Assembly (NCBI GenBank): GCA_016200005.1
Contig: JACQFP010000016.1
Span: 1-64,000 of the forward strand
DNA: 64,000 bases
Direction of reading: 5' to 3'
Origin: Verrucomicrobiota bacterium
Lineage (GTDB): Bacteria > Verrucomicrobiota > Verrucomicrobiia > Limisphaerales > PALSA-1396
Shown here: in pieces, positions 1 through 64,000 of the stretch
How the letters are laid out: every line of letters begins with the position of its first letter
Numbering within the stretch: the first letter of the stretch is position 1
The notes under the pieces: generated by a model
Seen by the model: the letters and a program-made list of their open reading frames with translations, nothing else
The model's database searches: none
Told to the model about the DNA's origin: nothing
Translations under genes and position numbers: made by a program

Positions 1-1567
1 TTCCAGACCGACTACATTCTTCTGTTCCATAGGTGTCCTGAGGGTTGTGCCGCCATCGTGTGATGGCAGCAGGTTTTTTTGTCCCCCTCAGGATGCCTTT
101 TTTCCACCCCCCGCCGTCCACAACTTTTGGAAATTTCTCTCGGCGGCGTTGCTCGAAGTATTGTGTGTAGTGTGGATCGTAGGGGTTTGCAGCCCCAATG
201 ATTTTAACATGGCGACGGATTACGGTGCTGGTGGCCGAGTAAAGGGCAAGCACTTGGCTTGTGCCTTTCTCCTTGGTGAGCCGGACGCTGAAGATTCCCT
301 TTCCAACCGCTGCCGAGAAGTACTTGTGCCGTCTCCAAGCAGCGGTCTGTTTGGGGTGGCGTCGTTTGGCCCAGCGCAGTAGTTGCCAGAAGACGTGATT
401 GTCCAGCCGGTTGAAGGTCCGCTTGGAGGCTCCATGTCGGTAATAATTGGCCCAACCCCGGATAAGCGGGTTGAGTTGGCGAAGGAGCTCTTCTTGGGAG
501 AGTCCCAAGGCGGAGTTGATACAGAGGCTGATTTTCTCCCGCAAGGCTTTCACGTTACTCTTTGCGGGATAGGTCAGCAGTTTGTCCCCAAATTTGCGCA
601 CGGTGTGCCCCAGAAAGTTGAACCCTTTATTGATGGGGGTGATGACGGTCTTTTGCTCTGAGAGTTCCAGACCTCGCGGATGGAGGAAGGCCGCCAGTGC
701 GGGTTTGACTTTCTGTTCGAGTAGTTCCTTGGTTGCGCCCGTCACGATGAAGTCATCAGCATAACGCACGAAGTTGACTTTATCGCCCGTTTTGGATACG
801 GCTTGGCTGATGGCCTTCTGCATCCCGTCCAGCGCGAGGTTCGCGAGGATGGGTGAGATGACCCCGCCTTGGGGCGTGCCTTTACAGGTCGGAAACAAGT
901 GTCCCTTTTCCCAGTAACCAGCCTTGAGCCATTTGCGGAGTGTCTGCTTGTCCATGAGGACATGGTGTCGCAGCCACTCATGGCGGATTTCGTCGAAGCA
1001 GGCTTTGATGTCGCCCTCCAGCACCCATTGGGGTGAGCACTGGCGGGAGAGCACGTTGTGAACGTGTCTCAGAGCATCGGCACAACAGCGTCCTTCACGG
1101 AAGCCGTAGGAGTTTGGATCACCCAAGGTCTCAGCTACGGGCGCGAGGGCCAGCGCGTGGAGTGCTTGCATGGCGCGGTCGTGCAGGGTGGGAATGCTCA
1201 ACGGGCGAAGTTTGCCGTTCTTCTTCGGAATGTAGATCCGGCGTAAGGGTTGGGGTTTGTATCCATGACGTTTGAGGTTGTCTGCGGCTTGGAGTTTCTG
1301 TCTGTCAGTTTGCCATGTTACGTTATCTACCCCGGGCGTTTTCGCGCCCCGGTTGGTTGTCACTCGCCGCACCGCCAGTAATTTGGCGGCACGCGAATGT
1401 GTCAGCAGCCACTGCAAAGCCGAAGCCCTGCGGTAGTTGCCGAATTTGATTGCCTTGGCAATACGCACTTGCAGCCGTCGCACCTGTGACCAGAGGGCTT
1501 TCCAATGGATGTCCTTCCAGTTCCTTGGCAGGTCGAAAGACGCATCAGTTCCGGGAGGAACTGTCAT
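1..1567 (-). CDS. Group II intron reverse transcriptase/maturase (partial, C-terminus outside window)
   Basis: Reads without a stop for 522 codons from ATG 1567 to the window edge. Order of domains: an RVT_N-type N-terminus (W-I-W then LQVRIAKA and RVTTNRGAKTPGVD, residues about 15-85), the reverse transcriptase fingers and palm with YIPKKNGKLRPLSIP, a GTPQGGVISPIL block and the catalytic YADD at residues 269-272, then a maturase X domain (RGWANYYRHG). The expected C-terminal HNH or DNA-binding part is not reached. It mediates intron splicing and target-primed reverse transcription. Both catalytic aspartates are present and no frameshift is seen, so the visible part looks functional. Confidence 0.9.
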   Translation of the reverse strand, partial: MTVPPGTDASFDLPRNWKDIHWKALWSQVRRLQVRIAKAIKFGNYRRASALQWLLTHSRAAKLLAVRRVTTNRGAKTPGVDNVTWQTDRQKLQAADNLKRHGYKPQPLRRIYIPKKNGKLRPLSIPTLHDRAMQALHALALAPVAETLGDPNSYGFREGRCCADALRHVHNVLSRQCSPQWVLEGDIKACFDEIRHEWLRHHVLMDKQTLRKWLKAGYWEKGHLFPTCKGTPQGGVISPILANLALDGMQKAISQAVSKTGDKVNFVRYADDFIVTGATKELLEQKVKPALAAFLHPRGLELSEQKTVITPINKGFNFLGHTVRKFGDKLLTYPAKSNVKALREKISLCINSALGLSQEELLRQLNPLIRGWANYYRHGASKRTFNRLDNHVFWQLLRWAKRRHPKQTAAWRRHKYFSAAVGKGIFSVRLTKEKGTSQVLALYSATSTVIRRHVKIIGAANPYDPHYTQYFEQRRREKFPKVVDGGGWKKGILRGTKKPAAITRWRHNPQDTYGTEECSRSG

Positions 1568-2115
1568 TTGCTTTTCTTTCTTCACGATGGTTCTGCTTGT
1601 TTTCTTGCCAGGAGAGACCAGACCGACGTGGGCGTATCCAGCGCATTACACACCGGCATTGGCTTCTTCGGTCGTCTCCATGCTACGGCTCTTAACCCGC
1701 CTTGCGGTGAGGTCTGCCCGGTGCGAACCGGGCGAGCGCGCAACTTTTCCATGTTCCACAACAATCCCGAGTGGATGATTTAGGTTCGCCCTCTACACCG
1801 GCAGTGCTGCATTCGCGTCGGGTCATGTAGGAGTGTCCGAACCTGACTGCTCACCTTTTGGTGCAAGCCTGACAGTCTCTTTGGCTTGTCAGTCTTTACG
1901 ATGCTTGCGGGCGTTCATTTTGTTTTAACCGTGTCATCCGATTCTGGTGCTCCCCCGAATTGAGACTCTCAGGTTCGCACCAATGTCCGGAAGGCTTCAG
2001 ACCCAGAGACGCTGCGCGTCTTGCGCCTGCTTCCGTAGAATACCTGTGGCGAAACACAGGGCTTAATCAAGAGCTGTCCATGTTAAGCAGTGATTGTTGT
2101 GACTTCATGTCGCAC
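1..2115 (-). mobile_element. Group II intron, 5' part (3' end beyond the window)
   Basis: A retroelement RNA is inferred from an intact group II intron reverse transcriptase (start 1567) preceded by about 550 nt of non-coding sequence, the usual distance for the ribozyme domains I-III upstream of an ORF in domain IV. Read on the minus strand, a GTGCGAC sequence at 2115-2109 fits the GUGYG consensus of group II intron 5' ends, so 2115 is proposed as the 5' splice site. A second GTGCG (about 1980) is possible but would leave only about 410 nt. Domains V and VI and the 3' splice site lie beyond the left edge. The 5' boundary is inference; the reverse transcriptase is directly visible. Confidence 0.6.
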
Positions 2116-2331
2116 CCTGCGTCAGACTGAACATCCAAACGCCTTGCCCGCCTCGTGGCGCTGTCCCGGTTAACCAAGGACGTTGTAGGAGGTTTTTCAC
2201 TCGCAACGCCCGGATCGCCTTCGGTCATGGATGCGACTGCCCCAGCTATGTCGCCCCGGTTTATTCAGGAAGTCTGCTGTGAGGTCAACACCCTTGCTAA
2301 CGCGACGCAGATTGTTCAATACTCTTCGTCC

Positions 2332-3765
2332 GTGAAAGCTGCCGCAACCTTCCATCGCCGCCTCTGGTTCGCCCGAACTTTGTTGCTGCCCACCTGCTGG
2401 CTGATGGTTTTGTCCGGGCGTTGCGCCGACACTACGGGCGAAGATTGGCCGCGTTTTCTAGGGCCGCGCGCCAATGGGATTTCCGCGGAGACAGGCTTGC
2501 TGGATAAGTGGCCGGAGAGTGGACCGCCATTGCTTTGGGAAAAAAGCATCGGCACGGGTTACAGCGCGCCTTCCGTCCGTGGTGAGCTGTTGGTGTTGCA
2601 CCATCGCTTGAAGGACGAAGAAATTGTGGAGGCGTTTGAGGCGGCCACCGGCAAACCAGCCTGGCGTCACGCCTACCCCAGCAAATTCATCGACCCCTAC
2701 GGTTACAACAACGGCCCGCGATGCACTCCGTTGCTCACCTCGCCCCGTGGAGTCACCGAATCCCAAACTCCACAGGGCGAAGATCGTTGTTACACTTTCG
2801 GCGCGGAAGGCAAACTGGTCTGTCTGGAACTCCAGTCCGGCAAACTGATCTGGCAGCGCGACACCGGCATCGATTGGCACGTGCCCGCGGCTTTCTTCGG
2901 CGTTGGCAGCACACCGATTCTCGAAGGCGACCTGTTACTTGTGATGGTGGGCGGCCAGCCGAACTCCGGCATGGTCGCATTGGATTCAAAGACAGGAAAA
3001 ACCGTTTGGGAAAGTGTCGGCGAAAAAAACTGGCAGGGCCAGCCGATGATCGGCTGGCCCGGCGAACGCAAGGTGAACTGGCCACGTTGGGAAAAGCAGG
3101 CCAGTTACTCCACGCCCGTGGCCGCGACGATTCACGGCAGACGACACGTTCTGTGTTTGACGCGACAGGGGTTGGTTTCGGTTGATCCCAAAACCGGTGA
3201 AGTGAATTTCAGTTTCTGGTTTCGATCGCCCGCCAACGATTCCGTCAACGCCATCAGCCCTGTCGTGGTGGATGAACTGGTTTTCATTTCCGGAGCGTAC
3301 TACAAGGTCGGTTCGGTGGTATTGCGCGTGAAGCCCGACGGCAAAAGCGTGGACGAAGTCTGGCGCGGCACATCGCTGGAAATCCATTGGAACACGCCAA
3401 TCTATTACGACGGCAATCTCTACGCTTTCAGCGGTCGCAACGAACCGGACGCGCGCTTTCGCTGCGTCGAATTCAAGACCGGCAAGGTGTTGTGGGATCG
3501 CGATGAAAGCTGGCCGCCCCACAGCACGCCGCAACCGAAGGTTTACGGTCGCGGCTCAGCGATTCTGGCCGATGGAAAACTGATTGCGCTTGGCGAAGGC
3601 GGCTTGCTCGGTTTGTTCAAGTTGAACCCGAAGCAGCCTGAAGAGATCTGTCACTGGCAGGTGCCCCAACTGCACTATCCCTGTTGGGCAGCGCCCGTGT
3701 TGTCGCGAAAGAGACTTTACTTGCGCAGCGAAGACCGGCTGATCTGTCTCAGTCTGGCAAAGTAA
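2332..3765 (+). CDS. Exported PQQ-like beta-propeller repeat protein
   Basis: About 477 aa from the GTG proposed here; an in-frame start at 2155 would add 59 poorly conserved-looking residues that abut the intron edge. The chosen start gives a basic n-region (FHRRLWFAR) and a hydrophobic core ending in a likely signal cleavage site before ADTTGEDW. The mature protein opens with WPRFLGPRANGIS, typical of PQQ-like beta-propeller proteins abundant in Planctomycetes and Verrucomicrobia, and carries repeated blade motifs such as ALDSKTGKTVWE, SVDPKTGEVNF and EFKTGKVLW. The family includes quinoprotein-like and BamB-like folds; most members of this subtype have no known reaction. No catalytic residues can be assigned. 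No ribosome binding site decides the start. Confidence 0.8.
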   Translation: MKAAATFHRRLWFARTLLLPTCWLMVLSGRCADTTGEDWPRFLGPRANGISAETGLLDKWPESGPPLLWEKSIGTGYSAPSVRGELLVLHHRLKDEEIVEAFEAATGKPAWRHAYPSKFIDPYGYNNGPRCTPLLTSPRGVTESQTPQGEDRCYTFGAEGKLVCLELQSGKLIWQRDTGIDWHVPAAFFGVGSTPILEGDLLLVMVGGQPNSGMVALDSKTGKTVWESVGEKNWQGQPMIGWPGERKVNWPRWEKQASYSTPVAATIHGRRHVLCLTRQGLVSVDPKTGEVNFSFWFRSPANDSVNAISPVVVDELVFISGAYYKVGSVVLRVKPDGKSVDEVWRGTSLEIHWNTPIYYDGNLYAFSGRNEPDARFRCVEFKTGKVLWDRDESWPPHSTPQPKVYGRGSAILADGKLIALGEGGLLGLFKLNPKQPEEICHWQVPQLHYPCWAAPVLSRKRLYLRSEDRLICLSLAK

Positions 3766-4079
3766 CGTTCGCGTTCCACCTCAAAGGCGTCCCGTCGGCC
3801 GCCCCGAATCGATGCCCTGTCGCCGCGTGAGGATTCGAGGTTTGATCGGTCAAATGGGGAGCAGCGCACGGTCAAACGCCGAATGTGGCCATGCTGAAAC
3901 CATGCTGAAACCATTTGCAAGGCCCGGGGTTTAAGATACGATGCAACAATCGTTGCGACCCGTTTGTGATGAGTTGTGACCGTCTTCGGTTGAAGCCGAA
4001 AGTGCCACCGGATGACGCAGAGTGCAGGCGCAAACTGGCGCATGAGTTGGTTCACAAAAACTGGTTTACCGCGATTACG
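3766..4079. other. Intergenic region upstream of the efflux operon
   Basis: 314 bp without a convincing gene. It holds a short direct repeat (CCATGCTGAAA twice, about 3890-3910) and the candidate promoter described at 3915-3942. The open frame continues upstream of the TolC start through part of this region but shows no protein-like features. Confidence 0.5.
3915..3942 (+). promoter_or_regulatory. Candidate sigma70-type promoter for the efflux operon
   Basis: TTGCAA (3915-3920) and TACGAT (3937-3942) are separated by 16 bp, about 140 bp before the TolC-like start at 4080. Match to consensus is moderate and no other evidence supports it. Confidence 0.3.
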
Positions 4080-5792
4080 ATGACCGAGCGAACTATCTGG
4101 GCACTGTTGCTTGCTTCCGCTCTCCTCCTGGCTGGTTGCTCCTCCGCGCATTATCGAAAATCAGCGGACCGCGAAGCTTACCGCACCATCGCCGAAAAAA
4201 CGACCCGCGTCAAAAACATGGACAAACACTTCACCATCGAGCAAACGAATACGGTATCGCTCGGAGGTCTGCCCATGATGACGAACGTCAGCGAGTTCCT
4301 TGGAGCCGATGACCACAAGGAAACGGGCGCGCACGTTCTCTCGCTGGAAAAAGCCCTGGAGATTGCCACGAAACAGAATCGCGCCTACCAGTCGCGCAAA
4401 GAGACGTTGTATCTCTCGGCCTTGAACCTGACCCTGGCGCGACACCGGTTCACTCCCATCTTTTCAGGCAACGGCAGCGCCCGGATCATCGGCCAGACGG
4501 AACAGGCGGTGGATGTCATCGTGGACCCCATCACGCAGGAACCTAAAGTACTGCTCAGCGACAATCTCGTCGAGCAACGACGCGTGACTGCCAACGGCAA
4601 CGTCAATGCCAGTTGGCTCATCCGTGACCTTGGCCGCATTACCACGTCCTTCACGACTGACTTTCTGCGCTTCGTCACGGGTGATCCGCGCACACTGACG
4701 TCGTCCCAGGTTGGCGCGACGTTCTTCCGCCCGTTGCTGCGCAATGCGGGCTTCAAGCAGGAAATGGAGAACCTGACCCAGGCCGAACGTGATTTGCTGT
4801 ACGACCTCCGTGATTTCGTGCAGTATAGAAAGAGTTTCAGCGTGCAAGTGGCCAGCGCCTACTACGCTGTGTTGGGCAACCGGGACGCCGTGCGAAACAG
4901 CTATCTCAACCTGCAAAGTTCGCGCAAGAACGCGGAACGCACGCGCGAACTGGCCAAGGAAGGGCGTGTGACCCAGTCCGATCTCGGTCGTCTCCAGCAG
5001 CATGAACTGGCCGCCGAACGCGACTGGAACAACGCCATCCGCAGCTATAAACAAACACTCGATGACTTCAAACTGAATCAATTGGGTATTCCCGTGGACA
5101 CGCGGCTGATTCTGGACGACAAGGAACTCGACGCATTGGAAATCCGCGACCCCAAAATCGCCGTGGAGGAATCGATCAGCGTGGCGCTGACCGCGCGGCA
5201 GGATTTTAAGAATTTCAAAGACCGTCATGACGACACCCTCCGGCGCACTGCCTTGGCCGCCAATTTTCTGAAGCCGCAACTCGACCTTGTCGCGTCGGCC
5301 GGGTTCAACAGCAAACAGGAGAGCGGCACCGGATTTCCCGTGCCGGACATCAATCGTTACAACTGGAGCGCCGGGCTGAACTTGGATCCGGGATTGGATC
5401 GCAAGGCAGAACGCAACGGCTATCGGACGGCGTTGATCAATGAGCGGCAGGCCGAACGCGCGCAGGAGCAGCAGGAGGATCAGATCAAGCTGCAGGTGCG
5501 CGATAGTTGGCGGACGCTTGACCAGGCCAAACGGAATTACGAGATCAGCGAGATCGGTGTCAGACTCGCAGAGCGGCGCGTGGAAGAGCAAAACCTGCTC
5601 GCCGAACTGGGTCGCGCCAAAGCCCAGGACCAGGTGGACGCGCAAAACGATTTGATCAGTTCCAAGAATCAGCGCACGCAGGCGCTGGTGAGTCACACGA
5701 TTGCCCGGCTGCAGTTCTGGGTCAACCTGGGCATTCTCTACATCAAAGACCAGGGCCAATGGGAGGAAATCAACCATGCCAATTCCAAATAA
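4080..5792 (+). CDS. TolC-family outer membrane efflux lipoprotein
   Basis: 570 aa outer membrane channel of a tripartite efflux or export pump. Start ATG 4080 is chosen because it gives a lipoprotein signal (hydrophobic LLLASALLLAGC, lipobox LAGC with Cys at residue 20). The body is rich in long amphipathic helices characteristic of the TolC periplasmic barrel, for example the segments around SVQVASAYYAVLGNRDAV and the later RDSWRTLDQAKRNYEI, arranged as two halves. It overlaps the next gene by 17 bp, so it is translated as part of an operon with a membrane fusion protein, ATPase and permease. Substrate cannot be told from sequence. Confidence 0.88.
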   Translation: MTERTIWALLLASALLLAGCSSAHYRKSADREAYRTIAEKTTRVKNMDKHFTIEQTNTVSLGGLPMMTNVSEFLGADDHKETGAHVLSLEKALEIATKQNRAYQSRKETLYLSALNLTLARHRFTPIFSGNGSARIIGQTEQAVDVIVDPITQEPKVLLSDNLVEQRRVTANGNVNASWLIRDLGRITTSFTTDFLRFVTGDPRTLTSSQVGATFFRPLLRNAGFKQEMENLTQAERDLLYDLRDFVQYRKSFSVQVASAYYAVLGNRDAVRNSYLNLQSSRKNAERTRELAKEGRVTQSDLGRLQQHELAAERDWNNAIRSYKQTLDDFKLNQLGIPVDTRLILDDKELDALEIRDPKIAVEESISVALTARQDFKNFKDRHDDTLRRTALAANFLKPQLDLVASAGFNSKQESGTGFPVPDINRYNWSAGLNLDPGLDRKAERNGYRTALINERQAERAQEQQEDQIKLQVRDSWRTLDQAKRNYEISEIGVRLAERRVEEQNLLAELGRAKAQDQVDAQNDLISSKNQRTQALVSHTIARLQFWVNLGILYIKDQGQWEEINHANSK

Positions 5793-7740
5793 AATTCTAA
5801 CCTTCATCGAACAACAACCGCGCTGGCGCATTGCCGCCGCCGTTCTCATCCTCGTACTGGCCGTCGTTTGGATCAGTAGCAGCGGCAAGTCCGCCAGCAA
5901 AGGCGCGACCTTCACCGCGCGACGCGGCCCGCTCGACATCAGTGTGCTCGAAGGCGGCAGCATCCAGGCGCTCGAATCGCAGGAGATCAAATGCGAAGTG
6001 CGCGTAGGCTATCAAGGCACGAAGATTTTGAAGATTGTGGAAGAGGGCTACCAGGTCACCGAGGAGGACGTGAAGAATGGCAAGGTGTTGGTCGAACTCG
6101 ACTCCTCGGACCTGCAGAAACAAATCGTTCAGCAGGAAATTCAGTACCAATCCGCCGTGGCTTCATTGACCGACGCGCAACAGGGTTATGACATCCAGTT
6201 GAACCAGAACATCAGCGACATCAAGGCGGCGGAACAGAAGGCGCGTTTCGCGCGCCTGGACTTCGATAAGTTCCTTGGTGCCACCGTCGCGCAGGACGTT
6301 GTGGAGCAGCTTGGCTTGGAAACGGAACTGGCGGCGGAACGAACCAAGTCCTTCGAAAGCGTGGGTGAGCCTCCCAAATCGTCGGCCTCGCCGGTCCAAA
6401 CCAACAACGCTCTCCTCGTGGCGCGCGGCGTTGCAAGCGACACGCTGCCGGTAATACAACTGGCCGGAAGCACCGAAAAAAAACCTGCGCCACTTGCGGC
6501 GGCATTACTGCTCCCCACCGATCCAACTACGAAACCGGCCAGGCCGCAGATCACGCCGAATGTGGAACCAACCGCGCCCGCCAACGCGCCGCCCAAGCCC
6601 ATCGTCTTTGATTTTTCCAAATACGCGACCATTGACGCGTTGGGCGACGGTGAGGCGAAGCAAAAGCTCCGCAAGTTCGAGGACGACCTGCAAGTCGCCC
6701 AGAAAGAATTGGGCCAGGCCAAATCCACCCTGGAAGGCACCAAACGACTTTTTGACAAAGGGTTTGTGACCAAGACCGACCTGGCGCGTGATGAAATTGC
6801 CTACGAAAATGCGCGACTCAAAGTTCAGACCGCGGAAACCGCGCGCGACCTGTTCCTGAAGTACGATTTCACAAAGTCGGCCGAGGAGTCGTTATCGAAG
6901 CACGCGGAAGCCATGCGCGAGCTGGATCGCGCGAAGAAAGCGGCCGTTTCGAAGCTGGCCCAGGCGGAAGCCCGATTAAAATCAGCCCAAGGGCAATACA
7001 ACGTGCAGTTGCGTCAGCGCAATGACCTTAACGAACAGGTGGAGAAGTGCATCTTGAAAGCGAAGAAGACAGGGCTGGTTGTTTATGGCGCCGGCGGTGA
7101 GGAGATGTATTATTACGGCAATCAGGAACCCATCCGCGAGGGCGCCACGGTCCGCGAACGCCAGGCCATCATCACCATCCCCGACATGACCCGGATGTCC
7201 GTGAAGGTGAAAATCCACGAAAGCTACATCAAAAAAATCAAGAAAGGGGAAAAAGTCCGCATTACGGTGGACGCTTTTCCCGACACAATTATGGAGGGAG
7301 AGGTCACCAAGGTCGGCGTGCTGCCCGATTCCCAAAACCGGTGGATGAATCCCGACATGAAAGTCTATCTTACCACCATCACCATCAACGGGACGTACGA
7401 CTGGATCAAACCCGGCATGAGCGCGAAGACCGAGATTCTGGTGGATCATCTTGATGATGTGGTTTACGTGCCGATCCAGGCGGTCGTGCCGAGCGAAGGC
7501 AAACAGATCTGTTACGTGGTTCGCGGCTTCAAGCCGGAACGACGCGAGGTCGAAATCGGACAGTTCAACGACGAGTTCATTGAGATCAAAAAGGGATTGA
7601 AGGAGGGCGAAAGAGTTTCGCTTCGCGTTCCCGAAGGGACCGAGCCGGACACCGGCGAGAAAGAGAAGAAGCCAGGCAGCGACAACAACGGAAAACCGAA
7701 GCCAATCGAAAAGGCCGCGCCACCAGCCAAAGTGGGTTGA
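5776..7740 (+). CDS. HlyD/MacA-like periplasmic adaptor (membrane fusion protein)
   Basis: 654 aa, longer than MacA (about 370). ATG 5776 follows a good ribosome binding site (GGGAGGAAAT). One N-terminal membrane anchor (residues about 20-40, IAAAVLILVLAVVW) is followed by the first half of a lipoyl-like domain, coiled coil, a Pro/Ala-rich linker (about residues 195-285), a second coiled coil (KLRKFEDDLQVAQKELGQAK), the second lipoyl half and beta-barrel (RMSVKVKIHESYIKKIKKGE), and a C-terminal membrane-proximal domain ending in a charged tail. It bridges the TolC-like channel and the ABC permease encoded downstream. The low-complexity linker between the coiled coils is unusual for MacA. Confidence 0.88.
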   Translation: MPIPNKILTFIEQQPRWRIAAAVLILVLAVVWISSSGKSASKGATFTARRGPLDISVLEGGSIQALESQEIKCEVRVGYQGTKILKIVEEGYQVTEEDVKNGKVLVELDSSDLQKQIVQQEIQYQSAVASLTDAQQGYDIQLNQNISDIKAAEQKARFARLDFDKFLGATVAQDVVEQLGLETELAAERTKSFESVGEPPKSSASPVQTNNALLVARGVASDTLPVIQLAGSTEKKPAPLAAALLLPTDPTTKPARPQITPNVEPTAPANAPPKPIVFDFSKYATIDALGDGEAKQKLRKFEDDLQVAQKELGQAKSTLEGTKRLFDKGFVTKTDLARDEIAYENARLKVQTAETARDLFLKYDFTKSAEESLSKHAEAMRELDRAKKAAVSKLAQAEARLKSAQGQYNVQLRQRNDLNEQVEKCILKAKKTGLVVYGAGGEEMYYYGNQEPIREGATVRERQAIITIPDMTRMSVKVKIHESYIKKIKKGEKVRITVDAFPDTIMEGEVTKVGVLPDSQNRWMNPDMKVYLTTITINGTYDWIKPGMSAKTEILVDHLDDVVYVPIQAVVPSEGKQICYVVRGFKPERREVEIGQFNDEFIEIKKGLKEGERVSLRVPEGTEPDTGEKEKKPGSDNNGKPKPIEKAAPPAKVG

Positions 7741-7766
7741 GGCAAAAGCTCAGCGCAAATCCACCA

Positions 7767-8453
7767 ATGCCCTCGCCCATCGTTCACTTTGACAACGTCC
7801 GCAAGACCTACCAGATGGGCCTTATTACCGTGGAAGCCTTGCGCGGCGTTTCGCTTGATATTCAGGCGGGTGAATACATCAGCATCATGGGACCATCGGG
7901 CTGCGGCAAATCCACGATGTTGAACCTGCTGGGCTGCCTCGACCGGCCCACGTCCGGTCGTTATCTGCTCGGCAACCAGGACGTGTCGCAACTGGATGAC
8001 GACGCCCTTTCGACGGTTCGCGGTGCGCGGCTCGGCTTCATCTTCCAATCCTACAATCTGATTCAGCAACTCACCGTCTTGGAAAACATCGAGATTCCAC
8101 TTTATTACCAAGGCCGCCCCGAAGATGAGAGCCGGACGTTGGCGAAAAAGTTCGCCACGCTCGTCGGGCTGGAAGATCGGACCAACCACAAGCCGTTCGA
8201 GCTTTCCGGCGGCCAACAGCAGCGGGTGGCCATCGCGCGCGCCCTGGCCAACGAACCCTTGATCATTCTGGCCGACGAACCGACCGGCAACCTTGATTCC
8301 GCTTCGGGCGTCGAAATCTTGAAAATCTTTGACGACCTGCATGCGCAGGGGAAAACCATCATCCTGGTCACGCACGACGGGAACATCTCGCGCCACGCCG
8401 CCCGCGCGATTCGTCTCCGCGACGGCGAAATCGAAAGCGATGTCCGACACTAA
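7767..8453 (+). CDS. MacB/LolD-type ABC transporter ATP-binding protein
   Basis: 228 aa ATPase of the type VII (MacB/LolCDE) group. Complete nucleotide-binding set: Walker [10 protein letters not shown] (about residue 41), Q-loop FQSYNLI, signature [15 protein letters not shown], Walker [13 protein letters not shown] and the H-loop histidine in VTHD. ATG 7767 is preferred; a TTG at 7737 overlapping the previous stop is an alternative. The stop lies inside the start region of the permease gene (14 bp overlap), so ATPase and permease are translationally coupled. It powers the mechanotransmission pump formed with the permease, adaptor and TolC-like channel. Confidence 0.92.
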
Positions 8454-9768
8454 ATCCATCTTTCATTTTATTCGACACGACTTTCTGAGTTCGCACTTGA
8501 AGCGCGTCGTGCGGCTCGGCGTCAAAAGCCTTTGGCTGCATCGCTTGCGGTCGCTGCTGACAGTGCTAGGCATTGTGTTCGGCGTTTGTTCTGTGATCGC
8601 GATGCTGGCAATCGGCGAAGGTGCCAGCTTCGAGGCGCAAGAAACGATCAAGAGTCTTGGCAGCCAGAACATCATTCTCCGCAGTGTCAAACCGCCGGAA
8701 GAGCAGAAGGTTTCCGACAAGGGCAGCCAGAGTTATGTCCTGCAATACGGCCTGACCTATAAGGACATTAAACGGATCAAGTCCACGATTCCCGGCGTTA
8801 CCGTCATCGTTCCGGGCCGCATCATGCGCGAGTACGTCTGGAACATCAGCCGCCGTGTCGATTGCGAAATCATGGGCACCGTTCCCTGGTATCCCCAGAT
8901 GCGCAACCATCGCGTCGCTCGTGGTCGCTTCTTCACCGAAAACGAAATGGACGACAAAGCCAACGTCTGTGTGCTCGGCGCCGGAATGGTGAACACGCTT
9001 TTCCCGCTCGATTCGCCACTCGGCAGACAGGTCCGCGTCGGCGGCGATTATTACCAAGTGATCGGCGTCATGGAACCGAGCGGCAAAGTTGCTAAGGCGG
9101 ACGAAACTCAGGACAACGTAAAGCCCGCCGCCAATCGGATGTTCATCCCGTTGGAAACGGCGAAGACCCGTTATGGTGAAGTTTTGCGGAAGGTGCGTAG
9201 CGGGAGTTTCGAGCAGGAACGGGTGCAGTTGCATGAGGTCACCGTTAAAGTCGCCACCCCGGAGCAAGTTCGGGCGGTCGCCGACGCCATCAAGGGAGTC
9301 ATGGAGCGTAACCACAAGAAAAAAGACTTCGACATCATCGTGCCGCTCGAATTATTGAAGCGTGCGGAGCGCACCAAACAGATTTTCAACATCGTGCTCG
9401 GCTCGATAGCGGCGATTTCGCTTCTGGTGGGCGGCATCGGCATCATGAACATCATGCTGGCCAGCGTGACCGAGCGGACGCGCGAAATCGGCATCCGCCG
9501 CGCGCTCGGCGCGAAGCGACGCGATATCATCGTCCAATTCCTTGTGGAAACCGTCATGCTGTCCGGGGCGGGCGGACTGCTGGGAGTCGTCCTTGGAGTG
9601 ATCATTCCCTTTTTGGTCAGCTACTTTGCCGGCATGGTTACGATCATCACGCTCTGGTCGCCGCTCGTCGCTTTCTCGATCTCAGGCTTGGTAGGCGTTA
9701 TTTTCGGACTTTATCCTGCCTTCCGCGCGGCGAACATGGACCCGGTGGAGGCCCTGCGTCATGAATGA
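8440..9768 (+). CDS. MacB-like ABC transporter permease
   Basis: 442 aa. Domain order matches FtsX/MacB permeases: N-terminal TM helix ([18 protein letters not shown], about residue 40-60), a large periplasmic MacB_PCD domain (about residues 65-300), then three C-terminal TM helices in the FtsX domain with the conserved coupling segment [17 protein letters not shown]. Start ATG 8440 overlaps the ATPase gene. With the upstream three genes it forms a complete MacAB-TolC-like tripartite efflux pump for peptides, lipids or antibiotics. The operon ends here; no hairpin-plus-T-run terminator is seen in the following bases. Confidence 0.9.
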
Positions 9769-10065
9769 CCCGGGTCCGCAAGCGAGACTACTGCTTGACT
9801 TGTGATACAGACATTTTGAGGCCAAGCTTGCACCCCGCTTATATCCCGCTCCTTGATGTGTGTTCCGTGCGAAACTCTCAGTCTGCGCAGTGAAGACCGG
9901 CTGACTTGCTTCAAACTCGGAACACTTGAACCTCCGTCGTCTATTTTTCTGGCGACCCCGCCGAACACATAACTTGACACGCGCCGTGAATCTTTCTGAG
10001 AATGAGGTCGTGCCCGCAATCAATCGACTGTCGTCACATTCATTTCAACCAACGAACCAGACCAC

Positions 10066-11385
10066 ATGGAAACTTCAGCAATTCAGAAAAGAAATATATT
10101 TGAAGGAGTGACCGGCTATCATTGGCTGGTGGTGGTGATTGCTTCCTGCGGTTGGTTGTTTGACTGCATGGATCAACGGCTATTTGTCCTGGCTCGCGAA
10201 TCGGCCTTGAAGGAACTGCTCGCCAATGACGCGGCCGCGCTGCTCGCACTCAAGAAATACATCGGCTATGCCACCACTTCGATGATCCTCGGCTGGGCGA
10301 CCGGCGGCATTTTCTTCGGGATGATGAGCGACAAGATCGGACGGGTCAAAACCATGGTGGCCACGCTGATCGTCTATTCAGGATTCACCGGCCTGTCGGG
10401 ATTTGCGCAAAGCTGGGTTGATTTCACGATCTACCGCTTTCTCGTGGGACTGGGAGTTGGCGGCATGTTCGGAGCGGCCACCACCCTGGTGGCGGAAAGC
10501 GTGCCGGGCCAGTTTCGATCCGTCGCGTTGGGGTCACTGCAGGCGCTATCGGCGACCGGCAACATCATCGGGTCACTGATCAGTCTGCAGATTCAGCCGG
10601 GTGCGGCGAATTTCCTGGGAGAATTCTCCGGGTGGCGCGTTCTTTTTCTTGTTGGAATCCTGCCCTCGCTTCTGGTCATTCCCATCATCTTTGTGTTAAG
10701 AGAACCAGAGGCGTGGAAGAAGGCAAAGGCCGAGGCCAAGACGGGGCATGGGCAAAAAAACGTCGGCTCTCCATTGGAACTCTTTCGTGATGTTCGCTGG
10801 CGACGGAATACCATTGTGGGTTTGTTTCTGGGCATTTCGGGCATGATTGGACTTTGGGGCATTGGTTTCTTTTCACCGGAATTGATTTCCACTGCGTTGA
10901 AAGGCGCGCCGCAAACGACGATTGACAGCGTGCGCGGTTGGGGCACGGCACTCCAGGATGTCGGCTCGTTTCTCGGCATGATGACGTTCACCCTGGTCGC
11001 TTCCTTCCTGAACCGACGCGTGGCGTTCCTCGGCGCATTCATCCTCTGCCTTGGCGCGACGATGTTCGTGTTCAATTCGCTGAACTCGGCATCGGATGCT
11101 TATTGGATGCTGCCGATGATGGGTTTCGCGCAGTTGGCCGTCTTCGCCGGATACTCGATTTATTTTCCCGAACTGTTTCCCACGCGGTTGCGCGGGACCG
11201 GAGTGGGTTTCTGCTACAACACCGTGCGTTATCTCGCGGCACCGGCACCGACGCTGCTCGGCTATCTGAGCACCGTGATGTCATTTCGGACCGCCGCGAT
11301 GGTCATGTCGCTGATCTACCTCGTTGGAATCATTGCCTTGATTTGGGCGCCGGAAACGAAGGACCAACCGCTCCCGGAAGGCTGA
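10066..11385 (+). CDS. MFS transporter
   Basis: 439 aa major facilitator with about 12 TM helices. The N-terminal half carries the family loop 2-3 motif GMMSDKIGRVKT and the TM4-5 region RFLVGLGVGGMFGAATTLVAE; a second loop motif is PELFPTRLRGTGVGFCYN near residue 370, typical of sugar-porter/AAHS-type members. Acidic residues in TM1 (FDCMDQ) are consistent with proton coupling. Substrate unknown. It is paralogous to, and convergent with, the transporter at 11438-12829, sharing YHW-GWLFDC and FPTRLR-TG-FCYN signatures. No clear ribosome binding site precedes ATG 10066. Confidence 0.87.
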   Translation: METSAIQKRNIFEGVTGYHWLVVVIASCGWLFDCMDQRLFVLARESALKELLANDAAALLALKKYIGYATTSMILGWATGGIFFGMMSDKIGRVKTMVATLIVYSGFTGLSGFAQSWVDFTIYRFLVGLGVGGMFGAATTLVAESVPGQFRSVALGSLQALSATGNIIGSLISLQIQPGAANFLGEFSGWRVLFLVGILPSLLVIPIIFVLREPEAWKKAKAEAKTGHGQKNVGSPLELFRDVRWRRNTIVGLFLGISGMIGLWGIGFFSPELISTALKGAPQTTIDSVRGWGTALQDVGSFLGMMTFTLVASFLNRRVAFLGAFILCLGATMFVFNSLNSASDAYWMLPMMGFAQLAVFAGYSIYFPELFPTRLRGTGVGFCYNTVRYLAAPAPTLLGYLSTVMSFRTAAMVMSLIYLVGIIALIWAPETKDQPLPEG

Positions 11386-11437
11386 CAGCCATGCGGAAAG
11401 TGGACGAGCCGTGGTTTTTTTCCGAAACCAACAAACG

Positions 11438-12829
11438 TCAGTCTTCCGGCAAGGGCTGTCCTCTGGTTTCCGGCGAGAAAGGTAACGTCAGCAAGCCAAT
11501 CAAAAAGACTGAGCAGAGCGTCAGACCGGCGTAACGCAACGGCAGCGGGTCAGGATAACCGCTGAAAACCTTGCTGGTGAGGAGGCCAAGCGTCAACGGA
11601 CCCAGAGCCGCCACAAAACGGCCCACATTGTAGCAGAAGGAGGTGCCTGTGCTCCGCAGCCGCGTGGGAAACAGCTCGGGAAAATAAATCGCGTATCCCG
11701 CAAAAAGAGAAAACTGACAGAAGCCCATAATTGGGATCATCCAAAAGATGTCGGTGATGTCATCCAGCAACCAGAATCCACCCGCCGTGCTCAGCATGGC
11801 CAAAATGAATGCAATGGCGAAGGTGGGCTTGCGGCCAAGGCGCTGAGCCACCGGACCGAAACAATACAAACCAAAAAATGCACCGATGTTCATCATGATC
11901 AAGCTGACTCCCACCCAGACGCCGAGTTTCCCCGAAATGACTGCCGGGGAGAATCCCTGCGCCGCAAATGATGCGCGAAGCACGAAGCGGATCAAATCGA
12001 GACTGAAAAACAAGATGCCCCACAGGCCGACGACGCCCACAAACGCCAGAAGAAATCCGATGATGGCGTGCTTTCGCCAGCGCGGATTTCCGAACAACTC
12101 GGAATACGAACCCATTTTCTTGCCGCTCTTTAACTCCACGATGGCTTTCCAGCGTTCCGGTTCTTTCAATCGCCGCCGGATCAGGACTGCAAGCATCGCT
12201 GGCACGGCACCGACCACGAACATCCAGCGCCACCCGTTCGCCTGCGAAATGGTGCCAGCCTGTTCGAGATACCCGATGCTCATACTCACGAGCGCGGCAG
12301 TGACGTTGCCCACCGTCGAAAGGGCCTGTAGCAAGCCCAGCGCGTAAGGGCGCGCGCGGTCCGGCATCACTTCGGCCACCAGCGCCACTCCGACGGCAAA
12401 CTCCCCGCCCACACCCAGGCCGGTCACAAACCGGTAGATGGTAAAATCCCAAAAGCCAACCGAGAGGGCGCTCAAGCCCGTGCAAAGCGAATAGATTAAA
12501 ATTGTGAGCAACATGGTTTTCGCCCGGCCAACCCGGTCGCCCATGATTCCAAAAGCCAACCCTCCGGTCGCCCAGCCCATCAGAAAAATGGAGGTGGCAT
12601 ATCCTCCATACTCGGCAATCTGGCGCATGTCGCCAGTGCCGAGCAATTCGCGCATCGCTGGAACGCGAGCCGCGTTGAATAGTTGCTGATCGAGACAATC
12701 AAAAAGCCATCCCAAGGCAGCCATCATCAATACGAACCAGTGATAACTATTCAAAGAACGCCACCACGGTGCAGAATCAGGAAGCGTCGATGGAGCAGCA
12801 GCGGCTGGAGGCAGATCAAGGTTCATCAT
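11438..12829 (-). CDS. MFS transporter (paralogue of 10066-11385)
   Basis: 463 aa. Two adjacent ATGs (12829, 12826) are likelier starts than a GTG at 12856. About 12 TM helices, with GIMGDRVGRAKTM in loop 2-3, RFVTGLGVGGEFAVGVALVAE in TM4-5 and PELFPTRLRSTGTSFCYN in the second half. The same landmark motifs occur in the convergent gene, so the two arose by duplication. An N-terminal Pro/Ala-rich cytoplasmic stretch of about 20 residues precedes TM1. Substrate cannot be assigned; relatives include organic-acid and sugar importers. Confidence 0.86.
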   Translation of the reverse strand: MMNLDLPPAAAAPSTLPDSAPWWRSLNSYHWFVLMMAALGWLFDCLDQQLFNAARVPAMRELLGTGDMRQIAEYGGYATSIFLMGWATGGLAFGIMGDRVGRAKTMLLTILIYSLCTGLSALSVGFWDFTIYRFVTGLGVGGEFAVGVALVAEVMPDRARPYALGLLQALSTVGNVTAALVSMSIGYLEQAGTISQANGWRWMFVVGAVPAMLAVLIRRRLKEPERWKAIVELKSGKKMGSYSELFGNPRWRKHAIIGFLLAFVGVVGLWGILFFSLDLIRFVLRASFAAQGFSPAVISGKLGVWVGVSLIMMNIGAFFGLYCFGPVAQRLGRKPTFAIAFILAMLSTAGGFWLLDDITDIFWMIPIMGFCQFSLFAGYAIYFPELFPTRLRSTGTSFCYNVGRFVAALGPLTLGLLTSKVFSGYPDPLPLRYAGLTLCSVFLIGLLTLPFSPETRGQPLPED

Positions 12830-12913
12830 AGTTGCTGTGAAATTTTGAGCGTACACTGCCTACACAGGATCGGCACCAAATCCAAGATTTATCTCCAAGA
12901 GAGAATGTAATTT

Positions 12914-12945
12914 GAAAAAGAAAAGCCCGTTCTTGCGAACGGGCC
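12914..12945 (-). terminator. Intrinsic terminator of the ribosomal/transcription gene block
   Basis: A perfect 8-bp stem GCCCGTTC/GAACGGGC with a 4-nt loop (12925-12944) is followed on the minus strand by a T-rich run (A-run 12914-12924 on plus). It lies just after the rplQ stop and ends the leftward block. Confidence 0.88.
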
Positions 12946-12966
12946 GTGCGATAATTCAAACTCCGT

Positions 12967-13395
12967 TTACTTTGCGGCGTCCGTGGTCTTGGTTTCCGCC
13001 GCGCCCTCGGCTTTCGCCGGTTCAGGAGTCGCTTCAAAGGGAACATCCACCCATTCCAGAATCGCCAGTTGTGAGGCGTCGCCCTGACGTTGATGCAATT
13101 TGACGATGCGAGTGTAACCGCCGCGCCGCTCCTTTTGCGTGGGAGCAATTTCGTTGAACAGGATTTTGACGGCATCTTCCTGGTGCAACCGCGCGGCGGC
13201 AAGACGGCGATGCTGGATGGTTCCCTTTTTCCCGAGCGTGACCATTTTCTCCGCCACGGAACGGGCGGCCTTGGCCTTCGCGAGCGTGGTAGTCACTCGC
13301 CGTTGCTTGATAAGACTACAAACCAGGTTGGCCAGCATCGCATTGCGATGCTCGCCGGTGCGGCCCAGTTTGGCAGTTCGCTTAAGGTGTCGCAT
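12967..13395 (-). CDS. rplQ: Large ribosomal subunit protein L17
   Basis: 142 aa. The N-terminus MRHLKRTAKLGRTGEHR is the hallmark of L17, followed by the core LVCSLIKQRRVTTTLAKAKA and ERRGGYTRIVKL. L17 sits near the peptide exit tunnel on the 50S subunit. The C-terminal tail (about 25 residues, rich in Ala, Pro, Glu and Lys) extends beyond the usual family core of about 115-120 aa. Last gene of the block, 11 bp after rpoA and directly before the terminator. Confidence 0.97.
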   Translation of the reverse strand: MRHLKRTAKLGRTGEHRNAMLANLVCSLIKQRRVTTTLAKAKAARSVAEKMVTLGKKGTIQHRRLAAARLHQEDAVKILFNEIAPTQKERRGGYTRIVKLHQRQGDASQLAILEWVDVPFEATPEPAKAEGAAETKTTDAAK

Positions 13396-13406
13396 AAAAC
13401 GTTTCG

Positions 13407-14426
13407 TTACTCAGTCGGCGGCTTGACTTCATCCTTGGGCGCTTCGAGCAATTCAGGCGGGAAACTCATGCCCAAGGTCAGGCCCAGGGTCGTGAGCTTT
13501 TCCTTGATTTCGTTGAGTGATTTCTTGCCGAAGTTGCGGTACTTGAGCATCTCCGCCTCGGTCTTCATCGCCAACTGGCCGACGGTGGTGATGTTGGCGT
13601 TGTTCAGGCAGTTGGCGGCGCGCACGCTGAGTTCGATTTCGTTGACGCTCATGTTGAGCAGCTTCTTCATGCGCACGTTTTCCTCGTCCTGCTTGTCCAC
13701 GACTTCTTCAAACTCAACCGCGTTCTTGTCGTACCCGACAAATACGTCGAGGTGATGCTGCAAAATGGCGGAGGCCTGCGTCAGCGCATCGTCGGGCGTG
13801 ATGCGTCCGTCCGTCCAGATTTCCAGGAGCAACCGGTCGTAATCTGTCCGCTGGCCGACGCGGGCGTTTTCCACCTCGTATCGTATCCGAGTGACGGGTG
13901 AAAAGAGGGAGTCGATGGCAATGACGCCGATGGCCTGGTTGGGTTTCTTGTTCTCATCACCGGGACAAAAACCGCGACCGACCTTGACCTCGAGTTCCAT
14001 CTCAAACTTTTTCTTCTTGTCCAGCGTGCAAATGATCTGGTCGGGATTGACCAGCTCGACATTCTGGTTCAACTGGATGTCCGCCGCGGTCACTGCGCCT
14101 TCCTTGTTGGCGGAAAGCAGGAGCGTTTGCGGCTCGCGGGAATGCGCCTTGAACAGAATTTTTTTGAGGTTTAACACGATATCGGTGACATCCTCCACCA
14201 CACCGTCAATGGTGGCGAACTCGTGCATGGCGCCGTCCACTTTGATGGAAGTGATGGCCGCGCCTTCGAGCGAGCTCAAAAGCACGCGGCGGAGCGAGTT
14301 GCCGATGGTGTAGCCGTAACCGGTTTCAAACGGTTCGGCGACAAACTTGGCATAGGTTTCAGTGGCGGTTGAATCTTCCCGGGTCAACCGTTTGGGCATT
14401 TCGAAACGACCTAGACGTACTGGCAT
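13407..14426 (-). CDS. rpoA: DNA-directed RNA polymerase subunit alpha
   Basis: 339 aa, normal length. ATG 14426 is preceded by AAGGAAA. The N-terminal dimerisation domain contains YGYTIGNSLRRVLLSSLEG (about residues 40-60) and RTDYDRLLLEIWTDG; the linker leads to a C-terminal domain with two helix-hairpin-helix motifs (residues about 265-325, LSVRAANCLNNANI and MLKYRNFGKKSLNEI) that contacts UP elements and activators. Sits between rpsD and rplQ as in most bacteria. Confidence 0.98.
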   Translation of the reverse strand: MPVRLGRFEMPKRLTREDSTATETYAKFVAEPFETGYGYTIGNSLRRVLLSSLEGAAITSIKVDGAMHEFATIDGVVEDVTDIVLNLKKILFKAHSREPQTLLLSANKEGAVTAADIQLNQNVELVNPDQIICTLDKKKKFEMELEVKVGRGFCPGDENKKPNQAIGVIAIDSLFSPVTRIRYEVENARVGQRTDYDRLLLEIWTDGRITPDDALTQASAILQHHLDVFVGYDKNAVEFEEVVDKQDEENVRMKKLLNMSVNEIELSVRAANCLNNANITTVGQLAMKTEAEMLKYRNFGKKSLNEIKEKLTTLGLTLGMSFPPELLEAPKDEVKPPTE

Positions 14427-14588
14427 AGTTTTCCTTTCAACAATTTTAAACTGATTCTTCCGGCTCGTTATTCCCGCGTGCCGGAACAACCCATATAATT
14501 GTTTGGGGTGAAGAAGCGATGGGACAATGAAGCATTGCGCCGGCAACAGTCCAAGATTCCAACATTCCAACACTCCGTTTTCATTTGA

Positions 14589-15200
14589 TTAGCGGGAATA
14601 AAATTCGACGACGGCCTGCTCGTTGGCAATCGGTTGGATCTCGTCACGGGACGGGATGCGCATCACGACGCCTTTGAACGCGTCTTTGTTCAACGAGAGC
14701 CAATCCGGCACCGCGCGGCTGGTGGCGACTTCCAAACTCTTGGTCGCCAGTTGCCGGGAGACGGTGGAGTCCTTGACTTCGACCACATCATTCACCTTCA
14801 GCGCGTAAGACGAAATGCTCACCTTGCGGCCATTCACCTTGACGTGACCGTGACCGACCATCTGTCGCGCTGCGGCACGGGTATTACCAAATCCGAAGTG
14901 AAAAACGACGTTATCCAATCGCGTCTCCAAAATCTGCAGCATCGTCTCGCCAGTGACGCCGCGTCGCTTCAGCGCGCGTTCGTACACGCCGCGGAACTGG
15001 CGTTCCATCAAACCGTAGTAGTAACGCAGCTTCTGCTTCTCAATCAGACCCAAACCGTAATCCGTGTGCTTGCGGCGCGCGGATTTGGGACCATGCACGC
15101 CCGGGCCGTAATTTTTACGTTCCAGATATTTTGACGGGCCGAAGATCGGCGTGCCGAAACGACGGCTGATGCGAACACGAGGACCTGTATAACGAGCCAT
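14589..15200 (-). CDS. rpsD: Small ribosomal subunit protein S4
   Basis: 203 aa. Start ATG 15200 gives MARYTGPRVRISRRFG. The N-terminal region lacks a cysteine zinc cluster, then GPGVHG and an S4 RNA-binding domain (LDNVVFHFGFGNTRAAARQMVGHGHVKVNGRKV split across residues about 95-130). S4 nucleates 16S rRNA folding and, in many bacteria, represses the alpha operon. The gene is separated from rpoA by about 160 bp containing an octamer repeat tract. Confidence 0.97.
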   Translation of the reverse strand: MARYTGPRVRISRRFGTPIFGPSKYLERKNYGPGVHGPKSARRKHTDYGLGLIEKQKLRYYYGLMERQFRGVYERALKRRGVTGETMLQILETRLDNVVFHFGFGNTRAAARQMVGHGHVKVNGRKVSISSYALKVNDVVEVKDSTVSRQLATKSLEVATSRAVPDWLSLNKDAFKGVVMRIPSRDEIQPIANEQAVVEFYSR

Positions 15201-15207
15201 ACTTAAA

Positions 15208-15228
15208 GTTGAGAGTTGAGTGTTGAGT
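15208..15228. repeat. Heptad tract between rpsK and rpsD
   Basis: Three tandem copies of GTTGAGW (GTTGAGA, GTTGAGT, GTTGAGT) in the short gap before rpsD, the same unit family as tracts at 50546 and 59185. Confidence 0.8.
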
Positions 15229-15229
15229 G

Positions 15230-15856
15230 TTACACGCGGCGTTTCTTGCGGGGACGACACCCATTATGCGGCACCGGTGTGACGTCCTTGATGGTGGTGA
15301 TTTCCAGACCAATCGCCTGCAAGGCGCGGATGGCGGATTCGCGACCTGAACCCGGGCCTTTGACACGGACTTCAATCTCCCTCATGCCGTGCGACATGGC
15401 CTGCCGGGCGGCGTCCTGCGCCACCTGTTGCGCGGCGTAGGCGGTGCTCTTGCGCGAACCCTTGAAGGAAACCCGGCCGGCACTCGACCAACCCAACAGA
15501 TTCCCGTGGAGGTCGGTGATGGTTACCAAGGTGTTATTGAAAGTGGCAAGGATATGCGCGATCCCTGAAGTAATATTTTTAGCGCCCTTTGCCTTGATGA
15601 CTTTTTTGCCAGCAAGGTCGTCGGCGAGCAACTCAGCCGCGGTCGGGGCAACACCTGCCGCAGCCGGGGCAACGCCTGCTACTGGTTCCGCCGGCTTGTT
15701 CGCTTCCGCGCCTGCGACGGGCGGTGCGCCTTTCTTTTGCGCCTTGGGGGCGGCTCCATCGGCACCGGATTTTTCGACGGGTTTTTCTTCAGCGGCCGCC
15801 GGAGCGGGCTTGCCCTCTTTTTTTGACGGCGACTTCTTTTTTGGTTCTTCAGCCAT
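15230..15856 (-). CDS. rpsK: Small ribosomal subunit protein S11 with long N-terminal extension
   Basis: 208 aa against the usual 125-130. The S11 core starts near residue 90 ([21 protein letters not shown]) and ends with the conserved [15 protein letters not shown]. The first 85-90 residues are a low-complexity tail rich in Lys, Ala, Pro and Glu, with a repeated AGVAP unit. S11 forms part of the platform near the decoding site and interacts with S7 in the E-site region. The extension is encoded in frame from a clear ATG just after rpsM; there is no internal start with a good ribosome binding site at the core, so it is probably made. Confidence 0.95.
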
Positions 15857-15864
15857 AATAATAA

Positions 15865-16260
15865 TTAGTGGATGCCTGTCTTAGCCTCAGGGTTGCGCTG
15901 GACGCCGACGGTCTTGCGCGGGCCTTTGCGGGTGCGGGCATTGGTGGAGGTGCGCTGGCCGCGCACGGGCAAGCCGCGCAAGTGCCGGATGCCGCGGTAG
16001 CTCTTGATGCCTTGCAGCCGCTTTAGGTTCATGCCGATTTCCCGGCGCAAATCGCCTTCGATGACGTACTTGCCGTCCTGGATGGCATGCACAATCTGGG
16101 ATAACTGTTGTTCGTCCAGGTTCTTGGCGCGGATGCTGGGGTCAATTTTCGCTTTCTCCAGAATGACCTTCGCGTTGCTGGGACCGATGCCGTAAACGTA
16201 ACGGAGCGCGATGTCGATGCGCTTTTCTCCGGGAATCTCTACTCCAATGATGCGTGCCAT
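15865..16260 (-). CDS. rpsM: Small ribosomal subunit protein S13
   Basis: 131 aa. Contains [21 protein letters not shown]-like start, the helix-turn-helix-like [17 protein letters not shown], and the basic C-terminal tail [19 protein letters not shown] that reaches the P-site tRNA. S13 forms intersubunit bridges at the head of the 30S. Follows rpmJ by a few bases and precedes rpsK, the standard alpha-operon order. Confidence 0.97.
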
Positions 16261-16266
16261 AAACTC

Positions 16267-16380
16267 TTATCCCTGTCGTTGTTTGTGGCGTCGATTCGTG
16301 CAAATGACACGAATGACGCCCTTGCGTTTGATGACTTTGCAATGCTCACAAAGTTTTTTGACCGACGCGCGAACTTTCAT
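16267..16380 (-). CDS. rpmJ: Large ribosomal subunit protein L36
   Basis: 37 aa, short but unmistakable: [20 protein letters not shown] followed by [17 protein letters not shown]. The zinc ligands (Cys11, Cys14, Cys27 and the His near residue 32) are all present, so this is the zinc-binding form. It lies between infA and rpsM, as expected. Confidence 0.97.
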
Positions 16381-16382
16381 AC

Positions 16383-16607
16383 TTAAATTTGTTTCTGTTC
16401 CAAAGTAATACAGCCTTTCGACAAATCGTAAGGCGACATTTCCAACGTCACTTTGTCTCCGGGCACAAACCGCGCAAAGTTCAGTCGCATTTTACCCGAC
16501 ACATGCGCCAGCACCCGATGTCCATTGGACAATTCCACCCGATACATCGTGTTCGGGAGGACTTCGACTACCGCACCTTCAAGGCGGATGGCATCTTCTC
16601 GGGCCAT
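16383..16607 (-). CDS. infA: Translation initiation factor IF-1
   Basis: 74 aa, an OB-fold S1-like domain with [21 protein letters not shown]-type strands and the terminal [10 protein letters not shown]-1 occupies the A site of the 30S during initiation. Its 5' end overlaps the 3' end of map by 40 bp, and rpmJ begins two bases downstream, so the three genes are tightly coupled. Confidence 0.96.
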
Positions 16608-17344
16608 GTCAAAATCTCCGGTTCTGATTCCGTCACCAAAACCGTATGCTCAAAATGGGCGGATAGTGAACCATCTTGCGTCACCACTGTCCAGCCATCA
16701 TTTAGGACTTTTACCGCTGCCGTCCCCGCGTTGACCATCGGCTCAATGGCCAGCGTCATGCCCGGTTGCAACTTCTGATTGGCCTTGCTGTCCACATAGT
16801 TCGGCACTTGCGGGTCCTCATGCATCGAACGCCCCACCCCGTGACCGACGAATTCCCGGACGACATTGTATCCGTTGCCTTCGACAAACCTCTGGATGGC
16901 GCGGGAAATATCACTAACCCGCTTGCCCGGAACGGCCTGGGCGATTCCTTCGTACAACGCCCGTTCCGTCACGTCCATCAACCGCTGTGCCGCAACGCCG
17001 CAGCCACCCACCGCCACCGTCCGCGCCGTGTCGCCGATGAACCCGTTGTAAACCACGCCCACATCCAGACTGATGATGTCCCCGAACGTCACCCGCCGTT
17101 CATTAGCCAGGCCGTGCACCACCTGCTCGTTCACGGAAATACACATGTTGCACGGAAACTTTCGATAACCCAAAAACGCGCTCTTCGCGCCGTGGCTTCG
17201 AATCCGTTCAGCAGCGAACAGGTCGATCTGTCGCGTCGTCACTCCCGGTCGGATGAACGCCGAAACTTCCTCGAGCACCGTGCTGGCGACGGCGCAAGCC
17301 GGTCGCATCGCCGCAAGGTCCCGTTCGCTTTTTAGAATGATCAT
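16568..17344 (-). CDS. map: Methionine aminopeptidase, type I
   Basis: 258 aa, normal length for type Ia. Removes the initiator methionine from nascent proteins. The five metal ligands are visible: Asp in [10 protein letters not shown], Asp in IGDTARTV, His in [14 protein letters not shown], Glu in LAIEPMVN and Glu in FEHTVLVTE. Lies between secY and infA, the common position in the spc operon; overlaps infA by 40 bp and starts close to the secY stop. Confidence 0.97.
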
Positions 17345-17354
17345 GGTCGCTGGC

Positions 17355-18731
17355 CTAAAACCGACCCTTGAGACGACCCTTCTTCAAGAACCCATCGTAA
17401 TGCCGCATCAAGAGGTGCGATTCCATCTGCCGCATCGTATCCAACAACACACCCACCGTGATCAACATGCTGGTGCCGCCAAAGAATTGCGCCACGGGGT
17501 AGGGCACCGTCATCTCGCGATACAACAGAATCGGGATCACCGCAATGACCGTCAAAAAGATCGCGCCCGCCAGCGTGATCCGGTGCATTGAATTGTGCAG
17601 GAAATTGCTCGTGCCCTGCCCCGGTCGCACGCCCGGAATGTAGCCGCCGTTTTTCTTCAGGTCGTCGGCGATCTGCAATTCGTTGAACTGCGTCGCCACC
17701 CAGAAATAGGAGAAGAACAGAATCATCAGAGCGTACAATGAAATATACACAAAAGCTCCCTCTTGCAGGTAACGGGAAATGTCCACCAGGAATTTCAAAT
17801 TCAGACTTTGTCCCAAGAATTGAAATATTTTCTGCGGAAACATCAGGATGGCTTGTGCGAAAATAACCGGCATGACGCCGGCATAATTCACCCGCAACGG
17901 CAGAAACGAACTGCCGCCGGAGTAAACCTTGCGCCCTACCGCGCGTTGCGCGTACTGCACGGGAATTTTCCGCTGCGCTTGTGTCACGGCGATGACGCCA
18001 GCAATCACTCCAGCCAGAAGCAGTACCAACGCGATGGCGTGACCGAGGTTGAATTTCGATTCCATTCCGCCGCCGGGAAAAAACATGTCCTTCACGCCCA
18101 CTACCGCCTGCGGCAGACGCGCCAGAATACCGATTGTAATCACCAGCGAAACTCCATTGCCGATGCCGCGGTCGGTGATTTGTTCCCCCAACCACATCAA
18201 CAGCAATGTACCAGTAGTCAGTATCAATACCGTCTGAATGCGATACCAAAGCATGCTGTCGTACATCACGAGTTTGCCAACGAAGCCGGGAAAAACACTG
18301 GCCGGGTTTTCCCAACCAATCGCCATCACCAACCCCTGCCCAAGACACAGAATCACCGTCAAATAGCGTCCGTACTGGATCATTTTGGCGCGGCCTCCCT
18401 CTTCGCGCGCCAGTTTGCTCAACGTGGGAACGACAGCCGTGAGCAATTGAATGATGATCGTGGCGCTGATGTAGGGCATGATCCCCAAAGCACCGACGGC
18501 GCAATGTTCCAACGCACCTCCGGTGAACATGCTGTACATCCCCAGCAGCGAGTTGCCGGACTTGGCCGCAGTTTTGAAATATTCCGTCAGTGCCGCTCCA
18601 TCCAATCCGGGAATCCGAATCAACGCCGACAACCGGCAAATTCCCAAAACCGCCAGCGTAAAAATAATCCGCGATTTGAGTTCCGGAATCTTGAAACAAT
18701 TCCGAAAGGTGTTGGCGATGGCGGATAACAT
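17355..18731 (-). CDS. secY: Protein translocase subunit SecY
   Basis: 458 aa with ten predicted TM helices. Recognisable segments: LGICRLSALIRIPGLDG near the N-terminus, the plug/TM2 region with GIMPYISATIIIQLL, GNGVSLVITIGI in TM4-5, the cytoplasmic loop IPVQYAQRAVGRKVYSG, and the C-terminal MESHLLMRHYDGFLKKGR that contacts SecA and the ribosome. It forms the membrane channel with SecE (encoded at 42461-42721). Preceded by rplO in the usual spc order. Confidence 0.97.
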   Translation of the reverse strand: MLSAIANTFRNCFKIPELKSRIIFTLAVLGICRLSALIRIPGLDGAALTEYFKTAAKSGNSLLGMYSMFTGGALEHCAVGALGIMPYISATIIIQLLTAVVPTLSKLAREEGGRAKMIQYGRYLTVILCLGQGLVMAIGWENPASVFPGFVGKLVMYDSMLWYRIQTVLILTTGTLLLMWLGEQITDRGIGNGVSLVITIGILARLPQAVVGVKDMFFPGGGMESKFNLGHAIALVLLLAGVIAGVIAVTQAQRKIPVQYAQRAVGRKVYSGGSSFLPLRVNYAGVMPVIFAQAILMFPQKIFQFLGQSLNLKFLVDISRYLQEGAFVYISLYALMILFFSYFWVATQFNELQIADDLKKNGGYIPGVRPGQGTSNFLHNSMHRITLAGAIFLTVIAVIPILLYREMTVPYPVAQFFGGTSMLITVGVLLDTMRQMESHLLMRHYDGFLKKGRLKGRF

Positions 18732-18755
18732 GCGCGGTGCAGGAGGAGTGGATCG

Positions 18756-19229
18756 CTAGGCCGGAGTCGGTTCGTCCTTCTTGCGGCCGGCGATTTCGCA
18801 CGTTCCGCCCAGCCCCTCGATCTTCGTGCGAGCCGAGGCGCTGAAGGCGTGGGCATTGACGGTCAGTTTTTTTGAGAGTTCGCCCTGGCCAAGAATTTTT
18901 ACACCCGCGCCGCGGCCATTTGCCAGACCCACGCTGCGAAAGGCCGTTTCATCCACCCGCGCGCCGTCGTCAAACTTGTTCAAGTCGCCCACGTTCACCG
19001 GGATGTAGCTCACCGTATGGCGGGCATTGTTGAAGCCGCGCTTGGGAATGCGCCGTATCAACGGCATCTGACCGCCTTCAAAACCGATGCGGATCGAGCT
19101 GCCAGATCGCGCAGTCTGACCCTTGCCACCGCGACCGCTGGTTTTTCCGTGACCACTGGATTCACCCTGGCCAAGCCGCTTGCGACGGTGCTTGGCGCCG
19201 GGACGGGGTTTAAGATCGTGTAAGCGCAT
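18756..19229 (-). CDS. rplO: Large ribosomal subunit protein L15
   Basis: 157 aa from ATG 19229 (MRLHDLKPRPGAKHRRKRLG). The glycine-rich basic N-terminus GQGESSGHGKTSGRGGKGQ is diagnostic. L15 stabilises 23S rRNA around the central region. The gene directly follows rpsE: rpmD (L30), which usually lies between them, is absent. An upstream in-frame extension (14 residues) has no support. Confidence 0.96.
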   Translation of the reverse strand: MRLHDLKPRPGAKHRRKRLGQGESSGHGKTSGRGGKGQTARSGSSIRIGFEGGQMPLIRRIPKRGFNNARHTVSYIPVNVGDLNKFDDGARVDETAFRSVGLANGRGAGVKILGQGELSKKLTVNAHAFSASARTKIEGLGGTCEIAGRKKDEPTPA

Positions 19230-19233
19230 AAAT

Positions 19234-19878
19234 TCAGGCGGTGGTCGCCGCGGTCTCCTCAGTCTTCTCAATTTTCTCCGGTCGCTTCAGGGACAGGCCG
19301 CGACCACGATAAATTTCCTCCCGCAGACGAAGTCGTTGCAGACCGGTGAGCGTCGCTTTGACGACATTGGCCGGATTGCTTGAGCCGAGGGATTTGCTCA
19401 ATACATCCTTGATGCCGACGGATTCCAGCAAGGCCCGGACCGTCTTGCCAGCAATAACTCCGGTGCCGGGAGAAGCGGGACGCAATAAAATATGCGCGCC
19501 ACAATAGTGGGATTGGATTTCGTGCGGGATGGTATTGTCTCTGATGGCGATCTTCACCATATTCGAACGAGCGAACTCGCCACCCTTGCGGATGGCATCC
19601 GCCACCTCGCTCGATTTGCCCAAACCGATGCCGACGCTGCCCTGCTTGTCCCCCACCACCACCAGAGCACTGAAGCTGAAACGGCGGCCGCCTTTGACGA
19701 CTTTGGAATTGCGGTTGATAAAAACCACCTTTTCGGAAACCTCAGCCGCCGGTTTTCCGTCGATTAAAAGTTCGGCAACCTCCGGCGGCCCTTTGCCGCG
19801 ACGCGGACCCCGGCCACCGCCACCGCGTCCGCCGCTGCCGCGCCCGCCGCTAATGCTGTCTTTGTTTATTTCAGCCAC
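19234..19878 (-). CDS. rpsE: Small ribosomal subunit protein S5
   Basis: 214 aa, longer than the usual 165-170. A Gly/Arg-rich N-terminal stretch (about residues 8-30) and an Asp/Gly motif precede the dsRNA-binding fold ([20 protein letters not shown]) and the C-terminal domain with [22 protein letters not shown]5 guards mRNA entry and translational fidelity. The C-terminal about 20 residues are charged and extra to the core. Lies between rplR and rplO. Confidence 0.96.
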
Positions 19879-19898
19879 AGATGTATCTCCTGGTTAAA

Positions 19899-20264
19899 TT
19901 AGAATTGCAATCCGGCTTCCCGCGCCGCATCGGCCAGGGCTTTGACCTTGCCATGAAAACGCGCGCCACTGCGGTCGAACACGATTTGTCTGATGCCCTT
20001 GCTCTGGGCCGCTTCCGCCGCCAGCGCGCCGATGCGCTTGGCGCTGGTTACATTCGCGCGGAGTTTGTCCCGGTCGGGTATCGACTTGCTCACTGTCGAC
20101 GCCGAGGCCAGCGTCACACCCGCCGTGTCATCCACAAACTGGACGCAAATATTCTTGTTGGTAAAGCGGACGCTCATCCGGGGGCGTTCCTTCGTGCCAA
20201 CGATTTTCTTGCGAATGCGCCAATGACGCAATTTCGCCAATCTTTGTTTTGTTTCCGTTCTCAT
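19899..20264 (-). CDS. rplR: Large ribosomal subunit protein L18
   Basis: 121 aa, standard length. Basic N-terminus (KQRLAKLRHWRIRKKI), then RPRMSVRFTNKNICVQFVDD and the C-terminal VFDRSGARFHGKVKALADAARE that is highly conserved in L18. It binds 5S rRNA with L5 and L25. Between rplF and rpsE. Confidence 0.97.
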   Translation of the reverse strand: MRTETKQRLAKLRHWRIRKKIVGTKERPRMSVRFTNKNICVQFVDDTAGVTLASASTVSKSIPDRDKLRANVTSAKRIGALAAEAAQSKGIRQIVFDRSGARFHGKVKALADAAREAGLQF

Positions 20265-20312
20265 TTCAATGGGTCACGGGTTTGGCCATGACTTTTCACT
20301 TTGCAAATCTTG

Positions 20313-20849
20313 TTATTGAACCGTTTTGCCTTCCTTGCGCACGACCTTCTCACCTACGTAGCGCACGCCTTTGCCCTTGTACGGTTCAGGCGGATAGAAG
20401 CTGCGAATTTCCGACGCCACTTGTCCCACCACCTGTTTGTCCGGACCTTCGATCGTCAACTTTGTGTTTTCCACCACTGTCACCTTGATCTGGTCAGGTA
20501 TTTGATAAAGGATGGGATGCGAGAAGCCGAGGCTCAGGTTGACGTTCTTCCCTTGCACCGCAGCTTTGAAACCGACGCCCTGAATCTCCAATTGCTTGGA
20601 AAACCCTTCACTCACACCTTTTATCATGTTGTTGAGAATCGAACGGCTCAACCCGTGGAGCGCCTTGTCCTGCGCAGCCTCGCCTTGGCGACTCACAACC
20701 ACATTGGCACCTTCAACTTTGGCCGACGCGCGGCTCGGCAATTCAAAATCGAGTTTTCCCTTAGGCCCTTCGACATGCACACGCTGGCCTTTGACATCCA
20801 CTTTCACCTTGGGCGGAATGACAATCGGCTGTTTTCCAATTCTTGACAT
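20313..20849 (-). CDS. rplF: Large ribosomal subunit protein L6
   Basis: 178 aa from ATG 20849 (MSRIGKQPIVIPPKVKV). Two repeated L6 folds; the C-terminal signature PEPYKGKGVRYVGEKVVRKEGK is intact. L6 lies near the sarcin-ricin loop and the factor-binding site. A five-residue upstream extension is possible but the chosen start is the family start. Confidence 0.97.
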   Translation of the reverse strand: MSRIGKQPIVIPPKVKVDVKGQRVHVEGPKGKLDFELPSRASAKVEGANVVVSRQGEAAQDKALHGLSRSILNNMIKGVSEGFSKQLEIQGVGFKAAVQGKNVNLSLGFSHPILYQIPDQIKVTVVENTKLTIEGPDKQVVGQVASEIRSFYPPEPYKGKGVRYVGEKVVRKEGKTVQ

Positions 20850-20868
20850 AAAAACTAAGGACAAAAAG

Positions 20869-21255
20869 TTACCAAACGTAGCAGAGCAACTCGCCGCCGA
20901 GATTTTGTTTGCGGGCCTCGATGCCGGTCATGACGCCCTGCGATGTCGAAACAATCGCCATGCCCATGCCCCCCAACACGCGGGGAATTTCGGTGGCGCC
21001 GACGTACCGGCGCAAACCTGGCGTGCTCACGCGGCGTAATCCCTCGATCACGCCCTTGCGGCCCTGATATTTGAGCTTCAATTTGATCTTCTTAAAGGGT
21101 TTCCCCTCAACCGCCACTTCGGCGATGTAACCTTCCCGCTTCAGGATGTTCGCAATGCTTGCCTTCATCTTGGAATGCGGCAGTTCAACGACGGGCAGCA
21201 ACGCGCTGTTGGCGTTGCGGATGCGGGTCAACATGTCGGAAATCGTGTCTGTCAT
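20869..21255 (-). CDS. rpsH: Small ribosomal subunit protein S8
   Basis: 128 aa. MTDTISDMLTRIRNANSA at the N-terminus and the C-terminal GGMGMAIVSTSQGVMTGIEAR are diagnostic of S8, which binds helix 21 of 16S rRNA and, in model bacteria, autoregulates the spc operon. It begins four bases after rpsN. Confidence 0.97.
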   Translation of the reverse strand: MTDTISDMLTRIRNANSALLPVVELPHSKMKASIANILKREGYIAEVAVEGKPFKKIKLKLKYQGRKGVIEGLRRVSTPGLRRYVGATEIPRVLGGMGMAIVSTSQGVMTGIEARKQNLGGELLCYVW

Positions 21256-21259
21256 AAAA

Positions 21260-21529
21260 TCACCAACTGGCTTTCGTCACGCCGGGAATCAAACCATTCA
21301 TCGCCGCTTCGCGGAACGTCATGCGCGAACAGTTGAACTTGCGCAGATACCCGTGTCGCCGTCCGCTCATCTCGCAGCGATTCACGACGCGCGAAGGACT
21401 GGCGTTGCGCGGCAGTTTGCTCAACCCGGCGTAATCCCGCCTGGCCTTCAACTCCGCCCGCATTGCGGCGTACTTTTTAACGGTTTCGCGCTTCTTCTTG
21501 TTGCGCTCTATCCATGCTTGCTTGGCCAT
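21260..21529 (-). CDS. rpsN: Small ribosomal subunit protein S14
   Basis: 89 aa long form. Sequence MAKQAWIERNKKKRETV and the C-terminal SRVVNRCEMSGRRHGYLRKF. Only one cysteine is present in the core, so this is the zinc-independent (C-minus) type rather than the short CxxC type. S14 helps assemble the 30S head. Lies between rplE and rpsH. Confidence 0.97.
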   Translation of the reverse strand: MAKQAWIERNKKKRETVKKYAAMRAELKARRDYAGLSKLPRNASPSRVVNRCEMSGRRHGYLRKFNCSRMTFREAAMNGLIPGVTKASW

Positions 21530-21532
21530 AAA

Positions 21533-22078
21533 TCATCTTCCTTCGGCAAACGGCATGCCCATCATTTTCAACAGGTCCAAGGCTTCCGCATCGGTGCGAG
21601 CGCTGGTCACAATCGTGATGTCCATGCCCTGTTGCCGTTTAATCTTGTCCAGTTCAATCTCCGGAAAAATCGTCTGATCCGAGACGCCCAACGAATAATT
21701 CCCGCGTCCGTCAAATGAACGGGTTGAGATGCCGCGAAAGTCGCGGATGCCCGGCAACGCCACGGCGATCAGCCGGTCAAAAAACTCATACATGACTTCG
21801 CGTCGCAACGTCACCCGGCAACCGATGGCCTGGCCCTCGCGCAATTTGAAGTTCGCGATGCTTTTGCGCGACTTGCTGATGACCGGTTTGCGCCCGGTGA
21901 TCACACTCAGGTCTTTCGCGGCGTCCTCGACGGCGCCCTTTTCCGACGAAGCGCTCACGCCCATGTTGACGACGATCTTCTGAATGCGCGGCACCTGGTT
22001 AACATTCTTGTACCGCTGCTTCTCGATCAAAGCCGGCCGCACTTCGTTCATGTACTTTTCGTAAAGTCTTGGTTTCAT
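21533..22078 (-). CDS. rplE: Large ribosomal subunit protein L5
   Basis: 181 aa. Includes VPRIQKIVVNMGV, ITGRKPVISKSRKSIANFKLR and the conserved YSLGVSDQTIFPEIELDK. L5 carries 5S rRNA into the central protuberance and contacts the P-site tRNA. A gap of about 70 bp with a hexamer TAATCK repeat tract separates it from rplX. Confidence 0.97.
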   Translation of the reverse strand: MKPRLYEKYMNEVRPALIEKQRYKNVNQVPRIQKIVVNMGVSASSEKGAVEDAAKDLSVITGRKPVISKSRKSIANFKLREGQAIGCRVTLRREVMYEFFDRLIAVALPGIRDFRGISTRSFDGRGNYSLGVSDQTIFPEIELDKIKRQQGMDITIVTSARTDAEALDLLKMMGMPFAEGR

Positions 22079-22121
22079 TTCGCTGTTTCCCGGATTTTGC
22101 CGGAGCGTTTTTCCTATTTCT

Positions 22122-22151
22122 TAATCGTAATCTTAATCTGAATCTTAATCA
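22122..22151. repeat. Hexamer tract between rplX and rplE
   Basis: Five imperfect tandem TAATCK-like hexamers (TAATCG, TAATCT, TAATCT, GAATCT, TAATCA) in the gap between the two genes. Part of the dispersed short-period tract family. Confidence 0.65.
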
Positions 22152-22427
22152 GGCCTCTGCCGTCACCGCGGTGCCGTGTCGGGCCGCGCGCGCATCAAAG
22201 TTTTCCGCCTTCATCACATTGGATATGTGAACCGAGCCTTCACGCTCAATGATGGCACCCTGCGGATGTTGCTGGCTCTTGCGCATGTGCTTCTTGATCA
22301 TTTGCACGCCTTCCACAATCACGCGTTGCTTCTTGGCCAGGATGGTGATGATCTTGCCGCGCTTGCCTTTTTCAGTGCCGGCAATCACCACCACTTCATC
22401 GCCTTTTTTTACATGAAATCTTGTCAT
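22149..22427 (-). CDS. rplX: Large ribosomal subunit protein L24
   Basis: 92 aa. N-terminal KOW motif (VKKGDEVVVIAGTEKGKRGKI) followed by RVIVEGVQMIKKHMRKS and GSVHISNVM, all typical of L24, an assembly initiator of the 50S near the exit tunnel. The tail is slightly short compared with some homologues. Four bases downstream of rplN. Confidence 0.96.
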   Translation of the reverse strand: MTRFHVKKGDEVVVIAGTEKGKRGKIITILAKKQRVIVEGVQMIKKHMRKSQQHPQGAIIEREGSVHISNVMKAENFDARAARHGTAVTAEA

Positions 22428-22431
22428 AACT

Positions 22432-22797
22432 TCAAATCACTTCCGGCGCCAGCGAAACAATTTTCATGAACTTTTTGTCCCGCAACTCGCGGGCGACCGG
22501 GCCGAAAATGCGCGTTCCCCGGGGATTGTTTTCCTGGTCAATGATGACAATGGCGTTGCTGTCGAACCGGAGATACGAACCATCGCTGCGGCGGATCGGC
22601 TGGCGCGTGCGCACCACCACCGCATCCACGACTTCGCCTTTTTTGACGGTGCCATCCGGTGACGCTTCCTTGATGTGGGCCTTGATGACGTCGCCGATGC
22701 CGGCATAGGCCTGATTGCGGCCGATCACGCCGATTGCCGCGGCGCGTTTTGCGCCCGTATTGTCAGCCACATCTAAAATGGAACGGATTTGTAACAT
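22432..22797 (-). CDS. rplN: Large ribosomal subunit protein L14
   Basis: 121 aa, standard length. [31 protein letters not shown] and [20 protein letters not shown] are near-invariant L14 segments. It forms bridge B8 with 16S rRNA. Located between rpsQ and rplX. Confidence 0.98.
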
Positions 22798-22813
22798 AAA
22801 TTTCCCGAATCGC

Positions 22814-23116
22814 TCAGCCTACCACCGGAGCGGCATCAGTATTGCGCCCGATGACTTCCACCAGACGCCAGCGTTTGGTTTTGGACATCGGACGGGTTTC
22901 CTGAATCCGCACGTGGTCGCCCACGCCGGCTTCGTTCTTCTCATCGTGCGCGTAAAATTTGCTGTAGCCGGTGACGACCTTCTTGAAGCGCGGATGTTGA
23001 AAGCGGCGCTCCACCTCCACCACGATGGTCTTGGCCATCTTGTTGGAGATGACCTTGCCCTCGCGCTCCTTGCGGTGGCCGCGCTTTACTGGCTCTGTAT
23101 TTGCAGTTTCTACCAT
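22814..23116 (-). CDS. rpsQ: Small ribosomal subunit protein S17
   Basis: 100 aa from ATG 23116; a GTG at 23131 overlapping the rpmC stop would add five residues and cannot be excluded. Core: [20 protein letters not shown] and [20 protein letters not shown]17 is a primary 16S rRNA binder with an OB fold. A short N-terminal lead (about 15 residues) and C-terminal tail exceed the minimal family length of about 85. Confidence 0.95.
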
Positions 23117-23127
23117 AGACAATTTTC

Positions 23128-23325
23128 TCACGCCGCCTGCTTCCGCATTTGGGTCATACGCGTTTCGATCCGCGCAATGTCCTTGCGCAAAAGCCGCAGG
23201 CGGTTCGGCTTTTCCAACTGGCCGCCGGTTTGTTGCAACCGCAGGTTGAACATCTCCTGCCGCAAATCACGGCTCTTGGCCGTCAATTCGACCGGCGTCA
23301 AATCTTTCAGTTCCGACATCTTCAT
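23128..23325 (-). CDS. rpmC: Large ribosomal subunit protein L29
   Basis: 65 aa. MKMSELKDLTPVELTAKSRD, the central EMFNLRLQQTGGQLEKPNR and the C-terminal IARIETRMTQMRKQ identify L29, a two-helix protein at the exit tunnel that helps dock trigger factor and SRP. Between rplP and rpsQ. Confidence 0.97.
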   Translation of the reverse strand: MKMSELKDLTPVELTAKSRDLRQEMFNLRLQQTGGQLEKPNRLRLLRKDIARIETRMTQMRKQAA

Positions 23326-23338
23326 GCTTCACTCCAGA

Positions 23339-23758
23339 CTAACCGATTTTGTGGCGCGAAATAAACTTGGTCTTGATCGGCAGCTTGGTCGCCGCCAGCC
23401 GCAAGGATTCGCGCGCCACCGCTTCCGTCACGCCATCCACTTCAAACAGCACATTGGCCGGGCGAATCACCGCCACCCACGATTCCAGCGGCCCTTTGCC
23501 TTTGCCCATCCGCGTTTCGAGTGGCTTCTTAGTGTACGATTTGTCCGGGAAAATCCGGATCCACATTTTGCCGCGTCGCTTCATGTTGCGGTTGATCGCC
23601 ACGCGCGCCGCCTCAATCTGCTTCGTGTCGAGCCAGCAGCGCTCCAGCGACTGCAAGCCGTACTCGCCGAACGCCACGGTCTGGCCGCGTGAGGCCATCC
23701 CCGTGCGACTGCCGCGGTGCATTTTGCGATACTTAACTCTGGCGGGCATCAATGGCAT
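23339..23758 (-). CDS. rplP: Large ribosomal subunit protein L16
   Basis: 139 aa. [16 protein letters not shown], the conserved [25 protein letters not shown] split, [22 protein letters not shown] and [17 protein letters not shown] are all L16 hallmarks. L16 supports the aminoacyl-tRNA position in the peptidyl transferase centre. Follows rpsC. Confidence 0.98.
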
Positions 23759-23779
23759 AAAGAATCCTTCGCAATAAAA

Positions 23780-24448
23780 TCAACTGCCGGTTTCACCGGT
23801 CATTGAGGTGGCAGGCTTTTCCTCCTTGTGTTCACCTTTGCAGATCCAGCATTTGATTCCCAGTTTGCCGTAAACGGTGTTGGCTTCGGCAAAACCGTAG
23901 TCAATGTTCGCGCGCAAGGTATGCAGCGGCACGCGGCCTTGATGATACTGCTCCACCCGGGCGATTTCCGCGCCGCCCAATCGGCCGGCACAACGCAGCT
24001 TGACCCCTTCCGCGCCAAAATCCATCGTGGTTTGCAAGGCTTTCTTCATGGCGCGACGAAAAGAAACGCGCCTCTCCAACTGCAGCGCGACATTTTCCGC
24101 GACGAGTTGCGCGTCAAGTTCCGGCTGCTTGATTTCCTGGATGTCCACATAAACTTCCTTGCCGGTCATGCGGCTCAATTCTTCCTTGAGCTTGTCAATC
24201 TCAGCGCCTTTGCGGCCGATCACCACGCCGGGGCGGGCGGTGAAAATGGTGATGCGGCAACGATTGGCGGCGCGTTCGATCTGAATGCGCGGGACGGACG
24301 CCGATTCAAGCTTCTTCTTGAGAACGTCGCGAATCTGGCGATCTTCCGAGAGCAGCTTGCCGAATTCTTTTTTCTCGGCGAACCACTTGGAACGCCAGTC
24401 CCGCGTAACGGGCAGGCGAAAGCCGACTGGATTTGTTTTTTGACCCAT
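23780..24448 (-). CDS. rpsC: Small ribosomal subunit protein S3
   Basis: 222 aa. [18 protein letters not shown] at the start, a KH domain with [19 protein letters not shown], and the C-terminal [35 protein letters not shown] segment (split here across residues about 155-195). S3 lines the mRNA entry and has helicase function with S4 and S5. Just downstream of rplV. Confidence 0.98.
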
Positions 24449-24455
24449 AGTTCAG

Positions 24456-24809
24456 TTATTCGTCTGACAAAATGATTTTGATGTGACAACTCCGTTTCAA
24501 GATCGGACCCGCCGATCCGCGCGCCTTGGGAATCATGCGTTTGATCGTCGTCGCTGTGCCTGCCACGGCTTCCTTGATCCAAAGGCTGTCCGTATCCATA
24601 TCCCGGTATTCTTCTTTGTGTTCCTTGAGGTCGTCCGCGTTGGCGATTGCCGACTTCAAGGTCTTGGCGACAAAGCGGGCGGACTTGCGCGGCACAGCAG
24701 CGAGGATCGACTGTGCCTGACGGGCCGGCAGCCCTTGAATCTGGCGCACGACTTCGCGCATCTTCTGCGCCGACATGCGCACGTTCTTGGTGATGGCCTG
24801 AACTTCCAT
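24456..24809 (-). CDS. rplV: Large ribosomal subunit protein L22
   Basis: 117 aa. Residues VRMSAQKMREVVRQIQGL, then the exit-tunnel beta-hairpin region and RMIPKARGSAGPILKRSCHI. L22 lines the nascent-chain constriction and macrolide site. Four bases after rpsS. Confidence 0.97.
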   Translation of the reverse strand: MEVQAITKNVRMSAQKMREVVRQIQGLPARQAQSILAAVPRKSARFVAKTLKSAIANADDLKEHKEEYRDMDTDSLWIKEAVAGTATTIKRMIPKARGSAGPILKRSCHIKIILSDE

Positions 24810-24813
24810 AAAA

Positions 24814-25095
24814 TTATTTTGCTTCGGCCTTGGCCGTGTGAGCGCCGTGTTTCTTGAATATGCGGGTCAACGAAAACTCACCGAGTCGATGGCCCACCAT
24901 GTTTTCCGTGACGAACACCGGATTAAAAATCTTGCCATTGTGCACGTTGAACGTGTGCCCCACGAACTCCGGCGTGATCATCGACCGCCGCGACCACGTC
25001 TTGATCGGCTTCTTGGCGCCAGCCGCATTGAGCTTCTGGATTTTCTCCATCAGATGGCCATCGACAAACGGCCCTTTTTTAATTGAACGTCCCAT
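24814..25095 (-). CDS. rpsS: Small ribosomal subunit protein S19
   Basis: 93 aa from ATG 25095 ([19 protein letters not shown]). [24 protein letters not shown] and [16 protein letters not shown] are diagnostic. S19 forms the 30S head with S13 and contacts tRNA. An open extension upstream of the chosen start reads through the rplB junction and is rejected. Confidence 0.97.
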
Positions 25096-25106
25096 AGTCT
25101 GAAAAT

Positions 25107-25952
25107 TTATTTCTGTTTCATTGGCCGCCCATCGCGCCGCACCAGAATGAATCGATTGGTCCACTTGCTCCGGGTGCGGGTCTTGTAACCCTTCGTGATC
25201 ACGCCCCACGGCGTCACGGGATGTCCGCCGCCGGAAGTCTTGCCGGCGCCGCCGCCCATCGGATGGTCCACCGGATTCTTCGCGACCGCGCGACTCAATG
25301 GCCGGATGCCCCGATGCCGGCTGCGGCCCGCCTTGCCCAACACCACATTTTCATGCTGAGTGTTGCCCACCTGACCGATGGTGGCGTAACAATCCTCATG
25401 CACCCGGCGGATTTCGCCCGACGGCAGGCGCACGAGCGCATAGCCTTCGTCGCGCGACATCACCGAAGCCGCCGCGCCCGCGGTCCGGACCATTTGCGCG
25501 CCCCGGCCCGGGATCATCTCCAGATTGTGGATCGGAATGCCGATCGGGATTGATTTTAACGGGAGCGCGTTGCCAATTTCTGGCGGCGCACCCGGTCCGC
25601 TCATTACTTTAACCCCAACTTGAATGCCACTCGGCGCGATGATGTATCGCTTCTCACCATCCTTGTATTCCAGCAACGCCAGACGCGCCGTGCGGATGGG
25701 GTCATACTCAATCGCGGCCACGGTCGCTTCGACGCCGCGCTTGTTGCGCTTGAAATCCACGAGCCGATATTTTTGCTTGTGGCCGCCGCCGATGCCGCGA
25801 CTGGTCACGCGCCCATAACTGTTCCGGCCGCCGGTCTTCTTGCGAATCTGAACCAGGCTTTTTTCCGGCCGCGATTTGGTAATGTCGTCGTTCGACGCGA
25901 TGGTGATGTATCGCGTTGAGGGCGTCAGTGGTCTGAAAATTCTTACTGGCAT
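25107..25952 (-). CDS. rplB: Large ribosomal subunit protein L2
   Basis: 281 aa. Contains [21 protein letters not shown], the RNA-binding [23 protein letters not shown], and the C-terminal [22 protein letters not shown] with the histidine close to the peptidyl transferase centre. L2 is essential for subunit association. Between rplW and rpsS. Confidence 0.98.
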
Positions 25953-25965
25953 AACATCAAATTGT

Positions 25966-26247
25966 TCAGGTCAGGCTGATTTTGTCGCCGGCCTTCAAGG
26001 TCACAATCGCCTTTTTCCAGTCCGGCGCCCGGCCCGCCTGCGACGTTCGCTGGCGGCGAAATTTGCCGCGCACATTCAGCGTGTTCACCCGAAGCACCTT
26101 GACCTTGAACAGTTCCTGCACGGCCTGGCGGATTTGGATCTTGTTCGCCCGCCGGTCAGCCACCACGGTGTATTGATTCAGCTTTTCGCCCTGGAGCGTT
26201 CCCTTTTCGGTCAGGCGAACGGTCTTGATGATTTCAAATGAGTTCAT
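25966..26247 (-). CDS. rplW: Large ribosomal subunit protein L23
   Basis: 93 aa. TEKGTLQGEKLNQYTVVADRR, KIQIRQAVQELFKVKVLRVNT and RAPDWKKAIVTLKAGDKI match L23, the ribosomal docking site for trigger factor and SRP. Between rplD and rplB as in the canonical S10 operon. Confidence 0.97.
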   Translation of the reverse strand: MNSFEIIKTVRLTEKGTLQGEKLNQYTVVADRRANKIQIRQAVQELFKVKVLRVNTLNVRGKFRRQRTSQAGRAPDWKKAIVTLKAGDKISLT

Positions 26248-26254
26248 GGCGAAA

Positions 26255-26881
26255 TTATTCCTTGTTCAAGCGGGCCTCGATTTTTTCAAACGCGCCCCGG
26301 GTGAACAACAACTTGTCGTTACGCAACACCTGATAAGTATTCAGCGCATCGCTGGTCGTCAGTTCGACGGTGGGGATGTTGCGGGAAGCCAGCGTCAAAT
26401 TCTTATCCACGGCCGGCGAAATCACCAGCGCCGTGCCGCTGATTTGGAGCGCCGACAATAGGCCAATGAATTCCTTGGTTTTGGGCGACGAAAGATTCAA
26501 CTCATCCACCACCAAAACATCGCCCGCGTTCAACCGTTCGGTGAGCGCCTTGCGCAAAGCCAGTTGCCTGGTGGAGCGCGAAACTTTCTTGCTGAAGTCG
26601 CGCGGTTTCGGACCGAATACCACGCCGCCACCGCGCCAGAGTGGAGAACGGAACGAGCCGGCCCGCGCGCGACCCGTGCCCTTCTGCCGCCACGGCTTCT
26701 TGTTGGTGCCCGCCACTTCGCCGACGTTTTTGGTGCAGGCCGTGCCGCTGCGTTGGGCGGCCTGATAGGCCACCACCACGTCATGGACCGCCTGCGTGCC
26801 CTTGCCATTTTCGATGAGCGGAAACTTCACTTCCAACTCACCCTGGCTGTTCCCTTTAGTGTCTTTGACTGTCAATTTCAT
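26255..26881 (-). CDS. rplD: Large ribosomal subunit protein L4
   Basis: 208 aa, normal length. NVGEVAGTNKKPWRQKGTGRARAGS and the segment SPLWRGGGVVFGPKPRDFSKK form the exit-tunnel loop of L4. In E. coli L4 represses the S10 operon; whether it does here is unknown. Ten bases after rplC. Confidence 0.97.
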   Translation of the reverse strand: MKLTVKDTKGNSQGELEVKFPLIENGKGTQAVHDVVVAYQAAQRSGTACTKNVGEVAGTNKKPWRQKGTGRARAGSFRSPLWRGGGVVFGPKPRDFSKKVSRSTRQLALRKALTERLNAGDVLVVDELNLSSPKTKEFIGLLSALQISGTALVISPAVDKNLTLASRNIPTVELTTSDALNTYQVLRNDKLLFTRGAFEKIEARLNKE

Positions 26882-26890
26882 GGGAGTCCG

Positions 26891-27547
26891 TTATTTGTTG
26901 CCGGCCGCGGCCGCCGCTTTGGGATTTTTCTTGGACTCGCGAATCACCACGTAGTCGCCCTTTGCGCCCGGGATCGCACCTTTGATCAGCAAGACGTTGT
27001 CGGCTTCCCGCACTTGAATCACCTGCAAATTCTGGGTCGTGCGGCGCACCCGCCCCATGTGGCCGGGCATCCGCATCCCACGCATGACCGTGCCTGGAAA
27101 CAAACGCTGGCCGATGGCACCGCCACGACGACGCCAACCCTTCGCCCCGTGCGACGCGTCACCACCACGGAAATTGTGTCGCTTCATCACACCTTCAAAA
27201 CCGCGCCCCTTCGTGACGCCGATGGCATCGACAAAATCGCCGGCCGCAAAAACGGTTGGCCCAAGGATATCGCCAGGTTTCACGGCGAGAGTGAAGTCGC
27301 GGAATTCCTGGATGCGCTTCACCGGCGCGGCATTGTGCTTTTTGATGTGACCGAGCAATCCCTTGGTGAGCCGTTGTTCCTTTTGATCGCCAAAACCAAG
27401 TTGCACCGCATTGTAACCGTCGGTCTCCTGCGTTTTGCACTGGATGACGCGATTCGGACCGACGAGCACAATGGTGACCGGGATCAAGACGCCTTTGTCG
27501 TCATAGACGCGCGTCTGACCGAGTTTTTTTCCAAGTAACCCAAGCAT
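26891..27547 (-). CDS. rplC: Large ribosomal subunit protein L3
   Basis: 218 aa from ATG 27547 (MLGLLGKKLGQTRVYDDKG). The conserved glutamine-containing loop ASHGAKGWRRRGGAIGQR approaches the peptidyl transferase centre, and PGHMGRVRRTTQNLQV follows. Ten upstream in-frame codons are unlikely to be translated. Located four bases after rpsJ. Confidence 0.97.
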   Translation of the reverse strand: MLGLLGKKLGQTRVYDDKGVLIPVTIVLVGPNRVIQCKTQETDGYNAVQLGFGDQKEQRLTKGLLGHIKKHNAAPVKRIQEFRDFTLAVKPGDILGPTVFAAGDFVDAIGVTKGRGFEGVMKRHNFRGGDASHGAKGWRRRGGAIGQRLFPGTVMRGMRMPGHMGRVRRTTQNLQVIQVREADNVLLIKGAIPGAKGDYVVIRESKKNPKAAAAAGNK

Positions 27548-27551
27548 AAAA

Positions 27552-27860
27552 TCAGATCTTGATGGTGATGTCCACACCGGCCGGCAGATTCAACTTCTTC
27601 AATTCGTCCACCGTTTTGGCCGTCGGCTCGATGATGTCGAGCAGACGTTTGTGCGTGCGCTGTTCAAAAGTCTCCTGCGATTTCTTGTCCGAGTGAGGCG
27701 AACGGAGCACGGTGAAGCGTTCGATGCGCGTCGGCAAAGGGATCGGGCCGGCCACCCGTGCGCCCGTCCGCTTGACCGTGTCCACGATGTCGCGCGTGGA
27801 CTGGTCGATGACCCGATGGTCGTAAGCTTTCAGTCGAATGCGAATGCGTTGTCCAGCCAT
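27552..27860 (-). CDS. rpsJ: Small ribosomal subunit protein S10 (NusE)
   Basis: 102 aa. [21 protein letters not shown], the extended loop [19 protein letters not shown] and the C-terminal [11 protein letters not shown] identify S10. Besides its ribosomal role S10 acts as NusE in antitermination with NusB and NusG. It directly follows fusA (27 bp gap), joining the str and S10 gene sets. Confidence 0.98.
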
Positions 27861-27887
27861 ATAAAAAGAGCAAGTAAAAGGTTAACT

Positions 27888-30053
27888 TCAGGTGCGTGCC
27901 GGTTTCTTCACGATCGAGTCCAAAATCGTGGCCATGATGCTGTTGGGCACCTGCTCGAACGCGAGCGGCTCCATCGAGTACGAGGCGCGCCCTTTGGACA
28001 GTGAACGAATCGCCGTGGCGTACCCGAACAGTTCGGCCAGCGGCACTTCGGCATAAAGATACGTGGCGTTGTTTTTTGCTTCGATGGCGACAATTTTACC
28101 CCGGCGGCGGTTGATGTCCCCGAGCAAATCGCCCTGATACTCGTCCGGCGTCGTGACTTCAACCTTCATGATGGGTTCGAGCAAAATCGCGTGGGCCTTT
28201 TTCACCGCGTCTTTGAGCGCAAAAATTCCCGCCATTTTGAACGCCAGTTCACTGGAGTCCACTTCGTGGAACGTCCCATCGACCACGGCCACCTTCAGGT
28301 CCACCATGGGATAATTCGCCAGCACGCCTCCCGCGATGGCTTCTTCGATGCCGTCGATGACCGCCGGAATAAATTCCTTGGGAATGGCACCGCCGACAAT
28401 TTCGTTTTCGATTTCAACCCCTTTGCCTCGCGGCAGCGGTTCAATGTTCACCAGTGCGTGGCCGTATTGACCACGTCCGCCGGATTGACGGATGAATTTG
28501 CCTTCACCTTCAGCCGCCTTGGTGATGGTTTCACGATAGGCAATCTGCGGCGCGCCGGCGTTGGCTTCTACTTTGAATTCGCGGAACAACCGGTCGCGGA
28601 GGATCTCCAGATGCAACTCGCCCATGCCGGCGATGATGAGCTGGCCGGTTTCCTCGTTGGTGAAGCAACGGAAGGTCGGGTCTTCCTCGGCCAGTTGCTG
28701 CAAACCCTCGCCCATCCGCTCGCGATCGGCCTTGGTCTTCGGCTCGACTGCCATCGAAATGACCGGTTCAGGGAAAGTGGGAGGCTCGAGCGAGACATCA
28801 AACTCCTCATTACAAAGTGTGTCTCCCGTCGTGATGTTTTTCAAACCAACCAGCGCGGCGATGTCGCCCGCAAAAGTTGTTTCAACGTCGATGCGCTTGT
28901 CGGCTTGCAGCATCATGACGCGGCTGACGCGTTCCCGCTTGCGCGTGCGCGGATTGTAAATGAGATCGCCCTTCTTGAGTTGACCGCTGTAAACACGGAA
29001 GAAAACCAGCTTGCCAACATACGGGTCTCGCCAAAGTTTAAACGCGAGCGAACAAAACTTGGCGTTGTCATCAGTGGGCACCTCGACCAGATTTTCCGGA
29101 TTCCCGGGCTCATGCCCGACCGCGGGCGGGATGTCCAGCGGCGACGGCAGATAATCGATGACCGCATCCACCAGCGGCTGCACTCCTTTTTTCTTGAAAG
29201 CTGAACCGCAGACAACCGGCACCAACTCAATCTTGCACGTCAGGCGGCGGATGGCGGCTTTGAGCACGAGCGCGTCAATCGGCTTCTCTTCGATGACCAT
29301 TTCAGCTATCTCATCGTCCTTGTTGGAAACAGCATCAATCAGTTCCGCCAGCGCGGCCTGGGCGCGTTCCTTGTCTTCGGCGGGGATTTCAGCAACGGTA
29401 TATTTCAAACCGACTTCGTCTTTATCATCGTAAATAATCGCCTTCTGATTCACCACGTCGATGACGCCTTTGAAATAGTCTTCTTTGCCGATCGGAATCG
29501 AAACCGGATACGCATAAGCGCCGAGCTTCTTGCGCATTTCACTAACCGCGTTTTCAAAATTCGCGCCGGTGCGGTCCATTTTGTTAACGAAGGCAATGCG
29601 GGGAACCTTGTATTTGGTGGCCTGGCGCCAGACAGTTTCAGATTGCGGCTGCACGCCGGCAACGCCGCAAAAGACTGCCACCGCGCCGTCGAGCACGCGC
29701 ATCGAACGTTCTACTTCCGCGGTGAAATCCACGTGGCCGGGAGTGTCGATGATGTTGACGCGATGCGGAATGCCGAGGAACGACTTCTTGATGCCGTCGT
29801 CCTTTTGCGTCCAGTAACAGGTCGTCGCCGCCGAAGTGATGGTGATGCCACGTTCGCGCTCCTGCTCCATCCAATCCGTCACGGTATTCCCGTCATCGAC
29901 ATCGCCCATCTTGTGGATGAGGCCGGTGTAAAAGAGAATGCGCTCCGTCGTCGTCGTTTTGCCGGCATCGATGTGCGCCGCGATCCCGATATTGCGGGTG
30001 CGCTCCATCGTGTACCGCCGGTTCGGCGAGTTCACGGATTTCGGTTTTTCCAT
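27888..30053 (-). CDS. fusA: Elongation factor G
   Basis: 721 aa. ATG 30053 is chosen because GGAAG lies 5 nt upstream; ATG 30065 is an alternative. GTPase domain: [19 protein letters not shown] (G1), [10 protein letters not shown] (switch I), DTPGHVDF (G3), [10 protein letters not shown] (G4). Domains II-V follow, with the decoding-tip region [14 protein letters not shown] in domain IV. It drives tRNA-mRNA translocation. The leader downstream of rpsG holds an intrinsic terminator, implying separate or attenuated expression. A short N-terminal lead of about 16 residues precedes the usual start. Confidence 0.97.
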
Positions 30054-30078
30054 TACAGCTTCCATCTGATTTCGAGAC

Positions 30079-30113
30079 TAAAAACGCCCCGAGATGCCTT
30101 CGCCTTCGGGGCG
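30079..30113 (-). terminator. Intrinsic terminator between rpsG and fusA
   Basis: An 8-bp GC-rich stem CGCCCCGA/TCGGGGCG (30085-30113) with a 13-nt loop is followed on the minus strand by TTTTTA. It stands between two genes that are normally co-transcribed, about 26 bp before the fusA start, so it may attenuate readthrough into fusA. Confidence 0.75.
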
Positions 30114-30131
30114 CGTTCAATATGTTTTCAA

Positions 30132-30605
30132 CTACCAGCGAAAATGCGCAAAAGCCTTGTTGGCCTGCGCCATTTTATGCACCTCATCGCGTTTGCGGAT
30201 GGCGTTCCCCTGACCCTGATACGCATCCATGATTTCCGCCGCCAGCGCTTCCTTCATCGCCACGCCTTTCCGGGCGTCAGCAAAATTCACCAGCCAACGA
30301 ATGGCCAGAGTCAGTTGCCGGTCGGACGAAGCCTCCGATGGCACCTGATAAGTTGCGCCGCCCACGCGCCGCGCCTTTACCTCCAGACGCGGCTTGGCAT
30401 TCTCCACCGCGCGCTGCAAAATCTCCAGCGGGTTGCCGGTCGGATTCTTGGCGCCAATCTGGTCAAACGCGCCATACACGATGCGCTGCGCGACGGTTTT
30501 CTTGCCGCACTTCATCACCGTGTTCACCAGTCGCGATACGAGCGGACTGTGAAACTTCGCGTCTTCAGTCAGCGGTCTTTTATCAGCTTGTCGGCGTCGG
30601 GACAT
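30132..30605 (-). CDS. rpsG: Small ribosomal subunit protein S7
   Basis: 157 aa. MSRRRQADKRPLTEDAKFHS, the NTVMKCGKKTVAQRIVYGAFD helix and the EVKARRVGGATYQVPSE-like hairpin are typical of S7, which organises the 3' major domain of 16S rRNA. Between rpsL and fusA in the str order; the gap to rpsL carries short tandem repeats. Confidence 0.97.
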   Translation of the reverse strand: MSRRRQADKRPLTEDAKFHSPLVSRLVNTVMKCGKKTVAQRIVYGAFDQIGAKNPTGNPLEILQRAVENAKPRLEVKARRVGGATYQVPSEASSDRQLTLAIRWLVNFADARKGVAMKEALAAEIMDAYQGQGNAIRKRDEVHKMAQANKAFAHFRW

Positions 30606-30649
30606 GTGTTCGTTAAATCGTTAATTCGTTAAACCCTGAATTCGTTAAT

Positions 30650-30690
30650 TCTTTAAATCATCGCATCATCGCATCATCGCATCATCAAAC
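30650..30690. repeat. Octamer tract between rpsL and rpsG
   Basis: Tandem CATCGCAT units (period 8, about three and a half copies, within 30656-30687), next to repeated TTCGTTAA-like units at about 30612-30650. The whole rpsL-rpsG gap (30606-30693) is made of such short-period sequence. Confidence 0.75.
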
Positions 30691-30693
30691 CCC

Positions 30694-31101
30694 TCAAGCC
30701 GCCGCCTGTTTGGCCGCCGCGCCCTTGGCTGCCTTCGGTCGCTTGACACCGTACTTGGAGCGACTGACTCTGCGCTTCTCCACCCCCGCCGCGTCCAGCG
30801 TTCCGCGAATGATGTGATAGCGCACGCCCGGCAAATCCTTCACGCGCCCGCCCCGCACCAGCACGATCGAGTGCTCCTGCAAATTATGCCCCTCATCCGG
30901 GATGTAAGCGATCACCTCGTACCCGTTGGTCAACCGCACCTTCGCCACCTTGCGCATCGCCGAATTGGGCTTCTTGGGCGTGCGCGTCATGACCTGCAGA
31001 CACACCCCGCGCCGAAACGGCGAGTTCTCCAACGCCGGTGACTTGGACTTGCTGCGTATTTTATTTCGCCCTTTTCGGACGAGTTGGTTAATAGTCGGCA
31101 T
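30694..31101 (-). CDS. rpsL: Small ribosomal subunit protein S12
   Basis: 135 aa. [40 protein letters not shown] and [18 protein letters not shown] are near-invariant. The streptomycin-relevant lysines in KKPNS and the later [10 protein letters not shown] loop are wild-type. S12 controls decoding accuracy. The C-terminal tail after VKRPK is Ala/Lys rich. First gene after rpoC, with a candidate promoter in the gap. Confidence 0.98.
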
Positions 31102-31157
31102 GACAACTGTCGCTTTTTTGACCGTCTCCGCCCCTGCTCAGGGCAAACGGAGCGCGG

Positions 31158-31185
31158 ATGTTATCAGACGCATTTTCCGTTGCAA
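31158..31185 (-). promoter_or_regulatory. Candidate promoter upstream of rpsL
   Basis: On the minus strand TTGCAA (31185-31180) and TAACAT (31163-31158) are spaced by 16 bp in the 134-bp gap between rpoC and rpsL. A GC-rich hairpin without a T-run lies just downstream of rpoC at about 31208-31232. Confidence 0.35.
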
Positions 31186-31235
31186 CTAGTATTTGATTTT
31201 TTCCTTCACCCCGACATCGCCGGTCGGGGTTCACG

Positions 31236-34200
31236 TTAACTGGCCAGCCCTGACAACGGCTGTCCGGACTCGCCTTCCGGGCGGCTCTCCACCACCGGTT
31301 CTTCCTCGATCTCCACCAGCGGCTTGAGGCGCACATTACGATGATAATCAAACCCCGCACCCGCCGGGATGATGTGACCCATGATCACATTCTCCTTGAA
31401 CCCGGTGAGATAATCCACCCGCGACAACGTCGCCGCCTCCGTCAACACCCGCGTCGTATCCTGGAAACTCGCCGCGCTCAGGAAACTCTCCGTCTCCAAC
31501 GACGCCTTCGTGATCCCCAGCAACACCGGCTGCGCCTCCGCCGGTTTGCCCCCCATCTTCTCCACCCGCAAGTTCTCGGTTTCAAAAATAATCTTGTCGA
31601 TCTGTTCGCCCCACAAGAACGACGTGTCCCCCGGCTCCGTGATCCGCACCTTGCGCAACATCTGCCGCACGATGATCTCGATGTGCTTGTCGTTGATCGT
31701 CACCCCCTGCAACCGATACACCTCCTGCACCTCATTGACCAGATGCTCCTGCAATTCCTGCGGCCCGCAAATATCCAGAATCTCGTGCGGGTTGATCGGC
31801 CCTTCAGTCAACTGTTGCCCCTTCTTCACGTAGTCACCCTTGAACACAATAACGTGTTTGCCAATCCGGATCAGGTGCTCCTCCTCCAACTCCGTTTGCT
31901 GATCCTTGATGAGAATGCAGCGTTTGCCCCGCACACTCGGACCAAAGTCCACCACGCCATCGATCTTGGAAATTTCCGCCGCGTCTTTCGGCGGCCGCGC
32001 CTCGAACAACTCCGCCACCCGCGGCAAGCCCCCCGTGATGTCCCGCGTCTTGGACGTCTTGCGCGGCGTCTTGGCCATCAACGTCCCCGCCACAATCTTG
32101 TCCCCTTCACCCACAACGATGTGCGCGCCGGACGGAATCGGATAGCTGGCCAGCACGTCGGCGGAGGCCGGAGGTCGGAGGTCGGTGGCCGGCGTGATGA
32201 TGATCTGCGGATGCAAATCCTCCTTGTGCTCGATGATCACCATCGCCTCCTGGCCCGTGGTTTCATCCACCTCCTGCTTCATCGTCACCCCTTCGATGAT
32301 GTCATGGAATTTCACGCGCCCCGCTTTTTCGGAGAGGATGGGGACGTTGTAAGGGTCCCACTGCACGAACGTATCCCCGCGCTTGACCCGGCCACCGTTG
32401 GGCGCAGAAATCACCGCGCCAATCACCAGGTTGTGCGTCTCCAACTCTCGCCCATCCTCCGCCAGAATGGAAACCGACCCATTCTTGTTCAGCACGATGT
32501 TGTTGCCGTCTTCGAGTTCGACCAGGCGCAATTCGTTGTAATGCACCACCCCGTCATACTTCGCCTTGATCTGCGGCTGCTTGAACACCTGCGACGCCGT
32601 CCCCCCAATGTGAAACGTGCGCATCGTCAACTGCGTGCCCGGTTCACCGATGGATTGCGCCGCGATGATCCCCACCGCCTCCCCCAACTTCACCGGGTTG
32701 CCCGTCGCCAAATTCCGACCATAACAACACACACACACCCCCGCCTTGCTCTCACATGTCAGCACCGAACGGATCTTCACCTTCTCCACTCCGGCAGCTT
32801 CAACCTGCCGCGCTTTCACCTCGTCGATCAACTCGTTCGCCCCCACCAACTTGTTCCTCGGATTCGCCGGCTCAACAATGTCGTCGCACGAATACCGCCC
32901 CACCAGACGCTCGTTGAGCTTCACCACTTCATCCTCCCCTTCGTAAATGGATTGAACCCAGATGCCGTTGGATGTCCCGCAATCCGCCTCGCGGATGATC
33001 ACGTCCTGCGCCACGTCCACCAATTTGCGCGTCATGTAACCCGAATCAGCCGTCTTGAGCGCCGTGTCCGCCAACCCTTTGCGCGCCCCGTGCGTCGAAA
33101 TGAAATACTCCAACACCGTCAACCCCTCCCGGAAATTCGACAGAATCGGCTTCTCAATAATGTCCCCACTGGGCTTGGCCATCAACCCCCGCACCACGGC
33201 CAGTTGCCGCACCTGTTGACGATTGCCGCGCGCACCCGAATGCACCATCAGCGAAACCGGATTGTATTCCCGCTTCCCGTGGTTGTGATCCAACGTGCGC
33301 AACATGACGTTGGCGATCTGGTCCGTGCAATGCGTCCAGATGTCGATAATCTTGTTGTAGCGTTCGCCGGAAGTGATGACGCCCTTGCGATGTTGCTTTT
33401 CCACTTCGGCGATCTGCTTCTGCGCCGTTTCGATTTCCTGATCCTTTTCCTTCGGAATGATCATGTCGTCGATGCCGATGGAAACGCCCGCACCGGTCGC
33501 TTCCTTGAAGCCGAGTTCCTTGAGCTGGTCCAGCATGACCACGGTTTTTTCCTGGCCGGCAATTTTATGACAATTCCAGATCAACTCGCCGAGCTGGGTC
33601 TTGCCGATCACCTTGTTGGGAAAGCCGAGTTCCGCCGGCCAGATGCCGCTGAAAATGACACGGCCCACCGTGGTCTCGATGACTTTCTTTTCGGAATCGC
33701 CGTAAACGGTTTTTTTGCCGAAGTCGGGATTGGCCAGGCGAATTCGCTCATGGGTCGTCACGGCGCCATCGTCGTGCGCAAACACCACCTCGCTCTTGCT
33801 CCCGAAAAGCGGAAGTCGGAGGTCGGAGGTCGGAGGTCGGAGGTCGGAGGCCGGAGGCCGGAGGTCGGAGGCCGGACTTCTGACTTCTGACTTCTGGCCG
33901 CTGACTCCTCTCGGTTCGACGGTCAAATAGTAACAACCCAGCGTGATGTCTTGCGTGGGCGTCATGATCGGCTTGCCGCTGGACGGGTTGAAGATGTTGT
34001 TGGGCGCCATCATCAGCAGGCGCGCTTCCAGTTGCGCCTCGACGCTCAACGGCACATGCACGGCCATTTGGTCGCCGTCGAAGTCCGCGTTGTAAGCGGT
34101 GCAAACAAGCGGATGAATGCGAATGGCTTCCCCTTCGATCAGGAGCGGCTCAAAAGCCTGAATTGACAAACGGTGCAACGTCGGCGCGCGATTGAGCAAC

Positions 34201-35507
34201 ACCGGATGGCCCTTGGTCACCTCTTCCAAAATGTCCCAGACTTCCGGAGATTGACGTTCGATCATCTTTTTCGCCGAGCGAACCGTGTGAACGTAACCGA
34301 GTTCTTTTAAGCGACGGATGATGAACGGCTCGAACAGCACCAGTGCCATCTTCTTCGGCAAACCGCATTGGTGCAGTTTGAGTTCCGGACCAATAACAAT
34401 CACGGAACGGCCCGAGTAATCCACGCGTTTGCCCAATAGATTCTGGCGGAAGCGACCGCTCTTGCCTTTGAGCATGTCACTGAGCGATTTCAATGGACGG
34501 TTTCCGGCACCGGTCACGGCACGACCATGACGACCATTGTCGAACAAGGCGTCCACCGCCTCCTGCAACATGCGTTTTTCGTTGCGCACGATGACTTCCG
34601 GCGTTTTGAGTTGCAGCAAATTCTTCAATCGATTGTTGCGGTTAATGACGCGGCGATACAGATCGTTGAGGTCGGACGTCGCAAAACGGCCGCCTTCGAG
34701 CGGGACGAGCGGTCGCAGATCAGGCGGAATGACCGGCAACACGATGAGCACCATCCATTCGGGACGGCTCTTGGAGGCCAGGAGCGCTTGCAGCAGCTTG
34801 GTGCGCTTGGCAATCTTCTTACGGATTTGTTTGCTCTTGGTTTCCGTCATGGCGACTTCCAACTGCGCGATTTGTTTGGCCAAATCCACTTTGGCGAGAG
34901 CTTCGCGCACGGCTTCGGCGCCAATCTTGGCCACGAAAGCCTCCGCACCGTAGGTTTCTTTGGCTTCACGATATTCGTGCTCACTCAACAACTGGTGTTG
35001 GGTCAACGGCGTGGAGCCAGGATCGATCACCATGTAATCCTCGTAATAAATGACGCGTTCCAGATTGCGCGCCGTCATATCGAGCACCAAACCGATGCGC
35101 GAGGGCATGCATTTGAAAAACCAGATGTGCGAGACCGGCACCGACAGTTCGATGTGACCCATGCGCTCACGGCGGACGCGCGCCAGGGTGACTTCGACGC
35201 CGCAGCGATCACAGACGACGCCGCGGTGCTTGATGCGTTTGTACTTGCCGCAGGAGCATTCCCAATCCTTGACCGGACCGAAAATGCGTTCGCAGAACAA
35301 GCCGCCTTTTTCCGGCTTGAAGGTGCGGTAGTTGATGGTCTCGGGGTTCTTGACTTCCCCTTTGGACCAGGAGCGAATGGCGTCGGGCGAGGCGAGCGAG
35401 ATGGCGACATGTTCCACCTGGTTCACCTTGTCCAGACCGAGCAATTCGCGGGCGCTATCTTTGGTGCTCATCATACGATTTGGCGTTTCGGCGAGACCAC
35501 TCGCCAT
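31236..35507 (-). CDS. rpoC: DNA-directed RNA polymerase subunit beta'
   Basis: 1423 aa. Landmarks in order: zinc cluster 1 (WECSCGKYK...VVCDRCGVE, residues about 82-104), the catalytic [12 protein letters not shown] (residues about 480), the trigger-loop side with [13 protein letters not shown], and zinc cluster 2 ([11 protein letters not shown]). The polymerase catalytic Mg is held by the three Asp of the NADFDGD motif. Two in-frame tracts of 7-nt repeats interrupt the protein: residues about 533-566 (repeating SDLRPPA) shortly after the active-site motif, and about 1106-1115 (ATDLRPPAS). The reading frame is open throughout. Co-transcribed with rpoB (22 bp gap). ATG 35507 is used; ATG 35474 is possible. 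Confidence 0.97.
32164..32191. repeat. Heptad tract II inside rpoC
   Basis: Four tandem GAGGYCG-type heptads (GAGGCCG, GAGGTCG, GAGGTCG, GTGGCCG) within the rpoC coding sequence, same unit as the longer tract at 33812. Confidence 0.85.
33812..33909. repeat. Heptad tract I inside rpoC
   Basis: Fourteen tandem 7-nt units read on the plus strand: GAAGTCG, four GAGGTCG, two GAGGCCG, GAGGTCG, GAGGCCG, three GACTTCT, then GGCCGCT and GACTCCT. On the coding strand this gives a Pro/Arg/Ser-rich insert with period seven (SDLRPPA). Confidence 0.93.
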
Positions 35508-35529
35508 AAATGTTATTTTGATTCAATTT

Positions 35530-39342
<3,813 letters not shown>

Positions 39343-39555
39343 TTTGACCTTTGATCATTGGCTGGCGAACTGCGCCAAACCCTTTGTTTTGCTAAACGAC
39401 ACAAGGCAAGCACGCGGTATTCAGCCGCGAACTTGCCGCAACCCAACCCCGAAAGTTTTCAGGGTTCGTTGTCCTGATATCCAACCTGCGTTCTTCGATT
39501 TCGTTTGGGCGAAGCGGGCCGGCAGGAACTCTCCCGCCGACCCCAAAAGCGCCGT

Positions 39556-39945
39556 TTACTTGATTTCCACTTTGGCGCCCGCTTCTTCGAGCTTCTTTTT
39601 GGCGGCATCTGAATCCGCCTTGTTGGCGCCTTCCAACACCGGCTTCGGGCATTCTTCCACCAACTTCTTGGCTTCCGCCAGACCCAGACCGGCCTTGACT
39701 TCACGCACTGCTTTGATGGCGGCGATCTTCTTCTCCGGCGGCACCGAGACAAGAATCACATCAAACTCCGTTTTGGCTTCCGCCGCCGGAACTGCCGCGC
39801 CACCTGCCGGCGTACCCGCCGCAGCGACCGCGACCGGTGCCGCCGCCGTCACGCCCCAGGCGGTTTCCAGTTGTTTCACCAAGTCGGCGGCTTCCACCAC
39901 CGTCAGCTTCCCCAATTGTTCCACTAATCCAGTTAAGTCTGCCAT
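39556..39945 (-). CDS. rplL: Large ribosomal subunit protein L7/L12
   Basis: 129 aa from ATG 39945, preceded by AAAGGTAAC. N-terminal dimerisation domain, an Ala/Gly/Pro hinge (about residues 32-58) and the C-terminal factor-binding domain with [27 protein letters not shown] split and [10 protein letters not shown]. It forms the stalk that recruits EF-Tu and EF-G. Follows rplJ by 136 bp. Confidence 0.97.
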
Positions 39946-40081
39946 GTTACCTTTCAGTCTCGTCGTCATCCGTGGCCACGGATGGTTTCAGTTCACGGCC
40001 CGCGAACCGACGATTTACTTTGTTGTTATGTTTTTGTTTTCCCATCCCCGCATCTAAACGAGGATGAAATCGTCTTAAATT

Positions 40082-40594
40082 CTACGCGCCTTTTTCCACG
40101 TGTGCCTGAAGCACTCGCACCAACTGGCTCGCGGGTGTGTTGATCAAGGCGACCAGTTTTGTCGCCGGCGCTTTGAGGACGCCCAGCAACTTGCCGCGCA
40201 AGACATCAAGGGACGGCAAATCCGCCAGCGTCAGGATGTCCTTGGTTTCCAGGCGTTCATTGTTCAAGTAGCCGAATTTGATTTTCGGTTTGTCGAATTC
40301 AGCGGAAAAAGTTTTGACGACTTTGGCGGCGACGGAGACATCGCGTTTCCCGGTCACCATCGCCAATTGGCCGGACAAGGCGGCGCCCAAGTCGGCGACA
40401 CCGGCTTCCTGGACCGCGCGACGGAAAAGCGTGTTTTTAACAACATGAATTTCCGCGCCCGCCTGGATCAACCGTTTACGCAACTCGGTGATCGGCCCGA
40501 CCTTCAACCCGGTATAGTCCACGACAAAGAAGAACGGCGAAGCGTTCAACCGCGCAATATATTCATCACCGATGTTCTTTTTTTCAGCACGCAT
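40082..40594 (-). CDS. rplJ: Large ribosomal subunit protein L10
   Basis: 170 aa from ATG 40594 (MRAEKKNIGDEYIARLN). VVDYTGLKVGPITELRKRL and HVVKNTLFRRAVQEAG form the rRNA-binding half; the C-terminal helix anchors the L7/L12 dimers. The N-terminus is slightly shorter than in some homologues. Upstream in-frame codons that overlap rplA are rejected. Confidence 0.96.
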   Translation of the reverse strand: MRAEKKNIGDEYIARLNASPFFFVVDYTGLKVGPITELRKRLIQAGAEIHVVKNTLFRRAVQEAGVADLGAALSGQLAMVTGKRDVSVAAKVVKTFSAEFDKPKIKFGYLNNERLETKDILTLADLPSLDVLRGKLLGVLKAPATKLVALINTPASQLVRVLQAHVEKGA

Positions 40595-40620
40595 GGCAGG
40601 TATCTCAGTTAGTATTGAAA

Positions 40621-41319
40621 TCAAGTTGTGGCCAGGAATTCGCGGATGTCCACCCGCACCGGCGGGCTCATGGTCGCGGAAAGAGTGCAACTTTGGACAA
40701 ATTGGCCTTTCACGCTGGCGGGACGCGCCTTGATGACCGCCTCGATCACCGCCCGCGCATTGTCAACGATCTGGTCCAACGTAAAGGACACCTTGCCGAC
40801 GGGCACATGGACGTTGCCCGCCTTGTCCACTTTGAACTCGATGCGACCGGCTTTGACCTCCTTCACTGCTTTGGCCGTGTCATCGGTCACGGTGCCGGTT
40901 TTGGGGTTGGGCATCAGGCCGCGTGGCCCGAGCACTTTGCCAAGCTTGCGGACTTCCGCCATCGCTTCGGGCGTAGCCACGGCCACGTCGAAATCTGTCC
41001 AGCCTTCCTGACACTTCTTGATCATGTCTTCGAAGCCAACAAATTCGGCACCCGCAGCCCGGGCGGCTTCCGCCGCATTGCCGTCCCGCGTGAATACGAG
41101 GACGCGGACGGTTTTTCCGCTGCCGTGCGGCAGTGGAACGGAACCACGAACCATCTGGTCCGATTGTTTCGGGTCCACACCCAACCGAAAAGCAACTTCA
41201 ACGGACTCGTTGAATTTTGCTTTCGGAAACTTGGACAACACTTCGACTGCCGACTTAAGCGGATAGACTTTTTTTCCATCCACCAGTTCGAGCGCTTTTT
41301 TGTATTTTTTACTTGGCAT
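40621..41319 (-). CDS. rplA: Large ribosomal subunit protein L1
   Basis: 232 aa. [38 protein letters not shown] and the C-terminal [17 protein letters not shown] are diagnostic. L1 is the E-site stalk protein. The 140-bp gap to rplK carries AATCTTAATC-type repeats and no gene. Confidence 0.97.
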
Positions 41320-41387
41320 TCGTTTTGGTTGCGGTGCAAACGAGTTATCAGCTCTCCCGCGGTTTATTTAATGCAGATCAAGATTAT

Positions 41388-41459
41388 GAGTAAGATTAAG
41401 AGACGACCGGTTCGCAGTAATAATCTTAATCTTCATCATATTCTTAATCTCCTGTTTCA
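41388..41459. repeat. TAATCTT-type repeats between rplK and rplA
   Basis: Degenerate direct and inverted copies of TAATCTT/AAGATTA (TAAGATTAAGAG, AATAATCTTAATCTTC, ATTCTTAATC) fill the gap. Confidence 0.6.
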
Positions 41460-41885
41460 TCATTCGACTACTTCAATGCCCATGCTGCGGGCCGTGCCGG
41501 AGATCAAGCGGAACGCCGCCTCGTCGCTGGTGGCGTTCAAGTCCTTCCGTTTGATTTTCACAATGTCCATCACCTGCTTGCGCGTGACCTTGCCGACTTT
41601 TTCCTTGTTCGGCGTTTTAGAACCAGTGGCAATGCCCGCGGCCTTCTTCAGCAGGCCGGAGGCGGGCGGCGATTTAGTGATGAACGTAAATGATTTGTCC
41701 TGATAAACGGTGATGACCACGGGAATCACCATGCCCGCCTGGTCTCTCGTGGCCGCATTGTATTCCTTGCAGAAGGCCATGATGTTGACGCCGTGCTGAC
41801 CGAGCGCCGGCCCCACGGGCGGAGCAGGATTGGCCTGCCCGGCCGGAATCTGCAGTTTGATCTGTCCTGTAATCTTCTTCGCCAT
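41460..41885 (-). CDS. rplK: Large ribosomal subunit protein L11
   Basis: 141 aa. [21 protein letters not shown] carries the conserved proline turn of L11; [20 protein letters not shown] and [22 protein letters not shown] follow. It forms the GTPase-associated centre and thiostrepton site. Begins six bases after nusG. Confidence 0.98.
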
Positions 41886-41891
41886 AAATCT

Positions 41892-42440
41892 TTAAGCCTT
41901 TTCGACCTGCCAGTATTCCAGTTCCACCGGCGTGTTGCGGCCGAAAATGTTCACCGTGACCTTCAATTTGCCGCGGTCCGGTTCAATTTCTTCAATCACA
42001 CCACTGAAGTTCAGGAACGGACCGTTGTTGATCTTGATCGTTTCACCGACTTCAAAATTGACTTTGGGCTTCTCGAACTCTTCCGAGGCGGAAATCTGAC
42101 CCTTGATCAGCTCGATTTCCTCGGTTGAGGCCGTGTCCGGTTTGTCGCCGCCCACAAACCCAATCGCGCCCTGCGTTTCTTTCACGAAATAATAGGGCTT
42201 GGGTAATACGCGCCGGTTTTCGTCCAACAGCACCATGTCGATATAGACGTAGCCGGGATGAAGCTTGCGTGTCGTTACTGTCTTCTTGCCATTGCGCACT
42301 TCAACGACCTTCTCGATCGGTACCAGAACCTCGCGAATGTATTCACCCATCTCCTCGGCTTTGATGCGCCGCTCGATGCTTTCTTTCACCTTCTGCTCCT
42401 GGCCAGACAAGGTGTGGATGACGAACCACTGACTTTGCAT
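41892..42440 (-). CDS. nusG: Transcription termination/antitermination protein NusG
   Basis: 182 aa from ATG 42440 (MQSQWFVIHTLSGQEQKV). N-terminal NGN domain with HPGYVYIDMVLLDENR, and a C-terminal KOW domain with VGETIKINNGPFLNFSG and GRNTPVELEYWQVEK. It couples RNA polymerase to S10/NusE and Rho. A long upstream open frame that would overlap secE is rejected because the family start is present. Confidence 0.97.
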   Translation of the reverse strand: MQSQWFVIHTLSGQEQKVKESIERRIKAEEMGEYIREVLVPIEKVVEVRNGKKTVTTRKLHPGYVYIDMVLLDENRRVLPKPYYFVKETQGAIGFVGGDKPDTASTEEIELIKGQISASEEFEKPKVNFEVGETIKINNGPFLNFSGVIEEIEPDRGKLKVTVNIFGRNTPVELEYWQVEKA

Positions 42441-42460
42441 GCGATAAGATAAAAGCTTTT

Positions 42461-42721
42461 TCAGGTGATCAACTGCAACAGCAGGTTGATCACAAAATCC
42501 ACGCCCACGGTGAACCCGCCCAGCAGCACGATTGACACGAAAATCACGACCGTCGAACCTTGCAACTCGGCCAGCGTAGGCCAGGTGCAGCGCTTCAATT
42601 CTTCGCGCGTGCTGCGCATGTAATTGGCGAACCGCTCGAGTTGGCCCTTGCGCCACAAGACGGCAAAGACCACACCGGCGACCGCAACCCAGATAAATAT
42701 TTTGACCAGATCGTTACTCAC
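42461..42721 (-). CDS. secE: Protein translocase subunit SecE
   Basis: 86 aa with one or two N-terminal hydrophobic segments (about residues 7-22 IFIWVAVAGVVFAVLW), the conserved cytoplasmic amphipathic helix RSTREELKRCTWPTLAELQGST, and the single C-terminal TM helix (VVIFVSIVLLGGFTVGVDFV). Clamps SecY. Precedes nusG; two tRNA genes lie immediately upstream. Confidence 0.95.
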   Translation of the reverse strand: MSNDLVKIFIWVAVAGVVFAVLWRKGQLERFANYMRSTREELKRCTWPTLAELQGSTVVIFVSIVLLGGFTVGVDFVINLLLQLIT

Positions 42722-42731
42722 AAAATCATTT

Positions 42732-42821
42732 TGGCGGAGGGGGAGGGATTCGAACCCCCGTTGGCCGTTAAGCCAAAGCGGTTTTCAAGACCGCCGCGTT
42801 AGACCACTCTGCCACCCCTCC
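42732..42821 (-). tRNA. tRNA-Ser (UGA anticodon)
   Basis: 90 nt cloverleaf with a long variable arm. Acceptor stem GGAGGGG/CCCCTCC, T-loop GTTCGAATC, anticodon TGA in the loop CTTGAAA, and an encoded 3' CCA. Sits 10 bp upstream of secE. Confidence 0.95.
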
Positions 42822-42835
42822 GGGCTTAATTCGTT

Positions 42836-42911
42836 TGGCAGGGCGGGAGGGACTCGAACCCCCAACCGACGGTTTTGGAGACCGCTACTCTACCAATTGA
42901 GCTACCGCCCT
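42836..42911 (-). tRNA. tRNA-Trp (CCA anticodon)
   Basis: 76 nt. Acceptor AGGGCGG/CCGCCCT, D-arm AGCTCAATTGGTAGAGT, anticodon CCA in loop CTCCAAA, T-loop GTTCGAGTC and encoded CCA. tuf-tRNA-Trp-secE order is common in bacteria. Confidence 0.96.
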
Positions 42912-42949
42912 ACTCTCAAAAATGGTGTTCACTATCATTGTTTATTAGA

Positions 42950-42987
42950 CGAAAAAGGGAGCCGAGGATGTTTCTCCCCGAACTCCG
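42950..42987 (-). terminator. Probable intrinsic terminator after tuf
   Basis: Minus-strand stem GGAGttCGGGG/CCTCGgCTCC (about 42957-42986, one G-U pair) followed by TTTTTC. It separates tuf from the two tRNA genes and secE. Confidence 0.55.
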
Positions 42988-43005
42988 GATGCTGTAGTCA
43001 GTCTT

Positions 43006-44196
43006 TTATGCAACAATATCGCTCACGCGGCCGGCGCCAATGGTGCGGCCGCCTTCGCGAATCGCGAAGCGTTGGCCTTTTTCCATGGCCACCGGGGCGA
43101 TCAGTTCGATGTCGGCAGAAACGTTGTCTCCTGGCATCACCATCTCCACGCCTTGCGGCAGTTTGACGGTGCCGGTCACGTCCGTCGTGCGGAAATAGAA
43201 TTGCGGACGATAATTCGTAAAAAACGGCGTATGACGCCCGCCTTCGTCCTTGGAAAGGACGTAAACTTCCGCTTTGAACTTGGTGTGCGGCGTGATGGTG
43301 CCAGGCTTGGCCAACACCATGCCCCGCTCCACTTCCTCTTTCTTGGTGCCGCGCAGCAACACGCCGACGTTGTCTCCCGCGCTGGCTTTGTCGAGCAGCT
43401 TGCGGAACATCTCGATGTCCGTCGCGACAGTTTTCCGTGTTTCTTTCAAACCGACGATTTCAACATCCGACATCTTGTTCAATTCACCACGCTCAACACG
43501 ACCCGTGACCACTGTGCCGCGTCCTTCAATATTGAACACGTCTTCGATGCACATCAGGAATGGCTTATCAATCTCACGCTGCGGTACCGGGATAAACGTA
43601 TCCACCGCCTCGAGCAGGTCGGCAATTGCTTTCTCGCCTTCCGGTTTCCCTTCCATGGCGGCTTTGGAACTGCCACGAATAATCGGGGTCTTGTCCCCGG
43701 GAAACTGATATTTGGTTAACAAATCGCGAATTTCCATCTCGACCAGATCGAGCAGCTCAGGATCATCCACCAAATCGACCTTGTTCAAGAAAACGACAAT
43801 TGCCGGGACCCCGACTTGCCGTGCCAGAAGAATATGTTCGCGGGTCTGTGGCATCGGTCCGTCCGCCGCGCTCACCACCAGAATCGCCCCGTCCATTTGA
43901 GCGGCGCCGGTGATCATGTTTTTCACGTAGTCCGCGTGGCCGGGACAATCGACGTGGGCATAATGCCGGGTGGCGGTTTGATATTCAACGTGAGAAGCCG
44001 CAATGGTCACGGTTTTGGTTTCGTCGCGCACGGTGCCGCCCTTGGTAATTTCCGCGTAGGAGATTTTCGTTGCCAGGTTCTTACGCGCCTGCACTTCCAC
44101 GATCGCGGCGGTAAGGGTGGACTTTCCGTGATCCACGTGACCGATCGTTCCGACGTTTACATGCGGCTTTGTTCTTTGAAACGCTTCTTTTGCCAT
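43006..44196 (-). CDS. tuf: Elongation factor Tu
   Basis: 396 aa. G-motifs: [14 protein letters not shown] (G1), [12 protein letters not shown] (G3), [12 protein letters not shown] (G4) and [14 protein letters not shown] (region before SAL/G5 equivalent). Domain II/III sequences include [18 protein letters not shown] and [16 protein letters not shown]-type C-terminus. Delivers aminoacyl-tRNA to the A site. Only one tuf gene lies in this window, placed before secE rather than after fusA. Confidence 0.98.
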
Positions 44197-44240
44197 TGCA
44201 TTCTCCGGTTAATTTTGGTTTCGGTTTGTTAAATCAAATC

Positions 44241-44316
44241 TGGAGCCCATGATCAGGATTGAACTGATGACCTCGTCCTTACCAAGGACGCGCTCTGCCA
44301 ACTGAGCTACATGGGC
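44241..44316 (-). tRNA. tRNA-Thr (GGU anticodon)
   Basis: 76 nt. Acceptor GCCCATG/CATGGGC, D-arm TAGCTCAGTTGGCAGAGC, anticodon GGT in loop CTTGGTA, T-loop GTTCAATCC and encoded CCA. First element of the block, 44 bp before tuf. Confidence 0.95.
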
Positions 44317-44520
44317 AAAAGCCAGATTCCTGCCATCCTGACATAACGACAAAAAAACCACTACCCCTGTCTTTCAACTAGAAAAACCAAAGGGGCTTGT
44401 GATTTTTTGTTTATTCACGGACCGTTAACCGCGAGGAAACTAAGAAAAGGGAGGCGGGGTGTCAACGGTTTTTATGCACTTTTTTTGGTTGAGTTTATCG
44501 ACGCCACTCTGACCCGAGAA

Positions 44521-45585
44521 TCAACGCCGCCATTCGGCTTTCGGCGGCTCAGGCAAATTTTGCGCCCGCAATGCTGTGCGAAAATGCGTTTTGGCCACTT
44601 TCTTGAGATTTTCCGCCCCGTGCCGAGCGACAAAATCTTTGGCGACGGCATCAACCGTCGCTGATGCCCCCTTCGGGAAACTCATCTCGAATTGTTTCCC
44701 CAACGCCGTCAAGCGACTCACGAATTCATCCCGCGCCAGGATCGAAGCTGCCGCCACCGCCACATCCTCTTCCGCCTTGTGCCGCTGCACCAATTCTATT
44801 TCTCGCCCCAAACTCATTAACGCTTTAGCAACGACTTCTTTGTTCGAAGCAAACTGATCGCTGATCGCGCGAACAGGCGGCGGATTCATCCGATGCTTCT
44901 GTCCCATCAAATTCTCAATGACCCGGGCATGTCCCCACGCCAGCAAAGTATTCACGCTCTTCATTTTCCCGTAAAGCCGGTTGTAAGCTTCGTTGCCGAT
45001 CGGAACAACCGATGTCACACAACCGGGCGTCTCGCGAATCACCTTCGCCAGCTCCGCAATTCTCCTGTCGCTTGAAATATTTTTTGAATCCCGGATGCCG
45101 GCGTCCTGCCAGGCTTTGACCACGGCTGCGTTTACATAAACACCCGCCACGCACAAAGGCCCAAAGAAATCTCCCTTTCCACTTTCGTCCACACCGAGCC
45201 GCGGCAGCAGCAGGTCGGGATTCAGAACCGCTTCGTAACCCAAACGCGCCTGCTTCAATATCTCCGGCTCCAAAACGAACTCGACGAACTCCTGCGTTCC
45301 CTTTCCTTGCACAACCAGTTTGCCGCTTTCGTAATACACCACGTTGAGTTTCTCCCTTTCACCGGCAAACCGCGCATAGGGCACGTCACGAAATTTGTAG
45401 TTATGTTCCTGAAGATATGCCTGCAAAGCCGCTGCCTGTTTTTCGTCCAGCTTGCAGGTGAAAGAGGTTAATGGTTTCACAAAGTGCGTGTCATCGTAAG
45501 CCGTTGCTATATCCTCTGCAACTGTGACAAGAAAAAAACTCGGGCGTCGAGCAATGAGCGCCAGGCACAAACATCCCGGTTTCAC
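44521..45585 (-). CDS. rnhC: Ribonuclease HIII
   Basis: About 354 aa from a GTG at 45585. It cleaves RNA in RNA-DNA hybrids. The N-terminal TBP-like substrate-binding domain (about residues 35-125) is followed by the RNase H fold with the DESGKGDFFGPL motif (Asp, Glu active site), the later Asp in RDSKNI and Asp in ISDQFASN, and the conserved EEDVAVAAASILARDEFV. The conserved part has no ATG, GTG or TTG near its beginning, so the start is uncertain and any usable start overlaps the divergent mutY. Alternatives are nearby GTG and TTG codons. Confidence 0.85.
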   Translation of the reverse strand: MKPGCLCLALIARRPSFFLVTVAEDIATAYDDTHFVKPLTSFTCKLDEKQAAALQAYLQEHNYKFRDVPYARFAGEREKLNVVYYESGKLVVQGKGTQEFVEFVLEPEILKQARLGYEAVLNPDLLLPRLGVDESGKGDFFGPLCVAGVYVNAAVVKAWQDAGIRDSKNISSDRRIAELAKVIRETPGCVTSVVPIGNEAYNRLYGKMKSVNTLLAWGHARVIENLMGQKHRMNPPPVRAISDQFASNKEVVAKALMSLGREIELVQRHKAEEDVAVAAASILARDEFVSRLTALGKQFEMSFPKGASATVDAVAKDFVARHGAENLKKVAKTHFRTALRAQNLPEPPKAEWRR

Positions 45586-46681
45586 CACTGTCCGCAAATG
45601 CAAAGCAATCGTTCCCTTGTTGCTCTCCTGGTTCGCAACAAACGCGCGCGACCTCCCCTGGCGACGCACTCGGGATCCCTATTCCATCTGGATTTCCGAG
45701 ATCATGCTCCAGCAAACTCAAGTGAAGACCGTCATTCCATATTGGCAACGCTGGATGCGCGAACTGCCAACGCTACAATCCTTGGCCCGCGCGCGACCGG
45801 AAAAGATTCTGAAACTTTGGGAGGGACTGGGGTACTACACGCGCGCCCTTAATCTCCATAAAGCTGCCCGACAAATCATGGCAATGCACGCCGGCAAGTT
45901 TCCCGAAAAGTTCGACGACATCCTCGCGCTGCCGGGCGTTGGCCGCTACACCGCCGGCGCCATTTGCAGCATCGCTTTCAATCAACCCACTCCCATCCTC
46001 GACGGTAATGTCATCCGGGTGTTGACCCGCGTCTTTGGCATCGGGGAAAATCCGCGCGATAAATTGACGAACACCAAACTCTGGCAGTTGGCCGAAACAC
46101 TCGTGCAGACCGCTGCCGATATTTCTCGTCCCGCATCCCGCATCCCGCATCCCGCATCACTCGCCTCCCACTTCAACCAATCGTTGATGGAACTCGGCGC
46201 GCTCGTTTGCACACCACGTTCACCGCGGTGCTGTGACTGCCCGGCAAGGAAACACTGCATCGCTTGGCGCGAAAATCGCATCGCCCAACTGCCCAATCTC
46301 GCCAGGCGCGCGGCCACCACCGGGCGGCGATTCATCGCCTTTGTCGTCAAATGCAATGAAAACTTCCTCGTCCGTCAAAGACCCTCCGGCGTCGTCAATG
46401 CCCAGCTTTGGGAATTTCCGAACCTGGAATTGAACGGCGAATCGGATTTGAAAGTCGTAGCGAAGTCTGCGCTTGGCTTCGCCCCCAAGAACCTGCGCCC
46501 GCTCTGCGTCATTAAACACTCCATCACGCGCTATCGCATCACACTCGAAGCATACCAGTCCCAACTAAAGTTGGCTCCGACGAAAACCCGTCAACCCGAT
46601 CAATGGCTCGCGCCAACGGAACTGAAGCAACTCGCCTTCGCCAGTGCCCATAAAAAAATCCTGGCTCAATTGTCACCCTGA
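45554..46681 (+). CDS. mutY: Adenine DNA glycosylase MutY
   Basis: 375 aa. Removes adenine mispaired with 8-oxoguanine. Catalytic Glu lies in SEIMLQQTQVKTV; the helix-hairpin-helix LPGVGRYTAGAICSI and catalytic Asp in ILDGNVIRVL follow. The 4Fe-4S loop C-x6-C-x2-C-x5-C (CTPRSPRCCDCPARKHC) is intact and the C-terminal NUDIX-like domain recognises oxoG. A tract of four exact TCCCGCA heptads inserts SRPASRIPHPAS-like residues at about 192-201, just before FNQSLMELGALVC. Start ATG 45554 is a choice; rnhC overlaps on the other strand. Confidence 0.93.
   Translation: MSARHKHPGFTTVRKCKAIVPLLLSWFATNARDLPWRRTRDPYSIWISEIMLQQTQVKTVIPYWQRWMRELPTLQSLARARPEKILKLWEGLGYYTRALNLHKAARQIMAMHAGKFPEKFDDILALPGVGRYTAGAICSIAFNQPTPILDGNVIRVLTRVFGIGENPRDKLTNTKLWQLAETLVQTAADISRPASRIPHPASLASHFNQSLMELGALVCTPRSPRCCDCPARKHCIAWRENRIAQLPNLARRAATTGRRFIAFVVKCNENFLVRQRPSGVVNAQLWEFPNLELNGESDLKVVAKSALGFAPKNLRPLCVIKHSITRYRITLEAYQSQLKLAPTKTRQPDQWLAPTELKQLAFASAHKKILAQLSP
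46129..46156. repeat. Heptad tract inside mutY
   Basis: Four exact tandem copies of TCCCGCA, followed by a degenerate unit, within the mutY coding sequence. Confidence 0.92.
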
Positions 46682-46825
46682 AGTTCAGCAGTTTCGCACG
46701 CCGACTTTTTTGAAATACATGCCCTTGCCGAGTGCTTGAGAACAGACTATTCTCCCAATCAACACAATCGCTGCACGAAATCAAACCTTGGCCCTCAAGC
46801 CAAACAGAATTGAAAGGAATTGTTT

Positions 46826-47533
46826 ATGATGACACGACGCCAAGCCATTCAAAAGACCGCACTCGCCACTGCCGCAGTCGCGGTTGGTTCGTCGCTGACC
46901 AGCGCACAAGCACAAACCGCCGCCGGCCCGTTCACGCTGCCGCCGCTACCTTATGCGTTCGACGCGCTCGAGCCACACATCGACGCGCAAACGATGCAGA
47001 TCCACCACGACAAACATCACGCTGCGTACGTCATGAACCTCAACAAAGCCGTCGCCGATCATCCAGACCTGGCGAAAAAAACCGTGGAGGAAGTCCTCAA
47101 AGATTTATCTTCCGTTCCCCAAAACATCCGCACTGCCGTCCGCAATCACGGCGGCGGGCATTACAACCACTCGTTGTTCTGGCAGATGATGAAGAAAGGC
47201 GGGGGCGGTGAACCGAAGGCTGCGTTGGCCAAAGCCATCGACAAGAGCTTCGGCAGCTTCGCCGGGTTCAAAGACAAACTCACCGACACGGCGACGAAGG
47301 TTTTTGGCAGCGGTTGGGCATGGCTCGTATTGGATGGCAAGGCCGTAAAGATTGAGTCGTCGCCAAACCAGGACTCACCATTAAGCCAGGGCCATCACAT
47401 GCTGCTCGGCATCGACGTTTGGGAACACGCCTACTATCTCAAGTACCAAAACAAGCGCGCCGACTACATCGCCGCCTGGTTCAACGTCATCAACTGGGAT
47501 TTCGTTTCCGAGCGCTTTGAAAAACTAGCTTGA
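46826..47533 (+). CDS. Exported superoxide dismutase (Mn/Fe family)
   Basis: 235 aa. ATG 46826 follows AAGGAA. The N-terminus [20 protein letters not shown] is a Tat-type signal (RR then hydrophobic core, cleavage near AQAQT). The mature domain has all metal ligands: His in [12 protein letters not shown], His in [12 protein letters not shown], and Asp plus His in [11 protein letters not shown]. It dismutates superoxide; the Tat signal places it outside the cytoplasm, folded with its metal. Metal choice (Mn or Fe) cannot be settled by eye. Followed by another Tat-signal protein. Confidence 0.92.
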
Positions 47534-47586
47534 AATCCAGGAAAGCGGAATCGGCCTTCACCGTCACACAAATCCAAAATGATTTT

Positions 47587-48471
47587 ATGCGTAACAAACT
47601 TTCCCGTCGCTCCGCGCTCCGCAAAATGGCCGGTAGCGCCGTCGCGATGAGCGCCGCAGCCAGCCTCACCTCACGACTCCGCGCCGCAGATGCCGCCGTT
47701 GGCAAAATGAAAGGCCGCATCAACCACTCCGTCTGCAAGTGGTGTTATTCCAAGGTCAGCCTCGAAGACCTCTGCGTAGCCGGCAAGGACATCGGCCTCC
47801 AATCTGTCGAACTGCTCGAGGTTAAGGATTTTGCCACGCTCAAGAAACACGGCCTCATCTGCGCCATGGTCAGCGGTGTGCCAGGCGGAATCTCCGACGG
47901 CTTCAACCGATTGGAGAATCACGACAAACTGGTGGAATATTTCGAGCGAACCACATCGGTGGTCGCCGATCACGGTTTTGTGAACATCATTTGTTTTTCC
48001 GGCAACCGCCGCGGACTCGACGACCAGAAGGGTTTGGAGAATTGCGCCATCGGTCTCAAGCGCGTCATGCCGATTGCCGAGAAGCACAAAGTCACCGTCT
48101 GCATGGAGCTGCTCAACAGCAAGGTCGATCACAAGGACTATCAATGCGACCACACGGTGTGGGGCGTGGAACTGGTCAAGCGCGTCGGATCGGAACATTT
48201 CAAACTGCTCTACGACATCTACCACATGCAAATCATGGAGGGCGATGTCATCCGCACCATTCGGCAGAACCAGCAATACATCGCGCACTATCACACCGGC
48301 GGCGTGCCCGGTCGCGGCGAGATCGACGAAACCCAGGAACTGAATTATCCGGCGATCATGAAGGCGATTGTCGAAACCGGTTTCAAAGGCCACGTCGCGC
48401 AGGAATTTGTTCCGAAACGACCCGATGTCCTCGCCTCACTCAAACAAGGCGTGAACATTTGCGATGTGTGA
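47587..48471 (+). CDS. Tat-exported TIM-barrel protein, hydroxypyruvate isomerase-like
   Basis: 294 aa. MRNKLSRRSALRKMAGSAVA is a twin-arginine signal. The rest is a xylose-isomerase-like TIM barrel (AP_endonuc_2 family) closest in style to hydroxypyruvate/2-keto-myo-inositol isomerases: acidic metal ligands in VCMELLNSK, LYDIYHMQIMEGD and HVAQEFVPK. Substrate unknown. It lies 53 bp after the superoxide dismutase gene on the same strand. Confidence 0.83.
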   Translation: MRNKLSRRSALRKMAGSAVAMSAAASLTSRLRAADAAVGKMKGRINHSVCKWCYSKVSLEDLCVAGKDIGLQSVELLEVKDFATLKKHGLICAMVSGVPGGISDGFNRLENHDKLVEYFERTTSVVADHGFVNIICFSGNRRGLDDQKGLENCAIGLKRVMPIAEKHKVTVCMELLNSKVDHKDYQCDHTVWGVELVKRVGSEHFKLLYDIYHMQIMEGDVIRTIRQNQQYIAHYHTGGVPGRGEIDETQELNYPAIMKAIVETGFKGHVAQEFVPKRPDVLASLKQGVNICDV

Positions 48472-48565
48472 TTCTGTTTTATCCGAAGTTAGAAAAGGCG
48501 TCGCGCCGCATTGCCAATCGCGGCATGCTGCCGCGCCTTCATCTAAAACGTGAATCCGGCACATA

Positions 48566-48769
48566 TCACGCGGGCTGCTTATACGGATGCGAAACGACTT
48601 GCGAGTTGATATGAAGATGTTGCTCGACGGGGCCTTGCTGCACGACGACAGGGTTGGAAATTGTGACGCGCACGTGCGCGCTCCATTTTCCCGCAAGTTT
48701 GGACAAATCGGTGTTCTTGGTCTCCGACTGCTCTAACGACGACGCTGCCCATGTCTTCTCAAGAGTCAT
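48566..48769 (-). CDS. Small protein downstream of the ClpP-fold protease
   Basis: 67 aa, not recognised. ATG 48769 follows a good ribosome binding site (GAAAGG, 7-8 nt). The sequence begins MTLEKTWAASSLEQSETK and contains the hydrophobic segment HVRVTISNPVVVQQGP; no signal peptide or membrane helix is seen. The start lies 4 bp after the stop of the protease gene, so the two are probably co-translated. It could be a partner, substrate or regulator of the protease. Confidence 0.6.
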   Translation of the reverse strand: MTLEKTWAASSLEQSETKNTDLSKLAGKWSAHVRVTISNPVVVQQGPVEQHLHINSQVVSHPYKQPA

Positions 48770-48773
48770 ACAA

Positions 48774-49976
48774 TTACCTTTCAATTTTCCACCCTGAATT
48801 AAGTTGGACAAGTTCGAATCCTTTTTGCGGCAGTGACCGTATCAAGTTAATTACAGCATTTTGTGCGGCTGAGTTCAAGCTTTGCTGCACACATGCCTGA
48901 ACAATCTGTTGAACTAATTGCAGAAGTTGTTGTTGATCCAGGGGTTGTGGGAACTGAAGATTCCCAAGATTTATCGGTGGCAACGTCAGATTCGTCAGGT
49001 TGATGTTCAGTGTTGGAGGAATCTCCCTGAGCCGTCGAACACGCACGGTTTTCTTGCACGTGTCAACACGGCCCAAGCTCTCGATAATCGCGAATGGCAG
49101 GTCATCCCAAGAGTGTTCTTCCAAGCCGTTGGCGATCAGATGCTCTTCAGGTAAGAAAGGCGTTTCGAGTTGGAAGAGTTCTCGGTACTGTAGATATAGA
49201 TCCCACAGAGGCGTTTCGAGCTCCTCCGTCTCTGCGTCTTTGACATGCTTCAACCCCAAATATTTGACGGCCTCTGCCCTGTTGATCGCGTGGCTATGCG
49301 AGTACACTTCAGACGAGAGTTTTTTAATGATCTCGTGGTTCTCTTCTTCCGTGAAAGGTTTCGCGCGGGTACTGAGCAGTCTCAATCCCACGAGTTTCGT
49401 TTCTTCGAGTAGGCGGTTGACAGCGCCGAGTGCGAGTGGGTGTACTCGCCGCGTCATTTCTTTGAACCCTTCCATTTTTTCCGACGGGCGCTCGCATCCA
49501 ACACGGTCGAGAAGCGCAAAATATCCGTTTACATCTTCTACGGAAACCGGCAGGCGATTCGGCGTGTTTCCCTCGGTTGGATTGTAAGGGCCACTGGCCA
49601 TTGTCGCGTCGATTGGCCCGAGTTCACCCTTCTTTGTCATCAGGATTTCATCTGCCCCAAGGCAGATCACTGTCGCGGCACTGTGCGCCCGATAAGGAAC
49701 CAGAACGCTGAACGATCCCCTGTGACAATACTGTCGGAACATCGAAACAAGTGCCCAAGGCACGTCACTGTGCCCTCCACGGCTGTAGAGGAAGAGGTCT
49801 AATTTGCTTCGCTCGGCTTCGTTGAAACCAAGAATGTGATCGTGAATGATAGAAACAACATCACCAGCTATTTGAGCTGCAAACCCAGGGCGGTCGCTCG
49901 TGACGTAGGCGATGAGTTTCGATCCACGTTTCTTCTCTATCGCTTCGATTAGTGCGCGGCGCTCTGCAAGTCCCAT
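48774..49976 (-). CDS. SDH/SppA-like serine protease of the ClpP fold
   Basis: 400 aa. The N-terminal about 200 residues match the SDH proteinase family (ClpP/crotonase fold): an oxyanion-type glycine loop LFLYSRGGHSDVPWALV, and the SAATVICLGADEILMTKKGELGPIDA segment with the presumed nucleophile Ser (HSAAT) as in SppA-like enzymes. The C-terminal about 200 residues are family-specific, with a Leu/Gln-rich stretch (QLLQLVQQIVQACVQQS). No signal peptide or TM helix, so probably cytosolic. Base composition is visibly less GC-rich than the flanking genes. Function in the cell is unknown; related proteins in archaea are membrane-associated. Confidence 0.75.
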   Translation of the reverse strand: MGLAERRALIEAIEKKRGSKLIAYVTSDRPGFAAQIAGDVVSIIHDHILGFNEAERSKLDLFLYSRGGHSDVPWALVSMFRQYCHRGSFSVLVPYRAHSAATVICLGADEILMTKKGELGPIDATMASGPYNPTEGNTPNRLPVSVEDVNGYFALLDRVGCERPSEKMEGFKEMTRRVHPLALGAVNRLLEETKLVGLRLLSTRAKPFTEEENHEIIKKLSSEVYSHSHAINRAEAVKYLGLKHVKDAETEELETPLWDLYLQYRELFQLETPFLPEEHLIANGLEEHSWDDLPFAIIESLGRVDTCKKTVRVRRLREIPPTLNINLTNLTLPPINLGNLQFPQPLDQQQLLQLVQQIVQACVQQSLNSAAQNAVINLIRSLPQKGFELVQLNSGWKIER

Positions 49977-50037
49977 AAAGTGGGCAAATAGTTGCCGTTG
50001 TTAGTCGGACGGTCAAGACGAGATGTTCGCCCCTGAT

Positions 50038-51072
50038 TCAAAATTGCCTCAAAAACCGAAGGTCATTTTCGTAAAACAGCCGGATGTCGTTGATGCCATA
50101 GCGAATCATCGCGATGCGTTCGATGCCGAAACCGAAGGCCCAACCCGTCCAGACTTCCGGATCATAGCCAACATTTTCAAACACCTGGGGATGAATCATC
50201 CCGCAACCGGCGATCTCCAGCCAATCCTTGCCCATCTTCTTGACGAGCGGACTCGAGAAATCGATTTCAAAACTCGGCTCGGTGTAGCTGAAGTAGTGCG
50301 GGCGAAAACGAATCTTCACGTCGCTGCCGAGCAATTCCTTGAACACAAATTCCACCGTCCCCTTGAGATCGCCGACGGTGACGTTCTTATCCACATACAC
50401 GCCGTCGATTTGCTGGAAGGTGGGGTTGTGCGTGGCATCGGCGTTGTCGCGACGATAAACCCGGCCCGGCACGACGATGCGCACCGGCGGCTGTTGCGTT
50501 TCAAGCGTGCGGATTTGAACTGAGGTCGTGTGCGTGCGCAGCAACAGTTGAGAGTTTTTAGTTGAGGGTTGAGAGCCAGCAACGGGCGCGAGGTAAAACG
50601 TATCCTGCGCGTCGCGCGCCGGATGGTCGGCGGGTGTGTTGAGCGCGTCGAAGCAATGATACTCGTCTTCGATCTCCGGACCATCGGCGACCACGAAACC
50701 AATCTTGCGGAAAATTCGCACGATGTCTTCGGTCACCTGGGTGAGCGGATGCAATTTGCCGAGCGTGCGGCGGCGTCCGGGCAAAGTGAAATCGGTTGGC
50801 TCTTTGGGCAGCGCCGCTTTGAGTTCCAATTCGTCACGCCGTTCAGCGAGCGCGGTTTCCAGTTCGGTCTTCGCCTGATTGATGAGTTTGCCGGCGGCAG
50901 GCCGTTCCTCCTTCGACAACGACCCGAGTTGTTTCATCAATGCCGTGAATTTGCCGTGCGTGCCGACGTAGTTGACGCGCGCCTGTTCCAGCGCGGCGAG
51001 GTCGGGCGCGAACTTCAATTCCGCCAGCGCGGCTTGTTTGAGCGGTTCAATTTGGTCGATCAGTCCAGCCAT
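50038..51072 (-). CDS. pheS: Phenylalanine-tRNA ligase alpha subunit
   Basis: 344 aa from ATG 51072 (MAGLIDQIEPLKQAALAEL). N-terminal coiled coil, then class II core with HPLTQVTEDIVRIFRKIGF, the LLLRTHTTSVQIRTLE motif 2 region, FQQIDGVYVDKNVTVGDLKG and GFGIERIAMIRYGINDIR (motif 3). A heptad tract inserts about 10 residues (GSQPSTKNSQ) just before LLLRTH, at about residues 167-176, with the frame kept. Follows rplT after an intrinsic terminator. The pheT gene is not adjacent. Confidence 0.95.
   Translation of the reverse strand: MAGLIDQIEPLKQAALAELKFAPDLAALEQARVNYVGTHGKFTALMKQLGSLSKEERPAAGKLINQAKTELETALAERRDELELKAALPKEPTDFTLPGRRRTLGKLHPLTQVTEDIVRIFRKIGFVVADGPEIEDEYHCFDALNTPADHPARDAQDTFYLAPVAGSQPSTKNSQLLLRTHTTSVQIRTLETQQPPVRIVVPGRVYRRDNADATHNPTFQQIDGVYVDKNVTVGDLKGTVEFVFKELLGSDVKIRFRPHYFSYTEPSFEIDFSSPLVKKMGKDWLEIAGCGMIHPQVFENVGYDPEVWTGWAFGFGIERIAMIRYGINDIRLFYENDLRFLRQF
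50546..50573. repeat. Heptad tract inside pheS
   Basis: On the coding strand four 7-nt units TCTCAAC, CCTCAAC, TAAAAAC and TCTCAAC run in tandem in the pheS reading frame, giving a short low-complexity insert. Confidence 0.9.
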
Positions 51073-51160
51073 AATTTCCCGAATGTTAGCGACAGCACAG
51101 AGCAATGAACACCAAGAAAATTCCTGTCAGACACGGAGTGCTGCTGTGTTCGCGCTCTGT

Positions 51161-51191
51161 AACAAAACGGGCGACCGTTTTGGTCGCCCGT
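51161..51191 (-). terminator. Intrinsic terminator after rplT
   Basis: On the minus strand a 9-bp stem CGGGCGACC/GGTCGCCCG with a 5-nt loop is followed by TTTTGTT. It lies between rplT and pheS. Confidence 0.82.
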
Positions 51192-51220
51192 GAATCGCAG
51201 ATTCGAGATTTGAAACGCAC

Positions 51221-51592
51221 CTATGCCTTCACGCCTTTGGCCTTGAGCGCGTCCTGGGCAACCTTTATGAGTTCGCCGAACGCAGCGGCATCCGTCGCCG
51301 CGAGGTCAGCGAGAACTTTGCGGTCGAGCGCGACCTTTGCGGCTTTCAGTCCTTCTATGAACCGACTGTAGGTCAGACCGGCGGCGCGAGTGGCGGCGTT
51401 GATGCGAATCTGCCACAGATAACGGAATTCCCGTTTCTTGCGGCGACGGTCGCGATAGGCATATTGGCGTCCGTGGTCGAGCGCATCGGCGGCGTAGCGG
51501 TAAAGTTTCGAGCGGCGCATCCGAAAGCCTTTGGCGGCTTTAATCGTGCGGATGCGGCGTTTGCGGGAGGCGGTGGCGTTGGTGACTCGCAT
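51221..51592 (-). CDS. rplT: Large ribosomal subunit protein L20
   Basis: 123 aa. MRVTNATASRKRRIRTIKAAKGF and the basic helix RRRKKREFRYLWQIRINAA are typical; C-terminal globular domain LADLAATDAAAFGELIK. L20 is needed for early 50S assembly and represses its own operon in E. coli. Follows rpmI, and precedes pheS with a terminator between them; infC is not present upstream. Confidence 0.97.
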   Translation of the reverse strand: MRVTNATASRKRRIRTIKAAKGFRMRRSKLYRYAADALDHGRQYAYRDRRRKKREFRYLWQIRINAATRAAGLTYSRFIEGLKAAKVALDRKVLADLAATDAAAFGELIKVAQDALKAKGVKA

Positions 51593-51600
51593 ACTAAATG

Positions 51601-51628
51601 GTTGAGCGTTGAGAGTTGATGGTGGAGA
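51601..51628. repeat. Heptad tract between rpmI and rplT
   Basis: GGTTGAGCGTTGAGAGTTGATGG: imperfect GTTGAGN units, same family as the pheS and cas tracts. Confidence 0.6.
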
Positions 51629-51634
51629 GAAAAA

Positions 51635-51844
51635 TCAGTGGCTGAACGGCAGATTTTGCGTGATCCGATAAGTGTCGGTGGGGTCAACCAGTTTCGCCGT
51701 GCCGAGACTGCGACGGCGCTTGGGGCTTTTGGTCTGCAGCAGATGTCGCTTGCCGGAGCGCATCCGCATCCCTTTGCCGGTGCCGGTGATTTTGAATCGT
51801 TTCGCCACGGACTTTTTCGTTTTGATACCTTTGGGACGTCGCAT
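51635..51844 (-). CDS. rpmI: Large ribosomal subunit protein L35
   Basis: 69 aa from ATG 51844 (MRRPKGIKTKKSVAKRFKITG). KRHLLQTKSPKRRRSLGTA is the conserved second half. Small basic 50S protein. The adjacent upstream gene is divergent, so infC, usually next to rpmI, lies elsewhere. Confidence 0.95.
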   Translation of the reverse strand: MRRPKGIKTKKSVAKRFKITGTGKGMRMRSGKRHLLQTKSPKRRRSLGTAKLVDPTDTYRITQNLPFSH

Positions 51845-52179
51845 AATAGTAATCTCTCTCTCAAAAAGAGCGCGCACTATAGGTTGCGCTCAAGGTCGAA
51901 TCAAGCGGTATTTTGAACTATTGCCGACGAAAACCCCCAACCTGCCACCGACGCCGCACCGCAGACTTCCAAGCTTGCTGTGTCGTGGCTTCCCTAAACC
52001 GCGGGCCGCACGAGTTTCGTCGCCCTGCCGACTTGGAAGTCGGCGATAGAGCCGTTTGGAAACCGGCACTTCAGGGAAGCCTTTCCCGCTTAGCCGTGTG
52101 TCGCCAGCCACGACGGGGACCAGATTTAGTTAACGCGCGGTTGAGGCTGCAACGGAATTGTGTGAGACTCGACGCGAAC
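51845..52179. repeat. Intergenic region with nested palindromes
   Basis: 335 bp without a gene. It contains nested inverted repeats: GTCGTGGCT/AGCCACGAC (51982-51990 with 52106-52114), GGCTTCCCT/AGGGAAGCC (51987-51995 with 52073-52081), GACTTCCAAG/CTTGGAAGTC (51964-51973 with 52032-52041) and a tight hairpin at 52027-52044. The structure resembles a REP- or BIME-like dispersed element. Promoters of rpmI and of the rightward gene should also be here but are not obvious. Confidence 0.65.
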
Positions 52180-53955
52180 ATGAAACTGCTTCCTCTTATT
52201 CTCCTATCCATTGCCTGGGGGACCGCCACGACCGTCGCCTTGGCCCAAACCGGCCTTGGCACCAACCAGCCCACCACCGCATGGCCGGCGACCGACGCGC
52301 TGGGACGCAAGCTGCCCATGCCCGATGAGGTTGGGCCGCCCAAAGCCGATCGCTTCGTTGGCATTTTCTATTTCCTTTGGCACAACGAAGTCGCGCGGAA
52401 AAGTCCGAACGTCCCTGGACCTTTCGACATTGCCAAAATCTTCGCGCAGGATCCTGAAGCGGCGAAGAAACTGGATTCACCACTCTGGGGCGGGATCGGC
52501 ACAAGTCATTATTGGGGCGAACCGCTCTACGGTTACTACCGCAGCACCGATCCGTGGGTGCTGCGTCGGCATGCGCAACTGCTCGCGGACGCGGGCATCG
52601 ACACGCTCATTTTCGACACGACAAATGCCGAGTCATATCCAAACGTTTACCGCGCCCTCTGCGAAGTCTTCCGCCACGTCCGCGAAACCGGCGGTCGGAC
52701 ACCGCAGATTGCTTTCATGGTCAACACGAGCGCCGGCGCAACCGCGCTGCGCATCTACAAGGATCTTTACCAGCCGGGACTTTACCCGGAGTTATGGTTT
52801 CGCTGGCAAGGCAAGCCGTTGATGATTTGCGACCCGGCGGACGCAAACGATGAGTTGCGGAAATTTTTCACGCTGCGGCGCGCTCACTGGCCGTTCACGC
52901 TGACCAATACGCCGCTCGCCTGGCACTGGGAATCGACCTACCCGCAGCCCTACGGTTATACGGACGATCCGGGAAAGCCCGAGCAGGTGAACGTCGCCGT
53001 CGCGCAGAATCTCCGGGCCAAAGACGGCAAGGTCACCAACATGAGCGCCGGCGATGCCCGCGGGCGCAGCTTCCATGACGGGAAGGAGGACACAACACCG
53101 GGCGCGGTGAATCACGGCTACAACTTTCAGGAGCAATGGAAGCGCGTCTTCGATCTGAAACCGCCGTTCACGATGGTCACCGGTTGGAACGAGTGGATCG
53201 CCGGACGTTTTGGCAAGCCGGGCGGCCCGCTGGTTTTTGTGGATCAGTTCGACGAGGAGTTCAGCCGCGACATCGAGCCGATGAAAGGCGGGCACGGCGA
53301 TAATTATTACTGGCAACTGGTCGCCAACGTCCGCCGATTCAAAGGCGCGCCGCCGCTGCCGAAAGCTTCAGCGCCGAAGACGATTCGCGTCGCGGCCGGC
53401 TTCGATCAGTGGCGCGAGGTCGCGCCTGAATTTCTGGATCACGTCGGCGATACAACCCCGCGTGATTTCGACGGCGTCGCCGGTCTGCATTACACCAACC
53501 ATTCCGGGCGCAACGATTTCGTCGCCGCCAAGGTCGCGCGCGATACCAGGAGTGTTTATTTCTACGTGCGCACGCGCGAAATCATCACGCCTTCCAACGG
53601 CACCAACTGGATGTGGCTGTTGATCGACGCGGACCAGAACCCGGCGACAGGCTGGGAAGGCTTCGACTTCATCGTGAACCGGACGGTGGACGCGGACGGA
53701 AAAACCAGGCTCGAAAAGAATGACGGCGGGTGGAATTGGAAGAAGGTCGGGCCGGTGAAATTCCGCGTGCAAGGGAACGAACTGCAACTGGCCGTCCCGC
53801 GCGCGGCACTCGGTTTGCAGAAAAACTCGGCCCGTCTGCATCTCGATTTCAAATGGACCGACAACCTCCAGCATCCCGGTGACATCATGGATTTCCTCGT
53901 CAGCGGTGATGTCGCGCCCGAAGGACGATTCAAGTATCGGTATGACGGTGAATGA
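52180..53955 (+). CDS. Secreted glycoside hydrolase-like protein
   Basis: 591 aa. Start ATG 52180 gives a clear signal peptide (MKLLPLILLSIAWGTATTVA, cleavage near ALAQT). The N-terminal domain looks like a GH71/GH99-type TIM barrel: FVGIFYFLWHNE near residue 60, STDPWVLRRHAQLLADAGID, and GWNEWIAGRFG. The C-terminal about 170 residues resemble a CBM9/DOMON-like beta-sandwich (WMWLLIDADQNPATGWEG, FIVNRTV). The catalytic residues cannot be assigned with certainty. Likely acts on polysaccharide in the periplasm or outside. Relatives occur in Planctomycetes and Verrucomicrobia. An open frame extends upstream but lacks protein character. Confidence 0.7.
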   Translation: MKLLPLILLSIAWGTATTVALAQTGLGTNQPTTAWPATDALGRKLPMPDEVGPPKADRFVGIFYFLWHNEVARKSPNVPGPFDIAKIFAQDPEAAKKLDSPLWGGIGTSHYWGEPLYGYYRSTDPWVLRRHAQLLADAGIDTLIFDTTNAESYPNVYRALCEVFRHVRETGGRTPQIAFMVNTSAGATALRIYKDLYQPGLYPELWFRWQGKPLMICDPADANDELRKFFTLRRAHWPFTLTNTPLAWHWESTYPQPYGYTDDPGKPEQVNVAVAQNLRAKDGKVTNMSAGDARGRSFHDGKEDTTPGAVNHGYNFQEQWKRVFDLKPPFTMVTGWNEWIAGRFGKPGGPLVFVDQFDEEFSRDIEPMKGGHGDNYYWQLVANVRRFKGAPPLPKASAPKTIRVAAGFDQWREVAPEFLDHVGDTTPRDFDGVAGLHYTNHSGRNDFVAAKVARDTRSVYFYVRTREIITPSNGTNWMWLLIDADQNPATGWEGFDFIVNRTVDADGKTRLEKNDGGWNWKKVGPVKFRVQGNELQLAVPRAALGLQKNSARLHLDFKWTDNLQHPGDIMDFLVSGDVAPEGRFKYRYDGE

Positions 53956-54162
53956 GGCCGAGGGGGTGGACCGGCGGAGATAAAAAGAAGGACGTGGTCT
54001 CGAAGCCCACCGCCCGGTTTCGTTTTCCCATGAAGCAAGAGGATCCTTGACCCGATGCGCTGCGATCACCCGCGCCTGCCGTCAGCAGAGGCGACCGGGA
54101 AGCCGCACTCGGCATCCGGTTGGAAGGTAGGGACATTCTTAATCTTCAATGAACCAACACGC

Positions 54163-55260
54163 TCATGGCACCTTACCAGTCTTGGGTGCGATGGGACGCA
54201 GCGGCGGGCGGTTGGTGGAACTGCGGAAGGCCGAGCGCAACAGCCAATGACGTTTCAGCCCCTGCACCAGGTCGTCGGTGTGGACAATGGCGGTGGAGAG
54301 TTCGCTCAGGATATTCGTGTTGACCTGCACTTGCGCGTTCAGGTTGCTGGTCAGGTTGGCGAGGTTGATGAGCGATTTGTCCAGGTTCTCCGCGAGTGAA
54401 GTAAGGCTCGCGTCGGTGTTCGTCAACGTGGTGTTGGCGGAGGCGAGCGTTTGTTGAAGTTGCACTTGCAAGTTCGTCGGGATCAACCATTCACCGAGCG
54501 AACCATGTGGGTCGCTAATCTGCGCGGTGATGACGGCGAGGTTCGTCATCACCGGCCGAGTCTCGGAAACCAGATGATTCAAATTGGCGGTCAGTTCCGT
54601 GCTGTTGGTCAGCACGTCTTTGAGTTGATTGGTCAGGTTGAGGATGTTGGGCAGCGCGGCTTCAATTTTTTTCACCAGCGCATCGATCCGGTCGCTGAGC
54701 GCGGGCGATTCGTCGGCCTGCAGCCAGTAGCCTTTTGATTTTTTGCTGATGGGTCGGTACTGGCCGGGGATATCCCAGATGCCGGTGAGGATTTTTTTCT
54801 CCCACAGATTAAAAACTTTGCGGGTCTCTTCACGATAGGTTGGATGGCCGTCCAGGCCTTTGGTGACTTCAAGATAACGGTTGCCCAGCAAATCGGACGA
54901 GGCGATGCGCGTTTTGGAATCCACCCACAGATAACCGTAGTAGGGCGACTTGATGCGGAAGGCGATGAAGACGTTGAAGAGCGGATCGTCCGGCGGTTGC
55001 GCTTCGATCTCCGTGATTTCGCCGACGTCAAAACCCATCAGCTTGACCGGGTCGCCGACTTTCAGTCCCGCCGCTGACTGAACGAAGGTGTAATACGGTG
55101 CCTGGGTGAGAAACCAGCCTTTGCGTTTGGCGGTTTGATAAACGTAATAAACGAACCCGGTCACCAGGAGCAGCGCCGCCACGATGACGAACCAGCCCAC
55201 CACGCGCTCCACCTTGCTGAGGCGGGTGCGCAATTGCGGGGTGAGATCTTGCAGCGCCAT
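54163..55260 (-). CDS. mlaD: MlaD-family periplasmic lipid-binding protein
   Basis: 365 aa from ATG 55260. One N-terminal TM helix (VVGWFVIVAALLLVTGFVYYV), then an MCE domain (GLKVGDPVKLMGFDVGEITEIEA, about residues 65-150), followed by a long helical C-terminal region with many Asn/Thr/Leu (TNLAVITAQI, LTNTDASLTSLAENL) predicted coiled-coil. It shuttles phospholipids between membranes together with MlaE and MlaF encoded next to it. The C-terminal part is longer than in E. coli MlaD. Confidence 0.87.
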   Translation of the reverse strand: MALQDLTPQLRTRLSKVERVVGWFVIVAALLLVTGFVYYVYQTAKRKGWFLTQAPYYTFVQSAAGLKVGDPVKLMGFDVGEITEIEAQPPDDPLFNVFIAFRIKSPYYGYLWVDSKTRIASSDLLGNRYLEVTKGLDGHPTYREETRKVFNLWEKKILTGIWDIPGQYRPISKKSKGYWLQADESPALSDRIDALVKKIEAALPNILNLTNQLKDVLTNSTELTANLNHLVSETRPVMTNLAVITAQISDPHGSLGEWLIPTNLQVQLQQTLASANTTLTNTDASLTSLAENLDKSLINLANLTSNLNAQVQVNTNILSELSTAIVHTDDLVQGLKRHWLLRSAFRSSTNRPPLRPIAPKTGKVP

Positions 55261-55267
55261 ATCAACT

Positions 55268-55302
55268 GCGGAGGGCGGAGGGCGGAGGGTGGAATGTGGA
55301 GC
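55268..55302. repeat. Heptad tract upstream of mlaD
   Basis: Five units: GCGGAGG three times, then GTGGAAT and GTGGAGC, running directly into a palindromic element at 55297-55372. Confidence 0.85.
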
Positions 55303-55372
55303 GCGGACAGCCTTGTCCGCGTGAATCTGGACTGCGAAAAAAAAACTTGCGGACATGGCTGTCCGCGCTCCA
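55297..55372. repeat. Palindromic (REP-like) element in the mlaF-mlaD gap
   Basis: Two 24-bp inverted arms with one mismatch (55297-55320 and 55349-55372; core GGAGCGCGGACAGCC/GGCTGTCCGCGCTCC) enclose a 28-bp loop with a run of A. The heptad tract abuts its left arm. Confidence 0.75.
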
Positions 55373-55466
55373 ATCGCGCGGTTCTTGAGTGCAGCCGAAG
55401 TCTGAGCGAACGAATCGGCCGGTCTCAGTCTTACCGTGGAGCGGTTTCAACATTGTTGAATTTGGT

Positions 55467-56240
55467 TTAATTCTTTTCTCCGTCGCCGACCAACTCCTGC
55501 CATTCGCGCTGCAACGGTCCCGTGCCCGCCGCGAGTTCGGCGCGAGCGCCCAACGGCACCCAGCGTCCTCTTTTCAACAGCGCAAACTGCCGGCCTTGAT
55601 CGAACCACGGTTGCAGGTCTTCCGTCGTGACGACGAGGGTCACCGGTCTGCCATTCATAAACTCGTGACCGGCGGCGAGGCGAGCCAGAAAGTCGAGCCA
55701 CCAGCGCGCCTGGCGCCGATCCAGACCGCCCAGCGGATTGTCGAAGAGCAGGAGATCCGGTTGCAAAGCCAGGGCGCGGGCGAGGGCGGCGCGTTGACGC
55801 ATGGCGCGAGTGGTTTGACTGGGCAGCAAGCGGCCTTGCTCGTTCAAGTCCATCAAATCCAATATGGCTTTCAAGCGTTGCTGAATTTCGTCGTCGGAAA
55901 AATCACGATGGTAGCGCAGCGGCAGCGCGATGTTCTCCGCCACGGTCAGGTGATTGAACAGGCGTCCGCCATTCTCAAACACAAGGCCGATGCGCAAACG
56001 ATCGGCCAACAATTCATCTTCATGCAACTCTGTCAGGTCGCGTCCGAAAAGCAGATGCCGGCCTGACCATGGCCGTTGCAAACCGGCTGCCGTCGCAAGC
56101 AAATCGCTCTTGCCCGAACCAGGCAATCCGCCCACCACCCAGTAGTCGCCAGCGGAGACTTGCCAGGTGATGCCCTCAACCGCGCGCCTTCCCGGTGTTT
56201 GCGCGAAAACCACGGCGGCGTCGATCATTTCAAGGATCAT
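55467..56240 (-). CDS. mlaF: MlaF-like ABC transporter ATP-binding protein with altered catalytic motifs
   Basis: About 257 aa from ATG 56240. Walker A is present (GLPGSGKSD), and the ABC-alpha region and D-loop are recognisable, but the signature is replaced (LPSQTTRAMRQRAALARALAL, no LSGG) and Walker B reads LLLFDNPLGGLD, so the catalytic Glu is Asn. ATP hydrolysis would be impaired by these changes if the fold is conventional. It is between mlaE and mlaD, overlapping-style spacing. A GTG about 27 nt upstream is an alternative start. Whether it still energises lipid transport is unclear. Confidence 0.75.
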   Translation of the reverse strand: MILEMIDAAVVFAQTPGRRAVEGITWQVSAGDYWVVGGLPGSGKSDLLATAAGLQRPWSGRHLLFGRDLTELHEDELLADRLRIGLVFENGGRLFNHLTVAENIALPLRYHRDFSDDEIQQRLKAILDLMDLNEQGRLLPSQTTRAMRQRAALARALALQPDLLLFDNPLGGLDRRQARWWLDFLARLAAGHEFMNGRPVTLVVTTEDLQPWFDQGRQFALLKRGRWVPLGARAELAAGTGPLQREWQELVGDGEKN

Positions 56241-56271
56241 CGGTGAAGTTGGAGCTTTGGCAGTCACGGTT

Positions 56272-57126
56272 TCACACCAGCAGATAAACAATGATGAACA
56301 GCGCATCCAACAGAACGCAGGCGATGACGCATTGCGCCACCGCGCTGACCGTGGCATTGGAGACCTCCTCCAGGCGCAACGGCTGCGCCAGCCCGTGATA
56401 GCACGTCACGATGGCAATGATCACACCAAAGCTGAAGGTCTTCAGCGCGAGTAAAATGAAATCCCACCAGTTCAACGCCGACGCGAGCAAACGGCAATAC
56501 TCAGCCGGCGACAGATTCGCGTCCTGGAGGAAGGCGAACACATAGCCGCTGAACAACGCGCCAATAATCAGATAAACCGTCAGCGAAAAAATCGCGAAGC
56601 CCATTCCGAGGACGCGCGGCACGACGAGGAAATGAATCGGATCAATGCCCAGCGCCTCCAGCGCCTCCACTTCACCCAACGCGCGCGTCGTGCCCAGTTC
56701 GATCACCGTGGCCGTTCCCATCCGCGCCATGACGAGCAGCGCGGCGACGATCGGCCCCAGTTCCCGCACCACCACCGTGACCATGATCGTGCCCAGCAAT
56801 TGCTCCACGCCCACGCGCGCCAGCAGCAGCACGGTTTGCCCGACGATGACCAGCCCCAACGCCGCGGCCAGAAAGGCAACCATCGGTATCAGCCGCACAC
56901 CCGCCCGGGTGATTTGAATGCGAATCAGCGGATGCACCACGCGCGCGGCCACGTTGAATTTCGTGAAGGTGACGACCAGCGTAATCAAAGCAAACGCGCC
57001 GAGACCTTGGATGGTTTCGATGAGCCGCAAAATCTTTCGCCCCACAAAAGCAAAATAAGCGCGGGGCAGTCGGGCAACGGAATGTTCCGGCGGCAGAGCA
57101 GCGACGCTGGCAGCGGCTTTTTGCAC
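56272..57126 (-). CDS. mlaE: MlaE-family lipid transport permease
   Basis: About 284 aa from GTG 57126; a GTG at 57044 gives 257 aa, close to the family length. Five or six TM helices, with the MlaE hallmark ELGPIVAALLVMARMGTATVIELG and the helix-loop RALGEVEALEALGIDPIHFLVVPRVL. It forms the membrane channel of the MlaFEDB-type transporter, moving phospholipids between inner and outer membrane. The open frame extends upstream to 57648 through palindromic repeats and is rejected there. Confidence 0.87.
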   Translation of the reverse strand: MQKAAASVAALPPEHSVARLPRAYFAFVGRKILRLIETIQGLGAFALITLVVTFTKFNVAARVVHPLIRIQITRAGVRLIPMVAFLAAALGLVIVGQTVLLLARVGVEQLLGTIMVTVVVRELGPIVAALLVMARMGTATVIELGTTRALGEVEALEALGIDPIHFLVVPRVLGMGFAIFSLTVYLIIGALFSGYVFAFLQDANLSPAEYCRLLASALNWWDFILLALKTFSFGVIIAIVTCYHGLAQPLRLEEVSNATVSAVAQCVIACVLLDALFIIVYLLV

Positions 57127-57673
57127 GGAACGAAAGTAAATTCTTCGCGGCGACCGGTCAAAGAGGTTTTGAGTGGGATGCGCCGCCAGCGCAACGTGAC
57201 ACCACCATCCCAATCGTCGAACGCACAAATTCCCCGCACCCGGCCTGCCGCCCACCCGCTCCCCATCCGATGGGGGGAGAATTCCCCGAAAGGAAATTTC
57301 GCGCATCAAACCCCAGAACCCGACGGGCGACGACGTAGCGCGGGCGTCTTCGCCTGCGAGTTGGCCAGGCGTCCCGCCGGGCGTTCGCGCTGGCAGCGGG
57401 ACGCTGCTGCAACTCGCAGCCGGGACGGACTGCGCTACAGGGTTCATCGAGAGGGACGGGGTGAGGGGTAACTGCTTTTGCCGAACATCACAGGCAATTG
57501 ATCTGAGACAATGGCGTTTGTAATCAACCTGTGAATAACTTTCTGAGGGGTTACCCGGTATTTGTCCAACCCCATCGGCTAGATTGGAACGCATGAAACT
57601 AAAACCTTGTCGTGATTTGGTGTGGATGATACGAACAAGCGATTCCACTTGGAATGGTTTTCGACTACCGGAG
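57127..57673. repeat. Intergenic palindrome cluster
   Basis: 547 bp with no gene. It contains a tight palindrome CTCCCCATC-GATGGGGGGAG (57259-57279) and a nested set at 57335-57438: GTAGCGC/GCGCTAC outermost, CTGCGAGTTG/CAACTCGCAG (57354-57363 with 57410-57419), GCGTCCCGC/GCGGGACGC (57369-57377 with 57396-57404). These are REP-like and separate mlaE from the CRISPR-Cas remnant. Confidence 0.75.
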
Positions 57674-57871
57674 ATGAACTACTACGCGCACACCGCCGCC
57701 GATAACCACCCTCGCCCATCGGATGGGAGAGGGGTTGGGGGTGAGGACTGGCAACCTCTGTCCGTTCACCTCTGCAGCGTCGCGGACTCGGCGAAGAAAT
57801 TTGCTGGCCCGCTTGGCCTCGCCGCCGAAGCCGAACGAGTCGGATTGTTGCACGATTTATCCAAGATTTGA
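57674..57871 (+). pseudogene. cas3: cas3 5' fragment 1 (HD nuclease, type I-C)
   Basis: 65 aa. MNYYAHTAAD and WQPLSVHLCSVADSAKKFA, then the HD-type GLLHDLSKI, match the N-terminus of type I-C Cas3, but the reading frame ends right after the metal-binding HD motif. About 14 residues (57711-57750) between the two parts come from a small palindrome (CCCATC-GATGGG with flanking G/C runs) inserted in frame. The gene is truncated: the helicase domain is missing. It is followed 7 bp later by a second cas3-like start. Confidence 0.72.
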
Positions 57872-57878
57872 TGTAGCC

Positions 57879-58124
57879 ATGAACGCCACTCAACTCTTGG
57901 CCCACCCGGACCAATCGCTCGTTAAACATCTCTTGGGTGTGGCCCGCCGTGCAAAAGAGTTCGCCGCTCGCTTCCAAGGGGAGAATCACGCTGAGTTGGC
58001 GGGGCTGCTCCACGACTTGGGCAAGGCCGAGAAGGAGTTCCAAGACCGGATAGCGGGCAAAAAAGCTGATACCCCCTCATCACGCCGTCCGCCGCCCGTG
58101 GCATTCTGGAGGCCATCCTCATGA
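57879..58124 (+). pseudogene. cas3: cas3 5' fragment 2 (HD nuclease)
   Basis: 81 aa with MNATQLLAHPDQSLVKHLLG, ARRAKEFAARF and the HD motif GLLHDLGKAEKEF, again typical of Cas3. After RIAGKK the frame leaves the Cas3 sequence; the neighbouring frame then continues as Cas5. The sequence differs from fragment 1, so either two cas3 genes were present or one was duplicated and diverged. The remainder of Cas3 is lost. Confidence 0.72.
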
Positions 58125-58350
58125 AGCCCATCGAAAAGCCCGAATCCGGCAATCGCCACAACAAGGTCGGCTTCCGCTGGGTCATCACCCGTTTGGGCAT
58201 CATCAACAAGGGGACGATGTTCTCGATTCTTCGCAATGAACTCGGATACGGCGCGCATCAGAAACCGGAGAACGCCACCGGTTATGACATCAATGCCGAC
58301 CGCATCCGCGCCCAACGCCACAGCCTCGTTCTCAAAGACGTGGAATACCT
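58070..58350 (+). pseudogene. cas5c: cas5 (Cas5c) fragment, type I-C
   Basis: Internal Cas5 segment: LITPSAARGILEAIL (in the frame beginning at 58070), then FRWVITRLGIINKGTMFSIL and DRIRAQRHSLVLKDVEYL. The first motif is characteristic of Cas5d/Cas5c, which in type I-C processes crRNA. Both ends are missing: a deletion joins it to the cas3 fragment on the left and to cas1 on the right at about 58350. Confidence 0.7.
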
Positions 58351-59179
58351 GCAAGCGCGGATGACGGGTGTCGCCGACACCAGCGTCACTCTCCGCCGCG
58401 CACAATTCCGGGCCGCCGATGATTCGGCCAAATGCGCCGGCATCGCGCGGCAGATCATCGCCGGCAAACTTCAAAACAGCCGCAACTCTCTCTTGCGCGC
58501 CGCTCGCGAAACTGAAATCTCCGATCACAAATCTCAGATCGCTGAGGCCACCGACGCTCTCGCCCGACAGATTCAAGAACTGGGCCGCTGGACGACGGAG
58601 CGACTTCGCGAACCTGGCGCGCTCGACGCTCTGCGCGGCGCGGAAGGCATGGGCGCGCAGACTTACTTCAGCGTCTTCACCCTATTGCTCAAACAACAGC
58701 GCGATGAATTCACGTTCACCACGCGCACGCGGCGTCCGCCCCGCGACCGTATCAATTGCCTTCTCTCATTCCTTTACGCACTGGTGCGGCACGATTGTAT
58801 CGCCGGACTCACGAGCATCGGCCTTGATCCGTTCGTTGGTTTCCTGCACGCCGAACGCCCGAACCGTCCGGCGCTGGCGCTGGATTTGATGGAAGAATTT
58901 CGCCCTTGGCTGGCCGACCGGCTGGCGGTCACGCTCGTCAACCGGCAGCAAGTCGGGACGGAAGATTTCAAAATGCGTGAAGGCGGCGCGGTGGAGTTCA
59001 CGGATGCCGGCCGCAAGCGCGTCATCAAAGCCTATCAGGAACGCAAGCAGGAGAAACTCACGCACCCGCTGCTCGATCAGGAGTTTCGTCTAGCGCAGAT
59101 CCCTTTCGTGCAGGCGCGCGTTCTGGCCCGTCATCTGCGCGGCGACTTGACGGATTACATTCCGCTCGTTCCCAAGTGA
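58121..59179 (+). CDS. cas1: Cas5-remnant/Cas1 C-terminal fusion
   Basis: 352 aa open frame from ATG 58121. The first about 77 residues are the Cas5 remnant; from about residue 77 the sequence is Cas1 (type I-C style): LRRAQFRAADDSAKCAGIA, GIEG-like LRGAEGMGAQTYFSVF, RRPPRDRINCLLSFLYALV, GLDPFVGFLHAERPNRP and ALALDLMEEFRP. The catalytic Glu175, His243 and Asp255/Glu258 appear to be retained, but the N-terminal beta domain of Cas1 is gone, so integrase function is doubtful. A heptad tract lies between its stop and cas2. Confidence 0.75.
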   Translation: MKPIEKPESGNRHNKVGFRWVITRLGIINKGTMFSILRNELGYGAHQKPENATGYDINADRIRAQRHSLVLKDVEYLQARMTGVADTSVTLRRAQFRAADDSAKCAGIARQIIAGKLQNSRNSLLRAARETEISDHKSQIAEATDALARQIQELGRWTTERLREPGALDALRGAEGMGAQTYFSVFTLLLKQQRDEFTFTTRTRRPPRDRINCLLSFLYALVRHDCIAGLTSIGLDPFVGFLHAERPNRPALALDLMEEFRPWLADRLAVTLVNRQQVGTEDFKMREGGAVEFTDAGRKRVIKAYQERKQEKLTHPLLDQEFRLAQIPFVQARVLARHLRGDLTDYIPLVPK

Positions 59180-59184
59180 ACTTG

Positions 59185-59216
59185 ACTCTCAACTTTCAAC
59201 ACTCAACTCTCAACTC
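59185..59216. repeat. Heptad tract between cas1 and cas2
   Basis: Tandem ACTCTCA, ACTTTCA, ACACTCA, ACTCTCA and a degenerate ACTCGTG unit, ending at the cas2 start codon. Confidence 0.85.
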
Positions 59217-59507
59217 GTGCTCATCCTGGTCACCTACGACGTTTCGACCGTGGAAGCCGCTGGCCGGCGTCGGCTGCGGCGCGTGGCGCAGGCTTGTGAG
59301 GACTACGGAACGCGCGTGCAGAAGTCGGTGTTCGAATGTCAGGTTGGCCAGAAGGAATGGGCGTCGTTGCGCGACCGGCTGCTCCGAGAGATCAACGCGG
59401 AGGAAGACTCACTCCGCTTTTACTTTCTCGACGAAAAAGCCGTTCAACGCACCGAACATCACGGCGTTGACAAGCCGGTGGATTTGACGGAGCCGCTGAT
59501 TTTATGA
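59217..59507 (+). CDS. cas2: CRISPR-associated endoribonuclease Cas2
   Basis: 96 aa, full family length. GTG start at 59217. LILVTYDVSTVEAAGRRRLRRVAQ has the conserved Asp near the N-terminus; GTRVQKSVFECQVGQKEW and LRFYFLDEKAVQRTEHHG follow as in type I-C Cas2. Usually forms the adapter of the Cas1-Cas2 spacer-acquisition complex. It appears intact although the partner Cas1 and the effector genes are damaged. Confidence 0.9.
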   Translation: MLILVTYDVSTVEAAGRRRLRRVAQACEDYGTRVQKSVFECQVGQKEWASLRDRLLREINAEEDSLRFYFLDEKAVQRTEHHGVDKPVDLTEPLIL

Positions 59508-59694
59508 CGATGCTTCCGCGAACCATGAGTGACGGGCAAAGGGCCGGGGTTTCGCGGCGCGGCAGAACCGCAATGCTGACGGACACTTTCCCTTGTTCTT
59601 TGACAATTCAATGCTCGCAAGTGCGCGGAGAGTTGGCGGGTTGGCGAAAACCTGCTACAAAGCTCCTGCGGCTCGGTCAGTTGGGAGGGCCGCA
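59508..59694. other. Putative CRISPR leader remnant
   Basis: 187 bp between cas2 and the first repeat with no gene; contains TTGTTCTTTGACAATT, a motif seen in leaders. No strong promoter can be assigned. Confidence 0.4.
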
Positions 59695-59803
59695 GTCGCC
59701 GCGCTCACGTGAGCGCGGCGCGGATTGAAACGCAACAATCGAACGCCGACAAAGCGAAACAACAGGATTGCCCCGCTCACACGAGCGGGGCGAACATCGG
59801 ATA
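59695..59803 (+). CRISPR. Minimal CRISPR array: one repeat, one spacer, one degenerate terminal repeat
   Basis: Repeat at 59695-59731 (37 nt) begins GTCGCCGCGCTCACG and ends GCGGATTGAAAC, the typical type I-C 3' end, with an inner GC stem. A 35-nt spacer (59732-59766) follows. The second repeat (from 59767) keeps the stem region but lost GATTGAAAC, as expected for the last repeat of an array. Beyond it no further repeats are seen. Confidence 0.8.
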
Positions 59804-59858
59804 ATTGCGTAGATTTGGCAGTTGAAACGCCAATGCGGTTTGAACCAAAGTCTGCGGC

Positions 59859-60584
59859 GTGAAAATCTCTGTCATTGTCCCGGCTTACAACGAGGAGAAG
59901 CTCCTCGCCAAATCCGCCGGCTGTATCCAGACCGCGTTTGGCGCGTTTGATCGCCTGGCTTGGGAACATGAACTAATCGTGTGCGACAACAATTCGACGG
60001 ACCGGACGGCCGAACTGGCGCGGTCGGCCGGAGCGACGGTGGTCTTTGAGCCGGTTAATCAAATCTCTCGCGCACGCAATCGCGGCGCCGCGGCGGCGAC
60101 CGGCGACTGGCTGGTGTTCATCGACGCGGATTCGTATCCATCGGCGGAGCTGTTTGGCGAGGTGGCGGCGGCGATTCAAACCGGGCGCTGTGTGGCCGGC
60201 GGTTGTCTGGTGCGGCCCGACGGCTGGAATTTCCCCACGCAGTTGTTCGTGCAGGTCTGGAATGTGATCAGCCGTCTCACGCGCTGGGCGGCGGGCTCGT
60301 TCATTTTCTGCGAGGCGTCGGCGTTCCGACGCATCGGCGGTTTCAATCTCGACTTGTTCGTGACCGAGGAGATTGATCTGAGCAAACGACTGAAGCAATT
60401 GGCGCAGGAGACCGGAAAACAGATGGTCATTTTGCGCCGGCATCCGCTGATGACTTCGGACCGCAAACTGAAACTTTACTCGGCCCGCGAGGTTTTACGT
60501 TTTTCGGCGAACATGGTTTTTCGTCCGAAGCACACTTTGAAGGATCGCGCGGCCTGTCATCCTTGGTATGATGGCAGGCGCTGA
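59859..60584 (+). CDS. Glycosyltransferase family 2
   Basis: About 241 aa from GTG 59859. Rossmann-type GT-A start KISVIVPAYNEEKLLAKSA; nucleotide-sugar binding with CDNNSTDRTAELA and the metal-binding DAD in VFIDADSYPSAEL; acceptor region GSFIFCEASAFRRIGGFN and the catalytic-base-like EEIDLSKRLK. No membrane helices. Likely transfers a sugar to a lipid-linked or LPS acceptor, given the LPS genes nearby. Substrate unknown. Confidence 0.85.
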   Translation: MKISVIVPAYNEEKLLAKSAGCIQTAFGAFDRLAWEHELIVCDNNSTDRTAELARSAGATVVFEPVNQISRARNRGAAAATGDWLVFIDADSYPSAELFGEVAAAIQTGRCVAGGCLVRPDGWNFPTQLFVQVWNVISRLTRWAAGSFIFCEASAFRRIGGFNLDLFVTEEIDLSKRLKQLAQETGKQMVILRRHPLMTSDRKLKLYSAREVLRFSANMVFRPKHTLKDRAACHPWYDGRR

Positions 60585-60611
60585 ATCCAGCGGAGTGGTG
60601 GAGAGGGCGGG

Positions 60612-60827
60612 TGTTGGAGTGCTGGAGTAATGGAGTGATGGGACTTGAATTGTTTAGCTCTCTGACCGGGTACGGAAACACCGTTTGGTGTCCCGGCTTT
60701 AGCCGGCCAGCACGACCTGCACACGCTAAAGCGTGGACACCAAACAGTGGAATCCGCCGGTCATCGCATTTCCGTATGCGTTCTCCGTGCGCGACCACTC
60801 CAACACTCCAGCGCTCCACCACTCCAT
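60612..60827. repeat. Composite inverted-repeat element with octamer flanks
   Basis: Left: four octamers of the type TGTTGGAG/TGCTGGAG (60612-60643). Right: four octamers CACTCCAA/CACTCCAG etc. (60796-60827), the reverse complement of the left set. Inside: GTTTGGTGTCC/GGACACCAAAC (60683-60693 with 60735-60745) plus the small hairpins CCGGCT-AGCCGG (60693-60706) and CACGCT-AGCGTG (60722-60735). No open frame of note. Confidence 0.75.
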
Positions 60828-60865
60828 TTGGTCCCATCTAGCCGCTTGCCAAGGGCGGCGGCGAT

Positions 60866-62239
60866 TTGTTTAATGCCGGGGTGCTGCAACAACAAACGAT
60901 TGGCAAGCCCGTCTCCTACTCCGGGATCGGCTTGCACAGCGGGAATCGGGTGGCGATGTCGTTCCTGCCGGGCGCGCCCAATTCGGGAATTCGTTTTCGA
61001 AGGGTTGATCTGGAGGGCAACCCGGAGATCGAAGCGCGCGTGGAGAACGTAAGCGAAACCACCCGCTCCACGACGCTTTCCAAAGGCAATATCAAGATCC
61101 ACACGGTCGAACACGTGCTGGCGGCCTTGGCGGGTTGCGGCATCGACAATGCCGTCGTGGAACTGGACGCCAACGAGCCGCCGGTCGGCGATGGCAGCGC
61201 GCGCGAATATTGCCGGATGATCGAATCGGCGGGCCTCGTGCCGCAGGCGGACCGGCGCGAACCGTACACGGTGACGGCGCCCATCGAGTTGCAGATGGGA
61301 GAAACGGTGATGTCCATTTTCCCGAACGACACGTTCAAGATCACCTGCACGAGCGCGGACAAACAGGGACGGTTCACGCAGTTTTACAGTGTGGAACTGT
61401 CCCCAAAAACCTGGGAGCGCGAACTGGCCCACGCCCGCACGTTTTGCTTTTACGAGGAAATCGAGTTCCTGATCAAGAACGGCTTGATCAAAGGCGGCAG
61501 TCTCGAAAACGCCGTCGTCATCCGCGAGGACGCCGTGCTGACCAACGAGCCGCTGCGGTATCCCGAAGAATTTGTCCGCCACAAGATCCTCGACATCGTG
61601 GGCGATCTTTCGCTGCTGGGTCGTCCGCTGTGCGGTCATCTGATCGCGGTGAAGCCGAGTCACACCGCGAATTGTGAACTGACGCGGCAGATCAGCGCCC
61701 AGATGCGCAAGCCGCTCGTCGCCGCGCAGACGTTCGCGCCGCCGCCCGTCGCGCAAAGAAATTCAGCGACGACAGAGCTTTCGTCGATTGACAACCCGAT
61801 CCAGGACGGCCGCATGCTTGACATCGCCCAAGTGTTGAAGATTCTGCCGCACCGTTACCCCTTCTTGATGATTGACAAGGTGACGAAGATCGAGGGCAAC
61901 AAGATCACCGCGTTGAAAAACGTCAGCGTCAACGAGCCGTATTTTCAGGGGCACTTCCCCAATCACCCGATCATGCCCGGCGTTTTGCAACTGGAAGCGG
62001 TCGCGCAAGCGGCGGGCATTCTCATGCTCAAGCAGGCCGAAAATGCGGGCAAGCTCGCCTATTTCATGTCGGCAGAGAATGTGAAGTGGCGCAAACCGGT
62101 GCGGCCCGGCGAGACGCTCACCATCAGTGTCGAACTGACCAAATCGCGCGGCAAGATCGGCAAGGCCAAGGGCGTTTGCTACGTCGATGGCGACGAAGTG
62201 AGCGAAGCCGAGGTGACGTTCATGCTGATGGACGGCTGA
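60866..62239 (+). CDS. lpxC-fabZ: Bifunctional LpxC-FabZ: UDP-3-O-acyl-GlcNAc deacetylase / beta-hydroxyacyl-ACP dehydratase
   Basis: About 457 aa. LpxC domain (to about residue 305): YSGIGLHSG, the zinc-ligand HTVEHVLAAL, and the later HKILDIVGDL. FabZ domain (about residues 315-457): LKILPHRYPFLMIDKV with the catalytic His, PGVLQLEAVAQAAGIL with the catalytic Glu. LpxC commits UDP-acyl-GlcNAc to lipid A; FabZ makes unsaturated acyl-ACP. The fusion is known from several phyla including Bacteroidetes and PVC members. TTG 60866 follows a GG-rich stretch; GTG 60881 is an alternative. Confidence 0.95.
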   Translation: MFNAGVLQQQTIGKPVSYSGIGLHSGNRVAMSFLPGAPNSGIRFRRVDLEGNPEIEARVENVSETTRSTTLSKGNIKIHTVEHVLAALAGCGIDNAVVELDANEPPVGDGSAREYCRMIESAGLVPQADRREPYTVTAPIELQMGETVMSIFPNDTFKITCTSADKQGRFTQFYSVELSPKTWERELAHARTFCFYEEIEFLIKNGLIKGGSLENAVVIREDAVLTNEPLRYPEEFVRHKILDIVGDLSLLGRPLCGHLIAVKPSHTANCELTRQISAQMRKPLVAAQTFAPPPVAQRNSATTELSSIDNPIQDGRMLDIAQVLKILPHRYPFLMIDKVTKIEGNKITALKNVSVNEPYFQGHFPNHPIMPGVLQLEAVAQAAGILMLKQAENAGKLAYFMSAENVKWRKPVRPGETLTISVELTKSRGKIGKAKGVCYVDGDEVSEAEVTFMLMDG

Positions 62240-62276
62240 GGTAATGTTGCTTTCGCGATCTGCGATTCATCTCTGT

Positions 62277-63044
62277 ATGACCCATCCAACCGCCGCCATC
62301 CATCCGCAAGCGCAGATTGGCACCAGTTGCGAGATCGGGCCGTATTGCGTCATTGGGGAGACTGTTGAGCTTGGTGAGGGTTGCCGCTTGCATTCTCACG
62401 TGGTGATCGATGGTCACACGCGGTTGGGAAAAGGGAACGAAGTTTTTCCGTTCGCGAGCATCGGTCTGCAGACGCAGGATTTGAAATGGAAGGGCGGCAT
62501 CACCAGAACGGAGATCGGCGACCACAACACCTTTCGTGAATACGTCACCATCAACAGCGCCACCGGCGACGGCGAAGCAACCACCGTTGGTTCGCACAAC
62601 CACATCCTCGCGTACTCGCACATTGCGCACAACGTGACGCTCGGCAGTCACGTCATCATGTCGAACGTGGCCACGCTCGCGGGACATGTCACGGTGGAGG
62701 ATTACGCCGTGGTCGGCGGCCTCGCAGCCATTCACCAGTTTTGTCGCATCGGGAAAATGGCCATCATCGGCGGCTGCTCCAAGGTCGTGCAGGACGTGCC
62801 GCCCTTCATGCTGGCCGACGGCAACCCAGCCGAGACGCGCACCATCAACAAAATCGGCCTGGAACGCAACGGAGTTTCGGAGGAAGCGCAGGCAGCCTTG
62901 CGTCAGGCCTACAAAATTTTGTTTCGGGAAGGCCTGACGATTCCCAACGCGCTGGCGCGGATTGAAGCCGAGTTGCCTCAATTGCCGGAAGTGCAGCACC
63001 TCGTCCAGTTTGTCCGGGCCAGCGGGCGCGGTATCAGCAAGTGA
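62277..63044 (+). CDS. lpxA: UDP-N-acetylglucosamine acyltransferase LpxA
   Basis: 255 aa from ATG 62277 (MTHPTAAIHPQAQIG); an ATG at 62244 adds 11 residues. Left-handed beta-helix hexapeptide repeats run from about residue 10 to 180, with the catalytic His in AYSHIAHNVTLG and a C-terminal helical domain. Transfers 3-hydroxyacyl from ACP to UDP-GlcNAc, the first step of lipid A synthesis. Downstream of lpxC-fabZ and probably co-transcribed. Confidence 0.96.
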   Translation: MTHPTAAIHPQAQIGTSCEIGPYCVIGETVELGEGCRLHSHVVIDGHTRLGKGNEVFPFASIGLQTQDLKWKGGITRTEIGDHNTFREYVTINSATGDGEATTVGSHNHILAYSHIAHNVTLGSHVIMSNVATLAGHVTVEDYAVVGGLAAIHQFCRIGKMAIIGGCSKVVQDVPPFMLADGNPAETRTINKIGLERNGVSEEAQAALRQAYKILFREGLTIPNALARIEAELPQLPEVQHLVQFVRASGRGISK

Positions 63045-63054
63045 CGTGATTCTG

Positions 63055-64000
63055 TCATGACGTTATCACCGGCGGCGCGGGCGAAACATTTCTGCGTGAC
63101 CGGAACTTCCACCAGCGGACATGCCGTTGAGCCGGCTCGAATCGTTCCGTGGCGAGCGAGCGAAGATGTCGGCGCAATCCTTGATTGGCCCGCGTGAAAA
63201 ATATCAAGTTGATGAAAATCCCCAAGGCAAACCAAACAAGGATGGTCGTTTCAGTTTGGATGTTGAATCGACGAGTACTAAACTGGAGCGCCTCCAGAAA
63301 CATCCCGCCAACGTAAAACAACACCCAGGGCAGAATCAGAATGCGCGCGACGGCCGAGCCGGTGGCGCGGTTGGCGTCCTTGGCCTTCAACCCCAGCCAC
63401 ATCCCCACCCAACTCAACGTGTAAACATCGGCCACCAGCATTCCCATGCCAGCGAGGAACACCAGCGTCCGGGTGCTTTCATATTTCAAGTTTATGAGGA
63501 ACAGAAAGTCCGCCAGCAGCACGATCAAGATCGGACCGAGGAATTGTCTTCGCAAAGCCAGCAATTGTCCGCGCAGAATTTCGGACACGCTCAGCGGAGT
63601 GGACAACAACAATTCCAGCGCGCCGCTCTGACGATCGTGGTTGAGGCGTTGGCAGGCTTCCGTGGCGACCCAGATTTTCAACACCGAGTGCAAGAACAAC
63701 GCCGTCATCACATAGGTCACTTCTTCGAGCCAGTCATTTTTCAGTTCGGCCAGTCCCCACAACCAGACGACCGCCGACAGTCCCAAAAAGGCCCATACAT
63801 ACGTTGGCTTCAGACGGTCGCGACCCGCGAGCCAGAAAAAAGGGTTCACGTTCATCAAGCGTTCCCGAAACGCTTTCCGTTCGGCGGGTCCGCCGTAACT
63901 CCACTGCTTCCAGCGTTCCCGCCAGCGCAGTCTGGCAACAGTTGCCGGATTGTCCTGCCAGGCGTGCGGCAGCCGCGCGCTCGCCAGCGCCAGCAAACCC
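63055..64000 (-). CDS. ABC-2 type transporter permease (partial, N-terminus outside window)
   Basis: At least 313 aa are visible before the right edge. Several TM helices (for example TYVWAFLGLSAVVWLWGLAE, then ILIVLLADFLFLINL and LVFLAGMGMLVADVYTLSWVGMWLG) and a hydrophilic segment ACQRLNHDRQSGALELLLSTPLS that resembles ABC-2 permease cytosolic elbows. Ends 10 bp from the lpxA stop, convergent. Export function is likely, substrate unknown; the N-terminal half is missing from view. Confidence 0.7.
   Translation of the reverse strand, partial: GLLALASARLPHAWQDNPATVARLRWRERWKQWSYGGPAERKAFRERLMNVNPFFWLAGRDRLKPTYVWAFLGLSAVVWLWGLAELKNDWLEEVTYVMTALFLHSVLKIWVATEACQRLNHDRQSGALELLLSTPLSVSEILRGQLLALRRQFLGPILIVLLADFLFLINLKYESTRTLVFLAGMGMLVADVYTLSWVGMWLGLKAKDANRATGSAVARILILPWVLFYVGGMFLEALQFSTRRFNIQTETTILVWFALGIFINLIFFTRANQGLRRHLRSLATERFEPAQRHVRWWKFRSRRNVSPAPPVITS

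Follow-up and report, generated by a model that had tools for sequence, protein, structure and literature searches.

Within the window, by which we mean the whole 64,000-nucleotide stretch of verrucomicrobial DNA that was analysed, two genes lie one after the other on the minus strand. The first (48774..49976) has an ATG start and encodes a 400-aa SDH-type serine protease of the ClpP fold. The second, a small partner gene coding for 67 aa (48566..48769), opens with its own ATG 4 nt beyond the protease stop. Both ORFs had been pointed out in a sequence-only reading of this DNA, and our analysis confirmed them together with the SDH/SppA-like assignment of the first, as residues 6-130 of its product match Pfam SDH_protease (PF01972) with E = 7.1e-9 and 35.5 bits, above the cut-off of 31.3.

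The same reading correctly placed the pair between housekeeping genes. To the left, a plus-strand gene (47530..48471) encodes a xylose-isomerase-like TIM-barrel protein (PF01261), and to the right lies pheS, the minus-strand gene for the alpha subunit of phenylalanyl-tRNA synthetase (50038..51105). Both are kept in the sister genome.

Probable gain of the two-gene segment and its distribution

Comparison with a congeneric genome (G489, locus L138) delimits the extra DNA. The order mutY, sod, isomerase-like gene, pheS is retained there, and the gap between the last two genes holds about 100 bp of unrelated sequence versus 1.56 kb in the window. This empty-site comparison places a foreign segment of 1.56 kb at 48477..50039, in which the protease gene and the small gene are the only genes. 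No integrase or transposase ORF was recognised within it, and no target-site duplication or terminal repeats stood out at its junctions. The pair had been described as an "island"; the piece is foreign, but the word overstates a stretch of about 1.5 kb with just two genes. Past the stop of the small gene, at 48488..48545, one can read a G+C-rich hairpin-like sequence of the GGCGTCGCGCC...GGCGCGGC type, possibly a candidate terminator. No U-tract terminator was called at these positions, and an Rfam search gave no match.

The protease gene has a GC content of 0.51 and a GC3 of 0.54, while the GC of the window is 0.57 and the GC3 of neighbouring genes about 0.69. Its GC3 ranks third-lowest among 43 ORFs of the window, and the two ORFs below it are probably non-genes. 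The small gene, with a GC3 of 0.66, lies nearer the average. Normal composition had been named as evidence against a special status of the pair; the calculated composition is not normal. Taken together, the near-empty site in G489 and the low GC3 of the protease gene point to a recent gain in the window lineage or to a loss in G489, of which the gain is the simplest reading.

The window's own genome carries one copy of the protease gene, and no other close copy was found in a sample of 387 genomes of the phylum. Among 320 genomes of the order, one full-strength copy of the clade defined below was present besides that of the window. A search of 84,980 species genomes returned only two close full-length relatives, both at 65% identity, one in a Verrucomicrobia MAG (L001) and one in a Zetaproteobacteria MAG (L002); further viral scans gained only one more relative group. 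The three proteins are roughly equidistant from each other, which argues that the gene moves between phyla.

About 8 kb from the pair, at 57584-59507, the window also contains a decayed remnant of a type I-C CRISPR system. It comprises Cas3-HD-like fragments, a Cas2-like ORF and a Cas1 that matches PADLOC Cas1c (E = 3e-104) and has its first ~70 residues replaced. No repeat array was found near it.

Fold and putative active site of the protease

Beyond PF01972, matches to described families are distant. The window protease scores 48.4 bits against NCBIfam NF047768 ("SDH family Clp fold serine proteinase"), far short of the equivalog cut-off of 250. Neither PADLOC 2023, searched with the window protease, nor the PDB, searched by sequence with the protease or with profile A3, yielded a match.

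The protein consists of a core (residues ~1-270) and a C-terminal beta/helix domain (~271-400). The AlphaFold model (mean pLDDT 82, pTM 0.75) has a ClpP-like core, and in its C-terminal domain long strands span residues 287-299, 304-315 and 387-399, with a long helix at 348-381. The core fold resembles the solved structures of ClpP and of the NfeD 1510-N/SppA peptidases: VIA-align superposes it on ClpP and NfeD 1510-N with Z ~12.4 over ~175-184 residues at an rmsd of ~4.

Ser99, Asp123 and His227 are invariant across the clade and its sister group and nearly so in other SDH proteins that cover these sites. Among ~100 homologues that span the respective site we counted no substitution of Ser99 or Asp123 and one of His227. 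These residues form a putative catalytic triad, and judged by their conservation the active site is apparently intact. From the spacing along the sequence we infer a Ser-Asp-His order that differs from that of ClpP, with Asp123 at the position of the catalytic His122 and His227 approximately at that of Asp171. Also unlike the situation in ClpP, no Clp ATPase gene lies near the window protease, and the Lys of NfeD/SppA is not conserved.

The window protease shares with the PF01972/NF047768 SDH family the ClpP fold and the conserved Ser, Asp and His. Unlike the NF047768 proteinases, it is linked to a small gene and has in addition the C-terminal beta/helix domain, in which one Trp is invariant. 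The Trp in question, Trp396, is invariant or nearly so within the clade. Conservation within the window's subgroup is lower in the C-terminal domain (52-55%) than in the core (69-73%), as expected if the former faces a variable partner.

The small partner gene and its pairing with the protease

In both close relatives, L001 and L002, an ORF of 65-67 aa begins 2 nt past the protease stop, and the 3' end of the protease gene contains a Shine-Dalgarno-like GGAG. The three small proteins align (shuffle Z 11-20) and share the motif W.ASS...DL..LAG.W, in which W, ASS and DL..LAG.W are conserved. The third codon position is where the three genes differ most often, and the non-synonymous distance of the small gene is ~2.5-3 times that of the protease. 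The small ORF is therefore not a chance ORF, given homologues in the same place in both close relatives and the excess of third-position differences. It encodes a constrained but fast-evolving protein.

Searches against Pfam and NCBIfam placed the small protein in no family at cut-off. In PADLOC its only match (E = 0.008) was to an internal segment of a type I MTase, which we took as chance. An AF2 model built from only three sequences is unstructured (pLDDT 53), and it would fit a peptide-like inhibitor or bait. We also considered whether the small ORF might be a frameshifted extension of the protease; this was excluded, since start offsets vary (-16 to +6, up to ~+50) and the frames differ.

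A profile built from 15 relatives was run against every locus fetched. The proteins that scored above 300, here called the clade, share a conserved terminal segment that contains a Trp. Behind most of them, on the same strand, lies a small ORF that starts between -16 and +6 nt from the protease stop; in a few cases the start lies at +10 (a GTG) or at +35 to +52 nt. Under a strict criterion (ATG start, 50-130 aa, start at -20 to +10) the pairing was found in 12/18 clade members, 0/22 members of the sister group, 7/54 other SDH proteins and 17/183 background ORFs (Fisher p = 1e-6). One locus, L031, enters the 12/18 through another ORF, its likely partner being the one with the GTG start at +10.

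In a phylogenetic tree, 17 of the 18 proteins cluster together, at a weak support of 0.64, and the eighteenth, L035, joins the sister group. An ORF of 52-125 aa stands at the protease stop in 14/17 of the tree-clade members. The co-occurrence that the sequence-only reading called for is thus observed, both in this count and in the homologous small genes of the two close relatives. Protease homologues lacking the small gene, which the reading had listed as evidence against it, are indeed many; they belong to other branches, and in the window's clade pairing is the rule. The three unpaired members (L026, L028, L029) constitute a single subclade (support 0.99), which fits one ancestral pairing followed by one loss. 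This loss also indicates that the partner is not always needed. Homology between the small proteins is detectable only within subgroups (window/L001/L002, L031/L032 and L041/L073), which falls short of showing that all partners belong to one family.

Two loci (L033:6391-7125 and L034:2580-3005) have a third small gene after the partner, with a shared QGDI(L/F) motif and no Pfam match; here the module may consist of three genes. In four members of the sister group (L043, L044, L048, L050) a gene for an LpxA-like acyltransferase directly follows the protease gene, which suggests a conserved chromosomal role for that branch.

Among 5,426 complete genomes of Escherichia coli, 47 carry a clade member, with copies at least 99% identical. 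Eight copies from viral contigs and a plasmid (L025, L122-L128) diverge more than those of the complete genomes. All have an intact ORF of 59 aa, which begins before the protease stop with an overlap of 8 nt. Synonymous changes account for 14 of the 20 codons that vary in it (binomial p = 3e-5 with an expectation of 25%, 3e-4 with 30%), and the corresponding figure for the E. coli protease is 87/100. Judging from these codon counts, the 59-aa gene is under purifying selection. It is unannotated in the plasmid-prophage record NZ_CP081794.1 (L025:8980-9159), and a terminator-like hairpin with a T stretch lies immediately past its stop.

Genomic contexts and possible role

In the plasmid-prophage record CT01 the E. 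coli pair sits between the holin gene and that for antiterminator Q and runs opposite to them; the matched segment extends into Q in the E. coli genomes listed. The same slot, again on the opposite strand, is occupied in Shigella phage SfII by SfII_50/SfII_49 (L159:1414-3028), which match PDC-M53A/B, a pair listed in PADLOC as a candidate defence system only. Despite the shared position and orientation, the proteins of the E. coli pair and of PDC-M53A/B are unrelated by family searches. In phage PhiR40_1 yet another opposite-strand gene is found at this site. The Q-holin slot is an exchangeable cargo slot, and it looks like a cargo hotspot.

Other members of the clade have defence genes nearby. 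In L129, a genome of gammaproteobacterium class by search route, the pair belongs to a prophage and lies opposite tail genes, followed by UmuC/UmuD-like and AbiEi-AbiEii genes. The pair adjoins a type IIG methylase-restriction gene in L001 and is near a type II methylase and REase in L033 and near an MTase-Mrr fusion in L034; L030 has a methylase-like fragment nearby. PbeA and PbeC are near L035, which in the tree falls outside the paired clade. In general, clear defence genes accompany 5/13 clade loci and 1/12 sister-group control loci (p = 0.10), the single control positive being, by our own reading, an orphan Dam-like methylase; control matches of PADLOC to DEDDh, RtcR and mad were counted as housekeeping. 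The excess over controls is suggestive and below significance, and the sample of contexts is biased because most members come from viral contigs.

What emerges is a real, mobile two-gene module, present across the clade, whose protease looks intact at its active site. The sequence-only reading had offered regulated proteolysis, a toxin-antitoxin-like function or defence for it. The computable part of this is supported: the two genes travel together, occur sporadically and across phyla, and members of the clade are found in prophage cargo slots or beside defence genes; defence and regulation themselves are what we infer from this pattern. An anti-phage role, drawn from the cargo and defence contexts, is plausible. 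Our preferred reading, in which we place about as much trust as doubt, is that the mobile protease and its small, fast-evolving partner protect the cell, by phage defence or, in prophages, by superinfection exclusion, with the small protein controlling the protease. Points against it are that the copies of the window and of L002 have housekeeping genes around them and that neither window protein has a convincing PADLOC match.

The mechanism we propose would run as follows. Both proteins would be made from one message, and coupled translation would keep the small protein at a matching level. As an inhibitor, adaptor or sensor, it would restrain or direct the protease, perhaps by docking on the C-terminal beta-domain, where the invariant Trp is found. 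On a signal from a phage, this balance would be upset and proteolysis of a host or phage protein released, and infection would be stopped. In its way of working, such a module may be likened to two-gene protease-regulator defence systems, where an effector protease is held by a controlling partner; unlike the protease systems in PADLOC, the window pair has no sequence match to any of them.

The terminase or portal genes that accompany the pair on viral contigs (L027, L030, L032, L034) could also speak for cargo that serves the phage against its host. Here the protease would remove a host defence or regulatory protein and the small protein would act as its adaptor. We consider this unlikely, as the copies in the window, L002 and L130 are chromosomal and stand alone without phage genes, and the E. 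coli and L129 copies oppose the neighbouring late genes in the manner of cargo expressed in a lysogen.

A marginally lower probability goes to an addiction module of toxin-antitoxin type, which would retain the mobile DNA without any role in defence and have the small protein as antitoxin. An overlapping, mobile two-gene operon with a fast-evolving partner would suit such a module. Most antitoxin genes precede the toxin gene, however, whereas here the small gene is downstream of the protease, and the loss of the partner in an entire subclade would be intolerable with a free toxin.

Slightly less probable again is a horizontally acquired system of regulated housekeeping or stress proteolysis. 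The sister group, which looks chromosomal and in some members stands next to the LpxA-like gene, agrees with this explanation, but the clade itself is extremely patchy, with one close copy in 387 genomes of the phylum, and is missing from the sister genome.

Finally, the protease might mature phage heads, with the small protein as scaffold or decoration. ClpP-fold proteases perform this task in many phages, there are weak matches to the head-maturation family NF045542 and to phrog_53, and terminase or portal genes are close to some members. This reading is nevertheless strongly disfavoured and very improbable, because the NF045542 score is 20.7 bits vs a cut-off of 120, the E. coli prophage already encodes an HK97 prohead protease (its SDH gene being in the Q-holin slot) and neither capsid nor other phage genes surround the window copy.

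Nothing relevant came up when the literature was searched for SDH proteases with a role in defence, and "DefensePredictor" makes no mention of SDH or ClpP. The module is absent from PADLOC 2023 and without description in the literature searched. A bolder version of the protective reading, which we put forward tentatively and regard as rather doubtful, is that the pair represents a new, widespread two-gene anti-phage family, in which an SDH protease is governed by a hypervariable partner that itself senses the phage or serves as bait, and that E. coli prophages hold a ready representative of it.

Within the ClpP superfamily, the SDH branch is one whose biology is hardly described in the literature searched. 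Through the clade reported here this branch becomes linked with a second gene as well as with mobile DNA, and the hypothesis can be tested in E. coli. If it is true, the sensing of infection would be coupled to proteolysis in a new way, by a hypervariable small protein that switches a protease.
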